From contig NZ_JACJOF010000036.1 in assembly GCF_014695395.1 (NCBI RefSeq), forward strand, positions 1-64,000: DNA of 64,000 nt, given 5' to 3'. The notes beneath the pieces are model-generated. The model was not told the DNA's origin. It did not search any database and saw only the letters and a program-made list of their open reading frames with translations. Origin of the DNA: Nodosilinea sp. FACHB-131 (lineage in GTDB: Bacteria > Cyanobacteriota > Cyanobacteriia > Phormidesmidales > Phormidesmidaceae). Shown here one piece after another: positions 1 to 64,000 of the stretch (positions are counted from its first letter, which is position 1; every line of letters starts with the position of its first letter). A program made the translations under genes and the position numbers.

Positions 1-147
1 AGTTACATTGAGCGATTCAACAATACTCTCAGACAGCGGGTTTCACGCTTTGTCAGACGCAGCTTAGCCTTCTCTAAAAGTCTGCGCAATCACATTGGCT
101 TGCTGTGGAATTTTATTCACCACTACAACGCATCATTACCTCTCTAG
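1..147 (+). pseudogene. IS1-family transposase, C-terminal part (cut by window edge)
   Basis: The first 48 codons read in frame 1 to a TAG at 145-147. They contain IERFNNTLRQR and, near the end, NHIGLLWNFIHHYNASL, which match the C-terminus of IS1-family (InsAB-type DDE) transposases. The segment after the stop (tagtactaccc) would fit a terminal inverted repeat beginning GG, but the other end is outside the window. Whether the element is intact cannot be decided here, so it is listed as partial. It is the only insertion-sequence remnant recognised in the window. Confidence 0.75.
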
Positions 148-701
148 TACTACCCAAAAACTATTCAGTATTCTTTCTAATTCAAAGCCCGCTTTGACGG
201 GTTGAGCGACATCTAAATTTACCTAAAAAGCAAGCTTCCTATTTTCTTAATAACCTCATTCTGGAGCCTCGATTTATCTGAGATATGCTGCTGAGTAGAG
301 ACACTTCAGAGCACGATGATTTAACTTGTAGCGGATAGTTGGACTAGGGATTGGGCCAGTGCCACTGCATGAAACCCTGTCCTTTTCAGCATTTCTGTCT
401 AGCCACAGAGGTTTTCTTAGATTTCCAATGGAGTCCTAAATTTAAGTAATTGGGCCTAGGCTAACGTTTGTACTGCAATAGATGAGGCCAAGCCAAAAGC
501 TGTTTTTCTCAGTTCTTAGGACTGCTTAAAATCTTGACACAAGGCATTAATGCTTGATTTGGTCGAGCCATCCTAAGGCTCTATTTGGCGCGGCATTGCA
601 GGGCCTTTTACTGGGCTAGTCATTGCCCTGGATGGTTAAACCTTACTTGCCTGAACACTGCTGACTAGCCCACTCATACTTTCCCCAGGAGAGCGATCGC
701 T
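148..701. other. Intergenic region between IS1 remnant and phytochrome gene
   Basis: There is no convincing coding sequence here. The first part probably includes the right end of the IS1 element. A perfect TTGACA hexamer lies at 534-539, but no good -10 box follows at the usual distance, so a promoter is only suggested. The phytochrome ribosome site AGGAG lies just before its start, with a GCGATCGC palindrome between the two. Confidence 0.5.
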
Positions 702-3011
702 ATGACCCTTCGAAATCTGAACCTCGACGCCCAGCTGGTGAATCTCAAGCAACCCGAGATTCACACCCTGATTCAGGTGCAGCCCCACGGGGTGCTGCTG
801 GTGCTGCAGGAGGCAGACCTGTCGATTGTGCAGGTGAGTTGCAACACCCGCGATGCCTTTGGCCTAGCGGCGGAGGAAGTGCTAGGCCAAACCTTGGATG
901 ACCTGTTCGATGCCTATCAGGTGGATCAGATTCGAGCGGGCCTGCGCCAGGAAAATTTGGACATCTTGAACCCCACTAAGGTGTGGGTGCGCCGTCGGGG
1001 CGATGACTACGCCGTGTACGACGCCATCTTCCACCGCAATAGCGAAGGCTTTTTGATTCTAGAGCTGGAGCCAGCGCTGACCAACGAGGCCATTCCGTTT
1101 TTGAGCTTTTACCACCTGGCGCGGGCCTCAATTGGGCAACTGGAGGCGGGAACGGCCAGTCTGGCCGATTTTTGTCGCATTATCGTCCATGAGGTGCGGC
1201 AGGTGACGGGCTTTGATCGAGTGATGCTCTACAAGTTTGATGACGACGGTCACGGCGAAGTGCTGGCCGAAGAAAAACTTGACGACATGGAGGCTTACCT
1301 GGGCTTGCACTTCCCTGAGTCTGACGTGCCCAAGCCGGCCCGCAAGATGTTTTTGTCCAACTGGATTCGGGTAATTCCGAACGCCAGCGCCGAGCCGGTG
1401 GAGCTGGTGCCCGCCCTCAACCCCGTCACTCAGCACGGCACCGACCTGGTGATGTCGATTTTGCGGCAGCCCTACCGCTGCCACACCGAGTATCTGCACC
1501 ACATGAATGTCGAGGCCTCTCTGACCATTTCGCTGATGAAGGATCAGAAGCTGTGGGGACTGATTGCCTGTCACCACAAGACACCCAAGTACGTGCCCTA
1601 CGAGCTGCGCAAGGCCTGCGAATTTTTGGGCCGGGTGATTTTTGCTGAAATTTCGACCCTAGAAGAAGAAGCTGACCAAAGCTATCGTCTGAAGCTGGCG
1701 GCGGTGCAGTCAGCGCTAATCGACCAGATGGCGCGGGAGGATTACTTTGTTGACGGGCTGGTGCGCCACGATCCCAGCCTGCTGGATCTGGTGGGAGCTC
1801 AGGGGGCGGCGATTTGCTTTGGTGGCCAGTGGACGACTCTGGGTCGCACCCCGCCTGAGGAGGAGCTGAACTATCTAGTGCAGTGGCTAAGCACCTCGAC
1901 CGAACAGGACGTCATGGTGACCAATGCCCTGCCGCTGGACTACACTGAGGCTCAGCGGTTTAAGGATGTGGCTAGCGGTCTGCTGGCGATCGCCATCTCC
2001 AAGCGCAGCTACGTGCTGTGGTTCCGCCCTGAGGTGATTCAGACGGTGAACTGGGGCGGCAACCCCAACGAGGCCTACACCCTGGTAGGCGAGGGCGACC
2101 AGCAGTGGCTGTGCCCGCGCCAGTCGTTTGAGCTGTGGAAGGAGACGGTGAGCCTGCGATCGCTGCCCTGGCAGCCGGTAGAGATTAAAGCGGCCCTGGA
2201 GCTGCGCAAGGCGATCGTCAACATCGTGCTGCGCCAGGCGGAGGAATTGGCCCTGCTGGCCAACGACCTGGAGCGATCGAATGCCGAGCTGAAGAAGTTT
2301 GCCTACATCGCCTCCCACGATCTGCAAGAGCCGCTCAACCAGGTAGCCAACTTTGTGCAGCTCTTAGAGATGCGCTATGACGCCAAACTCGACGAAGACG
2401 GCAAAGAGTTTATTGGCTTTGCGGTAGAAGGGGTGAGCCTGATGCAAACCCTGATCGACGATGTGCTGGCCTACAGTAAGGTAGACCTCCAGGGCATTGA
2501 GTGGCAGCTGACGGAGGTGCAGCAGGCCCTCGACCAGGCGCTCGGCAACCTGCGCGGGCGAGTGGCCGAAACCGGCGCGATCATCACCGTCGATCCGCTG
2601 CCCACTATCGTTGCCGACGGCACCCAGCTGATGCAGCTGTTCCAAAACCTCATTGGCAACGCAATCAAGTTTTGCCAGCCTGGCGAAACGCCCCGCATTC
2701 ACGTTGGGGTGCAGCGCCAGGAGGAGCACTGGCTGTTCTCGGTGGCAGACAACGGCATTGGCTTTGACCCCCAGTTTGCCGAGCGCATCTTTGTCATCTT
2801 CCAACGGCTGCACACCCGCGACGAGTACGCTGGTTCGGGCATGGGGCTGGCCATTTGCAAGAAGATTGTCGAGTGTCACCGAGGCCGCATCTGGGTTGAG
2901 GCCGTTCCCGACCAGGGGGCGACTTTCTATTTCACCATCCCCGTTGAAGGACGCGATCGCAACCATGGCAACGGACGCAAGGCCAAAAACTATCTTTTTA
3001 GTCGAGGATAA
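702..3011 (+). CDS. cph1: Cph1-type phytochrome histidine kinase
   Basis: A red/far-red photoreceptor kinase of 769 residues, close to the usual ~750. Order: PAS (about 20-120, with VQPHGVLLV), GAF (about 140-315), PHY (about 330-515), HisKA and HATPase. The GAF holds ESDVPKPARKMF and PYRCHTEYLHH, whose Cys-His pair is the bilin attachment site of cyanobacterial phytochromes. There is no N-terminal Cys of the biliverdin type, so phycocyanobilin is expected. The PHY tongue has PRQSF. The kinase has H-box ASHDLQEPL, N-box LIGNAIKF and G-boxes DNGIGF and GSGMGLAI. A long helix joins PHY to the kinase, as in Cph1. The next gene is an Rcp1-type regulator overlapping by 47 nt, which marks the operon. 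The start is supported by AGGAG upstream. Confidence 0.95.
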   Translation: MTLRNLNLDAQLVNLKQPEIHTLIQVQPHGVLLVLQEADLSIVQVSCNTRDAFGLAAEEVLGQTLDDLFDAYQVDQIRAGLRQENLDILNPTKVWVRRRGDDYAVYDAIFHRNSEGFLILELEPALTNEAIPFLSFYHLARASIGQLEAGTASLADFCRIIVHEVRQVTGFDRVMLYKFDDDGHGEVLAEEKLDDMEAYLGLHFPESDVPKPARKMFLSNWIRVIPNASAEPVELVPALNPVTQHGTDLVMSILRQPYRCHTEYLHHMNVEASLTISLMKDQKLWGLIACHHKTPKYVPYELRKACEFLGRVIFAEISTLEEEADQSYRLKLAAVQSALIDQMAREDYFVDGLVRHDPSLLDLVGAQGAAICFGGQWTTLGRTPPEEELNYLVQWLSTSTEQDVMVTNALPLDYTEAQRFKDVASGLLAIAISKRSYVLWFRPEVIQTVNWGGNPNEAYTLVGEGDQQWLCPRQSFELWKETVSLRSLPWQPVEIKAALELRKAIVNIVLRQAEELALLANDLERSNAELKKFAYIASHDLQEPLNQVANFVQLLEMRYDAKLDEDGKEFIGFAVEGVSLMQTLIDDVLAYSKVDLQGIEWQLTEVQQALDQALGNLRGRVAETGAIITVDPLPTIVADGTQLMQLFQNLIGNAIKFCQPGETPRIHVGVQRQEEHWLFSVADNGIGFDPQFAERIFVIFQRLHTRDEYAGSGMGLAICKKIVECHRGRIWVEAVPDQGATFYFTIPVEGRDRNHGNGRKAKNYLFSRG

Positions 3012-3411
3012 TCGCGGCGACATTCGCCTGATTCAGGAGGCCCTCAAGAGCACCGCTGCCCCGTGCGAGATTGTGATCGCCCGGGACGGCATGGAGGCGA
3101 TGGCCTACCTGCACCGCCAGGGGGAGTTTGCGGCGGCCACTACCCCTGATCTGATTTTGCTCGATCTCAACCTGCCTAAAAAAGACGGGCGGGAGGTGCT
3201 GGCCGATATTAAAGCCAGCGACGCCCTCAAGCACATTCCGATTATTGTGCTGACCACCTCACGGAACGAGGAGGACATTTGCAAGAGTTACGACCTGCAC
3301 GTCAACTGCTACATCTCAAAATCGCGCAACTTGACCCAGCTGTTCAAAATTGTGCAAGGAATTGAGGCATTTTGGCTAGAAACAGCGACGCTACCCTCGA
3401 GTACCCCTTGA
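2965..3411 (+). CDS. rcp1: Rcp1-like response regulator, phytochrome partner
   Basis: A single receiver domain of 148 residues with no output domain. The acidic pocket is FLVEDN, the phospho-acceptor is the first Asp of LLDLNLPKKDG, and the conserved Thr and Lys lie in VLTTS and YISKS. The C-terminal FKIVQGIEAFW is typical of Rcp1, the phosphotransfer partner of Cph1. The ATG at 2965 gives the family start (MATDARPKTIFLVEDN); a longer frame upstream is only a shadow of the phytochrome gene. It overlaps the phytochrome gene by 47 nt, which implies translational coupling. Confidence 0.93.
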   Translation: MATDARPKTIFLVEDNRGDIRLIQEALKSTAAPCEIVIARDGMEAMAYLHRQGEFAAATTPDLILLDLNLPKKDGREVLADIKASDALKHIPIIVLTTSRNEEDICKSYDLHVNCYISKSRNLTQLFKIVQGIEAFWLETATLPSSTP

Positions 3412-5429
3412 ACCCGGCGGCGGTGCGAGTCCTGCTGATTGAGGATGATCTGGCCGAGGCCCGGTTCTTGCAGGAGGTGCTGAAGGGGTCACCCCGCAGT
3501 CGCTTTCAGCTCAGCCACGCCAAGCGTCTGGGGGAAGCGCTTGCCTGGCTGGGGCAAGATGACTTTGATGTGGCCCTGCTCGACCTCACTCTGCCCGACA
3601 GCAGCGGCCTCGACTCGCTGGATGTGCTGCTTCAAGAAGCCCCGAGCCTGCCGGTGGTAGTGCTGACCAACACCAACGATGACGCTCTGGCGGTGGCGGC
3701 CGTGCGCCACGGTGCCCAAGACTACCTGATGAAGCGATCGCTCCAGCAGGAGGTGCTGGTGCGATCGCTGTTCTATGCGATCGAGCGGCAGCGGGCTGAA
3801 GCCGCCCTGCGCCACGCCAACGAGATTTTGGAAGACCGCGTGCAGGCCCGCACCGCCGAGCTAGAGGCAGCTAACCGGCACCTGCGTCAGGAGATCGAGC
3901 AGCGCCAGCGCATTCAAGAACGCCTCACCCTGGCTCAAAATGCCGCCAGCATTGGCACCTTTGAGTGGTGCGTCAATGCTTCCGATCGGCCCTCCGACCC
4001 ATCCCATTCCCCATCGAACCCGGCAGCAGATTTACCCTGGCCCATAGCCGATATGATGGCCAGCTTTAGCGACAACTGGCCCTGGCCGATTCATCCCGAC
4101 GACGACGAGCGGGTCAGCCAGGAGCTGAGGCGATCGCTTCAACAGGGGCAGGGACTCAAGACCGAGTTTCGCATTTTGGTCGGCGATCGGGTGCACTGGC
4201 TGACGATTAACAGCAGCCTAATCTGCGATGTGGAGACCCACAGCGAACGCCTGCTAGGCATTCATATGGACATCACCGACAAAAAACAGCTAGAGGCCCA
4301 GTTCCTGCGATCGCAGCGGCTCGAAAGTCTGGGGACCTTGGCCGGTGGCATCGCCCACGACCTCAACAATATTCTGACGCCGATTTTGCTGGTGGTGCAG
4401 CTTTTGCCGCTGAAGTTGGAGAAGATCGATCCCTGGATTCAGAGCAAGCTGGACATCCTAGAGGGCAGTACCCAGCGGGGCGCCGACCTGGTCAAGCAAA
4501 TTCTCGCCTTCACCCGTGGGGTTGAGGGCAAGCGCTTTGCCCTTCAGGTTCACCATCTGCTGGCTGATATTCGCAAACTAGTACAGCAAACCCTGCCCAG
4601 ATCCATCGATGTCCATACCGACGTGCCAGACAATCTGTGGCCGGTTTGGGGTGACCCTACCCAGTTGCACCAAGTATTTATGAACCTTTGCGTCAACGCC
4701 CGCGACGCGATGCCAGCCGGCGGCACCCTGCACATTACCGCTGAGAACCTGACCTTAGACCATGACTCAGCCCAGCGGCATTTCCAGGCCCAGCCCGGCC
4801 TCTATGTCAGGGCTACCTTTGCCGATACCGGCACCGGCATGGGGCCAGCGGTGCTGAATCAAATTTTTGACCCATTTTTTACCACCAAAGCCCCAGGTCA
4901 GGGCACGGGGCTGGGGTTATCGGCGGTGCTGGGCATTGTCGATAGCCACGGTGGCTTTATTGACGTGCAGAGCCAGGTGGGCCAGGGCAGCCAGTTTCAG
5001 GTCTATCTGCCGGCCACCTTCGAACCCAGTCCTGCCGCCGTCACCCTCCCCAACCTGCTCGATGGTGGCCAGGCAACAGTGCTGGTAGTAGACGACGAAC
5101 CCGCTGTTTGTGCAGCGGTGCGCACGGTTCTAGAACTGCACAATTATCGGGTGATGGTAGCCGACGGCGGGCAGGCCGCGATCGCCCTGCTGGGCGAGCA
5201 CGTGAGTACCATTCACACCGTACTGATGGACCTAATGATGCCGACGATGGATGGTTTCGCCACAATTCCACTGCTGAAGCGCATCAACCCAGACCTACGG
5301 GTGGTTGCCATGAGCGGCCTCAACTCCGTCGATGCCGTCGCCAAAGCCGAGCAACAGGGGTTCCAAGGCTTCTTGCCGAAACCCTTCACCCGCCAAGACT
5401 TGCTCCAGCATATGCAGCCCCTAGACTGA
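3372..5429 (+). CDS. Hybrid histidine kinase: REC-PAS-HisKA-HATPase-REC
   Basis: A soluble hybrid kinase with no membrane segment. An N-terminal receiver (about 15-130; IEDD, LLDLTLPDSSG) is followed by a coiled coil (about 140-190), a PAS fold (about 190-310; WPIHPDDDERV), HisKA with AGGIAHDLNNILTP, HATPase (NLCVNARDAMPAGG, FADTGTGM, GTGLGLS) and a second receiver (VVDDEP, MDLMMPTMDG). The start is unusual: TTG at 3372, preceded by GAGG, overlaps rcp1 by 40 nt. Alternatives are TTG at 3408, which would overlap the rcp1 stop as TTGA, and GTG at 3423. It is the third gene of the phytochrome operon, so Rcp1 or the phytochrome may feed phosphoryl groups into its first receiver (inference). Confidence 0.88.
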   Translation: MARNSDATLEYPLNPAAVRVLLIEDDLAEARFLQEVLKGSPRSRFQLSHAKRLGEALAWLGQDDFDVALLDLTLPDSSGLDSLDVLLQEAPSLPVVVLTNTNDDALAVAAVRHGAQDYLMKRSLQQEVLVRSLFYAIERQRAEAALRHANEILEDRVQARTAELEAANRHLRQEIEQRQRIQERLTLAQNAASIGTFEWCVNASDRPSDPSHSPSNPAADLPWPIADMMASFSDNWPWPIHPDDDERVSQELRRSLQQGQGLKTEFRILVGDRVHWLTINSSLICDVETHSERLLGIHMDITDKKQLEAQFLRSQRLESLGTLAGGIAHDLNNILTPILLVVQLLPLKLEKIDPWIQSKLDILEGSTQRGADLVKQILAFTRGVEGKRFALQVHHLLADIRKLVQQTLPRSIDVHTDVPDNLWPVWGDPTQLHQVFMNLCVNARDAMPAGGTLHITAENLTLDHDSAQRHFQAQPGLYVRATFADTGTGMGPAVLNQIFDPFFTTKAPGQGTGLGLSAVLGIVDSHGGFIDVQSQVGQGSQFQVYLPATFEPSPAAVTLPNLLDGGQATVLVVDDEPAVCAAVRTVLELHNYRVMVADGGQAAIALLGEHVSTIHTVLMDLMMPTMDGFATIPLLKRINPDLRVVAMSGLNSVDAVAKAEQQGFQGFLPKPFTRQDLLQHMQPLD

Positions 5430-5436
5430 CAAGCGG

Positions 5437-8358
5437 CTAAAAAGAACCTGCCAGAGCCTCAACGCAGCGATCGCAGATCGTCGGATCCTCGCTACTCTCG
5501 CCCACATGGGTAGAGTAATTCCAGCAGCGATCGCACTTCTCACCCTCGGCATCCACTACACCAATACCCAGCGCGTCGGATTCGCTACTGCACTTAACGC
5601 CAGCTAGGGCGTCAGGAGTATCCAACACCTCCACTTGAGAAACCAAGAACAGGTAGCGCAGTTCGTCCACGTGGTTAGAGTCGGGAGCGACTGCATCCGC
5701 AGGATTCATCGCTGCCAGCTTCGCCCGCAGTTCGGGATCGGCCACATACAGCAGCGCCTTGGCCTCCAGCGAAGAGCCAATATCCTTAGCGGTGCGGGCT
5801 CGCTCTAGCACCCGGTTCACGTCCTGGCGCACGGTGCGAATCTGGCTCCAGGTTTCAGCTAACTCCGGCTGCTGCCACTGGTCGTCTAGCTGCACCCAAC
5901 CCGCTTGAAACACCGATTTGTGGGCGGTGGAGTAGGGCAGGTTTTGCCAAATGTCTTCGGCCATGTGGGAGAGCACTGGGGCAATGGAGCGGGCTAGGTT
6001 TTCGATCGCGATCGCCAGCACCGTCTGACAGCTGCGCCGCCGGAACGAATCGGCCGCACTGATGTACAGCCTATCCTTGGCGGCATCCAGGTAAAAATTC
6101 GACAGATCGACTGCACAGAAATTCTGCACGGTTTGGAAAAACCGGAAGAACTGGTAGGTCTCGAAGGCGTCGGTGATGTCGGTGAACACCTCGGTCATGC
6201 GGTGCAGCATGTAGCGATCGAGCTCGGGCAGCTGGTTGTAGGGCACCGCGTCTTTTGCCGGGTCGAAGTCGTGCAGGTTGCCCAGCAAAAACCGCGCCGT
6301 GTTGCGAATCTTGCGGTATACATCCGACATTTGCTTGAGGATGTTGCCCCCCAGGGGCACGTCAGAAGAATAGTCCACCGACGACACCCACAGGCGCAGC
6401 ACGTCGGCCCCATAGGGCGGGTCCTGCTTCTGGTTTTTGCCGCCGTTGATCACAATTGCCGGATCTACCACGTTGCCGATGGATTTACTCATCTTGCGGC
6501 CCTGCTCGTCGAGGGCAAAGCCGTGGGTGAGCACCGTTCTGTAGGGGGCGCAGCCATTCACCGCCACGCTGGTCAGCAGGCTCGACTGGAACCAGCCTCG
6601 ATGCTGGTCAGAACCCTCCAGGTACATATCCACTGGGTACTCTAGCTCGCCGCGCTGCTGAGCCACCGCCGCCCAGGAAGAGCCCGAGTCGAACCACACA
6701 TCCATGGTGTCGGTGCCCTTGCGGTAGGTGTGGCCGTTGTTGCGGTACTGTTCTGGCAAGAGTTCCGCCTCGGTTAGCTCCCACCAGGCGTCGGAGCCTT
6801 TTTCGGCAAAGAGCGCTTTGATGTGGGCCAGGGTTGTTTCGTTGAGCAGGGGTTCGCCCGTGGCTTCGTCGTAGAACACAGGGATCGGCATACCCCAGGT
6901 GCGCTGGCGCGAGATGCACCAGTCGGAGCGATCGCCCACCATCGCCGTAATCCGGTTTTCACCCGTGGCCGGAATCCACTGCACCGACTTGATTGCCTTT
7001 AGCGCCTCGTCGCGGAAGCCCTCGACGGAGGCAAACCACTGTTCGGTGGCGCGGTAGATGGTGGGCTGCTTGGTGCGCCAGTCGTAGGGGTACTTGTGAA
7101 CGTAGGGCTCATGCTTGAGCAGAGAACCCGCCTTTTGTAGGGCCTCAATCACTGCCGGGTTGGCGTTGGTGAGCACGTTGAGCCCAGCAAAGGGACCGGC
7201 CGCCTCGGTCATGTCGCCCTTTTCATCCACGGGGCAGAGCAAGGGCAGACCGTAGCGCTGGCCCACTTTAAAGTCTTCGTCGCCGTGGTCAGGAGCGGTA
7301 TGCACCAGGCCAGTACCCGACTCGGTGGTGACATAGTCGCCGCCGATCAGAATGGGGCTGGTGCGATCAAACAGCGGATGGCGGTAGGTGGAATACTCTA
7401 GGGCTGCACCCTTGATTTCGGCCTTGAGGGTAAGTTCAGAGCCGAGCACCTGGGCCATGCGATCGCACAGATCCTTGGCGATGATCAGGTACTTAAACGG
7501 CGTCCCAGACGCCACCTCGACTACGGCGTAGGTCAGTTCCCCGTTCACCGCCACCCCCAAGTTGGCCGGAATTGTCCAGGGGGTGGTCGTCCAGATCGCC
7601 ACGCCCAGCTCACCCAGGTAGGGCTCTAGCGCCGCCTTTGCGTCGGGCGACGCGCTCACCATGGGAAATGCCGCGTAGATGCTGGGGGAGGTGTGGCCTT
7701 CGGGATATTCCAGCTCGGCCTCTGCCAGGGCTGTCTGAGAGGTGGGGCTCCAGTGGACAGACTTGAGGCCGCGATAGATGTAGCCTTTCAGGTACATCTG
7801 CCCAAACACTTCAATCTGAGCCGCTTCGTACTTGGGCAGCAGCGTCATGTAGGGGTGATCCCAGTCACCCCAAATACCGTAGCGCTTGAAGCTCTCCCGT
7901 TGGCGATCGATCGCTTTAAGGGCAAAGGCCTTCGCCTTGTAGCGCAGCTTGATCGGCGTTAGATTGGCCCGCGCTTCCGGGTCCATCGCTTGGAGCACCT
8001 TGAGCTCGATCGGTAGGCCGTGGCAGTCCCAGCCAGGCACGTAGCGCACCTTGCGGCCCTTGAGCAGCTGGTATTTGTTAATTGTGTCTTTGAGAATTTT
8101 GTTGAGGGCGTGGCCAATGTGCAGGTCGCCGTTAGCGTAGGGCGGCCCGTCGTGCAGCACAAAAATCTCGCCGGGGTTGCTGGTCGACAGAGTTTCGTAG
8201 ATTTGGTTTTCGGCCCAAAACGCTTGAATCTCAGGCTCGCGCTGGGTGGCGTTGGCCCGCATGTCAAAACTGGTCTGGGGGAGAAGAACGGTCTCTTTGT
8301 AGCTTTTAGGGTCTGTCACAGCCGGAGGTTGACTAAGGGTGAAGGATGCTCGCGCCAT
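5437..8358 (-). CDS. ileS: Isoleucyl-tRNA synthetase
   Basis: Class I synthetase charging tRNA-Ile, 973 residues, normal for bacterial IleS. The HIGH signature is in GPPYANGDLHIGHAL near residue 80, the KMSKS loop is KMSKSIGNVVDP, and the editing domain has TTPWTIPANLGVAV. The C-terminal zinc knuckle CDRCWNYSTHVGE...CDRC is complete. The usual family start lies near SYKETVLLPQTSFDMRANA, so the true start may be the in-frame GTG about 13 codons downstream rather than the ATG used here. It converges on the hybrid kinase gene with only 7 nt between stops. Confidence 0.97.
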   Translation of the reverse strand: MARASFTLSQPPAVTDPKSYKETVLLPQTSFDMRANATQREPEIQAFWAENQIYETLSTSNPGEIFVLHDGPPYANGDLHIGHALNKILKDTINKYQLLKGRKVRYVPGWDCHGLPIELKVLQAMDPEARANLTPIKLRYKAKAFALKAIDRQRESFKRYGIWGDWDHPYMTLLPKYEAAQIEVFGQMYLKGYIYRGLKSVHWSPTSQTALAEAELEYPEGHTSPSIYAAFPMVSASPDAKAALEPYLGELGVAIWTTTPWTIPANLGVAVNGELTYAVVEVASGTPFKYLIIAKDLCDRMAQVLGSELTLKAEIKGAALEYSTYRHPLFDRTSPILIGGDYVTTESGTGLVHTAPDHGDEDFKVGQRYGLPLLCPVDEKGDMTEAAGPFAGLNVLTNANPAVIEALQKAGSLLKHEPYVHKYPYDWRTKQPTIYRATEQWFASVEGFRDEALKAIKSVQWIPATGENRITAMVGDRSDWCISRQRTWGMPIPVFYDEATGEPLLNETTLAHIKALFAEKGSDAWWELTEAELLPEQYRNNGHTYRKGTDTMDVWFDSGSSWAAVAQQRGELEYPVDMYLEGSDQHRGWFQSSLLTSVAVNGCAPYRTVLTHGFALDEQGRKMSKSIGNVVDPAIVINGGKNQKQDPPYGADVLRLWVSSVDYSSDVPLGGNILKQMSDVYRKIRNTARFLLGNLHDFDPAKDAVPYNQLPELDRYMLHRMTEVFTDITDAFETYQFFRFFQTVQNFCAVDLSNFYLDAAKDRLYISAADSFRRRSCQTVLAIAIENLARSIAPVLSHMAEDIWQNLPYSTAHKSVFQAGWVQLDDQWQQPELAETWSQIRTVRQDVNRVLERARTAKDIGSSLEAKALLYVADPELRAKLAAMNPADAVAPDSNHVDELRYLFLVSQVEVLDTPDALAGVKCSSESDALGIGVVDAEGEKCDRCWNYSTHVGESSEDPTICDRCVEALAGSF

Positions 8359-8482
8359 TATGGCAGATTCGGCCCCCCTAACAATTGCTAAGGGCTGCCT
8401 CTGGTGAGCTATCTCTATACATTAGGCCAGGTTGAGGGCAATTGTCGGGCTAATCTCGGCGTTCAGTGGCAGGGAGAGCAGC

Positions 8483-9646
8483 CTATAGGTCGCTGGGCCA
8501 ATTTTCCTCTTCCTCGGCTTCGGGAATGCCAGAATCTTCGCGGGCCGAGGGGTATGGGCTGGTCGCTTTAGCGGCATCGGGTTCTGGAATGGCTGAACTG
8601 TCGTGGTCGGAGCTTGTAGCCTGTGGCACCCCAGGGCCGGAAACCGACGCGGAACGCGTATCCCTACGGGGATTGTCCTCATCAACTCCGTCAAAACTCT
8701 CCGTTGCCTCGGTGTCAACAATAGTCACCGTTGAAGATGGATCTACGCCTGACGTGGCTTTGGCAGTGGAATCGGGGCTAGCGGCAGGGGGACGATTGGG
8801 TTTAGCCAATGGCGAAGGCCGGGGTGGAATTTCGATCACCGCTCGCTTGGGCTTAGGGCTGGTTTTGGCTTTAACAACGTCTCCCACCCAGGCCTTTAAC
8901 CCGGCTAACCTGCCCCCAATCGTAGAGGGCTTCTGCTTTGTCTTGACTTGAGGAGTTTTGGGAGACTTCTGAGAATTCTGGGCGGCTGGTACAGTCTGGG
9001 AGGCACGGGGCTGGGGCGATGGCCCTACCGGGCCGGTCTTTGACCATCGCGCTGCTTTAACCGGTGGCGAAGACGGAGCTTTAACCGGCTCTAAAACAAA
9101 GGGTTCTGGAATGTGGCCCACGCTTTCAGAAGCCATGGTTCCAGGGGATGATGGCCGACGAGGGCCGGGCGCTAGCTCATCGACAAATTCGTAGTCCACA
9201 TCCTTGAGGGACGACGCTCGAATTTCGCTGATGGCGATCGCCGGATCGCCCGGCAGTCTGCCGTCTTCAGCCTCAGGCAGCCAGCGACTGAGGGGAGTGC
9301 CTCGCAGCAGACCGACAGTCCACTGTTTCAGCTGATGTCCAAAGGTCGACCAGGAATCTCGGGTAACGGGCGTCTGCAAGTCTAGCGGCGTGCGCTTACG
9401 GCGCAGACTTAAAGTTTGCCAGCCCAGCCAGCCCAGCAGCACCACGCTGGCCAGATGACCCAGCAGCTCAGTAGGCGAGGTTTGAACGGCACTAAACCAC
9501 AGCACCAGCCCGTAGAATGCCCCCACCCCACTCCAAAAAAAGTCGTGGCGACGGTGCACCTCAGGGAAAAAGAAGGCGGCCCCATATAGCGAGAGGCTGC
9601 CCAACCAAACTGCGATCGCTAGAACATGAACCCCCATGCCGCCCAC
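8483..9646 (-). CDS. Ycf66-like membrane protein with long variable tail
   Basis: The N-terminal ~100 residues contain three hydrophobic segments (about 5-25, 35-55, 60-80) with YGAAFFFPEVHRRHDFFWSG, matching the Ycf66 family of cyanobacteria and plastids, whose function is unknown. The remaining ~290 residues are hydrophilic, rich in Pro, Ser, Lys and Ala, and probably disordered. The tail is long compared with plastid Ycf66. The gene stands alone between ileS and the STAS/sugar-transferase gene. The assignment rests on the N-terminal pattern only. Confidence 0.65.
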   Translation of the reverse strand: MGGMGVHVLAIAVWLGSLSLYGAAFFFPEVHRRHDFFWSGVGAFYGLVLWFSAVQTSPTELLGHLASVVLLGWLGWQTLSLRRKRTPLDLQTPVTRDSWSTFGHQLKQWTVGLLRGTPLSRWLPEAEDGRLPGDPAIAISEIRASSLKDVDYEFVDELAPGPRRPSSPGTMASESVGHIPEPFVLEPVKAPSSPPVKAARWSKTGPVGPSPQPRASQTVPAAQNSQKSPKTPQVKTKQKPSTIGGRLAGLKAWVGDVVKAKTSPKPKRAVIEIPPRPSPLAKPNRPPAASPDSTAKATSGVDPSSTVTIVDTEATESFDGVDEDNPRRDTRSASVSGPGVPQATSSDHDSSAIPEPDAAKATSPYPSAREDSGIPEAEEEENWPSDL

Positions 9647-9774
9647 CGTGCCCGCTACCTCAACACCACTACTCTATCGCGGCTTGCTAGACCAGGTGCG
9701 ACTGTACGGCTTGTCTAAAGTGGACAATCTTTATTCTTCTTGAGAATAAAAATTGCCAGGAGTTTTCCAGCAGA

Positions 9775-9817
9775 TCAACCCATCCACCTGCCTACCCCGT
9801 TCACCTATCCATCCTTC
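9775..9817. repeat. CATCCACC-like degenerate direct repeats
   Basis: Short pyrimidine-rich units related to ATCAACCC, ATCCACC, TTCACC and ATCCATCC follow one another between the Ycf66 gene start and the sugar-transferase stop. The same unit occurs as four perfect copies at 31925-31956. Confidence 0.45.
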
Positions 9818-9828
9818 TCAACGCTGTC

Positions 9829-10884
9829 CTAAGATGCCCCTGCCTTCTTTGAGAACAGCACCAAAACGGTCTTAAGAATTAGCTGAATATCGTAGGCCAG
9901 ACTCCAGTTCTTCTGGTAGTCCAGATCCATCCGAATCACGTCTTCAAACTTTTTCACCGTAGAGCGGCCGTTGACCTGCCACTCGCCGGTCATGCCGGGT
10001 TTGACGTCAAGGCGCTGCCACTCGGGCACCTTGTACTGCTCAATTTCATCGGGAGTAGGCGGACGGGTACCTACTAAGCTCATATCGCCCCGCAGCACGT
10101 TCCAAAACTGAGGCAGTTCGTCGAGGCTAGTGCGGCGCAGAAAGCGGCCCACTTTAGTAATGCGAGGGTCGTTTTCATTCTTAAACAGAGGACCTTCTAC
10201 CTCGTTTTCAACCTGGGCCTTGAGCGCTTCGGCATCGATCACCATGGAGCGAAACTTCCAAATGTGGAAGCGTTTGCCCATCCACGAGCAGCGCACCTGT
10301 TTAAAGAGAATCGGGCCGCCATCTTCGAGCTTAATGGCAATCACAATGGGCACCGACAACACTGCGGTCAGCACCAGACCCACCAGCGCTCCGACAATAT
10401 CCAGCAGGCGCTTGCCCTTCGAGGCCACCGAGGGATGAGTGGTCAGCGCTACAAACCGCATTTCGGGCTTAAGGGCAGGGCTTTCGGGCTCACCGGCAAC
10501 CGGTTCAAAGGTAAACAGCTGCTCTAGGTCGGTTAGAGCTAGCACCATGCGTACCTGCTCTTGCACCCCCCGCAGCACCATGGCAATGCCCTTGGCGTGA
10601 CAGGTGCGATAGCAGATCACTAGGGCCCCCAAGCCACTGCTATCAATAAACTGAGTCTGGCTTAGATCAATAATGATAGTTTCAGGGGTTGGTTGGCTCA
10701 GGCAGTGCTGCTTTACCTGTTGCTCAAACTCGACCGCCTCAACAACGGTCAAAGTAGACGGCACGCTAACAACCCGAGCGGTGTCTATCGCCTCATTAGA
10801 GAGCTGCTCTGCGACTACTTGTGGATCCTGATCTGGGGCAATGGATGAGGTCATACCGGCATCCCTGGTAATGGTTAATGGCAA
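9829..10884 (-). CDS. STAS domain fused to bacterial sugar transferase
   Basis: A 351-residue protein. Residues about 35-130 form a STAS (anti-sigma-factor antagonist) domain with IIIDLSQTQFIDSSGLGALV, where DSSG is the phosphorylatable Ser site. Residues about 155-350 form a bacterial sugar transferase: one membrane helix (IVGALVGLVLTAVLSVPIVI), then KFRSM, RRTSLDELPQFWNVL, GDMSLVGTRPP and KPGMTGEWQVNGRS. The latter family moves a sugar-1-phosphate onto undecaprenyl phosphate to start exopolysaccharide or O-antigen repeats. Related enzymes usually carry extra N-terminal membrane helices; here STAS replaces them, suggesting control by a partner-switching kinase/phosphatase (inference). No other polysaccharide gene adjoins it. 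Confidence 0.9.
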   Translation of the reverse strand: MPLTITRDAGMTSSIAPDQDPQVVAEQLSNEAIDTARVVSVPSTLTVVEAVEFEQQVKQHCLSQPTPETIIIDLSQTQFIDSSGLGALVICYRTCHAKGIAMVLRGVQEQVRMVLALTDLEQLFTFEPVAGEPESPALKPEMRFVALTTHPSVASKGKRLLDIVGALVGLVLTAVLSVPIVIAIKLEDGGPILFKQVRCSWMGKRFHIWKFRSMVIDAEALKAQVENEVEGPLFKNENDPRITKVGRFLRRTSLDELPQFWNVLRGDMSLVGTRPPTPDEIEQYKVPEWQRLDVKPGMTGEWQVNGRSTVKKFEDVIRMDLDYQKNWSLAYDIQLILKTVLVLFSKKAGAS

Positions 10885-11019
10885 TAGGTACTGTCAGAAT
10901 TCCCTTGACAATGTCCAAACTATAGGAGGCGCAGTCTGGGGTTGCCTTGACCACGCCTCCATCTTCAACGAGTCTTAACGAGTCGTTGATGAGTTGATTA
11001 GGAGCACCTGCGTATTTCT

Positions 11020-11047
11020 ACCCTTGACGGACACAGAGCGTCAGGGT
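11020..11047 (-). terminator. Stem-loop after acnA
   Basis: ACCCTTGACG (11020-11029) pairs with CGTCAGGGT (11039-11047) with a single bulged base and a 9-nt loop, 12 nt past the acnA stop. No clear U-run follows, so it may be an mRNA 3' stabiliser rather than a full intrinsic terminator. Confidence 0.4.
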
Positions 11048-11058
11048 TCCAAAGCGCT

Positions 11059-13752
<2,694 letters not shown>

Positions 13753-13780
13753 AGGGCTTGGGCGCTCCGATCGCGACGGG

Positions 13781-13798
13781 GATCTATCTACCTAGATC
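13781..13798. promoter_or_regulatory. Palindrome upstream of acnA
   Basis: GATCTA (13781-13786) and TAGATC (13793-13798) form a perfect 6+6 dyad with a 6-bp centre, 28 nt before the acnA start codon. The size fits a dimeric regulator site or a 5'-leader hairpin. An AT-rich -10-like stretch lies just further upstream on the acnA strand. Confidence 0.35.
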
Positions 13799-13902
13799 AT
13801 AGATAGCGTTGCGATTTTATTACATTGCTTGTACCGCTGCGCTGTAGGCTTTGTTGCCAATCATTCCCTAAACCCAAGGATTGCTTAAGGATTGCCCAGA
13901 GC

Positions 13903-14868
13903 TTAGCGGCTGGGACCTTTAGAAAATAGCTTGCCAAACAGCGATCGCTTGGGGCTGTCTGACGGCTTGCTGTCCGGCTGCTTGGGCTTGTCCTGGGTTG
14001 GTGTAGCGGCAGGGCGAGGTGGGGGATCGCTCAGAGATAGGTTGAGCTGCCGAGCATACTTCAGGGCCACAGCGTTGTTGGGGTTGAGGCGCAGCGCCTG
14101 CTTGAAGTGCACCTTGGCCATGCCGGGCAGCTTTTGCAGCAGATAGGCCTGGCCCATGAGGCAGTGGTAGCTGCTGTTTTGAGGGTCGATCTTCAGGGCA
14201 TCCTTGAGTTCTTGAATAGCAGCCTGAACGTTTTTGCCTTTCAGATACTCCTGGGCTCGGCCATAGTGGCGATCGGCGTAGGCCTGCCCGGACGACTTGC
14301 CGTTGTTAGCAAGGTGGTCGGCTGGAGAATCAGAGGCGATGGTGGTGGCGGATACGAGCCCGCTGCGCTTTTCGCGAATCACCGGTGCACCCATTTTGCG
14401 GCGCAGATACACCAGGTTGAGTTCGCTGAGCTGCTGAGTGCAAGTTTCGAACTCAGCTAGAGACTCGTACTGGCGATCGCACAGCTGATCGACCGCCTGC
14501 TCGTAGAACACATCTACCTCGGCCTCAGCGACATCTAGCAGATATTTGCCAGGTTTGCTGGTGGGCTGGAGCTGCTGATCGCGGCTGAGGCGGCGCACTT
14601 TGAATCGGAGGGCCGCCAGCACCTCGTTGCGGCCTTTATCTTGCTTGAGGCGCTGGTAGGCGGGGTTGACTAGCTTGGGCAACACCTGGTCGGCCAGCTG
14701 GCGCAGCTCGGCCGGCACATCGACCAACGCGTCGGGGTGCAGCTGTTTGGCCACTACTCGATAGCGCTTGAGAATGCGCCGCTCATCGGCTACTACTGAC
14801 ACACCCAGTAGCGCGTAGGGATCGGTGAAACGGTTGAGCCATTCAGGGGAGAAGGCAGAGTGGGGCAT
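13903..14868 (-). CDS. J-domain protein with C-terminal TPR repeats
   Basis: A 321-residue protein. The N-terminal ~75 residues form a J domain (DPYALLGVSVVADERRILKRY then KQLHPDAL, with the essential HPD), implying co-chaperone work with a DnaK. Residues about 205-275 contain two tetratricopeptide repeats (AQEYLKGKNVQAAIQELKDA, YLLQKLPGMAKVHFKQALRL). The tail is Pro/Lys/Ser rich and probably disordered. There is no Gly/Phe or zinc region, so it is a class C J-protein, probably specialised by its TPRs. It is monocistronic. The client is unknown. Confidence 0.85.
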   Translation of the reverse strand: MPHSAFSPEWLNRFTDPYALLGVSVVADERRILKRYRVVAKQLHPDALVDVPAELRQLADQVLPKLVNPAYQRLKQDKGRNEVLAALRFKVRRLSRDQQLQPTSKPGKYLLDVAEAEVDVFYEQAVDQLCDRQYESLAEFETCTQQLSELNLVYLRRKMGAPVIREKRSGLVSATTIASDSPADHLANNGKSSGQAYADRHYGRAQEYLKGKNVQAAIQELKDALKIDPQNSSYHCLMGQAYLLQKLPGMAKVHFKQALRLNPNNAVALKYARQLNLSLSDPPPRPAATPTQDKPKQPDSKPSDSPKRSLFGKLFSKGPSR

Positions 14869-15032
14869 TCAGGGGCAGAACTAGGGGAGATTATTTTATT
14901 GTTGCGGAAGTCGTGAGAACGGCATACCAGAATCTGGAGGGCTATGTCGATTCTTTATGCCCGTCTTATACTGAATTCACAAGATAATTCAAAGCTTTAG
15001 CCTCTACAGGCTTTATACAAAAGCGAAGGGCA

Positions 15033-15416
15033 ATGATGTTGGCAGAGCGTTCCCGTCGAACAGCCGTCATTCTAGCGTGGTTAGGGGTTTTGACTCCTTT
15101 GACGGGTCTGCATAAATTTTATTTGGGCCAACCCTTTTGGGGAGCTGTTTATATTGTGCTGGGGTTGGTCATCCCAATTCCTAAAGTGGCCTGTGCCATT
15201 GAAGGGGTCATGTTGCTTAGGCAGTCATCTGATGATTTTGACCAGCGCTGGAGCAAGACCAATAAGGTCGCTCCTGCTACCGCTACTCTTGATCCAGCTC
15301 AGATTAGCGCCCTTGGGGTTGCTCTGCGGGAGCTAGACACCCTGCGTCAGGAGGGGCTGATTTCGGAGCTGGAGTTTGAGCAGAAGCGACGTCAGCTTTT
15401 AGATCAAGTGGCCTAG
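15033..15416 (+). CDS. TM2-SHOCT small membrane protein
   Basis: 127 residues. The N-terminal half has two hydrophobic helices around a tight turn with GLHKFYLGQPFWGAVYIVLG, the TM2 signature. The last ~30 residues (LRELDTLRQEGLISELEFEQKRRQLL) match the SHOCT oligomerisation motif. Function is unknown for both families; the combination is common in bacteria. It begins with two ATG codons and is followed after 10 nt by the HhH gene, so the two are probably co-transcribed. Confidence 0.85.
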   Translation: MMLAERSRRTAVILAWLGVLTPLTGLHKFYLGQPFWGAVYIVLGLVIPIPKVACAIEGVMLLRQSSDDFDQRWSKTNKVAPATATLDPAQISALGVALRELDTLRQEGLISELEFEQKRRQLLDQVA

Positions 15417-15426
15417 GGATGCGACA

Positions 15427-15954
15427 GTGCTAAAACGTTGGCAAGGCTTGAGGGCACAGTTACATCCCCTGGCGGCTCGCTTGAGCCAACCGAGCTATCG
15501 GCTCCAGTCTTACCAGGAGGTTGAGGCGGCAGCCAAGTTGGGATTTGCCCTGGATGTGAACCGGGCGACGGTCGATGACTGGCTCCGGTTGCCGGGGCTA
15601 TCGATTCGCCAGGCCCAGGGGTTGGTGCGCCTGCGCCAGGCTGGGGTGCAGTTTCACTGCCTAGAGGATTTGGCGGCGGCATTGGGCACGGCCCCGGCCC
15701 AGCTGACTCCCCTGGCTGCCGTGCTGTCGTTTTGCTACTACGAGGAGCACTGCGGTACTTTGCCCACGGTAAGCCTCAACCAGGCTACGGTCTCGTGCCT
15801 GGTTCGTCTGCCGGGAGTGCCTGCGGCCTTAGCTGAGGCCATTGTGTGGGAGCGATCGCACCGTGGCCCTTACCAAGATTTAGCCGATCTACAAAATCGC
15901 CTGGGGCTCCCCCCCGATTTGGTGCAGAGCCTAATGTATTATCTACGGCCCTAA
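15427..15954 (+). CDS. ComEA-like helix-hairpin-helix protein
   Basis: 175 residues starting at GTG 15427. It has two helix-hairpin-helix pairs: FALDVNRATVDDWLRLPGLS around residues 40-60 and VSLNQATVSCLVRLPGVP near 120-140, followed by the second half (GPYQDLADLQNRLGLPPDLV). This is the non-specific DNA-binding fold of ComEA. No signal peptide or transmembrane anchor is evident, unlike true ComEA, so a role in DNA uptake is not assured. It lies 10 nt after the TM2-SHOCT gene. Confidence 0.75.
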   Translation: MLKRWQGLRAQLHPLAARLSQPSYRLQSYQEVEAAAKLGFALDVNRATVDDWLRLPGLSIRQAQGLVRLRQAGVQFHCLEDLAAALGTAPAQLTPLAAVLSFCYYEEHCGTLPTVSLNQATVSCLVRLPGVPAALAEAIVWERSHRGPYQDLADLQNRLGLPPDLVQSLMYYLRP

Positions 15955-15964
15955 CTGTAGGGCC
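15947..15964 (+). terminator. Stem-loop at end of the HhH gene
   Basis: GGCCCT (15947-15952) pairs with AGGGCC (15959-15964) around a 6-nt loop and overlaps the stop codon. The sequence after it is AT-rich but lacks a clean U-run. Confidence 0.4.
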
Positions 15965-16306
15965 TAATAAACTTTGAAATAGCTGTAGCAATTCTAACAA
16001 AACTAGTGTTTTAACTCGATTTTGTGGAGCTGTCTAAGCCGCGATCGCACCTGTCATTGGGTTGATTTTGTAGGGTGAATAGTTTCTTAGAAGACCAGAA
16101 ACAAAACTATAAATCGCGATCGCTGCTTAGCCTTAACCGCTTACACAGTCAGACTGGTAGCCTCGCTTATCTACCCTAATCAAAATTTAATTTTGAGGAA
16201 GTATTGTCTAGGCAATAGAAAATGCTCTAGAACGTTAACTTAGGACCGAAAACCCTGTTTTTAATTCTATTAAAGATAGCGAGTACTTTTTGCTGGAATT
16301 AACACC
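15965..16306. other. Phosphoketolase upstream region
   Basis: There is no gene in this AT-richer leader. It contains two GCGATCGC sites and a perfect AT-rich palindrome at 16180-16196 (8+1+8 bp). No consensus promoter could be placed with confidence. Confidence 0.5.
16180..16196. promoter_or_regulatory. AT-rich palindrome upstream of phosphoketolase
   Basis: TCAAAATT and AATTTTGA flank a single central T, a perfect 17-bp dyad 110 nt before the phosphoketolase ATG. It could be a regulator-binding site; no known regulator consensus is claimed. Confidence 0.35.
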
Positions 16307-18706
16307 ATGGTAGTAGCCTCCCCGCCCCAAACCAAGCCCCTCACCGATGAGGAACTGCGCAAAACGCACGCCTACTGGCGAGCCTGCAACTACCTCGCCG
16401 TAGGTATGATCTATCTGCGCAGTAACCCCTTGCTCAAGGAACCCCTCAAGGCTGAGCACGTTAAGCATCGCCTGCTGGGCCACTGGGGAGCTTCGCCAGC
16501 CCTGAGCTTTACCTACATCCACTGCAACCGGCTGATTAAAAAGTACGACCTCAACATGATCTTTGTGGCTGGGCCGGGCCACGGTGCTCCAGGGGTATTG
16601 GGGCCAGTCTATTTAGAGGGCACCTACTCCGAGATCTATCCTGACAAAAGCCCCGACGAAGACGGCATGCGCCGCTTCTTCAAACAGTTCTCGTTCCCGG
16701 GCCACATTGGCAGCCACGTCACCCCCGAAACCCCCGGGTCGATCCACGAGGGGGGCGAATTGGGCTACAGCCTCTCTCACTCCTTTGGGGCCGCCCTCGA
16801 CAACCCCGAGCTAATCGTCGCCTGCGTTGTGGGAGACGGAGAGGCAGAAACGGGAGCTTTAGCCACCTCCTGGCACTCCAATAAATTTATCAACCCAGCC
16901 CGCGATGGCGCAGTACTGCCCATCCTCAACCTGAATGGTTACAAGATTGCCAACCCGTCTATCCTCTCGCGGGTTTCCCACGAAGAGCTGGAGGCGCTGT
17001 TTGTGGGCTATGGCTACACGCCCTATTTTGTCGAGGGCAGCGACCCGGCCGAGGTGCACCAGCAGATGGCGGCCGTTATGGAAGAGTGCATTCTCAAGAT
17101 CAAAGACATTCAGCAAAACGCTCGCGTCAACGGCAACCAGGAGCGCCCCCGCTGGCCAATGATTGTGCTGCGCACCCCCAAGGGTTGGACGGGGCCTAAA
17201 GAAGTGGATGGCCACAAAGTAGAGGGGTTTTGGCGGGCCCACCAGGTGCCGATGGGCGGTATGCACAGCAACCCCGAACACCTGCGCCTGCTCGAAGAGT
17301 GGATGCGCAGCTACGGCCCTGAGGAACTGTTCGACGAAAACGGCACCTTGATTCCTGAGCTGAAGGATCTGGCCCCGGTGGGCCACCGCCGCATGAGCGA
17401 CAACCCAAACGCCAACGGCGGGATGCTGCGCAAGGCTTTGAAGATGCCTGACTTTCGCGAGTATGCGATCGACGTACCCAAGCCCGGTAGCGTGGAGTTT
17501 GAGAACACTAAGGCCCTGGGCATTCTGATGCGCGAAATTATGCGCGACAACCCCAACAACTTCCGCCTGATGGGGCCGGATGAAACGGCCTCTAACCGAC
17601 TGAACTCGGTGTATGAGGTTTCCCAAAAGGCATGGATGGCTGACTTTTTACCTGAAGATCTCGACGGTGGCGAGCTGTCGCAGGACGGCCGAGTGATGGA
17701 AATGCTCAGCGAGCACACCCTCCAGGGCTGGCTAGAGGGCTATCTGCTCACCGGTCGCCACGGTCTGTTTCACAGCTACGAGGCCTTTGCCCACGTGGTC
17801 AGCTCGATGTTTAACCAGCATGCCAAGTGGTTAGATATCTGTAAAAATCACGTGCCCTGGCGGCGATCGGTGTCGTCACTCAACATTCTGCTGTCGTCGC
17901 TGGTGTGGCGACAAGACCACAACGGCTTTAGCCACCAGGACCCCGGCTATGTCGATCTGGTGACCAATAAAAGCCCCGATGTGGTGCGGGTTTACTTTCC
18001 GCCCGATGCCAACTGTTTGCTGTCGGTGGCCGACCACTGCTTCCGCAGCATCGACTACATCAACGTGATTGTCTCTGACAAACAGAGCCACCTCCAGTAC
18101 CTCAATATGGAGCAGGCGGTGACCCACTGCACCAAGGGCTTGGGCATTTGGGACTGGGCCAGCAACGACGACTGCGGCACCGAGCCGGATGAGCCGGACG
18201 TGGTGATGGCCTGCTGCGGTGACATTGTCACCAAAGAATCACTGGCGGCGACCGCTATTCTGCGGGAGGAGTTTCCCCACCTGAAGGTGCGGTTTGTCAA
18301 CGTGGTTGACCTATTCACCTTAATTTCGTCTGGGGAGCACCCCCACGGGCTCAGCGATCGCGACTTCGACTCACTGTTTACCCCCGACAAGCCAATTGTC
18401 TTCAACTTTCATGGCTATCCCTGGCTGATTCACAAGCTGGTGTATCGCCGCTCAAACCAAGACCGCATCCACGTGCGGGGCTACAAAGAGCAGGGCAACA
18501 TCAACACCCCGCTAGAGCTGGCGATCAACAACGAGATCGATCGCTTCAACCTGGTAATCGACGTGATCGATCGGGTGCCCAAGCTGGGTTCGGCGGCCGC
18601 CCACGTGAAGGAGAAGATGAAAAACAAGATTATTGAGTGCCTCACCTATGCCCACACCGAGGGCAAAGACCAGGATGAAATTGTCAACTGGCAGTGGCCC
18701 TACTAG
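16307..18706 (+). CDS. xfp: Xylulose-5-P/fructose-6-P phosphoketolase
   Basis: A thiamine-diphosphate enzyme cleaving xylulose-5-phosphate (or fructose-6-phosphate) with phosphate to acetyl phosphate plus glyceraldehyde-3-phosphate (or erythrose-4-phosphate), linking the Calvin and pentose pathways to acetyl-CoA. At 799 residues it has full family length. Visible motifs are [49 protein letters not shown] (in parts) and the ThDP-binding [10 protein letters not shown]. The C-terminal part has [20 protein letters not shown], typical of the family. It is monocistronic, converging on the oxidoreductase gene with 14 nt between stops. No acetate kinase or phosphotransacetylase gene adjoins. Confidence 0.96.
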
Positions 18707-18720
18707 GAGTGGTGAACCCC

Positions 18721-20106
18721 TCAGGAGGTCGGCAGCGGCTGCATTTCGCCCACCACCGTGGGGAGCAGCTCAGATACGGTGGGGTGAATAGGCACGGCCC
18801 TTTGTAGGGTGGTGTAGGGCTGGTCGGCGGTCATGATGTCGATCAGCCCGTGAATCGCCTCATCGCCGCCAACGCCCAAAATTGCTGCCCCAAGAATGCG
18901 CTGGGTTTCGGCGTCGGCCACAATTTTGATCAAGCCGTGGGTCTCGCCTTTCTCAATGGCGCGGCCCACTTTTGTCATCGGTCTGGTGCCCATCAGCAGG
19001 GGCCGCCCGGTGGCCCGCGCCTGGGCCTCGGTCAGGCCGACGCGCCCTAGGGGTGGGTCAGTGTAGAGGGCATAGGCGAGGATGCGATCGCTCACCCCTC
19101 GAGTCTCACCATCGAGCAGATTGGCGGCGACAATCTCAAAATCGTTGTAGGAGGTATGGGTGAAGGCACCTCGGCCATTACAGTCGCCCAAGGCCCAAAT
19201 GCCCGGCACAGTGGTGCGGAGCTGATCGTCGACGGTGATGTAGCCGTGCTCGTCTGTGGCGATACCGGCGAGATCGAGGCCCAGATCGTCGGTGTTGGGC
19301 TGGCGCCCCACCGCTAGCAGGACGTGGCTGCCGATCACCGCGGGTTCGCCGTCGGTGCAGTCAAGGTGCACCGTCGCGCCGTCAGCATGGGGGGCAAAGG
19401 CAATGCATTCAGCCCCCGTGCGCACCTGCACACCCTCGGCTTCGAGCACGTCTCGAATTGCGGTGGATATGTCTTCATCCTCCCGAGAAACCAGGCGCGG
19501 GCCTTTTTCAACCACTGTTACCGCTGCTCCGAAGCGACGGTAAATCTGGGCAAACTCTAGGCCGATGTAGCTGCCGCCCACTATCACCAAATGACGGGGC
19601 AGACTGTCGAGCGCCAGCATGGAGGTATTGGTCAGATAGTTGATCTTCTCAATACCGGGCATTTTGGGTACCCGCGCCCGCCCGCCTACATTGATGAAAA
19701 TTTGCGGCGCGGTCAGGAGTTCGTCGCCGACCCGCAGGGTGTTTGCGCTTTCAAAGCGGGCCTGACCATGGAACACGGTCAAGCGCTCCATGCTGCCGAG
19801 CCAGGCCTCTAGCCCACTGCGGGAGTTAGCGACTACGGTGTTAACCCGCGCCTTGACCTGGGCCATATCGACCTCAATCGCACCCGAGATCATCACGCCA
19901 TAGTCGGCGGCGCGGCGGGCTAGGTGAGCGGCGTAGGCGCTGGCAACTAACGTTTTAGTCGGCGTGCAGCCGGTGTTGACGCAGGTGCCGCCGAACAGGT
20001 GTCGCTCAATCAGCGCTACGGTCATGCCCGCCGCAGTCAGCCGTCCGGCCAGGGGTGGCCCCGCCTGACCAGCCCCAATGATCAGCGCATCAAAGGATTG
20101 AGTCAT
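18721..20106 (-). CDS. Mercuric-reductase-like pyridine nucleotide-disulfide oxidoreductase
   Basis: A flavoprotein of 461 residues. The FAD site is DALIIGAGQAGPPLAGRL, the redox-active disulfide GGTCVNTGCTPTK, the NAD(P) site VIVGGSYIGLEFAQIYRRFG, the second FAD motif GIWALGDCNGRGAFTHTSYND, and the C-terminal interface HPTVSELLPT. It lacks the N-terminal metal-binding domain and the C-terminal Cys pair of MerA, so it is not a confirmed mercury reductase; the substrate is unknown. Its ATG overlaps the stop of the upstream DUF4126 gene by one base (TAATG), showing a two-gene operon. Confidence 0.88.
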   Translation of the reverse strand: MTQSFDALIIGAGQAGPPLAGRLTAAGMTVALIERHLFGGTCVNTGCTPTKTLVASAYAAHLARRAADYGVMISGAIEVDMAQVKARVNTVVANSRSGLEAWLGSMERLTVFHGQARFESANTLRVGDELLTAPQIFINVGGRARVPKMPGIEKINYLTNTSMLALDSLPRHLVIVGGSYIGLEFAQIYRRFGAAVTVVEKGPRLVSREDEDISTAIRDVLEAEGVQVRTGAECIAFAPHADGATVHLDCTDGEPAVIGSHVLLAVGRQPNTDDLGLDLAGIATDEHGYITVDDQLRTTVPGIWALGDCNGRGAFTHTSYNDFEIVAANLLDGETRGVSDRILAYALYTDPPLGRVGLTEAQARATGRPLLMGTRPMTKVGRAIEKGETHGLIKIVADAETQRILGAAILGVGGDEAIHGLIDIMTADQPYTTLQRAVPIHPTVSELLPTVVGEMQPLPTS

Positions 20107-20564
20107 TACAGCAGCCCCACGACTAAAACTGCGCCAACGATGGCGATCGCGTCTTCAATCAGCGCCGCCGGTAGGTCGCGGCCTAGGGCTTTAGCGAGCC
20201 GAGACCGGGCTGCCGCGCCGCCCAGAGTGCCAATTACCGCACCAACAGCACCGGCGATTAGTCCGCCCACCCACGTGCCGCTCGGTAGGGCGATCGCTGC
20301 CCCTGAGATAGCGCCGCTGAGAATGCGAGCCCCAAACTGAACCGGAACCTTGCGACTGGGGGTTGAGGGAAGTTGGTCGGTGACGAATTCGCCCAGCGCT
20401 AGCGCTGACAAAATCCAGGGGGTGAAGCGGTAGCCGAGGAAGGCGAGCCAACTGCCGTCGAGGTTGAGGTAGCCCAGGTAGGCGGCCCAGCTGACCGCAG
20501 CGATCGCGGTCATGGTGCGGAGACCGGCAATAACGCCTATCAGCAGCGCCAGGAAATAAACCAT
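20106..20564 (-). CDS. DUF4126 family membrane protein
   Basis: 152 residues, strongly hydrophobic, with about four membrane segments rich in Gly and Ala. The N-terminal FLALLIGVIAGLRTMTAIAA and the central SGAISGAAIALPSGTWVGGL fit the DUF4126 family, which has no known function. It is the first gene of an operon with the disulfide oxidoreductase (1-nt overlap), so the two may act in one redox or envelope process (inference). Confidence 0.75.
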   Translation of the reverse strand: MVYFLALLIGVIAGLRTMTAIAAVSWAAYLGYLNLDGSWLAFLGYRFTPWILSALALGEFVTDQLPSTPSRKVPVQFGARILSGAISGAAIALPSGTWVGGLIAGAVGAVIGTLGGAAARSRLAKALGRDLPAALIEDAIAIVGAVLVVGLL

Positions 20565-20734
20565 AGGGGCAGCCTCAACGGTTTTGCATCTAACACTTTT
20601 GCGTTTAACATGTTCGCCCAGCCTCCAAACTATTTAGCCCAGAATTTACAGATCGACCGGCTATTGCCTACGTTCTGCTGGTGCAAATTCTATTAACTAA
20701 AGATTAAAGAGGACTTGTCGTTACAGGAACTGCG

Positions 20735-21007
20735 ATGGCGGAATCATGGCATACAACATCGGTGGAGTCAACGGCTGTTGTAATGAAAGCTTTAACTCAT
20801 TTAGATATCGTTACTCTTGATATCCCAGTAGTAACTAGAGATGCCTATTGGATTACCGAACTAAACTTAGCCAAAGAGTTTGTTTGGGTGGGCTACTCAC
20901 CTCAGAAAATGACTAATTTACAGAGACTTCTAACGGGTTGTACTCAATCTCAACCTTGTCCCCATACTGAATATTTGCTATTGGTGGGGCAATTATTTCA
21001 AGAATAG
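20735..21007 (+). CDS. Doubtful small ORF, unknown
   Basis: A 90-codon frame with an AGGA six bases before the ATG. No family was recognised. Its last third (20913-21007) lies antisense to the better-supported minus-strand gene, so that part is probably a shadow. It could be a short accessory protein or nothing at all. Confidence 0.2.
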   Translation: MAESWHTTSVESTAVVMKALTHLDIVTLDIPVVTRDAYWITELNLAKEFVWVGYSPQKMTNLQRLLTGCTQSQPCPHTEYLLLVGQLFQE

Positions 21008-21371
21008 ATGGGTTTTGAAAGTTGCGTTTTTTGGTCTCTGGGTGCGGGTAATATATCCAGCAATTATAGACTGAGGCTTGAAACAAAACTCGACAGCGAG
21101 AAAAGGAAAAGTCTTCGGGAGGATGGCGATCGGTCCACTCGATCTGGCGAAAGGTAAGTTCGGGATTGGTGAGATTAAAGGTGCTAGGGCTAATGGAAAT
21201 ATTGAGCGTTCCCTTAAAATATTCTGTTAGGTCTAGCCCTAAAGCTTCAAAAAACGGCGTTTGCATTTCGATTGTCCCACTAGGATAGGGACTATCCGCA
21301 GCAGCGCCGGAAGCTACTTGGTGGCCATGCTCTAAGACGCCACTTACCGTTTGCCAATGCCTATTAGTCAT
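20913..21371 (-). CDS. Orphan protein with riboflavin-kinase-like (DUF120-like) motifs
   Basis: 152 residues, soluble, no signal peptide. No family was recognised with certainty. The pattern SGVLEHG, then ALGLDLTEYFKGTLNISI, then ILEIIAPPIANIQYGDKVEIEY resembles the CTP-dependent riboflavin kinase fold of archaea, where a GTLN motif follows an initial glycine-rich strand and an EIIAP...GD-V-EI segment ends the barrel. Sequence between these anchors does not match, so a true kinase is not claimed. Its codon use is more AT-rich than flanking core genes. It diverges from the coiled-coil gene at 21523. Confidence 0.6.
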   Translation of the reverse strand: MTNRHWQTVSGVLEHGHQVASGAAADSPYPSGTIEMQTPFFEALGLDLTEYFKGTLNISISPSTFNLTNPELTFRQIEWTDRHPPEDFSFSRCRVLFQASVYNCWIYYPHPETKKRNFQNPSILEIIAPPIANIQYGDKVEIEYNPLEVSVN

Positions 21372-21453
21372 CTTAGAGATACTTCGCTATGTCCACGCGA
21401 TCGCTATACCGGTTCACGAACGGATTAGGTACATTAGAATGCCTATTGTATAA

Positions 21454-21483
21454 GCGTAGAAGATAGAGAAATATCTTCTACGC
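21454..21483. promoter_or_regulatory. Perfect 12-bp inverted repeat in divergent promoter region
   Basis: GCGTAGAAGATA (21454-21465) and TATCTTCTACGC (21472-21483) are exact complements separated by GAGAAA. It lies between divergently transcribed genes. A TATAAT box at 21502-21507 would place the -35 region over the right arm, so this looks like an operator; a leader hairpin is excluded for the plus gene if that -10 is used. Confidence 0.55.
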
Positions 21484-21501
21484 CAGCGATAAGTAATATT
21501 A

Positions 21502-21507
21502 TATAAT
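21502..21507 (+). promoter_or_regulatory. Candidate -10 box
   Basis: TATAAT matches the bacterial -10 consensus exactly. The expected start of transcription is only about 9 nt before the ATG at 21523, implying a very short leader. The inverted repeat covers the -35 zone. Confidence 0.4.
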
Positions 21508-21522
21508 TTATAGTAAGTAACT

Positions 21523-21993
21523 ATGCAAGACCAAGGTCAAGAAGCATCACTTGAAAAACTAGACAAAGAAGGCGATGAGTTTTTGAGCAAGAGTAATAAC
21601 TCAGCGAGAGTCAGCATCTTGCACAATTCTCCCTTGCTGGTTGCTGTGTTTGGAGGATGGATCACTTTGCTTGGTGGAGTATTTACAGTAGCTTTGCAAG
21701 CTAATGCTCAACTAGAGTTAGAACGACAAAAAGCAGAAGCCGGAATTCAATTGGAACGACAAAAAATTGAGTTTTCGCTGATACAGAAAGCGTTAAGCAA
21801 TCCAAGCCGAGAAGAAGCAGCGAAAGAATTGATTTTCTTAGTTGATACGGGAATTATTCAAAGCCTTGATGCTTCAAGAATTAGAGAAAGAGCAGAAAAT
21901 CCAGAGTCTTTGCCTTACGGTCAAGACATGTCATCACTTTTAGAAGAAGCCATGAAAAGCCTAGAAGATTCTATAGAAGAACTGCCTCAATGA
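21523..21993 (+). CDS. Single-pass membrane protein with coiled coil, unknown
   Basis: 156 residues. One membrane segment (SPLLVAVFGGWITLLGGVFTVAL, about residues 35-57) is followed by a charged helix with a repeated phrase, LELERQKAEAGI then QLERQKIEFSL, predicted to be a coiled coil. The C-terminal region is acidic (SLLEEAMKSLEDSIEELPQ). No family was recognised. Its codon use is AT-rich relative to neighbours, consistent with acquired DNA. An upstream -10 box and inverted repeat suggest dedicated regulation. Confidence 0.65.
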   Translation: MQDQGQEASLEKLDKEGDEFLSKSNNSARVSILHNSPLLVAVFGGWITLLGGVFTVALQANAQLELERQKAEAGIQLERQKIEFSLIQKALSNPSREEAAKELIFLVDTGIIQSLDASRIRERAENPESLPYGQDMSSLLEEAMKSLEDSIEELPQ

Positions 21994-22174
21994 TCTAACT
22001 AATTTGATTTAGTCAGCCATAGAGTGGGCTAACTTAGGTGCATTCCACTTCTGCAATAAGCCCAATGCTTAGGCACCAACCCATGAGAATCAGGGTAGTT
22101 GAAAAGGCTCTTATCCCTAGGCTTTCAAACTGAGATGCACTGATCAGCATTAAACTTCTTTATTCGCAACGCGA

Positions 22175-22468
22175 TCAAGCGGGTTTAAAGTCAATAGTCA
22201 ACCCTACAGCGCTGAGTACAACCACAAAGGTTTCAAGAGTTGGGTTTTCTCCTTCTGTTAAAACCTGTTGCAGAGGCTTACTGAGGGCATCAGCACTGTT
22301 TTCTTGCGTGACCTGCCTAGCTTCAACCACATTCCTTAGGGCCAGCACAAAAGCTTCCCGGTTGCCATCTTTCAGCGTTTCGTCTAAAGCTGTCTTGAGG
22401 TACAGGGCCGCATAGTCTGGGTTAGCTAACCTCACCAGCAAGTCAGTTCGATAATCTTTCACTGGCAT
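22175..22468 (-). CDS. HigA-like addiction-module antidote
   Basis: 97 residues starting at ATG 22468; a longer frame upstream lies inside the toxin gene. The core (YLKTALDETLKDGNREAFVLALRNVVEARQ, then PTLETFVVVLSAVGLTIDF) matches the helix-turn-helix antidote family that pairs with RelE/ParE-like killers. It should bind its toxin and repress the pair. It follows the toxin gene after 4 nt, the toxin-first order of higBA-type systems. Confidence 0.85.
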   Translation of the reverse strand: MPVKDYRTDLLVRLANPDYAALYLKTALDETLKDGNREAFVLALRNVVEARQVTQENSADALSKPLQQVLTEGENPTLETFVVVLSAVGLTIDFKPA

Positions 22469-22472
22469 CGAA

Positions 22473-22811
22473 TCACCCCTCCCGCTGTTCACTCTGATAC
22501 ATTGCCCAGAACTGTTGCGCCGTCCGAATGTCTTTATTCTGACCTTTCTTATCGCCGCCGACCAGCAATAGCACAACTCGTCTACCTGCTAAACCATAGT
22601 AAACCCGATAGCCTGGGCCAAAAAAGAACCGTAGCTCGTAAACTCCTTCGCCAATGCTTTTGCGATCGCCAAAATTTCCTAGACTGACCCGGTCAAGCCG
22701 AGCATCTATTCTGGCTTGGGTTTGAGCATCGAGATTTGCAAACCATGTATCAAAGGGACAAGTCCCTTCTGGTGTAACGTATTTTTGAAGTTCCCACTGC
22801 CCCTGACTCAT
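22473..22811 (-). CDS. RelE/ParE-family toxin (HigB-like addiction killer)
   Basis: 112 residues from ATG 22811; an in-frame TTG at 22835 is less likely. PFDTWFANLDAQTQARIDAR, VYELRFFFGPGYRVYYG and VVLLLVGGDKKGQNKDI are signatures of the small 'addiction module killer' branch of RelE-like ribosome-dependent ribonucleases. It heads a two-gene unit with its antidote. The unit sits directly after the htpG terminator, a typical accessory insertion. Confidence 0.88.
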   Translation of the reverse strand: MSQGQWELQKYVTPEGTCPFDTWFANLDAQTQARIDARLDRVSLGNFGDRKSIGEGVYELRFFFGPGYRVYYGLAGRRVVLLLVGGDKKGQNKDIRTAQQFWAMYQSEQREG

Positions 22812-22834
22812 GGATGCCCTGGTTCTTAAAGGCA

Positions 22835-22867
22835 AAGAACCCCGAATTCTTTAAACCCGGGGTTCTT
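22835..22867 (-). terminator. Terminator after htpG
   Basis: AAGAACCCCG (22835-22844) pairs exactly with CGGGGTTCTT (22858-22867), 13-nt loop, 25 nt after the htpG stop. On the minus strand the stem ends in TTCTTT. The toxin gene starts just beyond it. Confidence 0.65.
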
Positions 22868-22892
22868 CATACAGACTAACGCTCCTCTTGCT

Positions 22893-24869
22893 CTATCGCT
22901 CGGTGAGCTTCGTCAGCAGGGTGTTTGACCGCTCCACAAAGGTCTTCATGCCATCGGCATCAAAGCCCTTTTGAGCCATCAGCGCCGTGTCGTAGACCTG
23001 GTTGCAGATCATCTTCGCCAGGTCACCAGCGGGTGAGCTACCGCCGTCGGCACCAATAATTGTGCTCTGGCTCAGCCCCAGCAGGTTTTGAATCAGCGGG
23101 TGGGCCGTATTCACCATCAGCACGTGGTCGTCGGGGAACTGCATCTCCTGCTGTTGAATCATCGCCATGGTTTCCTGCATGCGGCGGGCTTCCTCAGGCA
23201 GCAGCACCATGGCCGGGGGTGCGCCTTCGCCCTTCAGCGCCTGGGGTTTGACGTTGACGCGGGGACGGTTGATCGCCTGCTCAAACATCTCCTTGATTTC
23301 GTCGTTGCGGGTTTTGTTGGTAGCTGGGTCAACGATTTCGCTCTGCTTTTCTTTATCGAGCAGAGTGTCGTCCAGATCCGCATCGACGCGCACAAATTTC
23401 ACGTCGGAATATTCCCGCTCCAGGGTAGGAATAAAGTGGGTGTCGATGAACGAATCCATAAACAGCAGTTCCAGGTCCTGGCTCTTGAACAGCTGGATAT
23501 AGGTGGCCTGGGAAACCTCATCGGTGGCGTAGAAGACGCGGTTTTCGTGCTTGTCTTTGTTGCGCTCCAGATACTCACTCAGGGTGGTATAGAAGTTGCC
23601 CTTGGCGTCGGTGGCGGGCTTGTTGTCCGTCACTTCTGACCAAGCATCACCTTCCTCGGTTTGTACCTCCACCTTAGCGGCCTCTTCCCCATCGCCTAGC
23701 TTGGCGGTGGTGCGGAAGATGAGGATGTCTTTGACCTGCTCCTTAAACTTGTCGTCGTTGAGGGAGCCAAACTTGACAAAATTGCCCAGGTCTTGCCAGC
23801 TGGCAATGTACTTGGCGGGGTCGTCGCGGTACAAGGCCTTGAGGCTGTCGCCCACTTTCTTGGCAATGTAGTCGGCGATGCGGCGCACGGTGCGATCGCC
23901 CTGCAAAAAGCTGCGGCTCACATTCAGCGGAATGTCGGTGCTGTCGATCACGCCGCGCAGGGGCAGTAGGAATCGGGGCACCACCTCTTCGCAGTTGTCG
24001 GTGACAAACACCTGGTTGCAGTAGAGCTTAATGCTGCTCTTGGTGATGTCGATGTCGGGCTTGAGTTTGGGGAAGTAGAGAATGCCGTTGACCACGAAGG
24101 GGTAGTCGGTGTTGAGGTGAATCCACAGCAGCGGGTCTTCCTGGAAGGGGTAGAGGTAGCGGTAGAACTCTAAATAGTCTTCGTCGGTGAGGCTGCTGGG
24201 CGACTGCTTCCAAGGGGCTTCGTGCTTGTTTACGACTTCGCCGTCGATCTTGATCGGCACCGGCATGAAGTCGCAGTAGGTTTTGATCAACTGCCGAATG
24301 CGGGCGGGCTCCAGATATTCTTCTTCGCCCTCCATCAGGGTGAGGGTGATGGTGGTGCCGACGGTAGTGCGATCGGAGGCGCTCAGCTCAAACTGGGTCG
24401 AGCCGTCGCAGCTCCAGTGCACCGCTTCGGCACCGTCTTTATAGGAGAGGGTGTCGATCTCGACCGTGGAGGCCACCATAAACGAAGAGTAAAAGCCCAG
24501 ACCAAAGTGACCAATGATTGGATCTTCGGCGGCGCTGTCTTTGTATTTGGTGATGAACTCCTCAGCGCTGGAGAAGGCCACCTGGTTGATGTACTTTTTG
24601 ATTTCCTCGGCGGTCATGCCGATGCCGGTGTCGGAGATGCTGAGGGTCTTCTTGTCTTTGTCGAATTTGATTTCAATCTCGGGAGCGCTGATGTCGCCAG
24701 AGTATTCGCCCGATCGCGCCACCATGGAGAGCTTTTTGATGGCGTCGACGGCGTTGGAGACCAACTCCCGCAGAAAGATTTCGTGCTCTGAGTAGAGCGC
24801 TTTTTTGATGATCGGAAAAATATTCTCGGTATGGATCGAGATATTACCCTGTTCCAGAATCGTCGTCAT
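22893..24869 (-). CDS. htpG: Molecular chaperone HtpG (Hsp90)
   Basis: 658 residues, bacterial Hsp90. The GHKL ATPase domain shows IFLRELVSNAVDAIKKL (the ATP-site Glu-Asn region), ISDTGIGMT, and GHFGLGFYSSFMVA. The middle domain carries PLNVSRSFLQGD, and the C-terminal dimerisation domain is complete. In cyanobacteria HtpG supports heat and oxidative tolerance and phycobilisome linker stability. The gene is single, with a hairpin terminator. Confidence 0.97.
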   Translation of the reverse strand: MTTILEQGNISIHTENIFPIIKKALYSEHEIFLRELVSNAVDAIKKLSMVARSGEYSGDISAPEIEIKFDKDKKTLSISDTGIGMTAEEIKKYINQVAFSSAEEFITKYKDSAAEDPIIGHFGLGFYSSFMVASTVEIDTLSYKDGAEAVHWSCDGSTQFELSASDRTTVGTTITLTLMEGEEEYLEPARIRQLIKTYCDFMPVPIKIDGEVVNKHEAPWKQSPSSLTDEDYLEFYRYLYPFQEDPLLWIHLNTDYPFVVNGILYFPKLKPDIDITKSSIKLYCNQVFVTDNCEEVVPRFLLPLRGVIDSTDIPLNVSRSFLQGDRTVRRIADYIAKKVGDSLKALYRDDPAKYIASWQDLGNFVKFGSLNDDKFKEQVKDILIFRTTAKLGDGEEAAKVEVQTEEGDAWSEVTDNKPATDAKGNFYTTLSEYLERNKDKHENRVFYATDEVSQATYIQLFKSQDLELLFMDSFIDTHFIPTLEREYSDVKFVRVDADLDDTLLDKEKQSEIVDPATNKTRNDEIKEMFEQAINRPRVNVKPQALKGEGAPPAMVLLPEEARRMQETMAMIQQQEMQFPDDHVLMVNTAHPLIQNLLGLSQSTIIGADGGSSPAGDLAKMICNQVYDTALMAQKGFDADGMKTFVERSNTLLTKLTER

Positions 24870-25960
24870 GGCGGTTCGGTGGTGGTTCAGCTATGGGTTA
24901 CTTAAGGGCAATTTTTGACCGAAATGACAGATTTCACAAGCGGCGATTCCTGTACTGAGAGGTTCGGTTGACCCCACTCAGCAGGACAGAGAGTGCTTAA
25001 AGTAACGGTTGAAGCCTCAAATAAGGCTGTCTGCCCCCAAGATTTGCCGCCCTCTCTCGGTATGGAAAGTTATCTGTGAGCCCCACCAAGCGAAAGCAAT
25101 CCGTCCAGCCTACGGTCTGTCGCTTCATCAACCCCATGGAGATGGCTAGGTTAGCAGCCGTTCTGCGTTGGGTACATGGTGCAGGGCATGTGACCAGCTC
25201 ATTTTCCAACGTGAGGGTCGGTTCGGCGGCGATCGCCCATGCGGTTGCCCGCACCCTAGTTGTCGTCTGCTTTCAGGCTATGCAGCTGCGATCGCAGACC
25301 CTCGGTTTTGACCAAGAACTCATGGTATGGAGTGAGTCTCCACCGCTGACCTAGGTCATATATCTCGGTTTGCCAACAACTTCTAGGAGGGGCAAAAATA
25401 ATCAAAAAAACTAGTCTTGTGATGACTCATTACTCTAAATTTGTCCTACGTGATTAGCCTAAATGTCACTTAAAGACAGGTCTATGCTCTGTCAAAGACG
25501 CTCCGTTTGACCAATTAATAAACGGCATTATTGCCTGTGTGATGGCTCTGTATAACCTATCGGAAGCTAATCTTAGGAGCGCGTTTCCTCTCGCCATGGT
25601 TTAGATTACCGATTCCAAGGCGCGAATCTTGTGCTTAGCAAATGAGAATTTTGCTACCCAAATTTTTCTTTTATCTTAAGCAGAGGTAGTAGAAAAACGT
25701 TACTTTAAAAATTGATTAAATAGCTGCCAAGCGCTGAGCCAGCAGGTTAAGAAAAGTAAGGATGTATGTCGGATTTAGGCCCAGACAGCTTTCACTTGAG
25801 AAGATCAGTCACTCTGGCTAGTTCTTGGCTAGCCGACTTCGGCTGCCAAGCAGGTTTTATTGAGGACTGGGAACCTTAAGAGCAGAGATGGCGGCGCTGA
25901 TAAGCCAAGACTAAGCATTACAAATCGTTAAGTGTCTAGAGCGCAAACCTATAGCTATAG
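24870..25960. other. 1.1-kb region without a supported gene
   Basis: Only short overlapping frames on both strands occur near 25.0-25.35 kb, with no recognisable family, signal peptide or convincing ribosome site. The section 25.4-25.95 kb is AT-rich and may carry the promoters of htpG and of the kinase gene, or a small RNA; no structure was decisive. One GCGATCGC-like site occurs near 25230. Confidence 0.5.
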
Positions 25961-29039
<3,079 letters not shown>

Positions 29040-29056
<17 letters not shown>

Positions 29057-31244
29057 CCCCAAGCCCACTATTCTGATTGTCGATGACATTCCCGACAATC
29101 TGCATCTGCTGACTCGGGAGTTGGGGGAGCAGGCCTACGAAACGCGGGGCGTCTTGACGGGAGCTATGGCCCTCACGGTGGCCCGCTCAACCCCCATCGA
29201 CTTGATTCTGCTCGATATTATGCTGCCCGATACCGACGGCTACAGCGTCTGTGAAACCCTCAAGGCTGACCCCGCTACTCGCGATATTCCGGTTATTTTT
29301 ATCAGCGCCCTCGACGAAGCCCTCGATAAGGTCAAAGCCTTTGCGGTGGGCGGCGTGGACTATATTTCTAAGCCCTTTAAAACCGCAGAATTGATCGCCC
29401 GGGTCAATACCCAGCTGAGCCTCCGCCAGGCCCAGCGTCAGCTGCAGCAGTTTAACCAAGCGCTAGAGGATCAGGTGCAGCAGCGCACCTATGAGTTGGG
29501 GGCGGTCAACCAATCGCTGCTGGCTGAAATTCAGGTACGGCAGCAGATTGAGCAGGATCTGCGCAGCAGCGAAATTCGCTATCGCCTGATTGCCGACAAC
29601 ATGAGCGATTTGGTCTGCCTGCACAACACCCAGGGGGAGTTTTTATACGTCAGCCCGTCGGTTCAAACCCTGTTGGGCTATGCCCCTACTGACCTAGTCG
29701 GTAAGCGCCTCCAAGATTTTTGCCACCCGGCCGATAGTCACTGCATTCAGCTACAGTTTCAGCCCTTGTCGGGGCAGGGCGAATTGAGCACCAGCTGCTA
29801 TCGGTTTCGGTGTCAGTCGGGCCACCACATCTGGCTCGAAACCCTGGCTAAGCCAGTGATCAATGACGCGGGCGCGATCACCGGCATTGTCACCAGCTCG
29901 CGGGATGTGAGTCGCCGGGTCGAAGTCGAGCATCGGCTGCGCCATGATGCCCTGCACGACGCCCTCACCCACCTGCCCAACCGCGACTGGTTGGCCCAAC
30001 GCCTGGAGCTGGAGCTGATGCAGCGCAGCTGGTATGGCGGCGATCGCTTTGGCCTGCTGATGGTTGACCTCGATCGCTTCAAGGCGGTGAACGATAGCCT
30101 GGGTCACCTGCTCGGCGACCAGCTGCTGGTGGCGGTGTCCAACTTGCTCAAGGGCTGCGTCCGCGATGTCGATATGGTGTCGCGCTGGGGCGGCGACGAG
30201 TTTGTGATTTTCCTCGAAAAAATTACCGACACCAATGAGGTGATTCAAGTAGCCAATCTCATCCAGGCCACGCTTGAAAACCCGATCGCCCTCGACGGCA
30301 AAATTATCTTTACCTCCGTCAGCATTGGCATTTTGATTGGCGATGGCTCCTACGCCAACAGCAACGACATTTTTAGGGATGTAGATATTGCCCTCTACCG
30401 CGCCAAGGAGATGGGGCGCAACCGCTACGAAATTTTTAGCCTGGAGATGTACCAACAGGCGATCGCCCGGCTCAACCTTGAAAACGAGCTGCGGCTAGCC
30501 ATTCAGCAGCAGCACTTTGTGGTGCATTACCAGCCGATTGTGTCGCTTGAAACACGCTCTTTGCTGGGGTTTGAGGCCCTGGCCCGGTGGCAGCACCCCA
30601 CCCAGGGGCTGATCATGCCCGGTGAGTTTATCGACTTAGCCGAAGATACTGGGCTAATTAAGCCCCTCGGTGGGCAAATTTTGCGTCAGGTATGCGAAAC
30701 CCTGAGCCAGTGGAGTGCCGCTCACCTCCTAGACGATGGGTTTCAGATCAGCGTCAACGTGTCGGGGCAGCAGTTTCGCGACCCAATCTTTATTCACACC
30801 GTCGATCGGATTTTGGCCGATACCGGGGTAACGGGTCGCTGGCTCAAGTTTGAAATCACTGAGCGCGTTTTGCTGGAGCAGTCAGAGAGCATTGCCCGTA
30901 CCCTGGCGGCAATTCGCAGTCGCGGCATTGAGCTCAGCATTGATGACTTTGGCACCGGCTACTCGTCCCTGCGCTACCTCAGCCAGTTTTCGCTGCAAAC
31001 CCTTAAGATCGATCGCTCCTTTGTCAACCAAATGCAGCCCACTCGCCAGGGCATTGTGCAGGCCATTGTCGATCTGGCCCACAACCTGGAGATGACTTGT
31101 ATTGCCGAAGGGGTCGAAACCGAGTTGCAGCTGACCCAACTGCTCAGCTTGGGATGTGAGGCGGCCCAGGGATATTTTTTTGCTCGCCCCCTGTCCGTAG
31201 AGGCGGTGACCCAGATGCTTGCGGGCGATCGCAAGTTGCCTTAA
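29040..31244 (+). CDS. REC-PAS-GGDEF-EAL bifunctional c-di-GMP enzyme
   Basis: 734 residues. Receiver (about 10-125; [25 protein letters not shown]), a coiled coil, PAS (about 180-300; [16 protein letters not shown]), GGDEF (about 305-465) and EAL (about 480-730). The cyclase site WGGDEF is intact, with the inhibitory I-site RDVD five residues before it. The EAL domain keeps [23 protein letters not shown] and EGVET, so phosphodiesterase activity is plausible too. Overlap with the upstream hybrid kinase implies that kinase phosphorylates this receiver and sets c-di-GMP levels (inference). Confidence 0.93.
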
Positions 31245-31250
31245 CCCCGG

Positions 31251-31847
31251 CTAGTCAGGGCGCTTGGGCCAGCTATTGGCGCGAAGATTTTGGGCGGCTA
31301 GCTCTACGGTTTCAGCAATGCGGCGATCGCGGGTTTCGGCCCGTTTGGCGCTGGCAATCCATTCCAAAATGCCCCGCTTGGCCGAACGCGGAAAAGCCTC
31401 AAAATTGGCGCTGGCCAGCTCATTCTCCGCCAAAGCCAACGCCAGATCCGCTGGCACCTCCAGTCGCTCAATCGCATCCAGCAGCTCCCACGAGCCGTCC
31501 TGTTTCGCCGCCTCAATCTTCGCCAGCCCCGGCGGCATCATTAGCCCCGCCTCGATCAGGGCGGCAATCCGCTTTTTGTTGAGCGCCGACCAGCCCGTGC
31601 CCGACTTGCGCGGAGCCACCCACAGCATGGTGCGCTCATCGTCAAGCCTGTTGCCCTTGCTGTCAATCCAGCCAAAGCACAGCGCTTCTTCCACTACCTC
31701 ATCGTAGGAAACGTGGGGCTTACCCGACCGTTTCTTGTAGGTGATCAGCCACAGCCCCTCGCTGCGAGTATGGTTTGCCGTTAGCCACGCTCGCCACTCA
31801 GCGCGGCTTTCAACTTGAATAGAATTTTCGGGCGCTTCGATCGCCAT
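31251..31847 (-). CDS. YdeI/OmpD-associated family protein
   Basis: 198 residues, soluble. ESRAEWRAWLTANHTRSEGLWL, SYDEVVEEALCFGWIDSK and LNKKRIAALIEAGLM match the YdeI family, whose members appear in stress and antimicrobial-peptide resistance screens but have no settled biochemistry. The C-terminal LEWIASAKRAETRDRRIAE is the conserved helical end. It converges on the c-di-GMP gene and is separated from dnaA by the 8-bp tandem repeat. Confidence 0.85.
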   Translation of the reverse strand: MAIEAPENSIQVESRAEWRAWLTANHTRSEGLWLITYKKRSGKPHVSYDEVVEEALCFGWIDSKGNRLDDERTMLWVAPRKSGTGWSALNKKRIAALIEAGLMMPPGLAKIEAAKQDGSWELLDAIERLEVPADLALALAENELASANFEAFPRSAKRGILEWIASAKRAETRDRRIAETVELAAQNLRANSWPKRPD

Positions 31848-31924
31848 GGCAGTCAGGACAAGTCATCCTCAAGTCTCAGCATACTCAATCCACCCATTGT
31901 GCTACTTCAGCAACATCCCAACCC

Positions 31925-31956
31925 ATCCACCCATCCACCCATCCACCCATCCACCC
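31925..31956. repeat. Four perfect tandem copies of ATCCACCC
   Basis: An 8-bp unit is repeated four times without change between the dnaA stop and the YdeI-gene start, followed by a looser TCCTACCC, GCCCACC, GCCTACCCC series. Similar units occur at 9775-9817. Confidence 0.85.
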
Positions 31957-31981
31957 TCCTACCCGCCCACCGGCCTACCCC

Positions 31982-33403
31982 TCAACGGCTCCGCTCGTTC
32001 ATACTCAGTCGATCGCCCAGCTGCCGAATGGTTTGGGCCAGATCCAAATCGCGCTTCAAGAGTTTCTCAATTTTGGTGTAGCTATAAAGCACCGTTGTGT
32101 GGTCTTTGCCGCCAAAGGCATCGCCAATTTTGGGCAGACTGAGGTCGGTGTGGCGGCGCATTAGATACATGCCCACCTGGCGGGCCTGGCTGATCTCCCG
32201 TCGTCGCGAGGACCCCTTCAAATCGTCCACCGAGACGCCGAACTTCTCCGCCACCACTGCCAGCACCGAGCTGGGCGAGGCCTCAATTTTATCTGCCGGA
32301 GGATTCAGCACCGCCGTCAGGTGTTCGACGGTCATGGGCAGGCCCGAGATCGAGGTGTAGGCGAGGGCGCGAATCAACGCCCCCTCCAGCTCGCGAACGT
32401 TCGAGGTGTAGCTGGCGGCAATATACTCAAGCGCCTCGCGGGGAATCTGCACCTGCTCGTACTCCGCCTTTTTTTGCAGAATGGCAATCCGGGTCTCGTA
32501 GTCGGGGGTCTGAATGTCGGCAATCAGGCCCATGGAAAACCGCGAGATCAGCCGGTCTTGCAGCCGCATAATCTGGTTGGGTGGCCGGTCTGAGGCCAGC
32601 ACAATCTGCTTGCCCGCCTCGTGGAGCGTGTTGAAGGTGTGGAAGAACTCCTCCTGGGTGTACTCCTTGCCCTCAATAAACTGAATGTCATCCACCAGCA
32701 AAATGTCCACATCCCGGTAGTGGGAGCGAAAGTGCTGCATGCTGTCGCGGCGAATGGCGGTGATCAGATCGTTGGTGAACTGTTCTGTGCTGACGTAGGC
32801 TACCCGCGCCTGGGGAGCAATCTCCTGCCGATAGTGGCCGATAGACTGCATCAGGTGGGTTTTGCCCAGGCCCACCCCACCGCACAAGAACAGCGGGTTA
32901 AACTCGCGCCCTGGTGACTCTGCTACCGCCAGAGCCGCCGCATGGGCCATGCGGTTGTTGGCTCCCACCACAAAGCGCGAAAACACCGCCTTGTGGTTGA
33001 GGTCGTTGTAATTCTCCCGGGTCGAGGCGGGCGGGTCCGCCGGCATGGCTCGGGTGGGCAACGCTGGAGCCGAGCGAGCGGGCAGGGTCGGGGTCGAGGC
33101 TGGCCAGTTGACCTCAGCCATGGGCCGCAGCGCCGCTGAGCCATCATCCCCATCGGGCACCACTGTTACCTGAAGCTCAATAGCCTTGCCCAAAATATTG
33201 TTGACGACTTGGGTGATGGTGCCAGCGTAGTGCTTTTGTACCCAGTTGCGGGAAAAGGGGTTGGGGGTCGATATCACCAGGGCGCGATCGCTCAGGGTTT
33301 GCGCCTGAGCAGGCTTAATCCAGGTTTCAAAGGTGGGGCGGCTCAACTCCGCCTGAAGCTGGTTAAGAACCTCTTCCCACAACCGATTCAGGGCCTGGTC
33401 CAC
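31982..33403 (-). CDS. dnaA: Chromosomal replication initiator DnaA
   Basis: 473 residues, starting at GTG 33403 ([20 protein letters not shown]). Domain I is N-terminal, domain II a Pro/Ala-rich linker, then AAA+ with Walker [14 protein letters not shown], Walker [13 protein letters not shown] and sensor motifs, and domain IV with the DnaA-box helix [16 protein letters not shown]. Neighbours are not dnaN or other origin genes, as is common in cyanobacteria. No clear DnaA boxes were seen in the 410 bp upstream. Confidence 0.97.
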
Positions 33404-33813
33404 GGTTTACCTCGTAAATAACCGCTGCCCGAAGGCAGACATCGCGCATGATGAGCTAATCGGGCTACCACTCCCTAGCCCGCTAGCATTCTGATGCCAG
33501 AACTGGGGCTTTCCAGGGCAGTGGAACCGTTTGTCCCGAACCTTGACCGCAGACTGGGAGAGCCCAGTGCAGACAGCCATCGTGAAGATCTATAGGGTAC
33601 TAGATATACAGATAAAAAATGTCCCTGATTCTACATATAGCGTTTTGGTAAAACTTGGATCCAGTACTACCCCAGTCAGCGAGGCATTAGAGGCGTCCCG
33701 CTGGTCTATTGAACCATATGACCCTAGCCTCTGGGGGAAGATATATACAATGGCTACAATATTGCTCAGTTAACCCCGACTCCGGCTCACTCTTTGACCC
33801 CTAAGGCCTATTC
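33404..33813. other. dnaA-def divergent intergenic region
   Basis: No convincing gene. The stretch 33580-33660 and around 33740 is AT-rich and probably contains the dnaA and def promoters. It was scanned for TTWTNCACA-type DnaA boxes and AT-rich 13-mers; none was clear, so it is not called an origin. Confidence 0.5.
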
Positions 33814-34374
33814 ATGACCACCCCAAAATCGTCGCCAGAGCCATCCCCGACCCCGCTGCTAACCCTAGGCCATCCGGTGCTGCGCCAGGTCGCCCAGCCT
33901 GTGGCTGCGGTGAGAGATGAGGCTATACAACTGTTGATTGACCAGTTGTTGACAACAGTCCGCACCGCCAACGGCGTTGGAATTGCCGCCCCCCAGCTCG
34001 GCCACTCGCTAAGGATACTGGTGATCGCCTCGCGCCCCAACCTGCGCTACCCCCACGCCCCTTTGATGGAGCCGACGGTGCTGGTCAACCCCCGTCTGGT
34101 GTCAGCCAGCGATGAGCTAGAGCTGGGCTGGGAGGGCTGTCTCAGCGTACCGGGGGTGCGGGGCCAGGTGCCGCGCCATCAGACCGTTGAGGTGGAATAC
34201 TGCGATCGCCATGGGCAACCCCAGCGTCAGATTTGGCAGGGCTTCGTCGCCCGTATCTTTCAGCACGAAGTCGACCATCTAGACGGTAAGGTGTTTCTTG
34301 ACCGAGTACAGTCTGAGGCTCACCTCCTGACTGAAGACGCCTATCAGGCGATGGAAATTGCCGCTTTGGGCTAG
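33814..34374 (+). CDS. def: Peptide deformylase
   Basis: 186 residues. This metalloenzyme removes the formyl group from nascent N-terminal Met. The three family motifs are present: GVGIAAPQLG, EGCLSVPGV (metal Cys) and QHEVDHLDGKVF (two metal His and catalytic Glu). It lies divergent to dnaA. Confidence 0.96.
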   Translation: MTTPKSSPEPSPTPLLTLGHPVLRQVAQPVAAVRDEAIQLLIDQLLTTVRTANGVGIAAPQLGHSLRILVIASRPNLRYPHAPLMEPTVLVNPRLVSASDELELGWEGCLSVPGVRGQVPRHQTVEVEYCDRHGQPQRQIWQGFVARIFQHEVDHLDGKVFLDRVQSEAHLLTEDAYQAMEIAALG

Positions 34375-34588
34375 GGGTTGCCCAAGCTTTACCTGGCCCG
34401 ATCGGTTCCTTGGCGCTAGGCCAATTAATTCTTGACGGACTGTATTGCAGAATGCAACGGCCCTGGCCCGGTTTTGAAAAACATTCAGCAGAATCAGGGC
34501 CGCCCTGGGTCGCTCAGTTACCCTGATACCTCTGGTCAGATCATTTCTGCTCCAGACTATCTGGCCGACTAAGGCCAAAGGAAACAGC

Positions 34589-34951
34589 GTGAGTTCTCAC
34601 CCTCAGCCCCGCATTGTCCACCTCGACATGCTCGACACCGACTACGCCAAAATAGCGGCCGGGGAGCCCATCCCCGAGGCAAAAAAGCAGCGACTCTCCC
34701 AGGACAGCTACGACTTTACCCGTCTGGGTCAGCACATTGCCCGCTACCGCCACGGCGGACTTGACGAGCAGGGGCAAGACGACATTCTCTGTACCCTAGG
34801 CACCACCGCTGGGCTATTTACCCTGGCCGATGTTGAGGATATGAACGATCGCCTTCGTCAAACCGGCCGCTTTTACCTCACCCCCGGCGAGCGTCAGCAG
34901 GTGATCAACTGGTTGGTGGATGAACTGGGGGTCGATTTAGAGGGCGAATAG
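34589..34951 (+). CDS. Small conserved-looking cytoplasmic protein, unknown
   Basis: 120 residues from GTG 34589, with AAAGGAAA upstream as a good ribosome site. The protein is soluble and acidic, without membrane segment or signal. Phrases such as YDFTRLGQHIARYRHGG and LTPGERQQVINWLVDELGVD give it a regular helical character. No family was recognised. It lies alone between def and chlP. Confidence 0.6.
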   Translation: MSSHPQPRIVHLDMLDTDYAKIAAGEPIPEAKKQRLSQDSYDFTRLGQHIARYRHGGLDEQGQDDILCTLGTTAGLFTLADVEDMNDRLRQTGRFYLTPGERQQVINWLVDELGVDLEGE

Positions 34952-35116
34952 ATTGAGTTTTCGGCAAGAGCGCCTGTGCTACGTCTGAAGCCTGAAAGCT
35001 GAGAGTAGCTCTGCACCCAACAGCGGTAACTGTCCCTAGGCGCCATAGAATTATATCTGGCCAACGAATAGATTGCCGCCCGCCGCCTGTGACTCAATGT
35101 AAACGAGTATTTCAAT

Positions 35117-35140
35117 CGGGTTACAACCCGCACGAGCGGG
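35117..35140. promoter_or_regulatory. Overlapping dyads upstream of chlP
   Basis: CGGGTT-AC-AACCCG (35117-35130) and CCCGC-ACGA-GCGGG (35127-35140) share the CCCG segment, so only one could fold at a time as RNA. They lie 67-90 nt before the chlP start. Confidence 0.35.
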
Positions 35141-35206
35141 CCAAAATGCCTGAAATCCCGTGATACGATTCATCCGTAGCTTTTTGCAAGAGTGGAGTAG
35201 GTATCC

Positions 35207-36442
35207 TTGGTACTTCGGGTAGCAGTAGTAGGATCAGGTCCAGCAGGCTCCTCGGCTGCTGAGACATTAGTCAAAGCCGGTATTGAAACGTACCTGTTCG
35301 AGCGCAAGCTCGACAACGCCAAGCCTTGTGGTGGGGCCATTCCCCTGTGCATGGTCGAAGAATTTGATTTGCCGCCTGAAATCATCGATCGCCGCGTGCG
35401 CAAGATGAAGATGATCTCCCCCTCAAACGTTGAGGTCAACATCGGCGCCACCCTCAAAGACGATGAGTATATTGGCATGTGCCGCCGCGAGGTGATGGAC
35501 GGGTTTTTGCGCGATCGCGCCGCCCAGCATGGCGCCAAGCTGATTAACGGCACCGTTCACACCCTCGAAATCCCCACTACCGAGACGGGAGCCTATACCC
35601 TCCATTACACCGAGCACCGCGAAGATGGTCTGGTGGGTGACAACAAGTCGCTCCAGGTAGACCTAGTAATTGGGGCCGATGGGGCCAACTCCCGCGTCGC
35701 CAAGGCGATTAAGGCTGGCGACTACAACTATGCGATCGCCTTCCAAGAGCGCATTCGCCTGCCTGAAGACAAAATGGCCTACTACGAAGACCTGGCCGAG
35801 ATGTACGTGGGTAACGACGTTTCCCCCGACTTCTACGCCTGGGTGTTTCCCAAGTATGACCACGTCGCCGTGGGCACCGGCACCATGCGGGTGAACCAGG
35901 CTAAGATCAAGGGCCTCCAGGCGGGCATCCGGGCCCGTGCCGCCAAGCGTCTAGAGGGTGGCGAAATTATCAAAGTAGAAGCCCACCCCATCCCTGAGCA
36001 CCCCAGACCCCGTCGCGTTGTCGGTCGCGTGGCTCTGGTCGGCGATGCCGCCGGTACCGTCACCAAGTCCTCTGGTGAGGGCATCTACTTCGCCGCCAAG
36101 TCGGCCCGCATGTGCGCCGAAACCATTGTGGAATTCTCCAACAACGGCCAGCGCATCCCTACCGAAGATGACCTCAAGGTTTACCTGAAGCGCTGGGATA
36201 AGCAGTACGGCATTACCTACAAGGTGTTGGATCTGCTGCAAACGGTGTTCTACCGTTCCGACGCCACCCGCGAGGCTTTCGTCGAAATGTGCTCTGACAT
36301 TGATGTACAGAAGCTCACCTTTGACAGCTACCTCTACAAAACTGTGGTGCCCGCTAACCCCCTGGTGCAGATGAAAATCACCGCCAAGACCATGGGCAGC
36401 CTGATTCGCGGCCATGCGCTAGCGCCGACTCGGAGCTGGTAG
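35207..36442 (+). CDS. chlP: Geranylgeranyl reductase
   Basis: 411 residues. It reduces the geranylgeranyl group to phytyl for chlorophyll a, tocopherol and phylloquinone. The FAD Rossmann motif VAVVGSGPAGSSAAETL opens the protein, followed by the near-invariant KPCGGAIPLCMVEEFDLP, IGADGANSRVAKAIKAGDY and GDAAGTVTKSSGEGIYFA. The start is TTG at 35207 (MVLRVAVVG, the usual family start), with GGAG upstream. It is monocistronic with a strong terminator. Confidence 0.97.
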   Translation: MVLRVAVVGSGPAGSSAAETLVKAGIETYLFERKLDNAKPCGGAIPLCMVEEFDLPPEIIDRRVRKMKMISPSNVEVNIGATLKDDEYIGMCRREVMDGFLRDRAAQHGAKLINGTVHTLEIPTTETGAYTLHYTEHREDGLVGDNKSLQVDLVIGADGANSRVAKAIKAGDYNYAIAFQERIRLPEDKMAYYEDLAEMYVGNDVSPDFYAWVFPKYDHVAVGTGTMRVNQAKIKGLQAGIRARAAKRLEGGEIIKVEAHPIPEHPRPRRVVGRVALVGDAAGTVTKSSGEGIYFAAKSARMCAETIVEFSNNGQRIPTEDDLKVYLKRWDKQYGITYKVLDLLQTVFYRSDATREAFVEMCSDIDVQKLTFDSYLYKTVVPANPLVQMKITAKTMGSLIRGHALAPTRSW

Positions 36443-36480
36443 TGGGCGATCGCTCAGTTTCTTTCTAACCCCCTAGGTTG

Positions 36481-36516
36481 ACTGGCTTTGGCAATAATTT
36501 GTCAAAGCCAGTTTTT
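36481..36516 (+). terminator. Intrinsic terminator of chlP
   Basis: ACTGGCTTTG (36481-36490) pairs exactly with CAAAGCCAGT (36503-36512), followed by TTTT. It sits 38 nt after the chlP stop. The best intrinsic terminator in the window. Confidence 0.85.
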
Positions 36517-36557
36517 GTATTTTTAAGACTTTCAAAAACCTGGCGTCTTAGCTTCTC

Positions 36558-36941
36558 CTATACCAAACCCAAACTTTGCCGTGCTGCTTGTCGTACCTCA
36601 GCACACAGCTCATACATTTCAGTCGCGACTTCCTCATCGGCGAAAAAGCCTGGATATCGCACTTCAACAGCAGCCATTGTTAGGTCCGTCAGTGCCTTTT
36701 CCCACTGCTGCCAGGTTGGTTCAAGCGGCAGCAGAGATTTCAACAAGACACGTAAATCGTGGATCTTGCTGAAGGAAATATCGGCTTCATAGAGGCGAGC
36801 TTTGAAGTACTTTTCGACACACTGCTGAGCATGAAAGCAGACGGAATCATAGTTTGGAGCTTGAGTGGCCTCAAGTTCTCGCCCAGCAGTAATAAAATCT
36901 CCTTCAGCTTTATCAACCCACTCTTGGGTACGCGGCTTCAT
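36558..36941 (-). CDS. HEPN-domain protein (HEPN/MNT pair)
   Basis: 127 residues from ATG 36941; an earlier in-frame start lies within the partner gene. TQEWVDKAEGDFITAGRELE, DSVCFHAQQCVEKYFKARLY and KIHDLRVLL are typical of HEPN proteins encoded beside minimal nucleotidyltransferases. In studied pairs the HEPN member is an RNase-type toxin. It overlaps the MNT gene by 29 nt. Confidence 0.88.
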   Translation of the reverse strand: MKPRTQEWVDKAEGDFITAGRELEATQAPNYDSVCFHAQQCVEKYFKARLYEADISFSKIHDLRVLLKSLLPLEPTWQQWEKALTDLTMAAVEVRYPGFFADEEVATEMYELCAEVRQAARQSLGLV

Positions 36942-37242
36942 GCAAGACCCTACCTTTCTCACAAATCTCTTGGATAAAAAAGTCTCCCAGTTCAAGGCGT
37001 TGTCGTAATTGCTCAGGAGTTCGGGCCATTAAATCGACCGCAAAATCGGGATCAGTAACCCTAAGAATTTCTGAAGCCTTGCGAAACGAATGGCCTTCAA
37101 AGGGTAAGACTACTAAGAGATCTACATCAGAATCTTCGGTGGGCTCGCCATAGGCATAGGAGCCAAACAGAATAATACGATCGGGGTTGAACTGCTCAGC
37201 AATTTGCCAACCCAGTGCTTCGATTTGCTGCATGTCAACCAT
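36913..37242 (-). CDS. Minimal nucleotidyltransferase (MNT antitoxin)
   Basis: 109 residues. The nucleotidyltransferase signature GSYAYGEPTEDSDVDLLVVL contains the GS and the DxD metal pair. In known HEPN/MNT systems this protein adenylylates or otherwise neutralises the HEPN toxin. It starts at ATG 37242 (or 37233) and is first in the two-gene unit. The unit sits between the chlP and guaB3 terminators. Confidence 0.9.
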   Translation of the reverse strand: MVDMQQIEALGWQIAEQFNPDRIILFGSYAYGEPTEDSDVDLLVVLPFEGHSFRKASEILRVTDPDFAVDLMARTPEQLRQRLELGDFFIQEICEKGRVLHEAAYPRVG

Positions 37243-37320
37243 GGGTTGTCTCCAGCTGTTTCACCAATTCTGCCACGGCTGCCATCAATAAAAAAGCTGG
37301 AGAGGCCGAGAACTTCCATA

Positions 37321-37364
37321 AAAAAATGGCTCTTGAGAATCTAGAGTCCCAAAAGCCATTTTTT
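37321..37364 (-). terminator. Bidirectional-looking terminator of guaB3
   Basis: AAAAAATGGCT (37321-37331) pairs with AGCCATTTTTT (37354-37364). The A-run and T-run flank the stem, so it could end transcripts in both directions; it lies 28 nt after the guaB3 stop. Confidence 0.75.
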
Positions 37365-37391
37365 AAGCAAATAAATCTCCGCTGAATTGAC

Positions 37392-38555
37392 TTATTTACC
37401 CATGCCGAGCTGCTGGGCTTTCTGGTACACCTTACCCTCGGTCAGTAGTGAGGGAGCAATCACGACCTCTACCTGCTGCATCTCCTTCAGGTCTTTGGCA
37501 CCTAGGGTGCCCATGCTAGTTTGCAGCGCCCCTAGGAAGTTGTGGGTGCCGTCGTCTAGTCCGGCGGGACCGCGCAGAATTTGCTCCAGACTACCGGTGG
37601 TGCCCACTTTGATGCGGGTGCCCCGGGGCAGCACCGGGCTGGGAGTGGCCATCCCCCAGTGGAAGCCGCGACCTGGCGCTTCGGCAGCGCGGGCAAAGGG
37701 TGAGCCAATCATCACCCCATCAGCTCCGCAGGCGATGCACTTGCAAATGTCGCCGCCGGTAACCAAGCCACCATCGGCAACGATCGCCACATAGCGCCCA
37801 GTTTCAGCAAAGAAATCGTCGCGGGCGGCAGCACAGTCGGCCACAGCAGTCGCTTGGGGAATGCCAATGCCCAGCACCCCGCGGGAGGTACAGGCGGCAC
37901 CGGGGCCAATGCCCACCATGACGGCGGCGGCCCCAGCCTTCATCAAATTGAGGGCGACTTCGTAGGTGACGCAGTTGCCCAAGATCACCGGCATGGGCAT
38001 CTCAGCGCAGAAAGCGGCCAGATCGAGGGGGCTAATGTCTGCCGGAGACAGGTGGGCGGTAGAGACTACCGTGGCCTGCACAAACACTAGGTCTGCACCG
38101 GCTTCGGCCACTGTCGTGCCAAACCGAGCCGCCCCAGCGGGGGTGAGGCTCACGGCAGCCACCCCGCCTCCGGCCTTAATGGCTTGAATACGCTTGGTGA
38201 TCAACTCGGGTTTGATCGGTTCGGCGTAGAGGGTTTGCATCAGACCAACAAACTCCTCTTTGCCCACCGAGGCAATTTTGTCGAGGATGGGGTTGGGGTC
38301 GTCGTAGCGGGTTTGAATGCCCTCTAGGTTGAGCACACCTAAGGCCCCAAGCTCTGAGAGCCGAATGGCCATGCCCACATCGACTACGCCATCCATAGCG
38401 CTAGCGATAATGGGAATCTCACGCTCAATGCCGCCAATTTGCCAACGGGTGTCGGCCAGACTTGGGTCCAGGGTGCGAGGCCCAGGCACCAGGGCAATTT
38501 CGTCAATGCCGTACGCTCTACGGACTACTTTGCCACGACCAAGTTGTATATTCAC
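37392..38555 (-). CDS. guaB3: GuaB3-type IMP dehydrogenase-related protein
   Basis: 387 residues, GTG start ([25 protein letters not shown]). A TIM barrel without the CBS pair of classical GuaB. The cysteine loop is [17 protein letters not shown], and the phosphate site [15 protein letters not shown]. Cyanobacterial GuaB3 proteins are linked to IMP oxidation to XMP for GMP synthesis. It diverges from ktrA. Confidence 0.92.
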
Positions 38556-38726
38556 GTCCCTACTTTACCCTCTGGGCCAAAACCATTAGGTTAGCCTAGC
38601 AAAAAAGAATTCTCGCCGTACAGCTATTGGGCTGAACCCCACTGATACTGGGGATACAGTGGTGAGTGATAAGATCTGATAGGTCTGGGCGCAGAGCAAT
38701 ATGTTTAACGAGGTAAAAAACTGGTT

Positions 38727-39431
38727 GTGAATTTGTCATCGCTGACGTTTTTGCGCAAAATGCGATCGCCCCATCGTCAGTTTGCCGTGATTGGTTTAGG
38801 GCGGTTTGGACGGGCAGTGTGCGCTACCCTCAACAACCTGGGTTACGAAGTGCTGGCTGTCGACACCAACGAGGTCCATGTCAGCCAGGCTCTAACTGAC
38901 CAGATTGCTGCCCATGCCCTCCAGCTCGACAGTACCCAACCCTCGGCTCTCCGCGAAGCGGGCATCACCGACTTTGATACGGTAATTGTGGCAATTGGCA
39001 ACTATGTCGAAGAAAGCATTATCACCACCCTCAACCTAAAGGAAGCGGGGGTTAAAAACGTAGTTGCTAAGGCGTCCTCAGAGATCCACGGTAAGCTGCT
39101 CGATCGCGTCGGCGCCGATCATGTCGTATTTCCAGAGCACGAGATGGGCTGTGAGCTGGCGCGATCGCTGACCACCCCCGGCATTCTCGATCGCTTCGAT
39201 ATCGATCCTAATCACTGCATTGCCGAGATCATCGTGCCCCAGGCCTTTGATCAAAAAACCATTGTTGACCTCGACCTGCGCAACCGCTACGAGCTCACCC
39301 TGTTGGCGATCAGCCAAGACAACGAGCCCGACCAGTTTGAGATTAACCCCAGCCCTGTCACCCGGCTTAAAGCAGGAGGGCTGATGGTAGTAATCGGCAG
39401 CAATAAAGGCCTAGAGCGTCTACCGGTGTAG
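38727..39431 (+). CDS. ktrA: K+ uptake regulatory subunit KtrA
   Basis: 234 residues, GTG start (MNLSSLTFLRK, a conserved cyanobacterial N-terminus, which favours it over the downstream ATG). RCK-N Rossmann domain FAVIGLGRFGRAVCATL with the acidic end at VDTNEVH, then an RCK-C domain. It gates the KtrB pore by nucleotide binding. KtrB is not adjacent. anmK follows after 3 nt. Confidence 0.93.
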   Translation: MNLSSLTFLRKMRSPHRQFAVIGLGRFGRAVCATLNNLGYEVLAVDTNEVHVSQALTDQIAAHALQLDSTQPSALREAGITDFDTVIVAIGNYVEESIITTLNLKEAGVKNVVAKASSEIHGKLLDRVGADHVVFPEHEMGCELARSLTTPGILDRFDIDPNHCIAEIIVPQAFDQKTIVDLDLRNRYELTLLAISQDNEPDQFEINPSPVTRLKAGGLMVVIGSNKGLERLPV

Positions 39432-39434
39432 CCC

Positions 39435-40607
39435 ATGCGCGTGATTGGACTAATTAGCGGCACCTCTGTTGACGGCATTGATGCCGCCCTGGTTGAGCTG
39501 GAGGGGCAGGGCTACGACCTAACGGTGTCGTTGATTGAGGGGCTGACCTACCCCTACCCCGACGATCTGCGTCGGCAGATTTTGGCGCTGTGTGCGGGGG
39601 AAGCGATCGCCCTCGACCAGCTAGCTGCCCTCGACGATGCCGTGGCTGAGACCTTCGCGGCGGCGGCCCAGGCGCTAACTGCCCAAGCTGGCCCCGCCGA
39701 CCTGATTGCCTCTCACGGGCAGACGGTGTTTCACCGTCCGGTGGGTCGCCCGGCACTGCCCGATCAGGGGCCAACGCGGCTGGCCTATACGCTGCAACTG
39801 GGGCGTGGGGTGGCGATTGCCCAACAGACTGGCCTGCCTACGGTCAGCAACTTTCGTCAAGCTGATGTCGAGGCTGGGGGCGAAGGAGCACCGCTCGCGC
39901 TGATCGTCGATCTCTGCTTGCTCAGCCACCCCACCGAGCGGCGCTGCGTGCAAAACCTGGGCGGTATTGGCAATGTCGCCTACCTACCCGCCTGGAATCG
40001 CCAGGACAGCGCACCCAAAGTGCTGGGCTGGGATACAGGACCGGCCAATTCTCTGATTGACATAGCGGTGCACAACCTATCGGCAGGGGCGCTCACCTAC
40101 GATGTTGACGGTGCTTGGGCGGCCCAGGGCAAGCCCTGCTTACCGCTGGTCAGTCGGTGGTTGGCGCACCCCTACTTCACTCAGCCGCCGCCAAAATCTA
40201 CCGGGCGTGAGCTGTTTGGCTGGGAATTTTTCAAGCATTGCCGTCAGGATGCCCAGGAGGAAGGACTAGGGCCGCAGGATTTGGTGGCGACTCTGACCGA
40301 GTTCACCGCGGCCTCGGTAGCCCACGAGTACCGCACCTTTTTGCCTGCCCTACCCGATCGCCTGCTAGTGTGCGGCGGCGGTAGCCAAAATCCAGTGCTG
40401 ATGGCGCGGCTTCAGGCGCGGCTGCCTGAGGTTGTGGTGCAGACCACCGACGCGGTGGGATTGTCAGCTAGCTATAGGGAGGCGATCGCCTTTGCGGTAC
40501 TCGGCTACTGGCATCGGCAGGGTTTTCCTGGCAACTTGCCCACAGTAACTGGAGCCAGTCGCTCCGTTGTGCTTGGGCACGGCAATGATATTGCCCCGCC
40601 TCGCTAG
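39435..40607 (+). CDS. anmK: Anhydro-N-acetylmuramic acid kinase
   Basis: 390 residues. It phosphorylates and opens 1,6-anhydroMurNAc released by peptidoglycan turnover. ASKHA-fold phosphate motifs are [39 protein letters not shown] and [17 protein letters not shown]. Co-transcription with ktrA is likely from the 3-nt gap. Confidence 0.94.
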
Positions 40608-40754
40608 GTTAAAGGGTTGACGAGGCCCATACCCCAGTCTGAGCAATAGGGCGTATGCTTGAGAGGCACGGGACAGAGGACAGCGGGCTATGCCGGACAT
40701 CAGCAGCGACACAACCGATGTCCCAGGCTATGTCAAAGGCTGAGGGAGCATTGT

Positions 40755-41216
40755 GTGGACCATAGCTTTTTAATTGAGCCTGGCCGGTGGACGCTCCAGG
40801 GCAGCTGGATGGAGCGCGATCGGCTGCCTACGCCAGTGAAAGGTAAAATTCTAGTCGCCTGGAGTCGCGACGACTGGTTCACGATGGTGATGAAGCTGGC
40901 TTTGCCCGATACCCAGCCCAACGAGATGGCGCTTCAGTACCGAGGTCGGTTGACCAGCGGCGACTGCCAGTATACTTTTGTGCTGCAGCACAGCCTGCTG
41001 GGTCGGGTAGAAGGCGAGGGCTGGGTGGCTCCTGACTCGATTATTCAGCGCTATTGGGCTCTGGGCGATCGCCAGCGCCGCACAGGGTTTGAAACTCTAT
41101 ATCGCCTGGATCACGATCGCTACCACCTCTCTAGCGGCATTATGACCGGCCACTATCTGACCAGCGCTATGGAAGCGACCCTTCACCTGCAGGGAACCTC
41201 AACACCAGGGATGTAA
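40755..41216 (+). CDS. Orphan beta-rich protein, unknown
   Basis: 153 residues from GTG 40755, chosen because GAGGGAG lies six bases before it; a longer frame upstream has low-quality sequence. Alternating strands (RWTLQGSWMERD, GKILVAWSRDDWFTMVMKLAL, GRVEGEGWVAPDSIIQRYWAL, YHLSSGIMTGHYLTSAMEATL) suggest a small antiparallel beta-barrel like a lipocalin. No family was recognised. It may share the ktrA-anmK transcript. Confidence 0.6.
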   Translation: MDHSFLIEPGRWTLQGSWMERDRLPTPVKGKILVAWSRDDWFTMVMKLALPDTQPNEMALQYRGRLTSGDCQYTFVLQHSLLGRVEGEGWVAPDSIIQRYWALGDRQRRTGFETLYRLDHDRYHLSSGIMTGHYLTSAMEATLHLQGTSTPGM

Positions 41217-41593
41217 ACGACCTCTCTATAAGTGCTTTCAGGAGAATGTACTACAGTGAAAACAACACCTTTTAGACGCAGCTGGGCATATTAACTCTAT
41301 GGCCCTTAGCTGTGGGCTGAGCCCAACCCGAGGTATTGCGGGGTGCACAATTGAGATAGATGTTAGTCAGCAGGACGTTGGCGGGCACCATCATTTCCTG
41401 GGCTAACACTACGGATGCCACGATTGGGCTAGCTTCGGTTTGTTGGCCTGCTTGCCAATGAACAGCTCATTGAGTTGAGTAGAGGAGTTAGGTTTTGGGC
41501 TTTAGATCTATCGCCGCCCCTAGTTTAGACTCTGCTTCGCTGCACACCCCTTGCCTTGCCTGCCCCTCCCTGCCTTCTGGCTAATACCGTTCT
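41217..41593. other. Intergenic region before Ser/Thr kinase
   Basis: No gene, repeat or strong hairpin was seen. It presumably holds the kinase promoter. Confidence 0.5.
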
Positions 41594-43135
41594 ATGGCTG
41601 ACTCCAACCTGGGCTGTAAACTGGCAAATCGCTACGAATTACTAGAACCGATTGGCCAGGGTTCGATGGGTCGGGTGTATCTAGCCGAAGATCTGCTGCT
41701 GGGCAGCGTGAAGGTAGCCATTAAGCTGCTTTCCCAAACCTTGCCCGGCGAAAAAATGCGCGATCGCTTCATGCAGGAGGCCATGACCTGTGCTCAGCTG
41801 GGCCAAAAAAGCATCCACGTCGTGCGGGTTACCGACTATGGCGTCAGCGACGAAGGGGTGCCTTTCTATGTGATGGAATATCTACAGGGGCAAAGCCTCA
41901 GCCATCTGCTCAATCTTCAGCCCTTGCCTATGCCTCGATTTTTGGGTCTGATCCGACAAATTTGCTTAGGTCTTCAAACTGCCCACGAAGGCATTATTCT
42001 CAAGACCCAGCCTGAGCCGGTGCCCATTATTCACCGAGACATCAAGCCCAGCAACATCATGATTGTGCAAGACCCTACTTTAGGGGAACTGGCGAAGATC
42101 TTAGACTTTGGCATTGCCAAACTCATGCAGGTCGATAGCGATCAGACCAACTGCTTTATGGGGACTCTGGCCTACGCTTCTCCTGAGCAAATGGAAGGTC
42201 GCGAACTCGACGGTCGTTCCGACATCTACAGCCTTGGGATCATGATGTTTCAAATGCTGACTGGCCATCTACCCCTCCGGGCCAGCAGCCATACCTTTGG
42301 CGGTTGGTATAAGGTGCACCAGACCCAGTCGCCCAAGTTGATGAGCGAGGTGGCCAGCGGCATTAAAATTCCTAAGCTGCTCGAAGACTTGGTGATGAGC
42401 TGTATGGCTAAGCTTGCCGAGGAGCGCCCCCAGAGCACCCAGGAAATTTTGCAGATTCTAGAGCCGCTCCAATCCCGCTACGTCAACGGTTTTCGCATTA
42501 GCCAGCGGATTAGCACCACCCTCAACCGGGTGCCGGTTACTCGCCAGCCGACGGCCACCGAATCGCTTAAGGACGACCAGGTTTGCAAGCTAACCGTGTG
42601 GCCTGCCGCTAAGCCCATAGCCGAAATTGTTTTTCCTCACTCGCTGCCCACCAGTCAGGGACCACTGGCTACCCTATGGGCGATGATGCCCGAAACTGAA
42701 ATCAACCGGCGGCTGGTCAGCACCCGCTACAACACCTTTATCTGCACCATGGCTCCCCATCCCATGATGCTCTGGCTAACGGTGCTCTACAGCAGCTCCC
42801 ATGGCGCGCGCTGGCTGCCCTGCTATCTCGATCTCAAAACGGCTTTGGGCCAGGATATGGCCGGGCTGCTGGGCAAAACTGGCACCTATAAGCTGCTGCT
42901 CTTTGCCCTGGAGAACCCGCGCCCCTGTGCCCATGTGTTGAGCTGTAGTGTCTCTGACCCCCAGCGCAGTCTGCTCCAGGAGTGGGCGCTGACCGCTCGC
43001 AGTCGCCCCTCTACCGGGGCGATCGCCACCAGCCGCGACCTGTTGCGCAATGAACTACAGACCAAGCTTAAAGCCAAGGTGCTGCAAAAGCTGGAGTCGA
43101 TCTACGTCGATACAGGCTCTAGCCTCTCTGACTGA
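41594..43135 (+). CDS. Ser/Thr protein kinase
   Basis: 513 residues. An active-looking Hanks kinase in the first ~290 residues: Gly loop IGQGSMGRVYLAED, VAIKLL lysine, catalytic HRDIKPSN, DFG in ILDFGIAKL, and ASPEQMEG. The C-terminal ~220 residues have no recognised domain and no PASTA repeats or membrane helix, so it is cytoplasmic. Substrates are unknown. The convergent neighbour is a universal stress protein. Confidence 0.93.
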   Translation: MADSNLGCKLANRYELLEPIGQGSMGRVYLAEDLLLGSVKVAIKLLSQTLPGEKMRDRFMQEAMTCAQLGQKSIHVVRVTDYGVSDEGVPFYVMEYLQGQSLSHLLNLQPLPMPRFLGLIRQICLGLQTAHEGIILKTQPEPVPIIHRDIKPSNIMIVQDPTLGELAKILDFGIAKLMQVDSDQTNCFMGTLAYASPEQMEGRELDGRSDIYSLGIMMFQMLTGHLPLRASSHTFGGWYKVHQTQSPKLMSEVASGIKIPKLLEDLVMSCMAKLAEERPQSTQEILQILEPLQSRYVNGFRISQRISTTLNRVPVTRQPTATESLKDDQVCKLTVWPAAKPIAEIVFPHSLPTSQGPLATLWAMMPETEINRRLVSTRYNTFICTMAPHPMMLWLTVLYSSSHGARWLPCYLDLKTALGQDMAGLLGKTGTYKLLLFALENPRPCAHVLSCSVSDPQRSLLQEWALTARSRPSTGAIATSRDLLRNELQTKLKAKVLQKLESIYVDTGSSLSD

Positions 43136-43149
43136 AGCCCCAGACCTGT

Positions 43150-44022
43150 TTAAGTAGGGAAAAACAGCACCGGATGCCAGCTGCTGCGCAGAATTTCGCG
43201 GGTGAGGCTAGGGGCTGACCACTTGAGAATGCCGCCAAGGTTGCTAGAACAGGTGGCGATCGCTCCGATATCGTGCATTTCGGCCGTTTTCAAAATTTCT
43301 ATTAAGGGGCTGCCCTCAACGACGGTGGTGTTGACGACTAAATTGAGGGCAGCTAGCTCTGACTGAAGCTGGTCAAGTTCCTGTTCAGCCTGCTTCAGGG
43401 AATTATCGCCCCGCAACTCCCGGCGCACGTTTTCATCGACAACCCACACCAAGCGAACCCGCTCTAGCACTGAGTTGGGGTTGTTTTTCACCTGCTGCTG
43501 AATTTTTTTGAGCAAGCTTTTACCTCCCTGGGTGCCGTTGTAGGGCACCAGCAGGTAGCGGAATAGGTGAGCACAGCGCAGCTTTAGCTCAGCGGTAGTG
43601 TAGGTTGACACGAGCTGGGGCCGCAAAATAACGACGGGAATCGTTGTCTTTTCGGCTAAATTGGCGGTAGTGCTACCAAACAGTTTCTCTTCCAGCAGCG
43701 TGCGGGTCGGGCTGCCTAAAAAAATCACGTCGCTCTGGTGCTTTTTGGCCAAACGCAAAATGCTCTCGCTGGCGCGCCCCATCTGTACCTCAACGGTCAC
43801 ATCGATATCGTTGGGCAAATCGCGCAGCAGGGCCTGCAAGCGCTGTCGGGGTTTTTCTAGCAGCTCTGGGCTGTTTCGCGGAATCTCCCGCTCGCTGTCT
43901 ACTGAGACACTGTGAAAAAACACTAGAGACTTGAACCCTCCAGCAGCGAGACTCGGCACAAACTGAGCGAGACGGTAGATACCATCAGTAAAGTCAGTAC
44001 AAATGAGCGCGCGCTGAAACAT
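43150..44022 (-). CDS. Tandem universal stress protein
   Basis: 290 residues from ATG 44022 (MFQRALICTDFTDG); an upstream in-frame TTG is rejected. Two UspA folds. The first has VIFLGSPTRTLLEEKLFGSTTANLAEKTTIPVVIL (in parts), which resembles the G-2x-G-9x-G nucleotide motif but with changes. The second (FRYLLVPYNGTQGGKSL to HPVLFFPT) is more divergent. It likely binds adenine nucleotides or proteins under stress. Confidence 0.82.
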   Translation of the reverse strand: MFQRALICTDFTDGIYRLAQFVPSLAAGGFKSLVFFHSVSVDSEREIPRNSPELLEKPRQRLQALLRDLPNDIDVTVEVQMGRASESILRLAKKHQSDVIFLGSPTRTLLEEKLFGSTTANLAEKTTIPVVILRPQLVSTYTTAELKLRCAHLFRYLLVPYNGTQGGKSLLKKIQQQVKNNPNSVLERVRLVWVVDENVRRELRGDNSLKQAEQELDQLQSELAALNLVVNTTVVEGSPLIEILKTAEMHDIGAIATCSSNLGGILKWSAPSLTREILRSSWHPVLFFPT

Positions 44023-44722
44023 ACGTCCCCCGTTCAGGTGCAACAAAGCGTACAAAATTTGCGATCGCCCAAGCTAGCAATCGTTGTGGCCTATCCCACA
44101 GACCATCGGCAGCCGTTGGGGAAGCCCTTCCTCCTACCATAACGTTAGACCGGGCCGTTTCAACCCCTGAAAGGCCCTAACTCTCATTGCTGGGAGGGTT
44201 CTGTAGGCAAGTTGATTGTAACGGGCTCCAACAGTCTGAATGCAGGGTTCAAGGTATGCCGTCAACCGAATACCTCAAACCCTATACCCCGCTAGCCTGT
44301 CGCTTTGGAATCACGGACTAAACGGGACTGCTTGGCATCGACGGTAGCGATGTCGACTTAACGAAAAAATCAGAAGTTGTGCAGAACTGCAAACCAGACA
44401 AGGCTGAATTGACCGACTTCCTATGCTCTCGCTGCACAGGGACATGGGGTCTGATAGAAATAGCTATTTCACTGGTGAGCGAGGTGTGGGGAGCGCATTG
44501 CAAGCGGTTGAGTTAAACCCCTGGCACAGCTATAGCTGTAAAAAAGTTTTGGAAGAAATGAGTTGAAGCAGGTGGCCTTTGAGCTAGCGTAAATTTCGAT
44601 TTTGTGGTTGATGAAACGTTTTATAGCATCGAAGGTGACGCCCCGGCATCCCCGGCCTGATTCAAGAGAATCGTGCAAGAGAGGGAGGTCGCCGTCTTCA
44701 TGCTGTTTTGGCGACGTCGAAC
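44023..44722. other. Intergenic region between usp and nblA
   Basis: 700 bp without a supported gene. Short frames on the minus strand near 44318-44753 show no family resemblance. It holds the stem-loop following nblA. Confidence 0.5.
44688..44715 (-). terminator. Stem-loop after nblA
   Basis: GTCGCC (44688-44693) pairs with GGCGAC (44710-44715), 7 nt past the nblA stop, without a U-run. Possibly a 3'-end stabiliser. Confidence 0.35.
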
Positions 44723-44917
44723 CTACATTTGAGGGTTTGGCCCAATCCCCCATTCGTGCTTGAGGAAGTGCTTGTACATCGTCTCCCGCATCATCATCTG
44801 TTCATACATCTTGACTAGGAACTGCTGGGCCTGCTCCCGGCTCATTTTGTCAACTTGGGTCTCAAAAGACCTCAAACTAAACTGCTGCTCCAAAGAGAGT
44901 TGCATCGGTTCGTTCAT
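44723..44917 (-). CDS. nblA: Phycobilisome degradation protein NblA
   Basis: 64 residues, the usual NblA size. LSLEQQFSLRSFETQV, MSREQAQQFLVKMYEQMMMRE and YKHFLKHEWGI are family hallmarks. NblA is an adaptor that docks phycobiliproteins to Clp protease during nitrogen or other starvation. AGGAG lies before the ATG. A long 528-bp upstream region suggests complex control, but no perfect NtcA site (GTA-N8-TAC) was found. Confidence 0.96.
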   Translation of the reverse strand: MNEPMQLSLEQQFSLRSFETQVDKMSREQAQQFLVKMYEQMMMRETMYKHFLKHEWGIGPNPQM

Positions 44918-45445
44918 GGATTTGCTCCTGAGAGAGAGAGAACAACACTCCAGTAATGGCTTGTAACAACCAGGCTGAACCTGAGTTACTGCCTAGATGC
45001 ATGGGTTTAGCTCTCCTTAGAGAAAATCCAACCCCAGCACACCTAGTTTCTCTACTGGACTAAGCTGTAACCACAATGCCGGCCTAGGCCAATGCGCTAT
45101 GGTTTACAAATTATAACGATCATTTGACAAAGATCCACTTGGTGGTCTTATAAGCGAATATAACAAGTCATCCCTAAACCGTCATCTGTCGGTGGAGAAT
45201 TTACAACTTTTAGCAATGACTGCTAAGTAAAAATGCTCAAGGCAAACTTCTTCATGTATTCTTGGCTTGGGCCCAGGCGGTGCTAGTACAGGGGTGCTTT
45301 ACCCGCATTGTTGCGTGGCCGCAGCATTTGCAACCGCTACGACTGGAGGCTTTTGGAGTTATTTTCGACTCAATCACATCGACTGAAGGGTTTGTCTAAT
45401 GCAAATAAAATACCTACCTTTTGGCAGGTAGAGTCGTGGTCCAAA
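44918..45445. other. nblA upstream region
   Basis: 528 bp with no gene. A GAGAGAGAGA tract lies right behind the nblA ribosome site. The AT-rich part 45100-45240 is the likely promoter zone. No clear NtcA box was seen. Confidence 0.45.
45414..45431 (-). terminator. Terminator after PP2C gene
   Basis: CTACCT (45414-45419) pairs with AGGTAG (45426-45431) with a 6-nt loop; on the minus strand it is followed by a T-rich GTATTTTATTTG. It lies 15 nt past the stop. Confidence 0.5.
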
Positions 45446-46201
45446 TCAGCTGTCAGTGCCGCCAGATGGTGCTGACAGATTTACTACTACCACTGTGATG
45501 TTGTCGCGGCCCCCCCGCTGCTTGGCAGAATTGACTAGGGCTGTGGCCGCTGCCTCGCAGGCGCGAATCGACTTCAGGTGAGAGGCGATGAGGTGGTCTG
45601 ACAATTCTTCGGTGAGACCATCGCTGCACAGCAGTAGGCGATCGCCACTGTGCACCTCAATGGGCTGAATATCAATTTCGGTGAGGTCATCGCGCCCTAG
45701 GCACTGAGACAGCACATGGCGCCATGGGTGGCTGCGCGACTGGGCTGAACTCACTTCACCCGCTCGAATAGCTTTGGCAATCCAGGTGTGGTCTTCGGTC
45801 AGCTGCTCTAGGTGGTGGCCCCGCAGGCGGTAGAGACGAGAGTCGCCCACGTGGGCACACCAAGGCTGCGGGTCGCTGTCGCGAAAGGTGAGCACCACCA
45901 CAGTAGTACCCATGTCGGCCCGTTCAGGGTGGCGCCTTTGGTCGTCAAGAATGGCATTATTGGCTTGACGTAGAGCTTGCTCTAAGAGCTGAGCCGTGGC
46001 TACTTCCCCGTGCCAGTTCTGCTGCAAAAAGGTCTTAATAGCGGCGGTGGCCAAGCGGCTAGCTTCCTGCCCACCCGCATGGCCGCCCATGCCGTCTGCC
46101 ACGAGGAAAAATCGTCCCTCAGGGTCGATGTAGTAATCATCCTGGTTGCTAGTGCGCAGCAGACCTGGATCCGATAACCCTGAAAAAACGCAATCCACCA
46201 T
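45446..46201 (-). CDS. PP2C-family protein phosphatase
   Basis: 251 residues. PPM metal-site motifs: [58 protein letters not shown] and [11 protein letters not shown]. It is a stand-alone catalytic domain like cyanobacterial PphA, which dephosphorylates Ser/Thr proteins such as PII. It is downstream of an AarF-like kinase gene (20 nt gap), so the two are likely co-transcribed. Confidence 0.93.
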
Positions 46202-46221
46202 AGCAAACTTGGGCTAAACCA

Positions 46222-48105
46222 TTAAGGCAGACGATCGGCCCGGTTGACCTGAAGCACCGCTCGCAAAAACGCGATCCCGGTGCCTGCCGCCAGTACCCCA
46301 GGTACTAGAGCTAGCCAAACAAACTCCGATAGTACCAGTACCGTTGCCGAAAGGGTAAACGCTCCCACCAAAATGGCGTAGTTGTTAGCCATCGTTACCC
46401 CACTAATGCGGCGCAGGGCGCGGTCGGTCTCGATAGAGCGCACTCGTACCCGAATGTCGCCGCGCTCTAGTTTGTCAAGGGTGTCTTCGATGCGCCGGGG
46501 TAGACCCAGGGCAGAGGTGCTGACTTGGGCAGCCTGACGGCTGAGTTCTCCCAGCAGACTGTTAGCTCCATCGGTCGGATTGCCATTAGACATAAGCTGT
46601 GCAGCAAACGGCTTGGCCGCTTCCATAAAGTTAAACTCGGGGTCGAGCCCTTTCCCTACCCCTTCCAGGGTGGAGAACGCCCGCATCACAAAAGTAAACG
46701 TGGCCGGAAAGCGAAAGGGCTGATCGTAGGCGACGGCGTAAAGGTCATCGCTGATGGCATTGATGGACTGCTCCTCAAAGGGGCGGTCCATAAAGTTATC
46801 CAAAATATACTGGATAGAGCGGCGCACTGGGCTCATATCATCGATTTGTGCCAGGGCCCCCAGCTCCACTAAGGAGTCCATCACCTGCCCAGCATCGCGC
46901 CGGGCTACCCCCATGAATGTACTCATCAGCCGCTGGCGAGTCATCGGCTGTACCTGGCCCATCATGCCGAAATCGTAGAAGATTAACGATCCATCAAGGC
47001 TAACGGCAACATTGCCTGGGTGGGGATCGGCGTGGAAAAAGCCGTTGTTCAGTAGCTGGTGTAGGTAGGCTTGAGCTCCCAACCGAGCCAAGCGCTTACG
47101 GTCTAGCCCAGCGGCTTCGAGGGCATCGTAGTGGCTAATTTTAATCCCAGGCATGTATTCCAGGGTTACCACTCGAGAGGATGTCAACCGCCAGAAGACG
47201 CGAGGCACGTTGACCCAGTCTTCACCCCGGAAGTTGCGACGAAAGGTGTCGGCGTTGCGGCCTTCGTTAAGGTAGTCGATCTCCTCCCATAGAATGCGAC
47301 AGCACTCTTCATAGATGCCTAGCCAGTCGCGGCCTTTACCCCAGCTAGGATGGCTTTGAAAGTACCGAGCGATGCCCTTGAGAATAGATAGGTCGATGGT
47401 GAAGAGCGATCGCAGCCCCGGGCGCTGCACTTTTACCACCACCTCGTCACCGCTGTGCGTCTGAGCCCGGTGCACCTGGCCTAGGCTGGCCGCCGCTAGC
47501 GGAATCGGATCGAAGGTGCGGTAAAGGGTGTGGATAGGTTTGCCTAAGTCAGCCTCAATAATGTCGCGGGCCTGCTCATAACTAAAGGCCGGTACCCGGT
47601 CCTGAAGCTTCGACAGTTCCTCCACGAACTCAATGGGGAAAATATCGGCACGAGTCGAAAAAAGCTGCCCTACCTTAATAAAAGTTGGACCCAGATCGAG
47701 TAGGGTCTCGCGAATCCAGACGGCAAGCTCTCGCCGCCGCGCCGTCTGGGCTTCAGCAGTCATGGCGCCACCATAGCTCCAAGCTTTGCCGTAGAGCCAT
47801 CGGGCCCAGAGCAGCCGCAGCACAAAACCCCAAATATCAACAAAGCGGCGCTGACGAGAGTATCGGCCCTGGTTCCAGCGGTAAGAGTCTTGACGGAAAG
47901 GCGGTGTCTTTTCACCGGCAGCCGCGGCAAGGCTCGCCGTGCTGGCCAAGGCTAGGGGAACGGGAGCAGCTCCGTCTAGCGGTGCTTCGAAAGCTGAGGT
48001 ATCCAAGCTGCCATTCATGCCTTCAACATAGCTTAAGTCACCCTCGCCGTTGTCGAGAGGGGAAGGCAGCTTGGCCGATGCGGAGGAATCAGAAACAGCA
48101 GACAC
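46222..48105 (-). CDS. AarF/ABC1/UbiB-family atypical kinase
   Basis: 627 residues. After ~100 variable residues comes the ABC1 core: LGPTFIKVGQLFSTRADIFP (the KxGQ motif), AAASLGQVHRAQT (A-rich loop), VVKVQRPG lysine, NGFFHADPHPGNV catalytic loop and FYDFGMMG metal site. Two hydrophobic helices near the C-terminus anchor it. Plastid relatives regulate prenylquinone metabolism and plastoglobules; a similar role is inferred. It overlaps no gene; PP2C follows. Confidence 0.92.
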   Translation of the reverse strand: MSAVSDSSASAKLPSPLDNGEGDLSYVEGMNGSLDTSAFEAPLDGAAPVPLALASTASLAAAAGEKTPPFRQDSYRWNQGRYSRQRRFVDIWGFVLRLLWARWLYGKAWSYGGAMTAEAQTARRRELAVWIRETLLDLGPTFIKVGQLFSTRADIFPIEFVEELSKLQDRVPAFSYEQARDIIEADLGKPIHTLYRTFDPIPLAAASLGQVHRAQTHSGDEVVVKVQRPGLRSLFTIDLSILKGIARYFQSHPSWGKGRDWLGIYEECCRILWEEIDYLNEGRNADTFRRNFRGEDWVNVPRVFWRLTSSRVVTLEYMPGIKISHYDALEAAGLDRKRLARLGAQAYLHQLLNNGFFHADPHPGNVAVSLDGSLIFYDFGMMGQVQPMTRQRLMSTFMGVARRDAGQVMDSLVELGALAQIDDMSPVRRSIQYILDNFMDRPFEEQSINAISDDLYAVAYDQPFRFPATFTFVMRAFSTLEGVGKGLDPEFNFMEAAKPFAAQLMSNGNPTDGANSLLGELSRQAAQVSTSALGLPRRIEDTLDKLERGDIRVRVRSIETDRALRRISGVTMANNYAILVGAFTLSATVLVLSEFVWLALVPGVLAAGTGIAFLRAVLQVNRADRLP

Positions 48106-48215
48106 TCAGGTTCCTAGAACAGAAGGGATAGCAGCGATTTACAAGCCAATGTAGCTCCGGGCAGTAGCCCCGGCAGATTTAAACCTGGCATAAGGGCAAA
48201 ACGGTTTTTTGACTT

Positions 48216-48545
48216 TTAGACCTGGGAAGTAGCCCGATACTGTTGTAAGGCGACTCGCACCTGGGCAATTTCGGCTCGCAGGGTGTCAATAGTGGCCTGT
48301 AGATCGGTGACTGAGCCGGTTGAAGCCGATGCTGTATTCCCGGTAGAGAATTCTCCAGCTTCTGCCTCTACCTGCTGAGCCCGAGCCATTACTTCTTCCG
48401 TAAACTGGCGAAAGTATTCCCGCTGCTCGGCATCAAACTTACCTACCAGGCTCAAGCCATCGGTCAACAACCGCTCGGCGCGCTCGTTAACCGCATCGGC
48501 TAGGGCGCGGCCAACATAAAACGCATGCAGCACGGGGCTACTCAT
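48216..48545 (-). CDS. Conserved cyanobacterial helical protein (DUF6825-like)
   Basis: 109 residues. FYVGRALADAVNERAERLL, GKFDAEQREYFRQFTEEVM and a final coiled coil (LQATIDTLRAEIAQVRVALQQY) fit a small family of cyanobacteria and plastids with unknown function; the family name is from memory and moderate in certainty. No membrane segment. It lies between the pseudokinase and aarF genes on the same strand. Confidence 0.7.
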   Translation of the reverse strand: MSSPVLHAFYVGRALADAVNERAERLLTDGLSLVGKFDAEQREYFRQFTEEVMARAQQVEAEAGEFSTGNTASASTGSVTDLQATIDTLRAEIAQVRVALQQYRATSQV

Positions 48546-48670
48546 GGCAAACCTCAGGAAGAACGGACAATGTAGCAGAACTTGCTTGACTGTAGAGAAT
48601 TATAACGTCCTTATTCCTCTAGCACCGGACGGATCTTGGGTTTAAGTTTTGGTTTATTTAGCAAAACCGT

Positions 48671-50224
48671 CTAGCTAGATGATGGGGCTGGGGCCGGTGG
48701 CTGAAGCGGTGGGGCTAGGGGCGCTGGGGCTAAGGGCGGCGGGGCTGCTCCTTCCGCTGGAGCGGGTTCCACAAGAACTGGTGCGGGCAGCGGCTGCGGA
48801 GCCGGAGCGGGCTCCACGGGCAGTGGCGCGGGCTCGCTGGGGAATATGGGTTCAAACTCAGGCTCGGGTTCGGGCTGGGGGGCTACCGGAGTTTCCCAGC
48901 TCTCTATGGGTTCAGAGACAGGCTCAGGGACAATTGCAGGCTGAGGCACTGCTGGGGGTGGGGCAGCAGGTTCTTGGGGGTCGGGGGCAAAGTCAGGTAC
49001 TGGTTCCGAACCCGGTGGTGGCGTGTTGCTGTAGTCGGGGCGATCGCGCCGGGCTGGGGCATCGGCCCAGGGCTGCAAGAGGTCGTCGCCATTCCAGTCG
49101 GGCAGGGGAGGAAACGACTGATTGGGATTGAGGCGCTCTTGGCTGGCAGAACTGGCAGGCTGGAGCCGGGCATAGAAGCCAAACCCTAGACCGCTAACTG
49201 TAGCCAATAACCCAGTCAAGACCAGAGCCAGCGGTAGTGAACGATTCTGACGTTGGGTTGAGCCCACCAGGGTGCTGACCTGCGCAGGATAGTCAACTAT
49301 GGCTTGGGGTTGGGCTCCAGGGTCAGATTGGCTGAATACCGCCCTAGTCGAGGGGCCAGTGAATCGCTGGGGTACTGCACTGGGTGCTGGTGTTGATGGT
49401 AGCTGCTCAGGGGTTGGCAGAAGGGCTTTCCACGCCGCTAGAGTAACGGTGGGTGGTAGTTCGTGCAGGGTTGGCGTGGCCCCGTTCAAAAGCCTGGGGC
49501 TGCCCAAGGCCAGGGCCGTATCGACAACAGTGGGTAACTCGGGGTGACGACGACGAACCTCTACTGCCAGGGGAGCGTTGGTTGCCTCGGTCCGTTGACC
49601 AGTCAGCAAAAAATACAGCAGGTGGGTAAGCCCGCGCACTAGGGCTGATTCTTCTGAAGAAACCTGATCTTTTTCGGTGGAGTTTGGGGTGGCGGTGGTG
49701 GATGGCGGTAGATCAAATCCTGTGAACGTGACGATTTGATCCTGCGGCTCGTACCACACTTGGTCAGGGGTCAATCGCAACCCGGCCCAACCTAAAGGGT
49801 GGAGAGTCTCGAAGGCTTCGGTAAGGCGCTGAATAATAGCTATGCTGGAGCGAGGTGCCAGGGAATTGGTCTCAGTTACCAGGCGATCGAGGGGAGTGCC
49901 GGGGGGACTGGCCAGGGTTTGATAGCAGACGCCCTCTTCTTCGAAGCCTCCCAGGCGCGCTGAAAATGCAGCTTGCTTAAGGTAGTTGACCTGGTCGAGA
50001 TACTGGTAAAACGCTTGTCGCTGTAAGGCATCCGGCAGCGCTGCTGGACTGCGACTGCCTAGTACGCGAAGCTGTATCCACTGCCCCTTGGACACATCCA
50101 TCGCCAGATAGACAGGACCAACGGCATCTTCGGTCACCCAGGCGTCGATCACGTAGGTGCCATTTTGCAGGGCGGTGCCCACGGCTAGGGTCATAGGAGC
50201 AGAGGGGTCAATTATCTTTGCCAC
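48671..50224 (-). CDS. Membrane-anchored pseudokinase with Pro-rich tail
   Basis: 517 residues. The first ~270 follow a Ser/Thr kinase outline (LQNGTYVIDAWVTEDAVGPVYLA like a nucleotide loop; later LTHLLYFLLTGQ) but lack the catalytic set: the VAIK position reads IQLRVL, HRD-K-N becomes GWAGLRLTPDQ, and DFG becomes TGFDL. A single membrane helix (SLPLALVLTGLLATVSGLGF, about 330) leads to a ~165-residue tail of Pro, Glu and Ala, probably on the far side of the membrane. The enzyme activity is thought to be lost; a scaffold or sensor role is inferred. Confidence 0.78.
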   Translation of the reverse strand: MAKIIDPSAPMTLAVGTALQNGTYVIDAWVTEDAVGPVYLAMDVSKGQWIQLRVLGSRSPAALPDALQRQAFYQYLDQVNYLKQAAFSARLGGFEEEGVCYQTLASPPGTPLDRLVTETNSLAPRSSIAIIQRLTEAFETLHPLGWAGLRLTPDQVWYEPQDQIVTFTGFDLPPSTTATPNSTEKDQVSSEESALVRGLTHLLYFLLTGQRTEATNAPLAVEVRRRHPELPTVVDTALALGSPRLLNGATPTLHELPPTVTLAAWKALLPTPEQLPSTPAPSAVPQRFTGPSTRAVFSQSDPGAQPQAIVDYPAQVSTLVGSTQRQNRSLPLALVLTGLLATVSGLGFGFYARLQPASSASQERLNPNQSFPPLPDWNGDDLLQPWADAPARRDRPDYSNTPPPGSEPVPDFAPDPQEPAAPPPAVPQPAIVPEPVSEPIESWETPVAPQPEPEPEFEPIFPSEPAPLPVEPAPAPQPLPAPVLVEPAPAEGAAPPPLAPAPLAPPLQPPAPAPSSS

Positions 50225-50275
50225 TCTACCCCGTTCTTCACTCAGCGGGTGAGATGTATCAGTATCTGATGCCTC

Positions 50276-53050
50276 TCAGGGTAGAGGATAGTGCTGCTCT
50301 AAAAAGGCTGTGGCATCGGCTTGGGTTGCGATCGCGCCGTCAAGCTGAGCGGCAAATAGAGTCTCCAGCATCGGCCTAAAACTGGGGCCGGGGCGATACC
50401 CAAGGGTTTTGAGCCGATCCCCGTCGATCAGGGGCGCAGTAGGCGCCCACTGCATGAGGTAACGCCATAGGGCAGGGCCCATCTGCCGGGGATGGCGAGC
50501 ACTGATCAGTAGGTGAGTGGGAATATCAGCTTGATTGAATGCGGCATACAGCTGACTGGGAGCGGGCTCGGTGGCCACAAGGACTTGCCACTGGTGTTCC
50601 CACTGATCGAGGTTAGCCAGACGCTCAATGGCGCGATCGGGCAGTTGTAGATGGGTGGCCAGGGGCGATCGCACCGCAGCCGGTACGGCAGCCAGCAGCC
50701 CCTGTAGCCGCAGCAGCCAGGGCGGCCCCAGCTCGGGCCAGCTAAAGCGCTTTGCCCAACGGCTGAGGCGTCCCAGCTGTTGCCACAGAGCTGGGGTCAT
50801 GGTCAGCTCGCTGTGGAGACAGCGCAGGGCCCCCAGCTGATCTAGCAGAGTTAGCGCCGACTGCCAGTAAGGTGCCTCAAGGATGTATTTCAGCTCGTTT
50901 TTGAGCCGCACCTGTAGGGCTGGGGCTCGCCGCATCTGGTGTTGCATTTGGCTATAAACCCCGCTCGCGATGGCGTGGTGAATATAGCCCTCAGTCTGGG
51001 GGTCAAGGCTAAACCCCAACCGCACCGCAAAGCGCACCGCCCGGTAAATGCGTGTCGGATCTTCGATAAAGCTGTTGGCATGCAGCACGCGAATGGTGCC
51101 CTGGCGCAGGTCAATGAGGCCGCCAAAGTAGTCAAGTAGCTGCCCAGCCCCAGGATTGGTAAGCCGCAGGGCTAGAGCATTGACCGTGAAGTCGCGACGG
51201 TAGAGGTCTTGCTGAATGGAGCTAGCTTCGACTTCGGGATTGGCGGCGGGATAGGGGTAAAACTCCGTGCGGGCGGTGGCGATGTCAATCATCAGCCCGG
51301 CCAGGGGGTGGTCTAACTCCTTCCGCCAGACCAGCGACGCCGTTTGAAATCGCCCATGCACCTGTAAATCAACTTCTGAAAATTGCTCCTTGATCACAGT
51401 CGCCAGATCAACGCCAGCCTCCACCTGCGCCGTGCTGAAGAACCCATCAACCACTAAATCGAGGTCCGGCAGAGCCGCTGAAATCGAGTCGGTGCAGATC
51501 AGCAGATCGCGCACCGCGCCGCCCACCAGGTAGAGGTGCCAGCCTCGCTCCTCAGCAGCAGCGGTGATTTGCTGCAAAATGTTCTGCAAGACAGGGGACA
51601 GACTGGTTTCCAGAGCCCGCTGTAGAGTAATGGCGGCAGGCGGGTCTAGCAAAGCAGGTTTGACTAAGGGAGAGGGTTGCCCCTGGTGTAGGTGACGCAG
51701 CAGGTCGGTGCGGGTGACGATGCCAACTAATGCCCCCTGGTGCAGCACCGGCAGGCGGCCAATGTCGTAGGTCACCATCAGGTGCTCGATATCGGTAAGG
51801 GGGGTATCAGGGGTAATGGTTTTGAGGCTAGTGGCCATATAGCCCTTGACCGGAGCGTGGCTAAAACCGTGGTGAAGTGCCAGATCCAGGTCGCGGCGGG
51901 AGATGATACCGACCAGGCGATCGCCCTCATCGACCACCGACAAACCCGAATGACCGTAGCGCAGCAAAATCCGCTGGGCCTCGTGGATTGTAGTGTCGGG
52001 GCGAATGGTGCGTACCGGCGACGACATCAGGTCGCGGGCGGTGGGCTGGCGGGGTAAGTGCGATCGCACAGCCGCCATCACCTCCTGTACCGTCCCTAAG
52101 GGGTCCTCCGTCGTCACGCTGGCCGAGGCAGCCGCAGCATGCCCGCCGCCACCCAAGGCCGTCAGTACCGTGCCCCAGTCGAGGCGATCGCTCACTCGGC
52201 CTCGGGCTCGGCCAATCAACGTGAGTTTTTGAATCCCCAGCAGTGGGTCGGACAGATCGCAGTCTGCCAAGTCATTGGTATCTGCTTCTTCCTTAGCGGC
52301 ATAGCAGGCCCCAAACAGCAGCGCATCGGCATCGGTTAGGGATATCAGTTGCTCTGCCAGCCCCGACAGACCCGGCACATACCCATCAACCCGCAGCAAT
52401 ACCCAGGCCAACGTGTGGCCCCCCACTGGCTCTACCTGAAGGGTAGCCATGGCCTCTGCCAATAACCCCTGCAGAGTGGGGCTCAGTCCCGGTTCTACAA
52501 AGTCAGCAATAATCGCGAGGCTAGCCCCGTGGGCCATCAGCCAGGCCAGAGCAGAGGCATCCCGCGCCGTCGCCCCCTCGTACAGCAGCGAGCCTGTATC
52601 AACGTGGATGCCCAGAGCCATGACCGTCGCTTCAGCGACGCTGGGCTCAATCTTTCCGTCTTGTAGCAACTCCACCACTAGAGTAGTAGCTGCTCCCACA
52701 GCCTCAATCGTGGTCTCCGGGGTTTGCACCGTCTCGGCATTCGTGGGATGGTGATCGTAGATCTCGATAGGTACCTGGTTGTGTTCGGCCTGGGTAATCC
52801 AATCGGCTGCTGGGCCAAAGCGATCGCGCTGCTGAGCATCAACTAGAGTGAGGCGATTGATTTGGCTTGGATCTACTGCTCGTCGCTCAATTAGCGGATA
52901 CTCGTCACGGTGGAGGGCCAAAAATCGCTGCACCGTCGGATGGCAGCCCCCGGTCAGCACAATGCGCCGCCCTGGCTGCAGGCGAGCCAGCCCTACGGCC
53001 GCCCCCAGGGTGTCAAAATCGGCAGTGGTGTGGCAAATGACTAGGTCCAT
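50276..53050 (-). CDS. DHH-CBS-tRNA nucleotidyltransferase fusion (A-adding type)
   Basis: 924 residues. The N-terminal DHH phosphoesterase has ICHTTADFDTLGAAVGL, VDAQQRDRFG and IYDHHPTN, followed by DHHA1 (ALGGGGHAAAAS). Two CBS repeats (about 345-455) follow. The C-terminal Pol-beta head has LYLVGGAVRDLL and LPDLDLVVDG (metal DxD), then RRDFTVNALAL, DPTRIYRAVRFAVRLGF and the neck/body. In cyanobacteria split CC- and A-adding enzymes occur, and this fused layout fits the A-adding partner. The nearby tRNA-Gly lacks an encoded CCA. Confidence 0.9.
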   Translation of the reverse strand: MDLVICHTTADFDTLGAAVGLARLQPGRRIVLTGGCHPTVQRFLALHRDEYPLIERRAVDPSQINRLTLVDAQQRDRFGPAADWITQAEHNQVPIEIYDHHPTNAETVQTPETTIEAVGAATTLVVELLQDGKIEPSVAEATVMALGIHVDTGSLLYEGATARDASALAWLMAHGASLAIIADFVEPGLSPTLQGLLAEAMATLQVEPVGGHTLAWVLLRVDGYVPGLSGLAEQLISLTDADALLFGACYAAKEEADTNDLADCDLSDPLLGIQKLTLIGRARGRVSDRLDWGTVLTALGGGGHAAAASASVTTEDPLGTVQEVMAAVRSHLPRQPTARDLMSSPVRTIRPDTTIHEAQRILLRYGHSGLSVVDEGDRLVGIISRRDLDLALHHGFSHAPVKGYMATSLKTITPDTPLTDIEHLMVTYDIGRLPVLHQGALVGIVTRTDLLRHLHQGQPSPLVKPALLDPPAAITLQRALETSLSPVLQNILQQITAAAEERGWHLYLVGGAVRDLLICTDSISAALPDLDLVVDGFFSTAQVEAGVDLATVIKEQFSEVDLQVHGRFQTASLVWRKELDHPLAGLMIDIATARTEFYPYPAANPEVEASSIQQDLYRRDFTVNALALRLTNPGAGQLLDYFGGLIDLRQGTIRVLHANSFIEDPTRIYRAVRFAVRLGFSLDPQTEGYIHHAIASGVYSQMQHQMRRAPALQVRLKNELKYILEAPYWQSALTLLDQLGALRCLHSELTMTPALWQQLGRLSRWAKRFSWPELGPPWLLRLQGLLAAVPAAVRSPLATHLQLPDRAIERLANLDQWEHQWQVLVATEPAPSQLYAAFNQADIPTHLLISARHPRQMGPALWRYLMQWAPTAPLIDGDRLKTLGYRPGPSFRPMLETLFAAQLDGAIATQADATAFLEQHYPLP

Positions 53051-53198
53051 AAGTTTCGGGCCTTTTTGAGGGCCATACTTTCCGGCGGGGCCTCTTTCTG
53101 ATAGCGTACTGGTTAGGGTAGTGTGGCTGTTAGCCTGGGCTAATCAGGTTATTCACCGCCGTCTCCGCTGCTGTGTTTGAGAGAGCAAATATAAAACC

Positions 53199-53387
53199 AT
53201 GGTAATTCTGTTTCAACTCGCGCTGTTTGCCCTGGTCCTGATGTCATTTGTGCTGGTGGTGTATGTGCCCGTGGCCTACGCCTCTCCCCAAGACTGGGAT
53301 CAGTCCAAACGACTGATCCTCTTTGGCTCTGTTATTTGGGGCGCTCTGGTAGTGGTCGTGGGCGGCCTCAACTACTTTGTGGTTTAG
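53199..53387 (+). CDS. psbZ: Photosystem II protein PsbZ (Ycf9)
   Basis: 62 residues, two membrane helices ([21 protein letters not shown] and [19 protein letters not shown] in part) separated by [10 protein letters not shown], the PsbZ loop. It stabilises PSII core-antenna contacts. ribH follows after 11 nt. Confidence 0.95.
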
Positions 53388-53398
53388 AAAAAATATTT

Positions 53399-53974
53399 AT
53401 GGCGGTTTTTGAAGGCACGTTAGTCTCCACAGGATCTCCCCGGTTTGCCATTGTGCTAGGCCGATTCAACGATTTAGTTACGGGTAAGCTGCTGGAGGGT
53501 TGTCAAGACTGTCTGAAGCGCCATGGTATAGACGTTAACCCCGAAGGTACCCAGGTTGACTACGCCTGGGTGCCCGGTAGTTTTGAAATTCCACTGGTGG
53601 CCCGGCAGCTGGCCCTTAGCGGTCGCTACAACGCGATCATCTGCTTGGGAGCCGTCATCCGTGGCTCGACGCCCCACTTTGACTACGTGGCAGCGGAGGT
53701 AGCTAAGGGCGTGGCAGCAGCGGGTTTTCAAACCGGTGTGCCGATCATCTTTGGCGTACTCACCACCGATACGCTGCAGCAGGCCCTAGAGCGGGCGGGC
53801 ATCAAGGCTAACCACGGTTGGGACTATGCCATGAGCGCTCTGGAAATGGCCAGTTTAATGGGAGTGATTCACTCCGCCATGGGTAGTGGTGCGAGCAATG
53901 GCTCAGCCCGCTTGGGGCCTGGGATGCCGGTGGCAGCTCAAGCCGTCGTGGTCCCCGACGCGGACTCAATTTAG
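53399..53974 (+). CDS. ribH: 6,7-Dimethyl-8-ribityllumazine synthase
   Basis: 191 residues from ATG 53399 ([20 protein letters not shown]); the longer frame overlapping psbZ is rejected. Penultimate step of riboflavin synthesis. Motifs are [40 protein letters not shown] and [17 protein letters not shown]. The last ~30 residues ([12 protein letters not shown]...) extend past the usual ~155-160 length. Co-transcription with psbZ is likely. Confidence 0.96.
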
Positions 53975-54008
53975 CGCTAAAGACTGCCCAAGAAAATCCA
54001 AAAGAATG

Positions 54009-54014
54009 TTGACA
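54009..54014 (+). promoter_or_regulatory. Candidate -35 box for tRNA-Gly
   Basis: A perfect TTGACA 76 nt before the tRNA. The matching -10 is weak (GATTCT at 17-bp spacing, TAGATA at 22), so the promoter is tentative. Confidence 0.35.
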
Positions 54015-54089
54015 TAGTCACACTTTTTTGAGATTCTAGATAAAGTCAAAACCAGCGAAACGGAATTGCTTCTGACACTGGTTTTTAAT

Positions 54090-54161
54090 GCGGGTATAGC
54101 TCAGTGGTAGAGCGTCACCTTGCCAAGGTGAATGTCGCGCGTTCGAATCGCGTTACCCGCT
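54090..54161 (+). tRNA. trnG-GCC: tRNA-Gly(GCC)
   Basis: A complete 72-nt cloverleaf. The acceptor GCGGGTA (54090-54096) pairs with TACCCGC (54154-54160), with discriminator T. The anticodon arm is TCACC-TTGCCAA-GGTGA with anticodon GCC at 54122-54124, and the T-loop contains GTTCGAATC. The CCA end is not encoded. Confidence 0.97.
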
Positions 54162-54304
54162 TATTAAAATGTTGTGCCCTCCCTCAGATTTCTAATAGGA
54201 AAGCTGGTGGAGTTACCTAGGAGCTGTAGAAGGTTCCTCAGGATCTATTGGGGGAACCCAGGGTAGGACGGGATACAAAAACTAGAAGTTTCATCACTTA
54301 GAAG

Positions 54305-54342
54305 CACGAGTGGGCTCAATCCGCGAATTAGGCCCACTCGTG
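54305..54342 (-). terminator. Terminator of the adenylate cyclase gene
   Basis: CACGAGTGGGC (54305-54315) pairs exactly with GCCCACTCGTG (54332-54342), an 11-bp stem with a 16-nt loop, starting 2 nt after the cyclase stop. The trailing minus-strand sequence CTTCTAAGT is only weakly T-rich. Confidence 0.6.
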
Positions 54343-54344
54343 TC

Positions 54345-56117
54345 CTAGGTACAGGGAGTTGTGGGTTGTATGTTTTCTCTGCGGAGAGAGCAGAACAGGG
54401 CTTCGGGGCGATGACCACGCAGCCAGTAGGTTTCCATTTCGCCACGACCTTTAATCGTGATGCAGCCGCGACGTTCGAACCGATAGCGGTCCTTGAGGCG
54501 CTCATAGGTTGCAGCCGTAACCTGAATCTGACCGGGTTCGCTGGAGGCCTCCATGCGGCTAGCCACGTTGACGGCGTCGCCCCAAAGGTCGTAAATAAAT
54601 TTCTTCGTGCCAATTACCCCAGCTACCACCACCCCGGTGTTGATGCCAATGCGGATCTCGAGCGGTTCTCCTGACTCGGCCTGAAAGGAGGCGGTGACCT
54701 GCTGCATGGCCAGGGCCATCTCAGCGATCGCCTCCGCATGATCCTCCCGAGGCATTGGGAGCCCCGCCGCCACCATATAGGCATCGCCAATGGTTTTAAT
54801 TTTCTCTAGATCCAGCTGCTCGGCCAGACTGTCGAAAGCTGAGAAGATTTGGTTGAGCAGGTTTACCAGCTTAATGGGTGACAGATGGTGCGACAGGCTG
54901 GTGAAGCCGACAATGTCGGCAAACAGAATTGTCACCTCGTCAAAGTGCTGGGGAATGGAGGCCTTAGTCTGCATCAGCTCGCCCGCGATCGGTGCTGGAA
55001 GAATATTGAGCAAGAGCTGCTCGGCCTTTTGCTGCTCCTGAGCTAGCTTTTGATTGCTGATTTGCAGTTCACTCAACATGTCGTTGATCTGGTAGCCCAG
55101 GTGGCTAAGCTCATCGGTTCCCTGCACCGACACTCGCTGGGTGAGGTCGTTAGAGCGCCCGACATGCTGCACCTGTTGGCTTAGCCCCAGCAGCCGCCGT
55201 AAAATTACGCGATCGAGCAGCAGCAGCATGCCGCTAGTAAACACAAGACAGGATCCGAGCAGCGACCAGCCGAGATAGTATCGACTAATCAGTCCTTGCC
55301 GATAGATATCGCGAGGCAGCTTGACCTCCAGCAGCGCTTGGGGAGCACCGTAGAGGTCAGGCCAGAGAGTGTAGCCCATTAGGGTCTCGGCATTTTGAGG
55401 GCGCACTAGGGTGGGTAGCGTAGCCGAGCCGGTGCGATCGCTAAGGGTCGTGAGAATAGGGCGCAGCGACTCTGACAATTCATCCTGACCTAGGGAATAG
55501 AGCTGTAGATCTAGCCGCGTGCGCTGCGCTAGGGATTCAACGACGCTAGCACTTAGGGTTTGCCCCATAAGCAACGCCCCTCTAGAGGGACCGGTGGAAT
55601 CGCTGCGCAAAATAGGCTCTACCACCACCAGCATAAGCTGTCCATCCACCGTCATTAACCCTTGGTGGTGGGAGGCGAGGTGCTCAAACTGCGTCAGCGG
55701 GCTGGTAGAAGTAAGCTGCTGGGCCAGATCGGGAGGTAGGGGTAGAAAGGTTCTGTTATCTAAGTCGTAGCCTGTGCCGTAGACGATCTTGCCCTCAGGG
55801 TCGACGAAGGCTATAGCGTTGAGCTTTAGCCTTTCTAAGGCGTACTTGCTGAGATTTGACTCGAGATAGTCGGGGTTGCCGTCCTGGATAAAACTATAGG
55901 TGTCGTTCCAAGCGGCCCAGTCTTCGGTAAGGCTCTGGAGTTGGGCCAGGTCACCTGCCAGCACCCCATCAACCCGTTGCAGATTGCGCTGGGCATCCTG
56001 CTGCTCAAGGCGACTGTAGCTGCGCTGCAAAATGACGGAAAAACTGCCATAGAGAATCATCATCAGCCCCAGCAGAGGCAGCGTAGTCAGCAGCAGAGTT
56101 TTGTGGCGCAGTTTCAT
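54345..56117 (-). CDS. CHASE4-HAMP adenylate cyclase (class III)
   Basis: 590 residues. An N-terminal membrane helix, a periplasmic CHASE4 domain (about 35-265; WAAWNDTYSFIQ), a second helix, HAMP, a short coiled coil, then the cyclase domain (about 390-575). Metal Asp residues lie in VTILFADIVGFTSL and the later GDAYMVAAGLP; the purine-selecting Lys (EKIKTIGDAYM) and Asp (YDLWGDAVN) favour ATP over GTP. It should make cAMP in response to an external ligand. It is monocistronic. Confidence 0.92.
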   Translation of the reverse strand: MKLRHKTLLLTTLPLLGLMMILYGSFSVILQRSYSRLEQQDAQRNLQRVDGVLAGDLAQLQSLTEDWAAWNDTYSFIQDGNPDYLESNLSKYALERLKLNAIAFVDPEGKIVYGTGYDLDNRTFLPLPPDLAQQLTSTSPLTQFEHLASHHQGLMTVDGQLMLVVVEPILRSDSTGPSRGALLMGQTLSASVVESLAQRTRLDLQLYSLGQDELSESLRPILTTLSDRTGSATLPTLVRPQNAETLMGYTLWPDLYGAPQALLEVKLPRDIYRQGLISRYYLGWSLLGSCLVFTSGMLLLLDRVILRRLLGLSQQVQHVGRSNDLTQRVSVQGTDELSHLGYQINDMLSELQISNQKLAQEQQKAEQLLLNILPAPIAGELMQTKASIPQHFDEVTILFADIVGFTSLSHHLSPIKLVNLLNQIFSAFDSLAEQLDLEKIKTIGDAYMVAAGLPMPREDHAEAIAEMALAMQQVTASFQAESGEPLEIRIGINTGVVVAGVIGTKKFIYDLWGDAVNVASRMEASSEPGQIQVTAATYERLKDRYRFERRGCITIKGRGEMETYWLRGHRPEALFCSLRRENIQPTTPCT

Positions 56118-56378
56118 AAGTTAGGGGCACTGTGGGGGGTGACACCCCTCAAAGGTACCTGTAGAGTACCCATGGCATAGCAATACAGCGATGTCCCTCA
56201 CCATTGCTTTGAAATGAAGCGTCGTTTTTCAGCGCTTTTATGAGGAGCCGTTGGCGAGCGTCACTAAACTTCAAAGAATTGCAGCACTGTCGGCGGTTTT
56301 GCCAGGGGCCAAGAACGGCTGAAGACCGCCCAACGCTCTGACCTTAGCGGTTGAGGGAACTGCTGCAAAGGTAGAACG

Positions 56379-57581
56379 CTATCCGTCGCGCTCGGTGCGC
56401 ACCCAAGTTTTTTCGGGCTTGACCAAAAATTTAAAGTACAAAGGAATTTTGTTGAGCACGTAGAGCGGCACCGTCAGCAGATCCCTGAGGGAAAGATCGC
56501 TGCGTCCGTAGCCCGCCCAGGCCAGGCTGACCCCGGTGCTGAGGGCGAGCACTGCCCCCAGGGCTAGGTAGGCGGGTAGCCAGCTCAACCCAGCGAGGGT
56601 CGCCGCTAGGCAGAGTGCTGCGATCGCTAGGGTCACCATCACCTGTAGCGAAATGGGCAGTACCCCCAGCTCTAGAGCCAGAACGAGCAGGTCAACGCGC
56701 CCCTGGCGTAAGGCCTGAACCAGCAGCCTGGGCACGTACTCGCTCAACATCTGCAGGTGGCCATGCTCCCAGCGAGTGCGTTGGGTCGTGGCGGCCTGGT
56801 TGCCGCTGGGTAGACGGCTGGTGACCCAGGCACTCTGGCAAAACTGCGGCCCATAGCCGGCTAGAGCCAAATCGAGGCCGAGCTTCATGTCTTCGACGAT
56901 GTGACCACTGGCGATATTGACGGCGATCGCAGCCTCCCAAGGCATAGCAATGCCAGTGCCAGTTAGCAGACAGGGCTGCCCCAGCCGGTATAGCCCGAGG
57001 GGCCGCACCCAGTTTTTGACCTTGAAAGCAAAGGCTGAAATGCTGTCCTTAAGCCCAGGACTGGGGGGCTTTTCCATCAGATAGACAGCCTGGACCGGGC
57101 GCTGGCTCTGCTGGGCCTGGATGGCCAGGGCGGCCAAGCTGTGGGGCTGTAGATCGCAGTCGGCGTCGACAAAAACAACGATGTCGGGTGGATTGGCCAT
57201 GAGATGGTTGAGGCCATAGTCGAGGGCATAACCCTTGCCGCGCTGGGCAAGGTCATGGCGCTCAATCACGGTTGCTCCGGCCTGGCGGGCGGCCTCGGCG
57301 GTGGCGTCGGTGCAGTTGTCGGCAATCACCAGCAGGCGATCGCTAGGACGCAGTTGGGGAAGAATGGTGGCTAGGGTAGTGGCAATGCCTTCAGCTTCGT
57401 TGTGAGCAGGCACCAGCACCGCCAGGGAAAGATCGGCAGGTAGAGTAGAGGGAGTGGTGGAAGACCGGGCGCTGCCCAAGGCCATCAGGCACTCGAGGGC
57501 AAAGAAGGCTGAGGTGGTCAGCAGCAGGAGCGGCAAAACCGCGAGTGTGACCGTGATCAGGTCGCCTAGACTTACGTTCAT
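56379..57581 (-). CDS. Membrane family-2 glycosyltransferase
   Basis: 400 residues from ATG 57581 (MNVSLGDLITV); a longer in-frame start adds 25 residues of poor quality. An N-terminal membrane helix, then GT2 with LAVLVPAHNEAEGIATTL, VIADNCTDATAEAA, VFVDADCDL (DxD), and HIVEDMKLGLDLA and QRTRWEHGHLQ (ED and QxxRW, the processive-type signature). Three C-terminal helices follow. The product is unknown, perhaps a polysaccharide or glycolipid. Confidence 0.85.
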   Translation of the reverse strand: MNVSLGDLITVTLAVLPLLLLTTSAFFALECLMALGSARSSTTPSTLPADLSLAVLVPAHNEAEGIATTLATILPQLRPSDRLLVIADNCTDATAEAARQAGATVIERHDLAQRGKGYALDYGLNHLMANPPDIVVFVDADCDLQPHSLAALAIQAQQSQRPVQAVYLMEKPPSPGLKDSISAFAFKVKNWVRPLGLYRLGQPCLLTGTGIAMPWEAAIAVNIASGHIVEDMKLGLDLALAGYGPQFCQSAWVTSRLPSGNQAATTQRTRWEHGHLQMLSEYVPRLLVQALRQGRVDLLVLALELGVLPISLQVMVTLAIAALCLAATLAGLSWLPAYLALGAVLALSTGVSLAWAGYGRSDLSLRDLLTVPLYVLNKIPLYFKFLVKPEKTWVRTERDG

Positions 57582-57762
57582 AACTACCCAACGTGTTGAC
57601 TGAATCGGTGATGCTAGGTTGCCCAAATCGCCAGGTTGGCCTGCCGCTAGAGCCAATGCCCGCAGTAGGTACCTTAGCGAACCCTGGCCAGGTCCATTGA
57701 CTTCGGCCCGGCAGATTTACAAGAGCTTCAAAAACCTGTGCCTCGGTGGTGCTATTCCACGG

Positions 57763-58581
57763 CTAGGCCATTGCCGTCGCTAGGACGGTCTCTACGGCAA
57801 TCGCCCATCCCTCGGGCGCTGGCGCTGGCGCGACCTGCCAACCGCGGTCGGCTAGCTGGGGATGGGGACCGTGGGCGCTGGGCAGCACAACTGGATGGTC
57901 GACGTTCTCTAACATGTCGAGGTCATTGGGGCTGTTGCCTAACCCAATGGTGGTGATGGGTACTTCGGAATTGCTGGCTTGGTAGAGCTTCACCAGCTGG
58001 TGCACGGCCTGGCCTTTGCCTGCCTCGCTGCCAATTAGATGGGAGAAGCGATCGCCAATCACAACCCGAAACCCCATGGCTTCTACGGCCTCGCGCAGTT
58101 GGTCGGTGGGCACGTTTTTGGGGGTCATAAAGGGTTCGGTGAACTCCCTAGCCTTGGCCTGCTTGGCCTCTGTGGGAGATAGCCCGGTGAGTTGCACCAC
58201 CTGGTCTACAGTCCAGTCACCAAAGCCTTTGAGGGGACGACCCAGATCCTGGGCGATCGCCTTCAGCCCAGCGCGAGCGGTGACGTAGTTGCAGCCCAGT
58301 TGCAGTACTCGGTAGCCATCGACATTGTCGCCTGGCGGTAGGGCAAAGCCTGGGTGGTCAATGGGAATGTAGATGGCGCTGCCGTTTTCTACCACAAAGG
58401 GATCGTGCAGGCCGACATCCTGCCGCAGTTGGGCAACCTCTTGACGGGTTTTGCTCGTGACCGGTATCACCGGAATGCCCTGGTCAGCGAGCTTAGCCAG
58501 GGTGGGCAAGGCCGCCTGGTAGGCGTAGGTTTCGCCATTGAGCAGGGTGCCGTCGAGGTCGGTGAAGATAATGCAGGTCAT
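57763..58581 (-). CDS. HAD-IIB phosphatase, mannosyl-3-phosphoglycerate phosphatase-like
   Basis: 272 residues. HAD motif I FTDLDGTLL, motif II PVTSKTRQEVAQL, motif III with GKGQAVHQLV and motif IV LGNSPNDLDML. The cap and VENGSAIYIP match the MpgP/YedP branch, whose members dephosphorylate mannosyl- or glucosyl-3-phosphoglycerate to compatible solutes. The matching synthase is not adjacent, since the GT2 neighbour is a different family, so the substrate is inferred. Confidence 0.82.
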   Translation of the reverse strand: MTCIIFTDLDGTLLNGETYAYQAALPTLAKLADQGIPVIPVTSKTRQEVAQLRQDVGLHDPFVVENGSAIYIPIDHPGFALPPGDNVDGYRVLQLGCNYVTARAGLKAIAQDLGRPLKGFGDWTVDQVVQLTGLSPTEAKQAKAREFTEPFMTPKNVPTDQLREAVEAMGFRVVIGDRFSHLIGSEAGKGQAVHQLVKLYQASNSEVPITTIGLGNSPNDLDMLENVDHPVVLPSAHGPHPQLADRGWQVAPAPAPEGWAIAVETVLATAMA

Positions 58582-58963
58582 AGAAATAACGAGGGGGCGC
58601 TATAGATAAGGACAGAGGACCTATCCAAAGCCTACTGTAAGGGCCACCCTTAATTCTGACGTCTCAGATTCAGAGTTATAGGGCGCTGTAAACTGCGATG
58701 GGCTCTAGTTTAGAGCGGCCAGAATTCTCGACCAGCAGGGGCACCGGGCTGCTGGGAAGTGGATAGGTTTGCACCTGCGCCGTAGCGCACCAGCTGATGT
58801 CGCCAAGTGGCTAAGCCGCAAATAGAACCCGAGTGCGAACTGACATTAAGGCAAGAGTGAGACAATTGGGATGCAGCTTTTCCTGGGGTTCGTTATGGGG
58901 CTAATCTGTTAAGGCTTTAGTTTACGGCTAAGGTTCTGCTGTTCGTTCCTCTACGAGTGTTGT
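58582..58963. other. Divergent intergenic region (HAD / YbjN-like)
   Basis: No gene, repeat or clear promoter was recognised. Confidence 0.5.
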
Positions 58964-59410
58964 ATGGAGTTTAAAACCCCTGGCCAGGAGGCGGTTTACC
59001 ATCGAATTTTGCCCTGGATGCATGAGCTATTTGGCGAAGCGCTGGTCGTATTTGAGGATGAACCCCTCTTCATTGTGAATTTGGGGTCGGCAGTGGCCTC
59101 GACTCGAGTGGTGCCCTGGCACGATTATGAAACGCTGATTACCACGCGAGCCTACGTGGTAACCGCGATTGAGCTGACCCCCGAACTGAGCTACTACCTG
59201 CTGCGAGAAAACAACGGCATCTACTTCGGCCGCTTTGCCTACGACGCTGAGGACGACATTGTCTTTGAGCACAGTCTGGTGGGTGAAACCTGCGATCGCC
59301 TCGATCTAAATCACTCTGTTGCTACCGTGATTCGCATTGCTGACAGCTACGACGACGAAATTGTTGCTCGCTGGGGGGGGCAGCGGGCCCTCGACCGCTG
59401 GGCTTCTTAA
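58964..59410 (+). CDS. YbjN-domain protein
   Basis: 148 residues, acidic, soluble. The pattern LFIVNLGSAVASTRVVPW, ELSYYLLRENNGIYFGRFAY and DIVFEHSLVG resembles YbjN/type III secretion chaperone-like folds widespread in cyanobacteria. The function is unknown. The ATG was chosen as the first in frame. Confidence 0.75.
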   Translation: MEFKTPGQEAVYHRILPWMHELFGEALVVFEDEPLFIVNLGSAVASTRVVPWHDYETLITTRAYVVTAIELTPELSYYLLRENNGIYFGRFAYDAEDDIVFEHSLVGETCDRLDLNHSVATVIRIADSYDDEIVARWGGQRALDRWAS

Positions 59411-59508
59411 CGATCCTGTGATGGTTCAGGGGTTTCGTCTCAGGATGAGGGTTCATTGGGCCCATTTCGCGCTACAAAATAGTCTGACAATGCACCCGGG
59501 AGGTTGCC

Positions 59509-60315
59509 GTGGCTCGTCGCTGGATTTGGATAGGGTTAGGGGGGGTGCTAGTGGCGCTGCTGAGCTTGGGTCTCGGTTCAGCCCGCGCGGCAGGTCCTCT
59601 AGAACCTATGCTCACCGTGAGCGGTTTGCCGCCCATGCAGACTACGACAGCGGCAACGCTTCAGCCACTCAAAGCCGCTCAGCCTGGGCCGACTGATTTT
59701 GCTGCCCCGACGGAGCTGGCCCAGGCGTCCCCGCCTCGACAGGTGACGGCTCTGGCCGACCCCACCAACTACGGCGATCGCTATCTCACCGACATCAATG
59801 GCCAGGTAGTGCACAACGACTTCATTGCCGTGCTGCACGAAACCGTGGGCTCGGCCCAGAGTGCCCTCAACTTATTTCGAACGCGGCACCCGCGCGACCA
59901 AGACCAGGTCAGCTACCACGCCCTGATTGGCCGCGATGGCACAGTCTACTACATTGTGCCTCCTGAAAAACGGGCCTTTGGGGCTGGCAACTCAGTGTTT
60001 AGTGGCCCCAATGGCCCGGAGGCTGTGCGCACTAATTCAGCATTTCCCCCCTCGGTGAACAATTTTGCCTACCACGTGTCGTTGGAGACCCCCAGCGATG
60101 GCTTCAACAACCGTCGTAGCCACAGCGGCTATACCCAAGCCCAGTACGATTCTCTAGCCTGGCTACTGGCTCAGACCACCATTCCTGACAGCCGGATTAC
60201 TACCCATCAGGCGGTCGATCGCTCCGGCAGTCGCATGGACCCGCGCAGCTTCAATTCCTCTAGCTTTTTTAGCCAGCTGCGCCGCTACCCAACCCGCAAC
60301 GGCCTGACGGGCTAG
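59509..60315 (+). CDS. N-acetylmuramoyl-L-alanine amidase (Amidase_2), exported
   Basis: 268 residues, GTG start at 59509 with GGGAGG upstream. A signal peptide (RRWIWIGLGGVLVALLSLGL) is followed by a linker and the amidase fold (about 95-255). Zn ligands are likely in AVLHETVG and ITTHQAVDRSG, with YHALIGRDGTVYYIV between them. It cleaves peptide stems from glycan in the periplasm. It converges on the lipoprotein gene with a 4-nt overlap. Confidence 0.88.
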   Translation: MARRWIWIGLGGVLVALLSLGLGSARAAGPLEPMLTVSGLPPMQTTTAATLQPLKAAQPGPTDFAAPTELAQASPPRQVTALADPTNYGDRYLTDINGQVVHNDFIAVLHETVGSAQSALNLFRTRHPRDQDQVSYHALIGRDGTVYYIVPPEKRAFGAGNSVFSGPNGPEAVRTNSAFPPSVNNFAYHVSLETPSDGFNNRRSHSGYTQAQYDSLAWLLAQTTIPDSRITTHQAVDRSGSRMDPRSFNSSSFFSQLRRYPTRNGLTG

Positions 60316-61001
60316 GGGGCGACTTCGAACGACACGACCATCTCGTACACCGACAGATCCAGCACCCCTAAGTTAGGGTCACTGCTAGCAAATACCTCGT
60401 CACCCATCGTGGCTTCGTAGGCCTCGAGGTGTGCTGCTATGGCACTGTCTGAGGGGGCTAGGCGCAGCCATAGGGTGTCGTCGTATTGAGCTAGGGCGGT
60501 GCCCTCAAGCACGATGGTGCCGCCGTAGTCCCAGGCAAAGCCGTAGAGGTCGAAGTCGCCTAGGACGGCTTGAACCTTGGCGTAGGGTGCACCCACCCCC
60601 AACCCCTCTGGAATTTGCCAGGCTTTGCCAAAATCTTTGATCAGCCGGGGCCGACTTTGGGCGGCGTCATCCCACACCACGGCAAACTGTTGATCAGTAT
60701 CGGGGTTGACCACGGTGCCCACCTCTGTGCTGCCTTCTCCTAGGGAAATGGGGCGATCGCTCAGGGCGGCCTCGCCATAGAAATTGGCCAAATCGGCGCG
60801 GCTAGTTTGGGCTGTAACCGGGCCCACACGCTCGCCAGGAATTACCAGCCCGTCGGTATGCTGGCTGGCTGCATCGGGCGTGGTGGAAGTGGGAATAGTG
60901 GATTCAGCTGGCTGCGCTTCGGGCCGCCCCTCTTGGAGTTGGCAGGCGGCTAGGGGTACCAAAGCCAAACTGAGAACCGCTGTCATCCACAATTGCGCCA
61001 T
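60312..61001 (-). CDS. Predicted lipoprotein, unknown
   Basis: 229 residues. A lipoprotein signal (MTAVLSLALVPLAAC, lipobox LAAC) is followed by a Ser/Thr/Pro linker and a globular domain. No family was recognised. It ends 4 nt inside the amidase gene and shares its strand with the regulator upstream (12-nt gap), so the pair may be co-transcribed. Confidence 0.75.
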   Translation of the reverse strand: MAQLWMTAVLSLALVPLAACQLQEGRPEAQPAESTIPTSTTPDAASQHTDGLVIPGERVGPVTAQTSRADLANFYGEAALSDRPISLGEGSTEVGTVVNPDTDQQFAVVWDDAAQSRPRLIKDFGKAWQIPEGLGVGAPYAKVQAVLGDFDLYGFAWDYGGTIVLEGTALAQYDDTLWLRLAPSDSAIAAHLEAYEATMGDEVFASSDPNLGVLDLSVYEMVVSFEVAP

Positions 61002-61013
61002 GACGATTGATGG

Positions 61014-61700
61014 CTAGGGCACGAGGTGGTGGCTGATGGCAAACCGCAGCAGCTCAGAACGGTTGCTGGTGTCGGTTTTGCGCAGCAGACTGCTGACATA
61101 CTTCTCGACGGTGCGGGGGCTCAGAAATAGGCGATCGCCGATTTGAGCATTTGATAGCCCGTCCGACAGCAGCGTCAGCACATCCTGTTCCCGAGCCGTA
61201 AACTCAGTTACTAGATCGGCAGGATCAGGGGTCCAGGGCGCAATCGCTTCGCTGACTTCGCTGGACTGAAGGGCGCGCTGCTGAGCAGTGCTGAGAGCCA
61301 CCTGTTGAATCCAGGCCGACTGGATTAGCTGCGATCGCTCCAGCAAGTTGCGCACGATCGCCCCGATCTCCTTCAGCTCAAAGGGTTTGGGCAGGTAGAG
61401 GTCACAGCCAAGCTGATAGCCTCGAATCCGGTCTTGGGTCTGATTGTGGGCGGTGAGGAAAATTACTGGCAGCAGCCGAAAGGCCGGGTACTGCCGCACC
61501 TTTTGCACTAGGGTAAACCCATCGAGACCGGGCATGCCGATATCGGTAATGATGAGTTGGGGCTGGTGGCTAAATACCTGACTCAGCGCCATTTCGCCGT
61601 GGCTGGCCATCAGCACAGAATAGCCCTCAAGCTCTAAATAATCGCACAATGCAAGACGAGTGCCCTCGTCGTCTTCGGCAATTAAAATGGTGAGCGGCAT
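61014..61700 (-). CDS. NarL/LuxR-type response regulator
   Basis: 228 residues. Receiver (ILIAEDDEGTRLAL, TDIGMPGLDG, YLPKPFEL) and a C-terminal LuxR HTH (LTEFTAREQDVLTLLSDGLSNAQI-type, then LSPRTVEKYVSSLLRK). It resembles the Ycf29 lineage of cyanobacteria and red-algal plastids, though orthology is uncertain. The cognate kinase is not adjacent; the lipoprotein follows after 12 nt. Confidence 0.88.
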   Translation of the reverse strand: MPLTILIAEDDEGTRLALCDYLELEGYSVLMASHGEMALSQVFSHQPQLIITDIGMPGLDGFTLVQKVRQYPAFRLLPVIFLTAHNQTQDRIRGYQLGCDLYLPKPFELKEIGAIVRNLLERSQLIQSAWIQQVALSTAQQRALQSSEVSEAIAPWTPDPADLVTEFTAREQDVLTLLSDGLSNAQIGDRLFLSPRTVEKYVSSLLRKTDTSNRSELLRFAISHHLVP

Positions 61701-61911
61701 AGCGTTCTACCAGGGTTAGAGCTGCTGACAGGTCCAACGTTACAACCTACGGCCAGGATTTAGCCTTGGCACGCAGCCGACTTTCGCTCCTGCCCCTTCA
61801 GCCTAAACGACAATTTAAGGACTAGGTTTATTTGTTGCTGAAGTTAAAGTCCTGTGAAGTGGGCACTCCGCAGGGGTTAACATAGCCCCTGACGGTGGGC
61901 TTTGACAGCCT

Positions 61912-62673
61912 CTAACCCAGGCGATAACCGAAGCCACGCACGGTTTTCAGGTATTGCGGGTGGCTGGGGTCAACCTCTAGCTTTTCGCGAATCCAGCGAA
62001 TATGGACATCTACAGTTTTGTTGTCGCCCATAAAATCGTGCCCCCAAACCTGGTCAATAATCTGATCCCGTGACCATACCCGACGGGGCTGGCTCATAAA
62101 CAGTTCCAGAATTCGAAATTCTTTAGGGGAGAGGTTAACTTCTTCGCCCTTCAAAAAGACACGGCACTCCTGGGGATGGAGCATGATGTCTTCAAACCGG
62201 AGCACGTTGTCTTTCTCAGCGCTAGCTTTGCCCCGCTGTCGGCGCAGCAGCGCCCGGCACCGAGCAACCAGCTCTCGCATGCCAAAGGGCTTGCTCAAGT
62301 AGTCGTCGGCACCAATTTCGAGCCCCACCACGCGGTCTGTTTCAGTACCCTTGGCGCTCAGCACTAGAATGGGCACATCGATGCCCTGGTGGCGCAGCAG
62401 ACGGCAAAGGTCAAGCCCGTTCATGCCGGGTAGCATGAGGTCGAGCACTACCAGGTTGACTTCAGGCCGGTCGGTGCGGCTCGACACCGATGTGCCGCCC
62501 AGCATGTCGAGAGCAGTCAGACCATCTGCGGCAACGAGAACATCAAACCCCTCTTCGGCCAACCCAAGGGCCAATGTTTCTCGAATCAGTTCTTCATCTT
62601 CGACGATGAGTACCCGCCCTAGGCCAACCCGTAGGTTTGGCTGAGCCTGGGGCGCGAGGTCTACAGAATCCAT
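61912..62673 (-). CDS. OmpR/PhoB-type response regulator
   Basis: 253 residues. Receiver (VLIVEDEELIRETL, VLDLMLPGMNG, YLSKPFG) and a winged helix (LSPKEFRILELFMSQPRRVWSRDQII-type, then KTVDVHIRWIREKLE and VRGFGYRLG). It is most like PhoB/SphR-type regulators, but NblR-like or other OmpR members cannot be excluded; it is not RpaA or RpaB by its receiver. No kinase gene adjoins. Confidence 0.9.
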   Translation of the reverse strand: MDSVDLAPQAQPNLRVGLGRVLIVEDEELIRETLALGLAEEGFDVLVAADGLTALDMLGGTSVSSRTDRPEVNLVVLDLMLPGMNGLDLCRLLRHQGIDVPILVLSAKGTETDRVVGLEIGADDYLSKPFGMRELVARCRALLRRQRGKASAEKDNVLRFEDIMLHPQECRVFLKGEEVNLSPKEFRILELFMSQPRRVWSRDQIIDQVWGHDFMGDNKTVDVHIRWIREKLEVDPSHPQYLKTVRGFGYRLG

Positions 62674-62786
62674 AAGAAATGGTTAAAAACTGCTCACTGA
62701 AATCATATCAGTCCGCAGGGGGATGAACAGCTTGACAAAAGCTAAGACTTTGTAAACCCCAACTTGGAGCCTGTGGGAAAAGCGCC

Positions 62787-64000
62787 CTAGGCTCCGCTGA
62801 CTAAAGCTTCTACAGCCTCAGCGTGGGTGGGTAGGGCGGCGGTTAAAACAGTGCAGCCCGCTGAGTTAATGTGCACATCACTCTCGATGCGAATGCCGCG
62901 TACCCCATCAAAGGTCTTGAGGCGGTCCCAGTTAATGGCGTCGTCATACTGGCCCGACTGCCTCGCCGGACCTAAAATGCCAGGCACCTGGTAAAAGCCC
63001 GGTTCAATGGTGACCACCATGTTGGCCGCTAGGGGCCGGTCCAGGCGAAGAAACTTAAGCCCAAAGCGATCGCTGCGCGATCGCCCCGGCGCGTAGCCTG
63101 CCATATCCCCTAAATCTTCCATGTCGTGCACATCTAGCCCCAGCAGATGCCCCACCCCGTGGGGGAAAAACAGAGCGTGCACATCCCGTTCAACCAGGGC
63201 ATCGGGATCTCCCTTCAGGACTCCTAGATCGACTAACCCCGCCGCCAGGACACGACAGGCCAGCAGGTGTAGATTCCGGTACTCAACCCCAGGGCGGGCG
63301 GCGGCAATGCAGGCATCGTGGGCGGCCAGTACTAGGTTGTAGATATCTCGTTGCGCCGAGGTGAACCGCCCAGACACAGGCCAGGTGCGAGTGATATCCG
63401 AAGCCCAGCCGCTGGGGGCCTCGGCCCCCACGTCGGCCAGCAGCAGATCGCCCGGAGCCAGGTTGTGGTGGTACTGCTCGTTGTGGAGCACTTCGCCGTG
63501 GACAGTGACAATGCTGTTGTAGGCGCAGGCCATGTTCTGGCCCATAATCACCTGCTCCATCGCGGCCCGCACCTGGGCCTCGGTGGTGGCCCCTGGAGTG
63601 GCGGCCATACCGGCTGTGTGGGCAGCAACAGAGACCGCTGCCGCTCGTTTGATTTGGTCGAGGGCGTAGTCATCGTGGTGCAGTCTCAGGGTCACCAGGG
63701 CTTCGACTAAGGCTTTGCTACATTCCGAGCCGGCGGTTTGGGTAGAGAGGGTCGCCGCTTTGGCTAGATAGGAGTCTAGGTCCTGGTAGGGATAGGCAGC
63801 ATCGGCTCCGATGTCAGCGGCGATCGCCTCTCGACTGGGGCTTGGCCCGTGCCACAGCGCTGCTTCAGGGGAGGTGTCATCCGTAAACAGCGTCAGCCGA
63901 CCCCCTTCGAGGTGAAGGGCAGCATTGGCCAGGGGCAGGCCTGCAAAGTACAAGAAATGGCTGTTAGCCCGAAAGGGATAGGTGTTGGCTGGAAAGTTGC
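62787..64000 (-). CDS. pepP: Xaa-Pro aminopeptidase (5' end beyond window)
   Basis: At least 404 codons; the frame stays open to the window edge, where it reads RANSHFLYFAGLPLANAALH, the typical N-terminal part of PepP. M24 metal ligands are in LLADVGAEAPSGWASDITRTW, FFPHGVGHLLGLDVHD, TIEPGFY and GIRIESDVHI. It removes N-terminal residues preceding proline. Only the first tens of residues are missing. Confidence 0.93.
   Translation of the reverse strand, partial: NFPANTYPFRANSHFLYFAGLPLANAALHLEGGRLTLFTDDTSPEAALWHGPSPSREAIAADIGADAAYPYQDLDSYLAKAATLSTQTAGSECSKALVEALVTLRLHHDDYALDQIKRAAAVSVAAHTAGMAATPGATTEAQVRAAMEQVIMGQNMACAYNSIVTVHGEVLHNEQYHHNLAPGDLLLADVGAEAPSGWASDITRTWPVSGRFTSAQRDIYNLVLAAHDACIAAARPGVEYRNLHLLACRVLAAGLVDLGVLKGDPDALVERDVHALFFPHGVGHLLGLDVHDMEDLGDMAGYAPGRSRSDRFGLKFLRLDRPLAANMVVTIEPGFYQVPGILGPARQSGQYDDAINWDRLKTFDGVRGIRIESDVHINSAGCTVLTAALPTHAEAVEALVSGA

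Follow-up and report, generated by a model that had tools for sequence, protein, structure and literature searches.

Can the enzyme that starts a polysaccharide chain be switched directly by a serine kinase and a phosphatase, through a STAS domain of its own? The question is raised by a gene of Nodosilinea sp. FACHB-131 lying in the window, by which we mean the whole stretch of 64,000 nucleotides analysed here (contig NZ_JACJOF010000036.1). An earlier note, made from the letters alone, had read it as an anti-sigma-antagonist STAS domain in place of the usual N-terminal membrane part of an initiating sugar transferase, and had put polysaccharide initiation under a partner-switching kinase and PP2C phosphatase acting in trans. 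To our knowledge, the post-transcriptional control of cyanobacterial exopolysaccharide (blooms, biofilms, sheaths, heterocyst envelope) is poorly known.

The STAS-PGT protein and its conservation

The window ORF joins a STAS domain of the RsbV/SpoIIAA type to a monotopic phosphoglycosyl transferase (PGT). Its parts and its neighbours are the following.

9829..10854, minus strand: STAS-PGT gene from its probable ATG start, 341 aa (the mechanical ORF opens at the TTG, 10884)
10501..10794, minus strand: STAS domain, RsbV/SpoIIAA type, residues 31-128 (Pfam, fold match)
10633..10644, minus strand: DSSG motif, residues 81-84 (alignment of 96 fusions)
10408..10437, minus strand: linker motif HPSV.S..KR, residues 150-159 (H150, S155, K158 and R159 invariant in 96/96)
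9853..10413, minus strand: Bac_transf monotopic phosphoglycosyl transferase domain, residues 158-344 (Pfam, Foldseek; Asp255-Glu256 dyad invariant in 96/96 by alignment)
11059-13752: aconitase-like ORF upstream of the STAS-PGT gene (product named by reading the sequence)
8483-9646: large ORF downstream of the STAS-PGT gene

Both halves of the earlier domain reading were recovered by Pfam. The STAS match exceeded its cut-off with an E-value of 2.4e-17, and the Bac_transf match (PF02397) reached an E-value of 4.7e-67 and 225.4 bits (cut-off 27); STAS thus precedes the transferase domain where the usual membrane N-terminus would stand. The N-terminal part also matched TIGR00377 (56.9 bits, cut-off 53.45), while the score for TIGR03025, the EPS initiating transferases, fell just under the cut-off (289.5 versus 295.55 bits), as expected because the N-terminal part is replaced. 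The phospho-site motif is intact, as the note had claimed; judged by this motif, S82 is presumably the counterpart of the SpoIIAA/RsbV phospho-serine, and the Asp-Glu pair at 255-256 we take to be the catalytic dyad of the PGT.

The AlphaFold2 model, built on a 38-row alignment, had a pLDDT of 88.6 and a pTM of 0.81, its least confident regions being the linker (model residues 108-111) and the C-terminus. In Foldseek searches its PGT part matched PglC and WbaP, and its N-terminal part matched TM1442 first and then SpoIIAA chains from SpoIIAB complexes, with SulP and stressosome STAS domains placed lower. The structure prediction, which the note had named as a check on the N-terminus, therefore gave a STAS fold. 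These matches also bear on the reading of the domain as a ligand sensor for a nucleotide or an acyl-carrier protein, a role suggested for certain STAS domains elsewhere. SpoIIAA itself binds nucleotide, and the ACP-bound YchM STAS (3ny7) is among the weaker Foldseek matches; since the top matches are kinase-partner STAS proteins and a sensor would leave the kinase linkage described below unexplained, we regard this reading as very improbable.

Counted from the TTG, the ORF at 9829-10884 (minus strand) of the window's ORF list has 351 aa. When the window protein and five close relatives were aligned, the TTG region contained indels, and the block running from CAGGGATG over the ATG at 10854 was collinear in 6/6 sequences. 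The ATG is favoured for this reason and, on this sequence comparison, is probably the true start. The closest named relatives, from a search with 172 residues, are those of a Nodosilinea strain (98%) and a Leptolyngbya strain (97%).

The search for the same domain pair across cyanobacteria that the note had proposed covered 386 sampled genomes. At E<=1e-30 a match was found in 196 of them, many to the PGT part only. Among the matches listed, at least 96 STAS-PGT copies, the window copy included, reach into the STAS domain, in at least 86/386 genomes, and weaker fusions may be missing from these counts. Such numbers rule out a one-off or a sequencing artefact. Overall similarity, not the DSSG motif, was the criterion by which the 96 sequences were picked; a further 80 named loci were excluded from the motif-conservation counts because one of the two patterns used to scan for them contained DSSG.

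Within residues 31-128 only T77, D81 and S82 are invariant in 96/96, and S83 and G84 are kept in 95/96 and 94/96, respectively. Most of the STAS domain is less well conserved than the linker motif. The domains, the predicted fold, the invariant serine and the invariant PGT dyad are direct observations. The STAS could serve constitutively in structure or dimerisation, replacing the N-terminal part of WbaP/WcaJ-type enzymes, with its serine kept for the fold and not for a phospho-switch. TIGR03025 aligns over the STAS/linker region from residue 70, as if STAS replaced the usual middle domain, and XssP of Synechocystis, discussed below, is functional despite a decayed motif. An invariance confined to T77, D81 and S82 points to function rather than fold, however, and a kinase gene occurs near the fusion and is absent near 19 PGT genes without STAS, so we judge a purely structural role quite unlikely.

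The kinase gene beside the fusion

The other 95 fusion loci were retrieved with their flanks, and clustering of their neighbours placed a HATPase_c_2 protein (domain search), present at 37 loci, among the three commonest. A profile built from these proteins was used to scan the loci for RsbW-like kinases, the second search suggested by the note. It found the kinase downstream of the fusion, on the same strand and within 0.85 kb, in 37/95 loci. In 17 of these the genes overlap and in 27, overlaps included, they are no more than 30 bp apart, counts that are approximate, as ORF starts are the first mechanical start codons and some contigs end early. The remaining ten downstream kinases are separated from the fusion by 82-848 bp, where a short ORF between is possible. 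At two further loci the kinase lies on the other strand, downstream in one and 2.5 kb upstream in the other. For 56/95 loci the scan, over up to 9 kb per side, found no family kinase. The named loci gave the kinase in 17/80 cases, which include Oscillatoria sp. PCC 10802, Planktothrix sp. PCC 11201, Microcystis, Crocosphaera, Microcoleus and Calothrix sp. PCC 7103.

The idea that the kinase trails PGT genes in general was not borne out, as it was found beside 0/19 control PGTs without STAS (about 5 kb scanned on each side). The difference between fusion and control loci has a Fisher p of 3e-4, to be read with the reservation that related genomes are not independent and that the controls were scanned over about 5 kb per side versus up to 9 kb. 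A twentieth control locus, L341, was left out of the PGT-only set because its STAS and PGT frames are offset and the kinase comes next, which makes it a split family member. The offset frames (L341:4701-5786, genome G175), with the kinase behind, may reflect a natural split or a frameshift introduced in assembly.

Kinases were also counted genome-wide with the profile of alignment A1 at E<=1e-15, those not adjacent to a fusion included. The family is present in 119/386 genomes: 83/86 with a listed fusion versus 36/300 others, raw counts that ignore kinship and genome size. One of the 36 is G175 with its split member. Three genomes (G014, G076, G093) contain the fusion and no family kinase at this threshold; the serine is still kept there, and two loci of this group, L120 and L122, read DSSA. 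A kinase outside this family could serve these genomes, or their switch could be in decay. Linkage and co-occurrence of the kinase in relatives are, like the anatomy of the fusion, observed directly, and the case for anatomy and linkage is strong. The kinase linkage is new here, the STAS plus glycosyltransferase pair being already in print for all4160. In the accessible parts of the open-access literature, the fusion architecture was found in one review sentence only (PMC8256260), and no report was seen that describes its control by phosphorylation or its linkage to a kinase gene.

Alignment A1 comprises 33 of 42 listed kinase matches (those left out are mostly near-duplicates, and one is a weak match), and E50, T53, N54, A59, H60, G88, G115 and N136 are invariant in 33/33. 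We take E50 and N54 to lie in the GHKL N-box, and G88 and G115 in ATP-binding motifs. The C-terminal N136 is followed by Cys-Leu (C137, L138) in at least 90% of the sequences. The kinase model (pLDDT 91.4) has SpoIIAB and RsbW as its best PDB matches.

A SpoIIE-type PP2C, recognised by similarity to the two such proteins of the window genome, lies near the fusion in 7/39 kinase-bearing loci and in 0/56 others (7/95 in all). Two loci gather most of the components. L075 holds all the following genes within a single stretch, and L319 belongs to Calothrix sp. PCC 7103.

L075, 6181-6603, minus strand: kinase
L075, 6862-8016, plus strand: response-regulator-PP2C
L075, 8013-8336, minus strand: STAS protein
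L075, 8595-9074, plus strand: short glycosyltransferase-like ORF (by reading the sequence)
L075, 9141-10142, plus strand: STAS-PGT
L319, 4941-5939: STAS-PGT
L319, 5939-6409: kinase
L319, 6448-6843: STAS protein
L319, 8226-9332, minus strand: response-regulator-SpoIIE protein, past a transposase-like ORF

Free STAS proteins of this kind suggest another arrangement, in which the STAS-PGT serves to anchor the kinase at the membrane or to act as a sink for it. How much kinase is free for a standalone STAS or for a sigma factor would then depend on the phosphorylation state of the STAS-PGT, whose own PGT reaction would go unregulated. A free STAS protein lies near the fusion in 10/95 loci (7/39 with the kinase, 3/56 without), so that one kinase could serve two STAS clients, and the SpoIIAB-sigma factor complex is among the top fold matches of the kinase. 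Against this, 32/39 kinase-bearing loci showed no free STAS gene within the stretch retrieved, and no sigma-factor gene was recognised among the 40 neighbour clusters listed, from reading of sequence starts. We consider a kinase sink unlikely.

Candidate partners in Nodosilinea and the proposed switch

Reading of the ORFs at 5000-16000 revealed no kinase or polysaccharide gene beside the window STAS-PGT, in agreement with the earlier note. Its remark that the regulator would act in trans also fits the window genome, in which two family kinases (E<=1e-15) lie on contigs C34 and C26, unlinked to the fusion. A STAS/response-regulator-PP2C pair is present on contig C43; SpoIIE-type PP2C is thus available and likewise unlinked.

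L153:6555-6989, minus strand: kinase of contig C34
L152:7273-7737, minus strand: kinase of contig C26

In the kinase tree both proteins fall outside the PGT-adjacent groups and share a supported clade (98/94) with the L075 kinase. The clade has 41 rows, 11 of them C26-type, and most of its kinases are not beside a fusion, although that of L075 belongs to it. Among its 30 kinases that are not C26-type (L075 and L211 included), a PP2C is near 24/30 and a STAS protein near 21/30; the C34 kinase has neither nearby. The C26 kinase gene stands behind petB- and petD-like ORFs and 61 bp ahead of a GT4 glycosyltransferase gene (L152:5977-7212, minus strand; the pet names are by reading). This layout recurs, with a petB-like ORF in 11/11 and a GT4-like ORF in 8/11 C26-type cases, again named by reading.

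A C26-type kinase is present in 38/48 fusion genomes without an adjacent kinase versus 7/38 with one (Fisher p 2e-8, L075 scored as non-adjacent). The C26-type kinase could serve as trans partner where none is adjacent, and shared ancestry can explain the pattern too, because most carriers belong to one family (f7); nine genomes have this kinase without a listed fusion. The best candidates for trans partners in Nodosilinea are the C34 kinase with the C43 STAS and response-regulator-PP2C, ranked first because of L075, and the C26 kinase second.

Two other ORFs of the window deserve mention. A PP2C-like ORF at 45446-46201 (minus strand; 251 aa, beside an ABC1-type-kinase-like ORF by reading) was rejected as the partner phosphatase: its SpoIIE match is weak (33 bits), it lies about 35 kb away and it reads as PrpC/PphA-type. 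A 685-aa ORF at 3372-5429 (plus strand) reads as a hybrid two-component protein with receiver, histidine kinase and receiver.

We consider it probable that partner switching controls the initiation of polysaccharide synthesis at the post-translational level, the STAS output being part of the enzyme itself. The STAS-PGT would be a priming enzyme that transfers sugar-1-phosphate from a UDP-sugar to undecaprenyl phosphate, and its STAS domain would be both substrate and docking site for an RsbW/SpoIIAB-like GHKL serine kinase and a SpoIIE-type PP2C. The phosphorylation state of S82, together with kinase binding to the unphosphorylated form, would decide whether the PGT works, the fused output replacing action on a sigma factor. 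In the window genome the kinase and phosphatase partners would act in trans. We infer phosphorylation, the trans kinase and the polarity, as we do the mechanism itself, and by analogy with SypA and HmpV we lean towards phosphorylation turning the enzyme off. The kinase and PP2C control claimed in the earlier note is thus supported in part: the kinase lies downstream, and the PP2C sometimes nearby, in homologous loci, and phosphorylation with its effect on activity stays inferred.

Several observations count against such a switch: no family kinase is near 56/95 loci or near the window STAS-PGT in the stretches scanned, 3/86 fusion genomes have no family kinase at E<=1e-15, XssP works with DSAA, the kinase family occurs in 36 genomes without a listed fusion, and the two kinases of the window genome stand outside the PGT-adjacent groups of the tree. 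The fusion, with a kinase gene behind it in many relatives, suggests a direct switch at the first step of slime production. With less assurance, we are inclined to the wider statement that these proteins are widespread cyanobacterial self-contained switch enzymes, pairing a fused STAS output with a neighbouring serine kinase and sometimes a response-regulator-PP2C, through which environmental signals could gate the initiation of slime, sheath or heterocyst envelope without transcription. A kinase gene adjoining that of the initiating enzyme, with overlap in 17/95 loci, makes the switch directly testable.

Comparison with known systems

SpoIIAA-SpoIIAB and RsbV-RsbW resemble the present pair in the predicted fold of both partners and in the phospho-serine motif. 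Their output is a sigma factor, whereas the window STAS is a covalent part of a biosynthetic enzyme. With the monotopic PGTs PglC and WbaP the window protein has the catalytic domain in common; WbaP carries an N-terminal region of its own where the window protein has STAS, and PglC has neither. In Pseudomonas SiaABCD, SiaC is under phospho-control. Its output is also an enzyme, as SiaC activates the diguanylate cyclase SiaD (PMC8457831, in the parts available), but the enzyme is a different one and there is no fusion.

Vibrio fischeri has SypA, a STAS protein whose conserved serine is phosphorylated by the kinase/phosphatase SypE and which controls polysaccharide-dependent biofilm, the unphosphorylated form being active (accessible parts of PMC8256260, PMC4517449). 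In Nostoc punctiforme, HmpU/HmpV/HmpW form a partner-switching set with the STAS protein HmpV as output on an undefined effector (PMC6495340, PMC8256260, as far as accessible). According to the available text of PMC10581220, hmpU and hmpW have consecutive locus numbers and hmpV is located apart from them. The usual set here differs, with a PP2C near 24/30 and a STAS protein near 21/30 clade kinases. SypA and HmpV are standalone STAS proteins, whereas the window STAS is fused to the chain-initiating enzyme. Their direct targets are described as unknown in the accessible parts of PMC8256260, PMC6495340 and PMC10120452; if the proposed switch is real, a natural fusion of STAS with an initiating transferase hints at what such standalone outputs act on in polysaccharide control and suggests where their targets should be sought.

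A characterised relative is XssP (sll5057) of Synechocystis sp. PCC 6803, encoded on plasmid pSYSM (L321:13992-14945; STAS by Pfam, E 1.7e-9). It combines STAS and Bac_transf in the same order and is 51% identical to the window protein over query residues 35-350, homology thus extending across both domains. XssP lies in the synechan cluster, unlike the window gene, near which no polysaccharide gene was recognised, and its motif is DSAA instead of DSSG. In the parts of PMC8205485 available it is the priming glycosyltransferase of synechan, and in the xssP disruptant blooms no longer formed and EPS accumulation was suppressed; its transcription is described there as being under XssS/R/Q. The main texts of three synechan papers, PMC8205485 and PMC13125312 among them, do not use the term 'STAS'. 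The profile scan found no family kinase on the 28.9-kb pSYSM stretch around XssP, and the cluster moved into S. elongatus yielded sulfated polysaccharide with altered sugar ratios (PMC13125312, accessible part). The DSAA motif and the activity of the cluster in S. elongatus indicate that activity there does not depend on a dedicated kinase or on the switch.

In Anabaena sp. PCC 7120, all4160 is described as a glycosyltransferase that has STAS at its N-terminus (PMC8256260), an architecture likened here to that of the window protein by description only. It lies outside the HEP island, is among the genes on which heterocyst envelope polysaccharide synthesis depends, and is lower in sigC and sigE mutants (PMC4390870); the accessible parts of these two papers mention no kinase or phospho-site for it. 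Because XssP and all4160, with the same architecture, serve polysaccharides, the window protein likely starts a polysaccharide as well. Seen beside these systems, the fusion is a real, conserved and under-noticed variant of partner switching.
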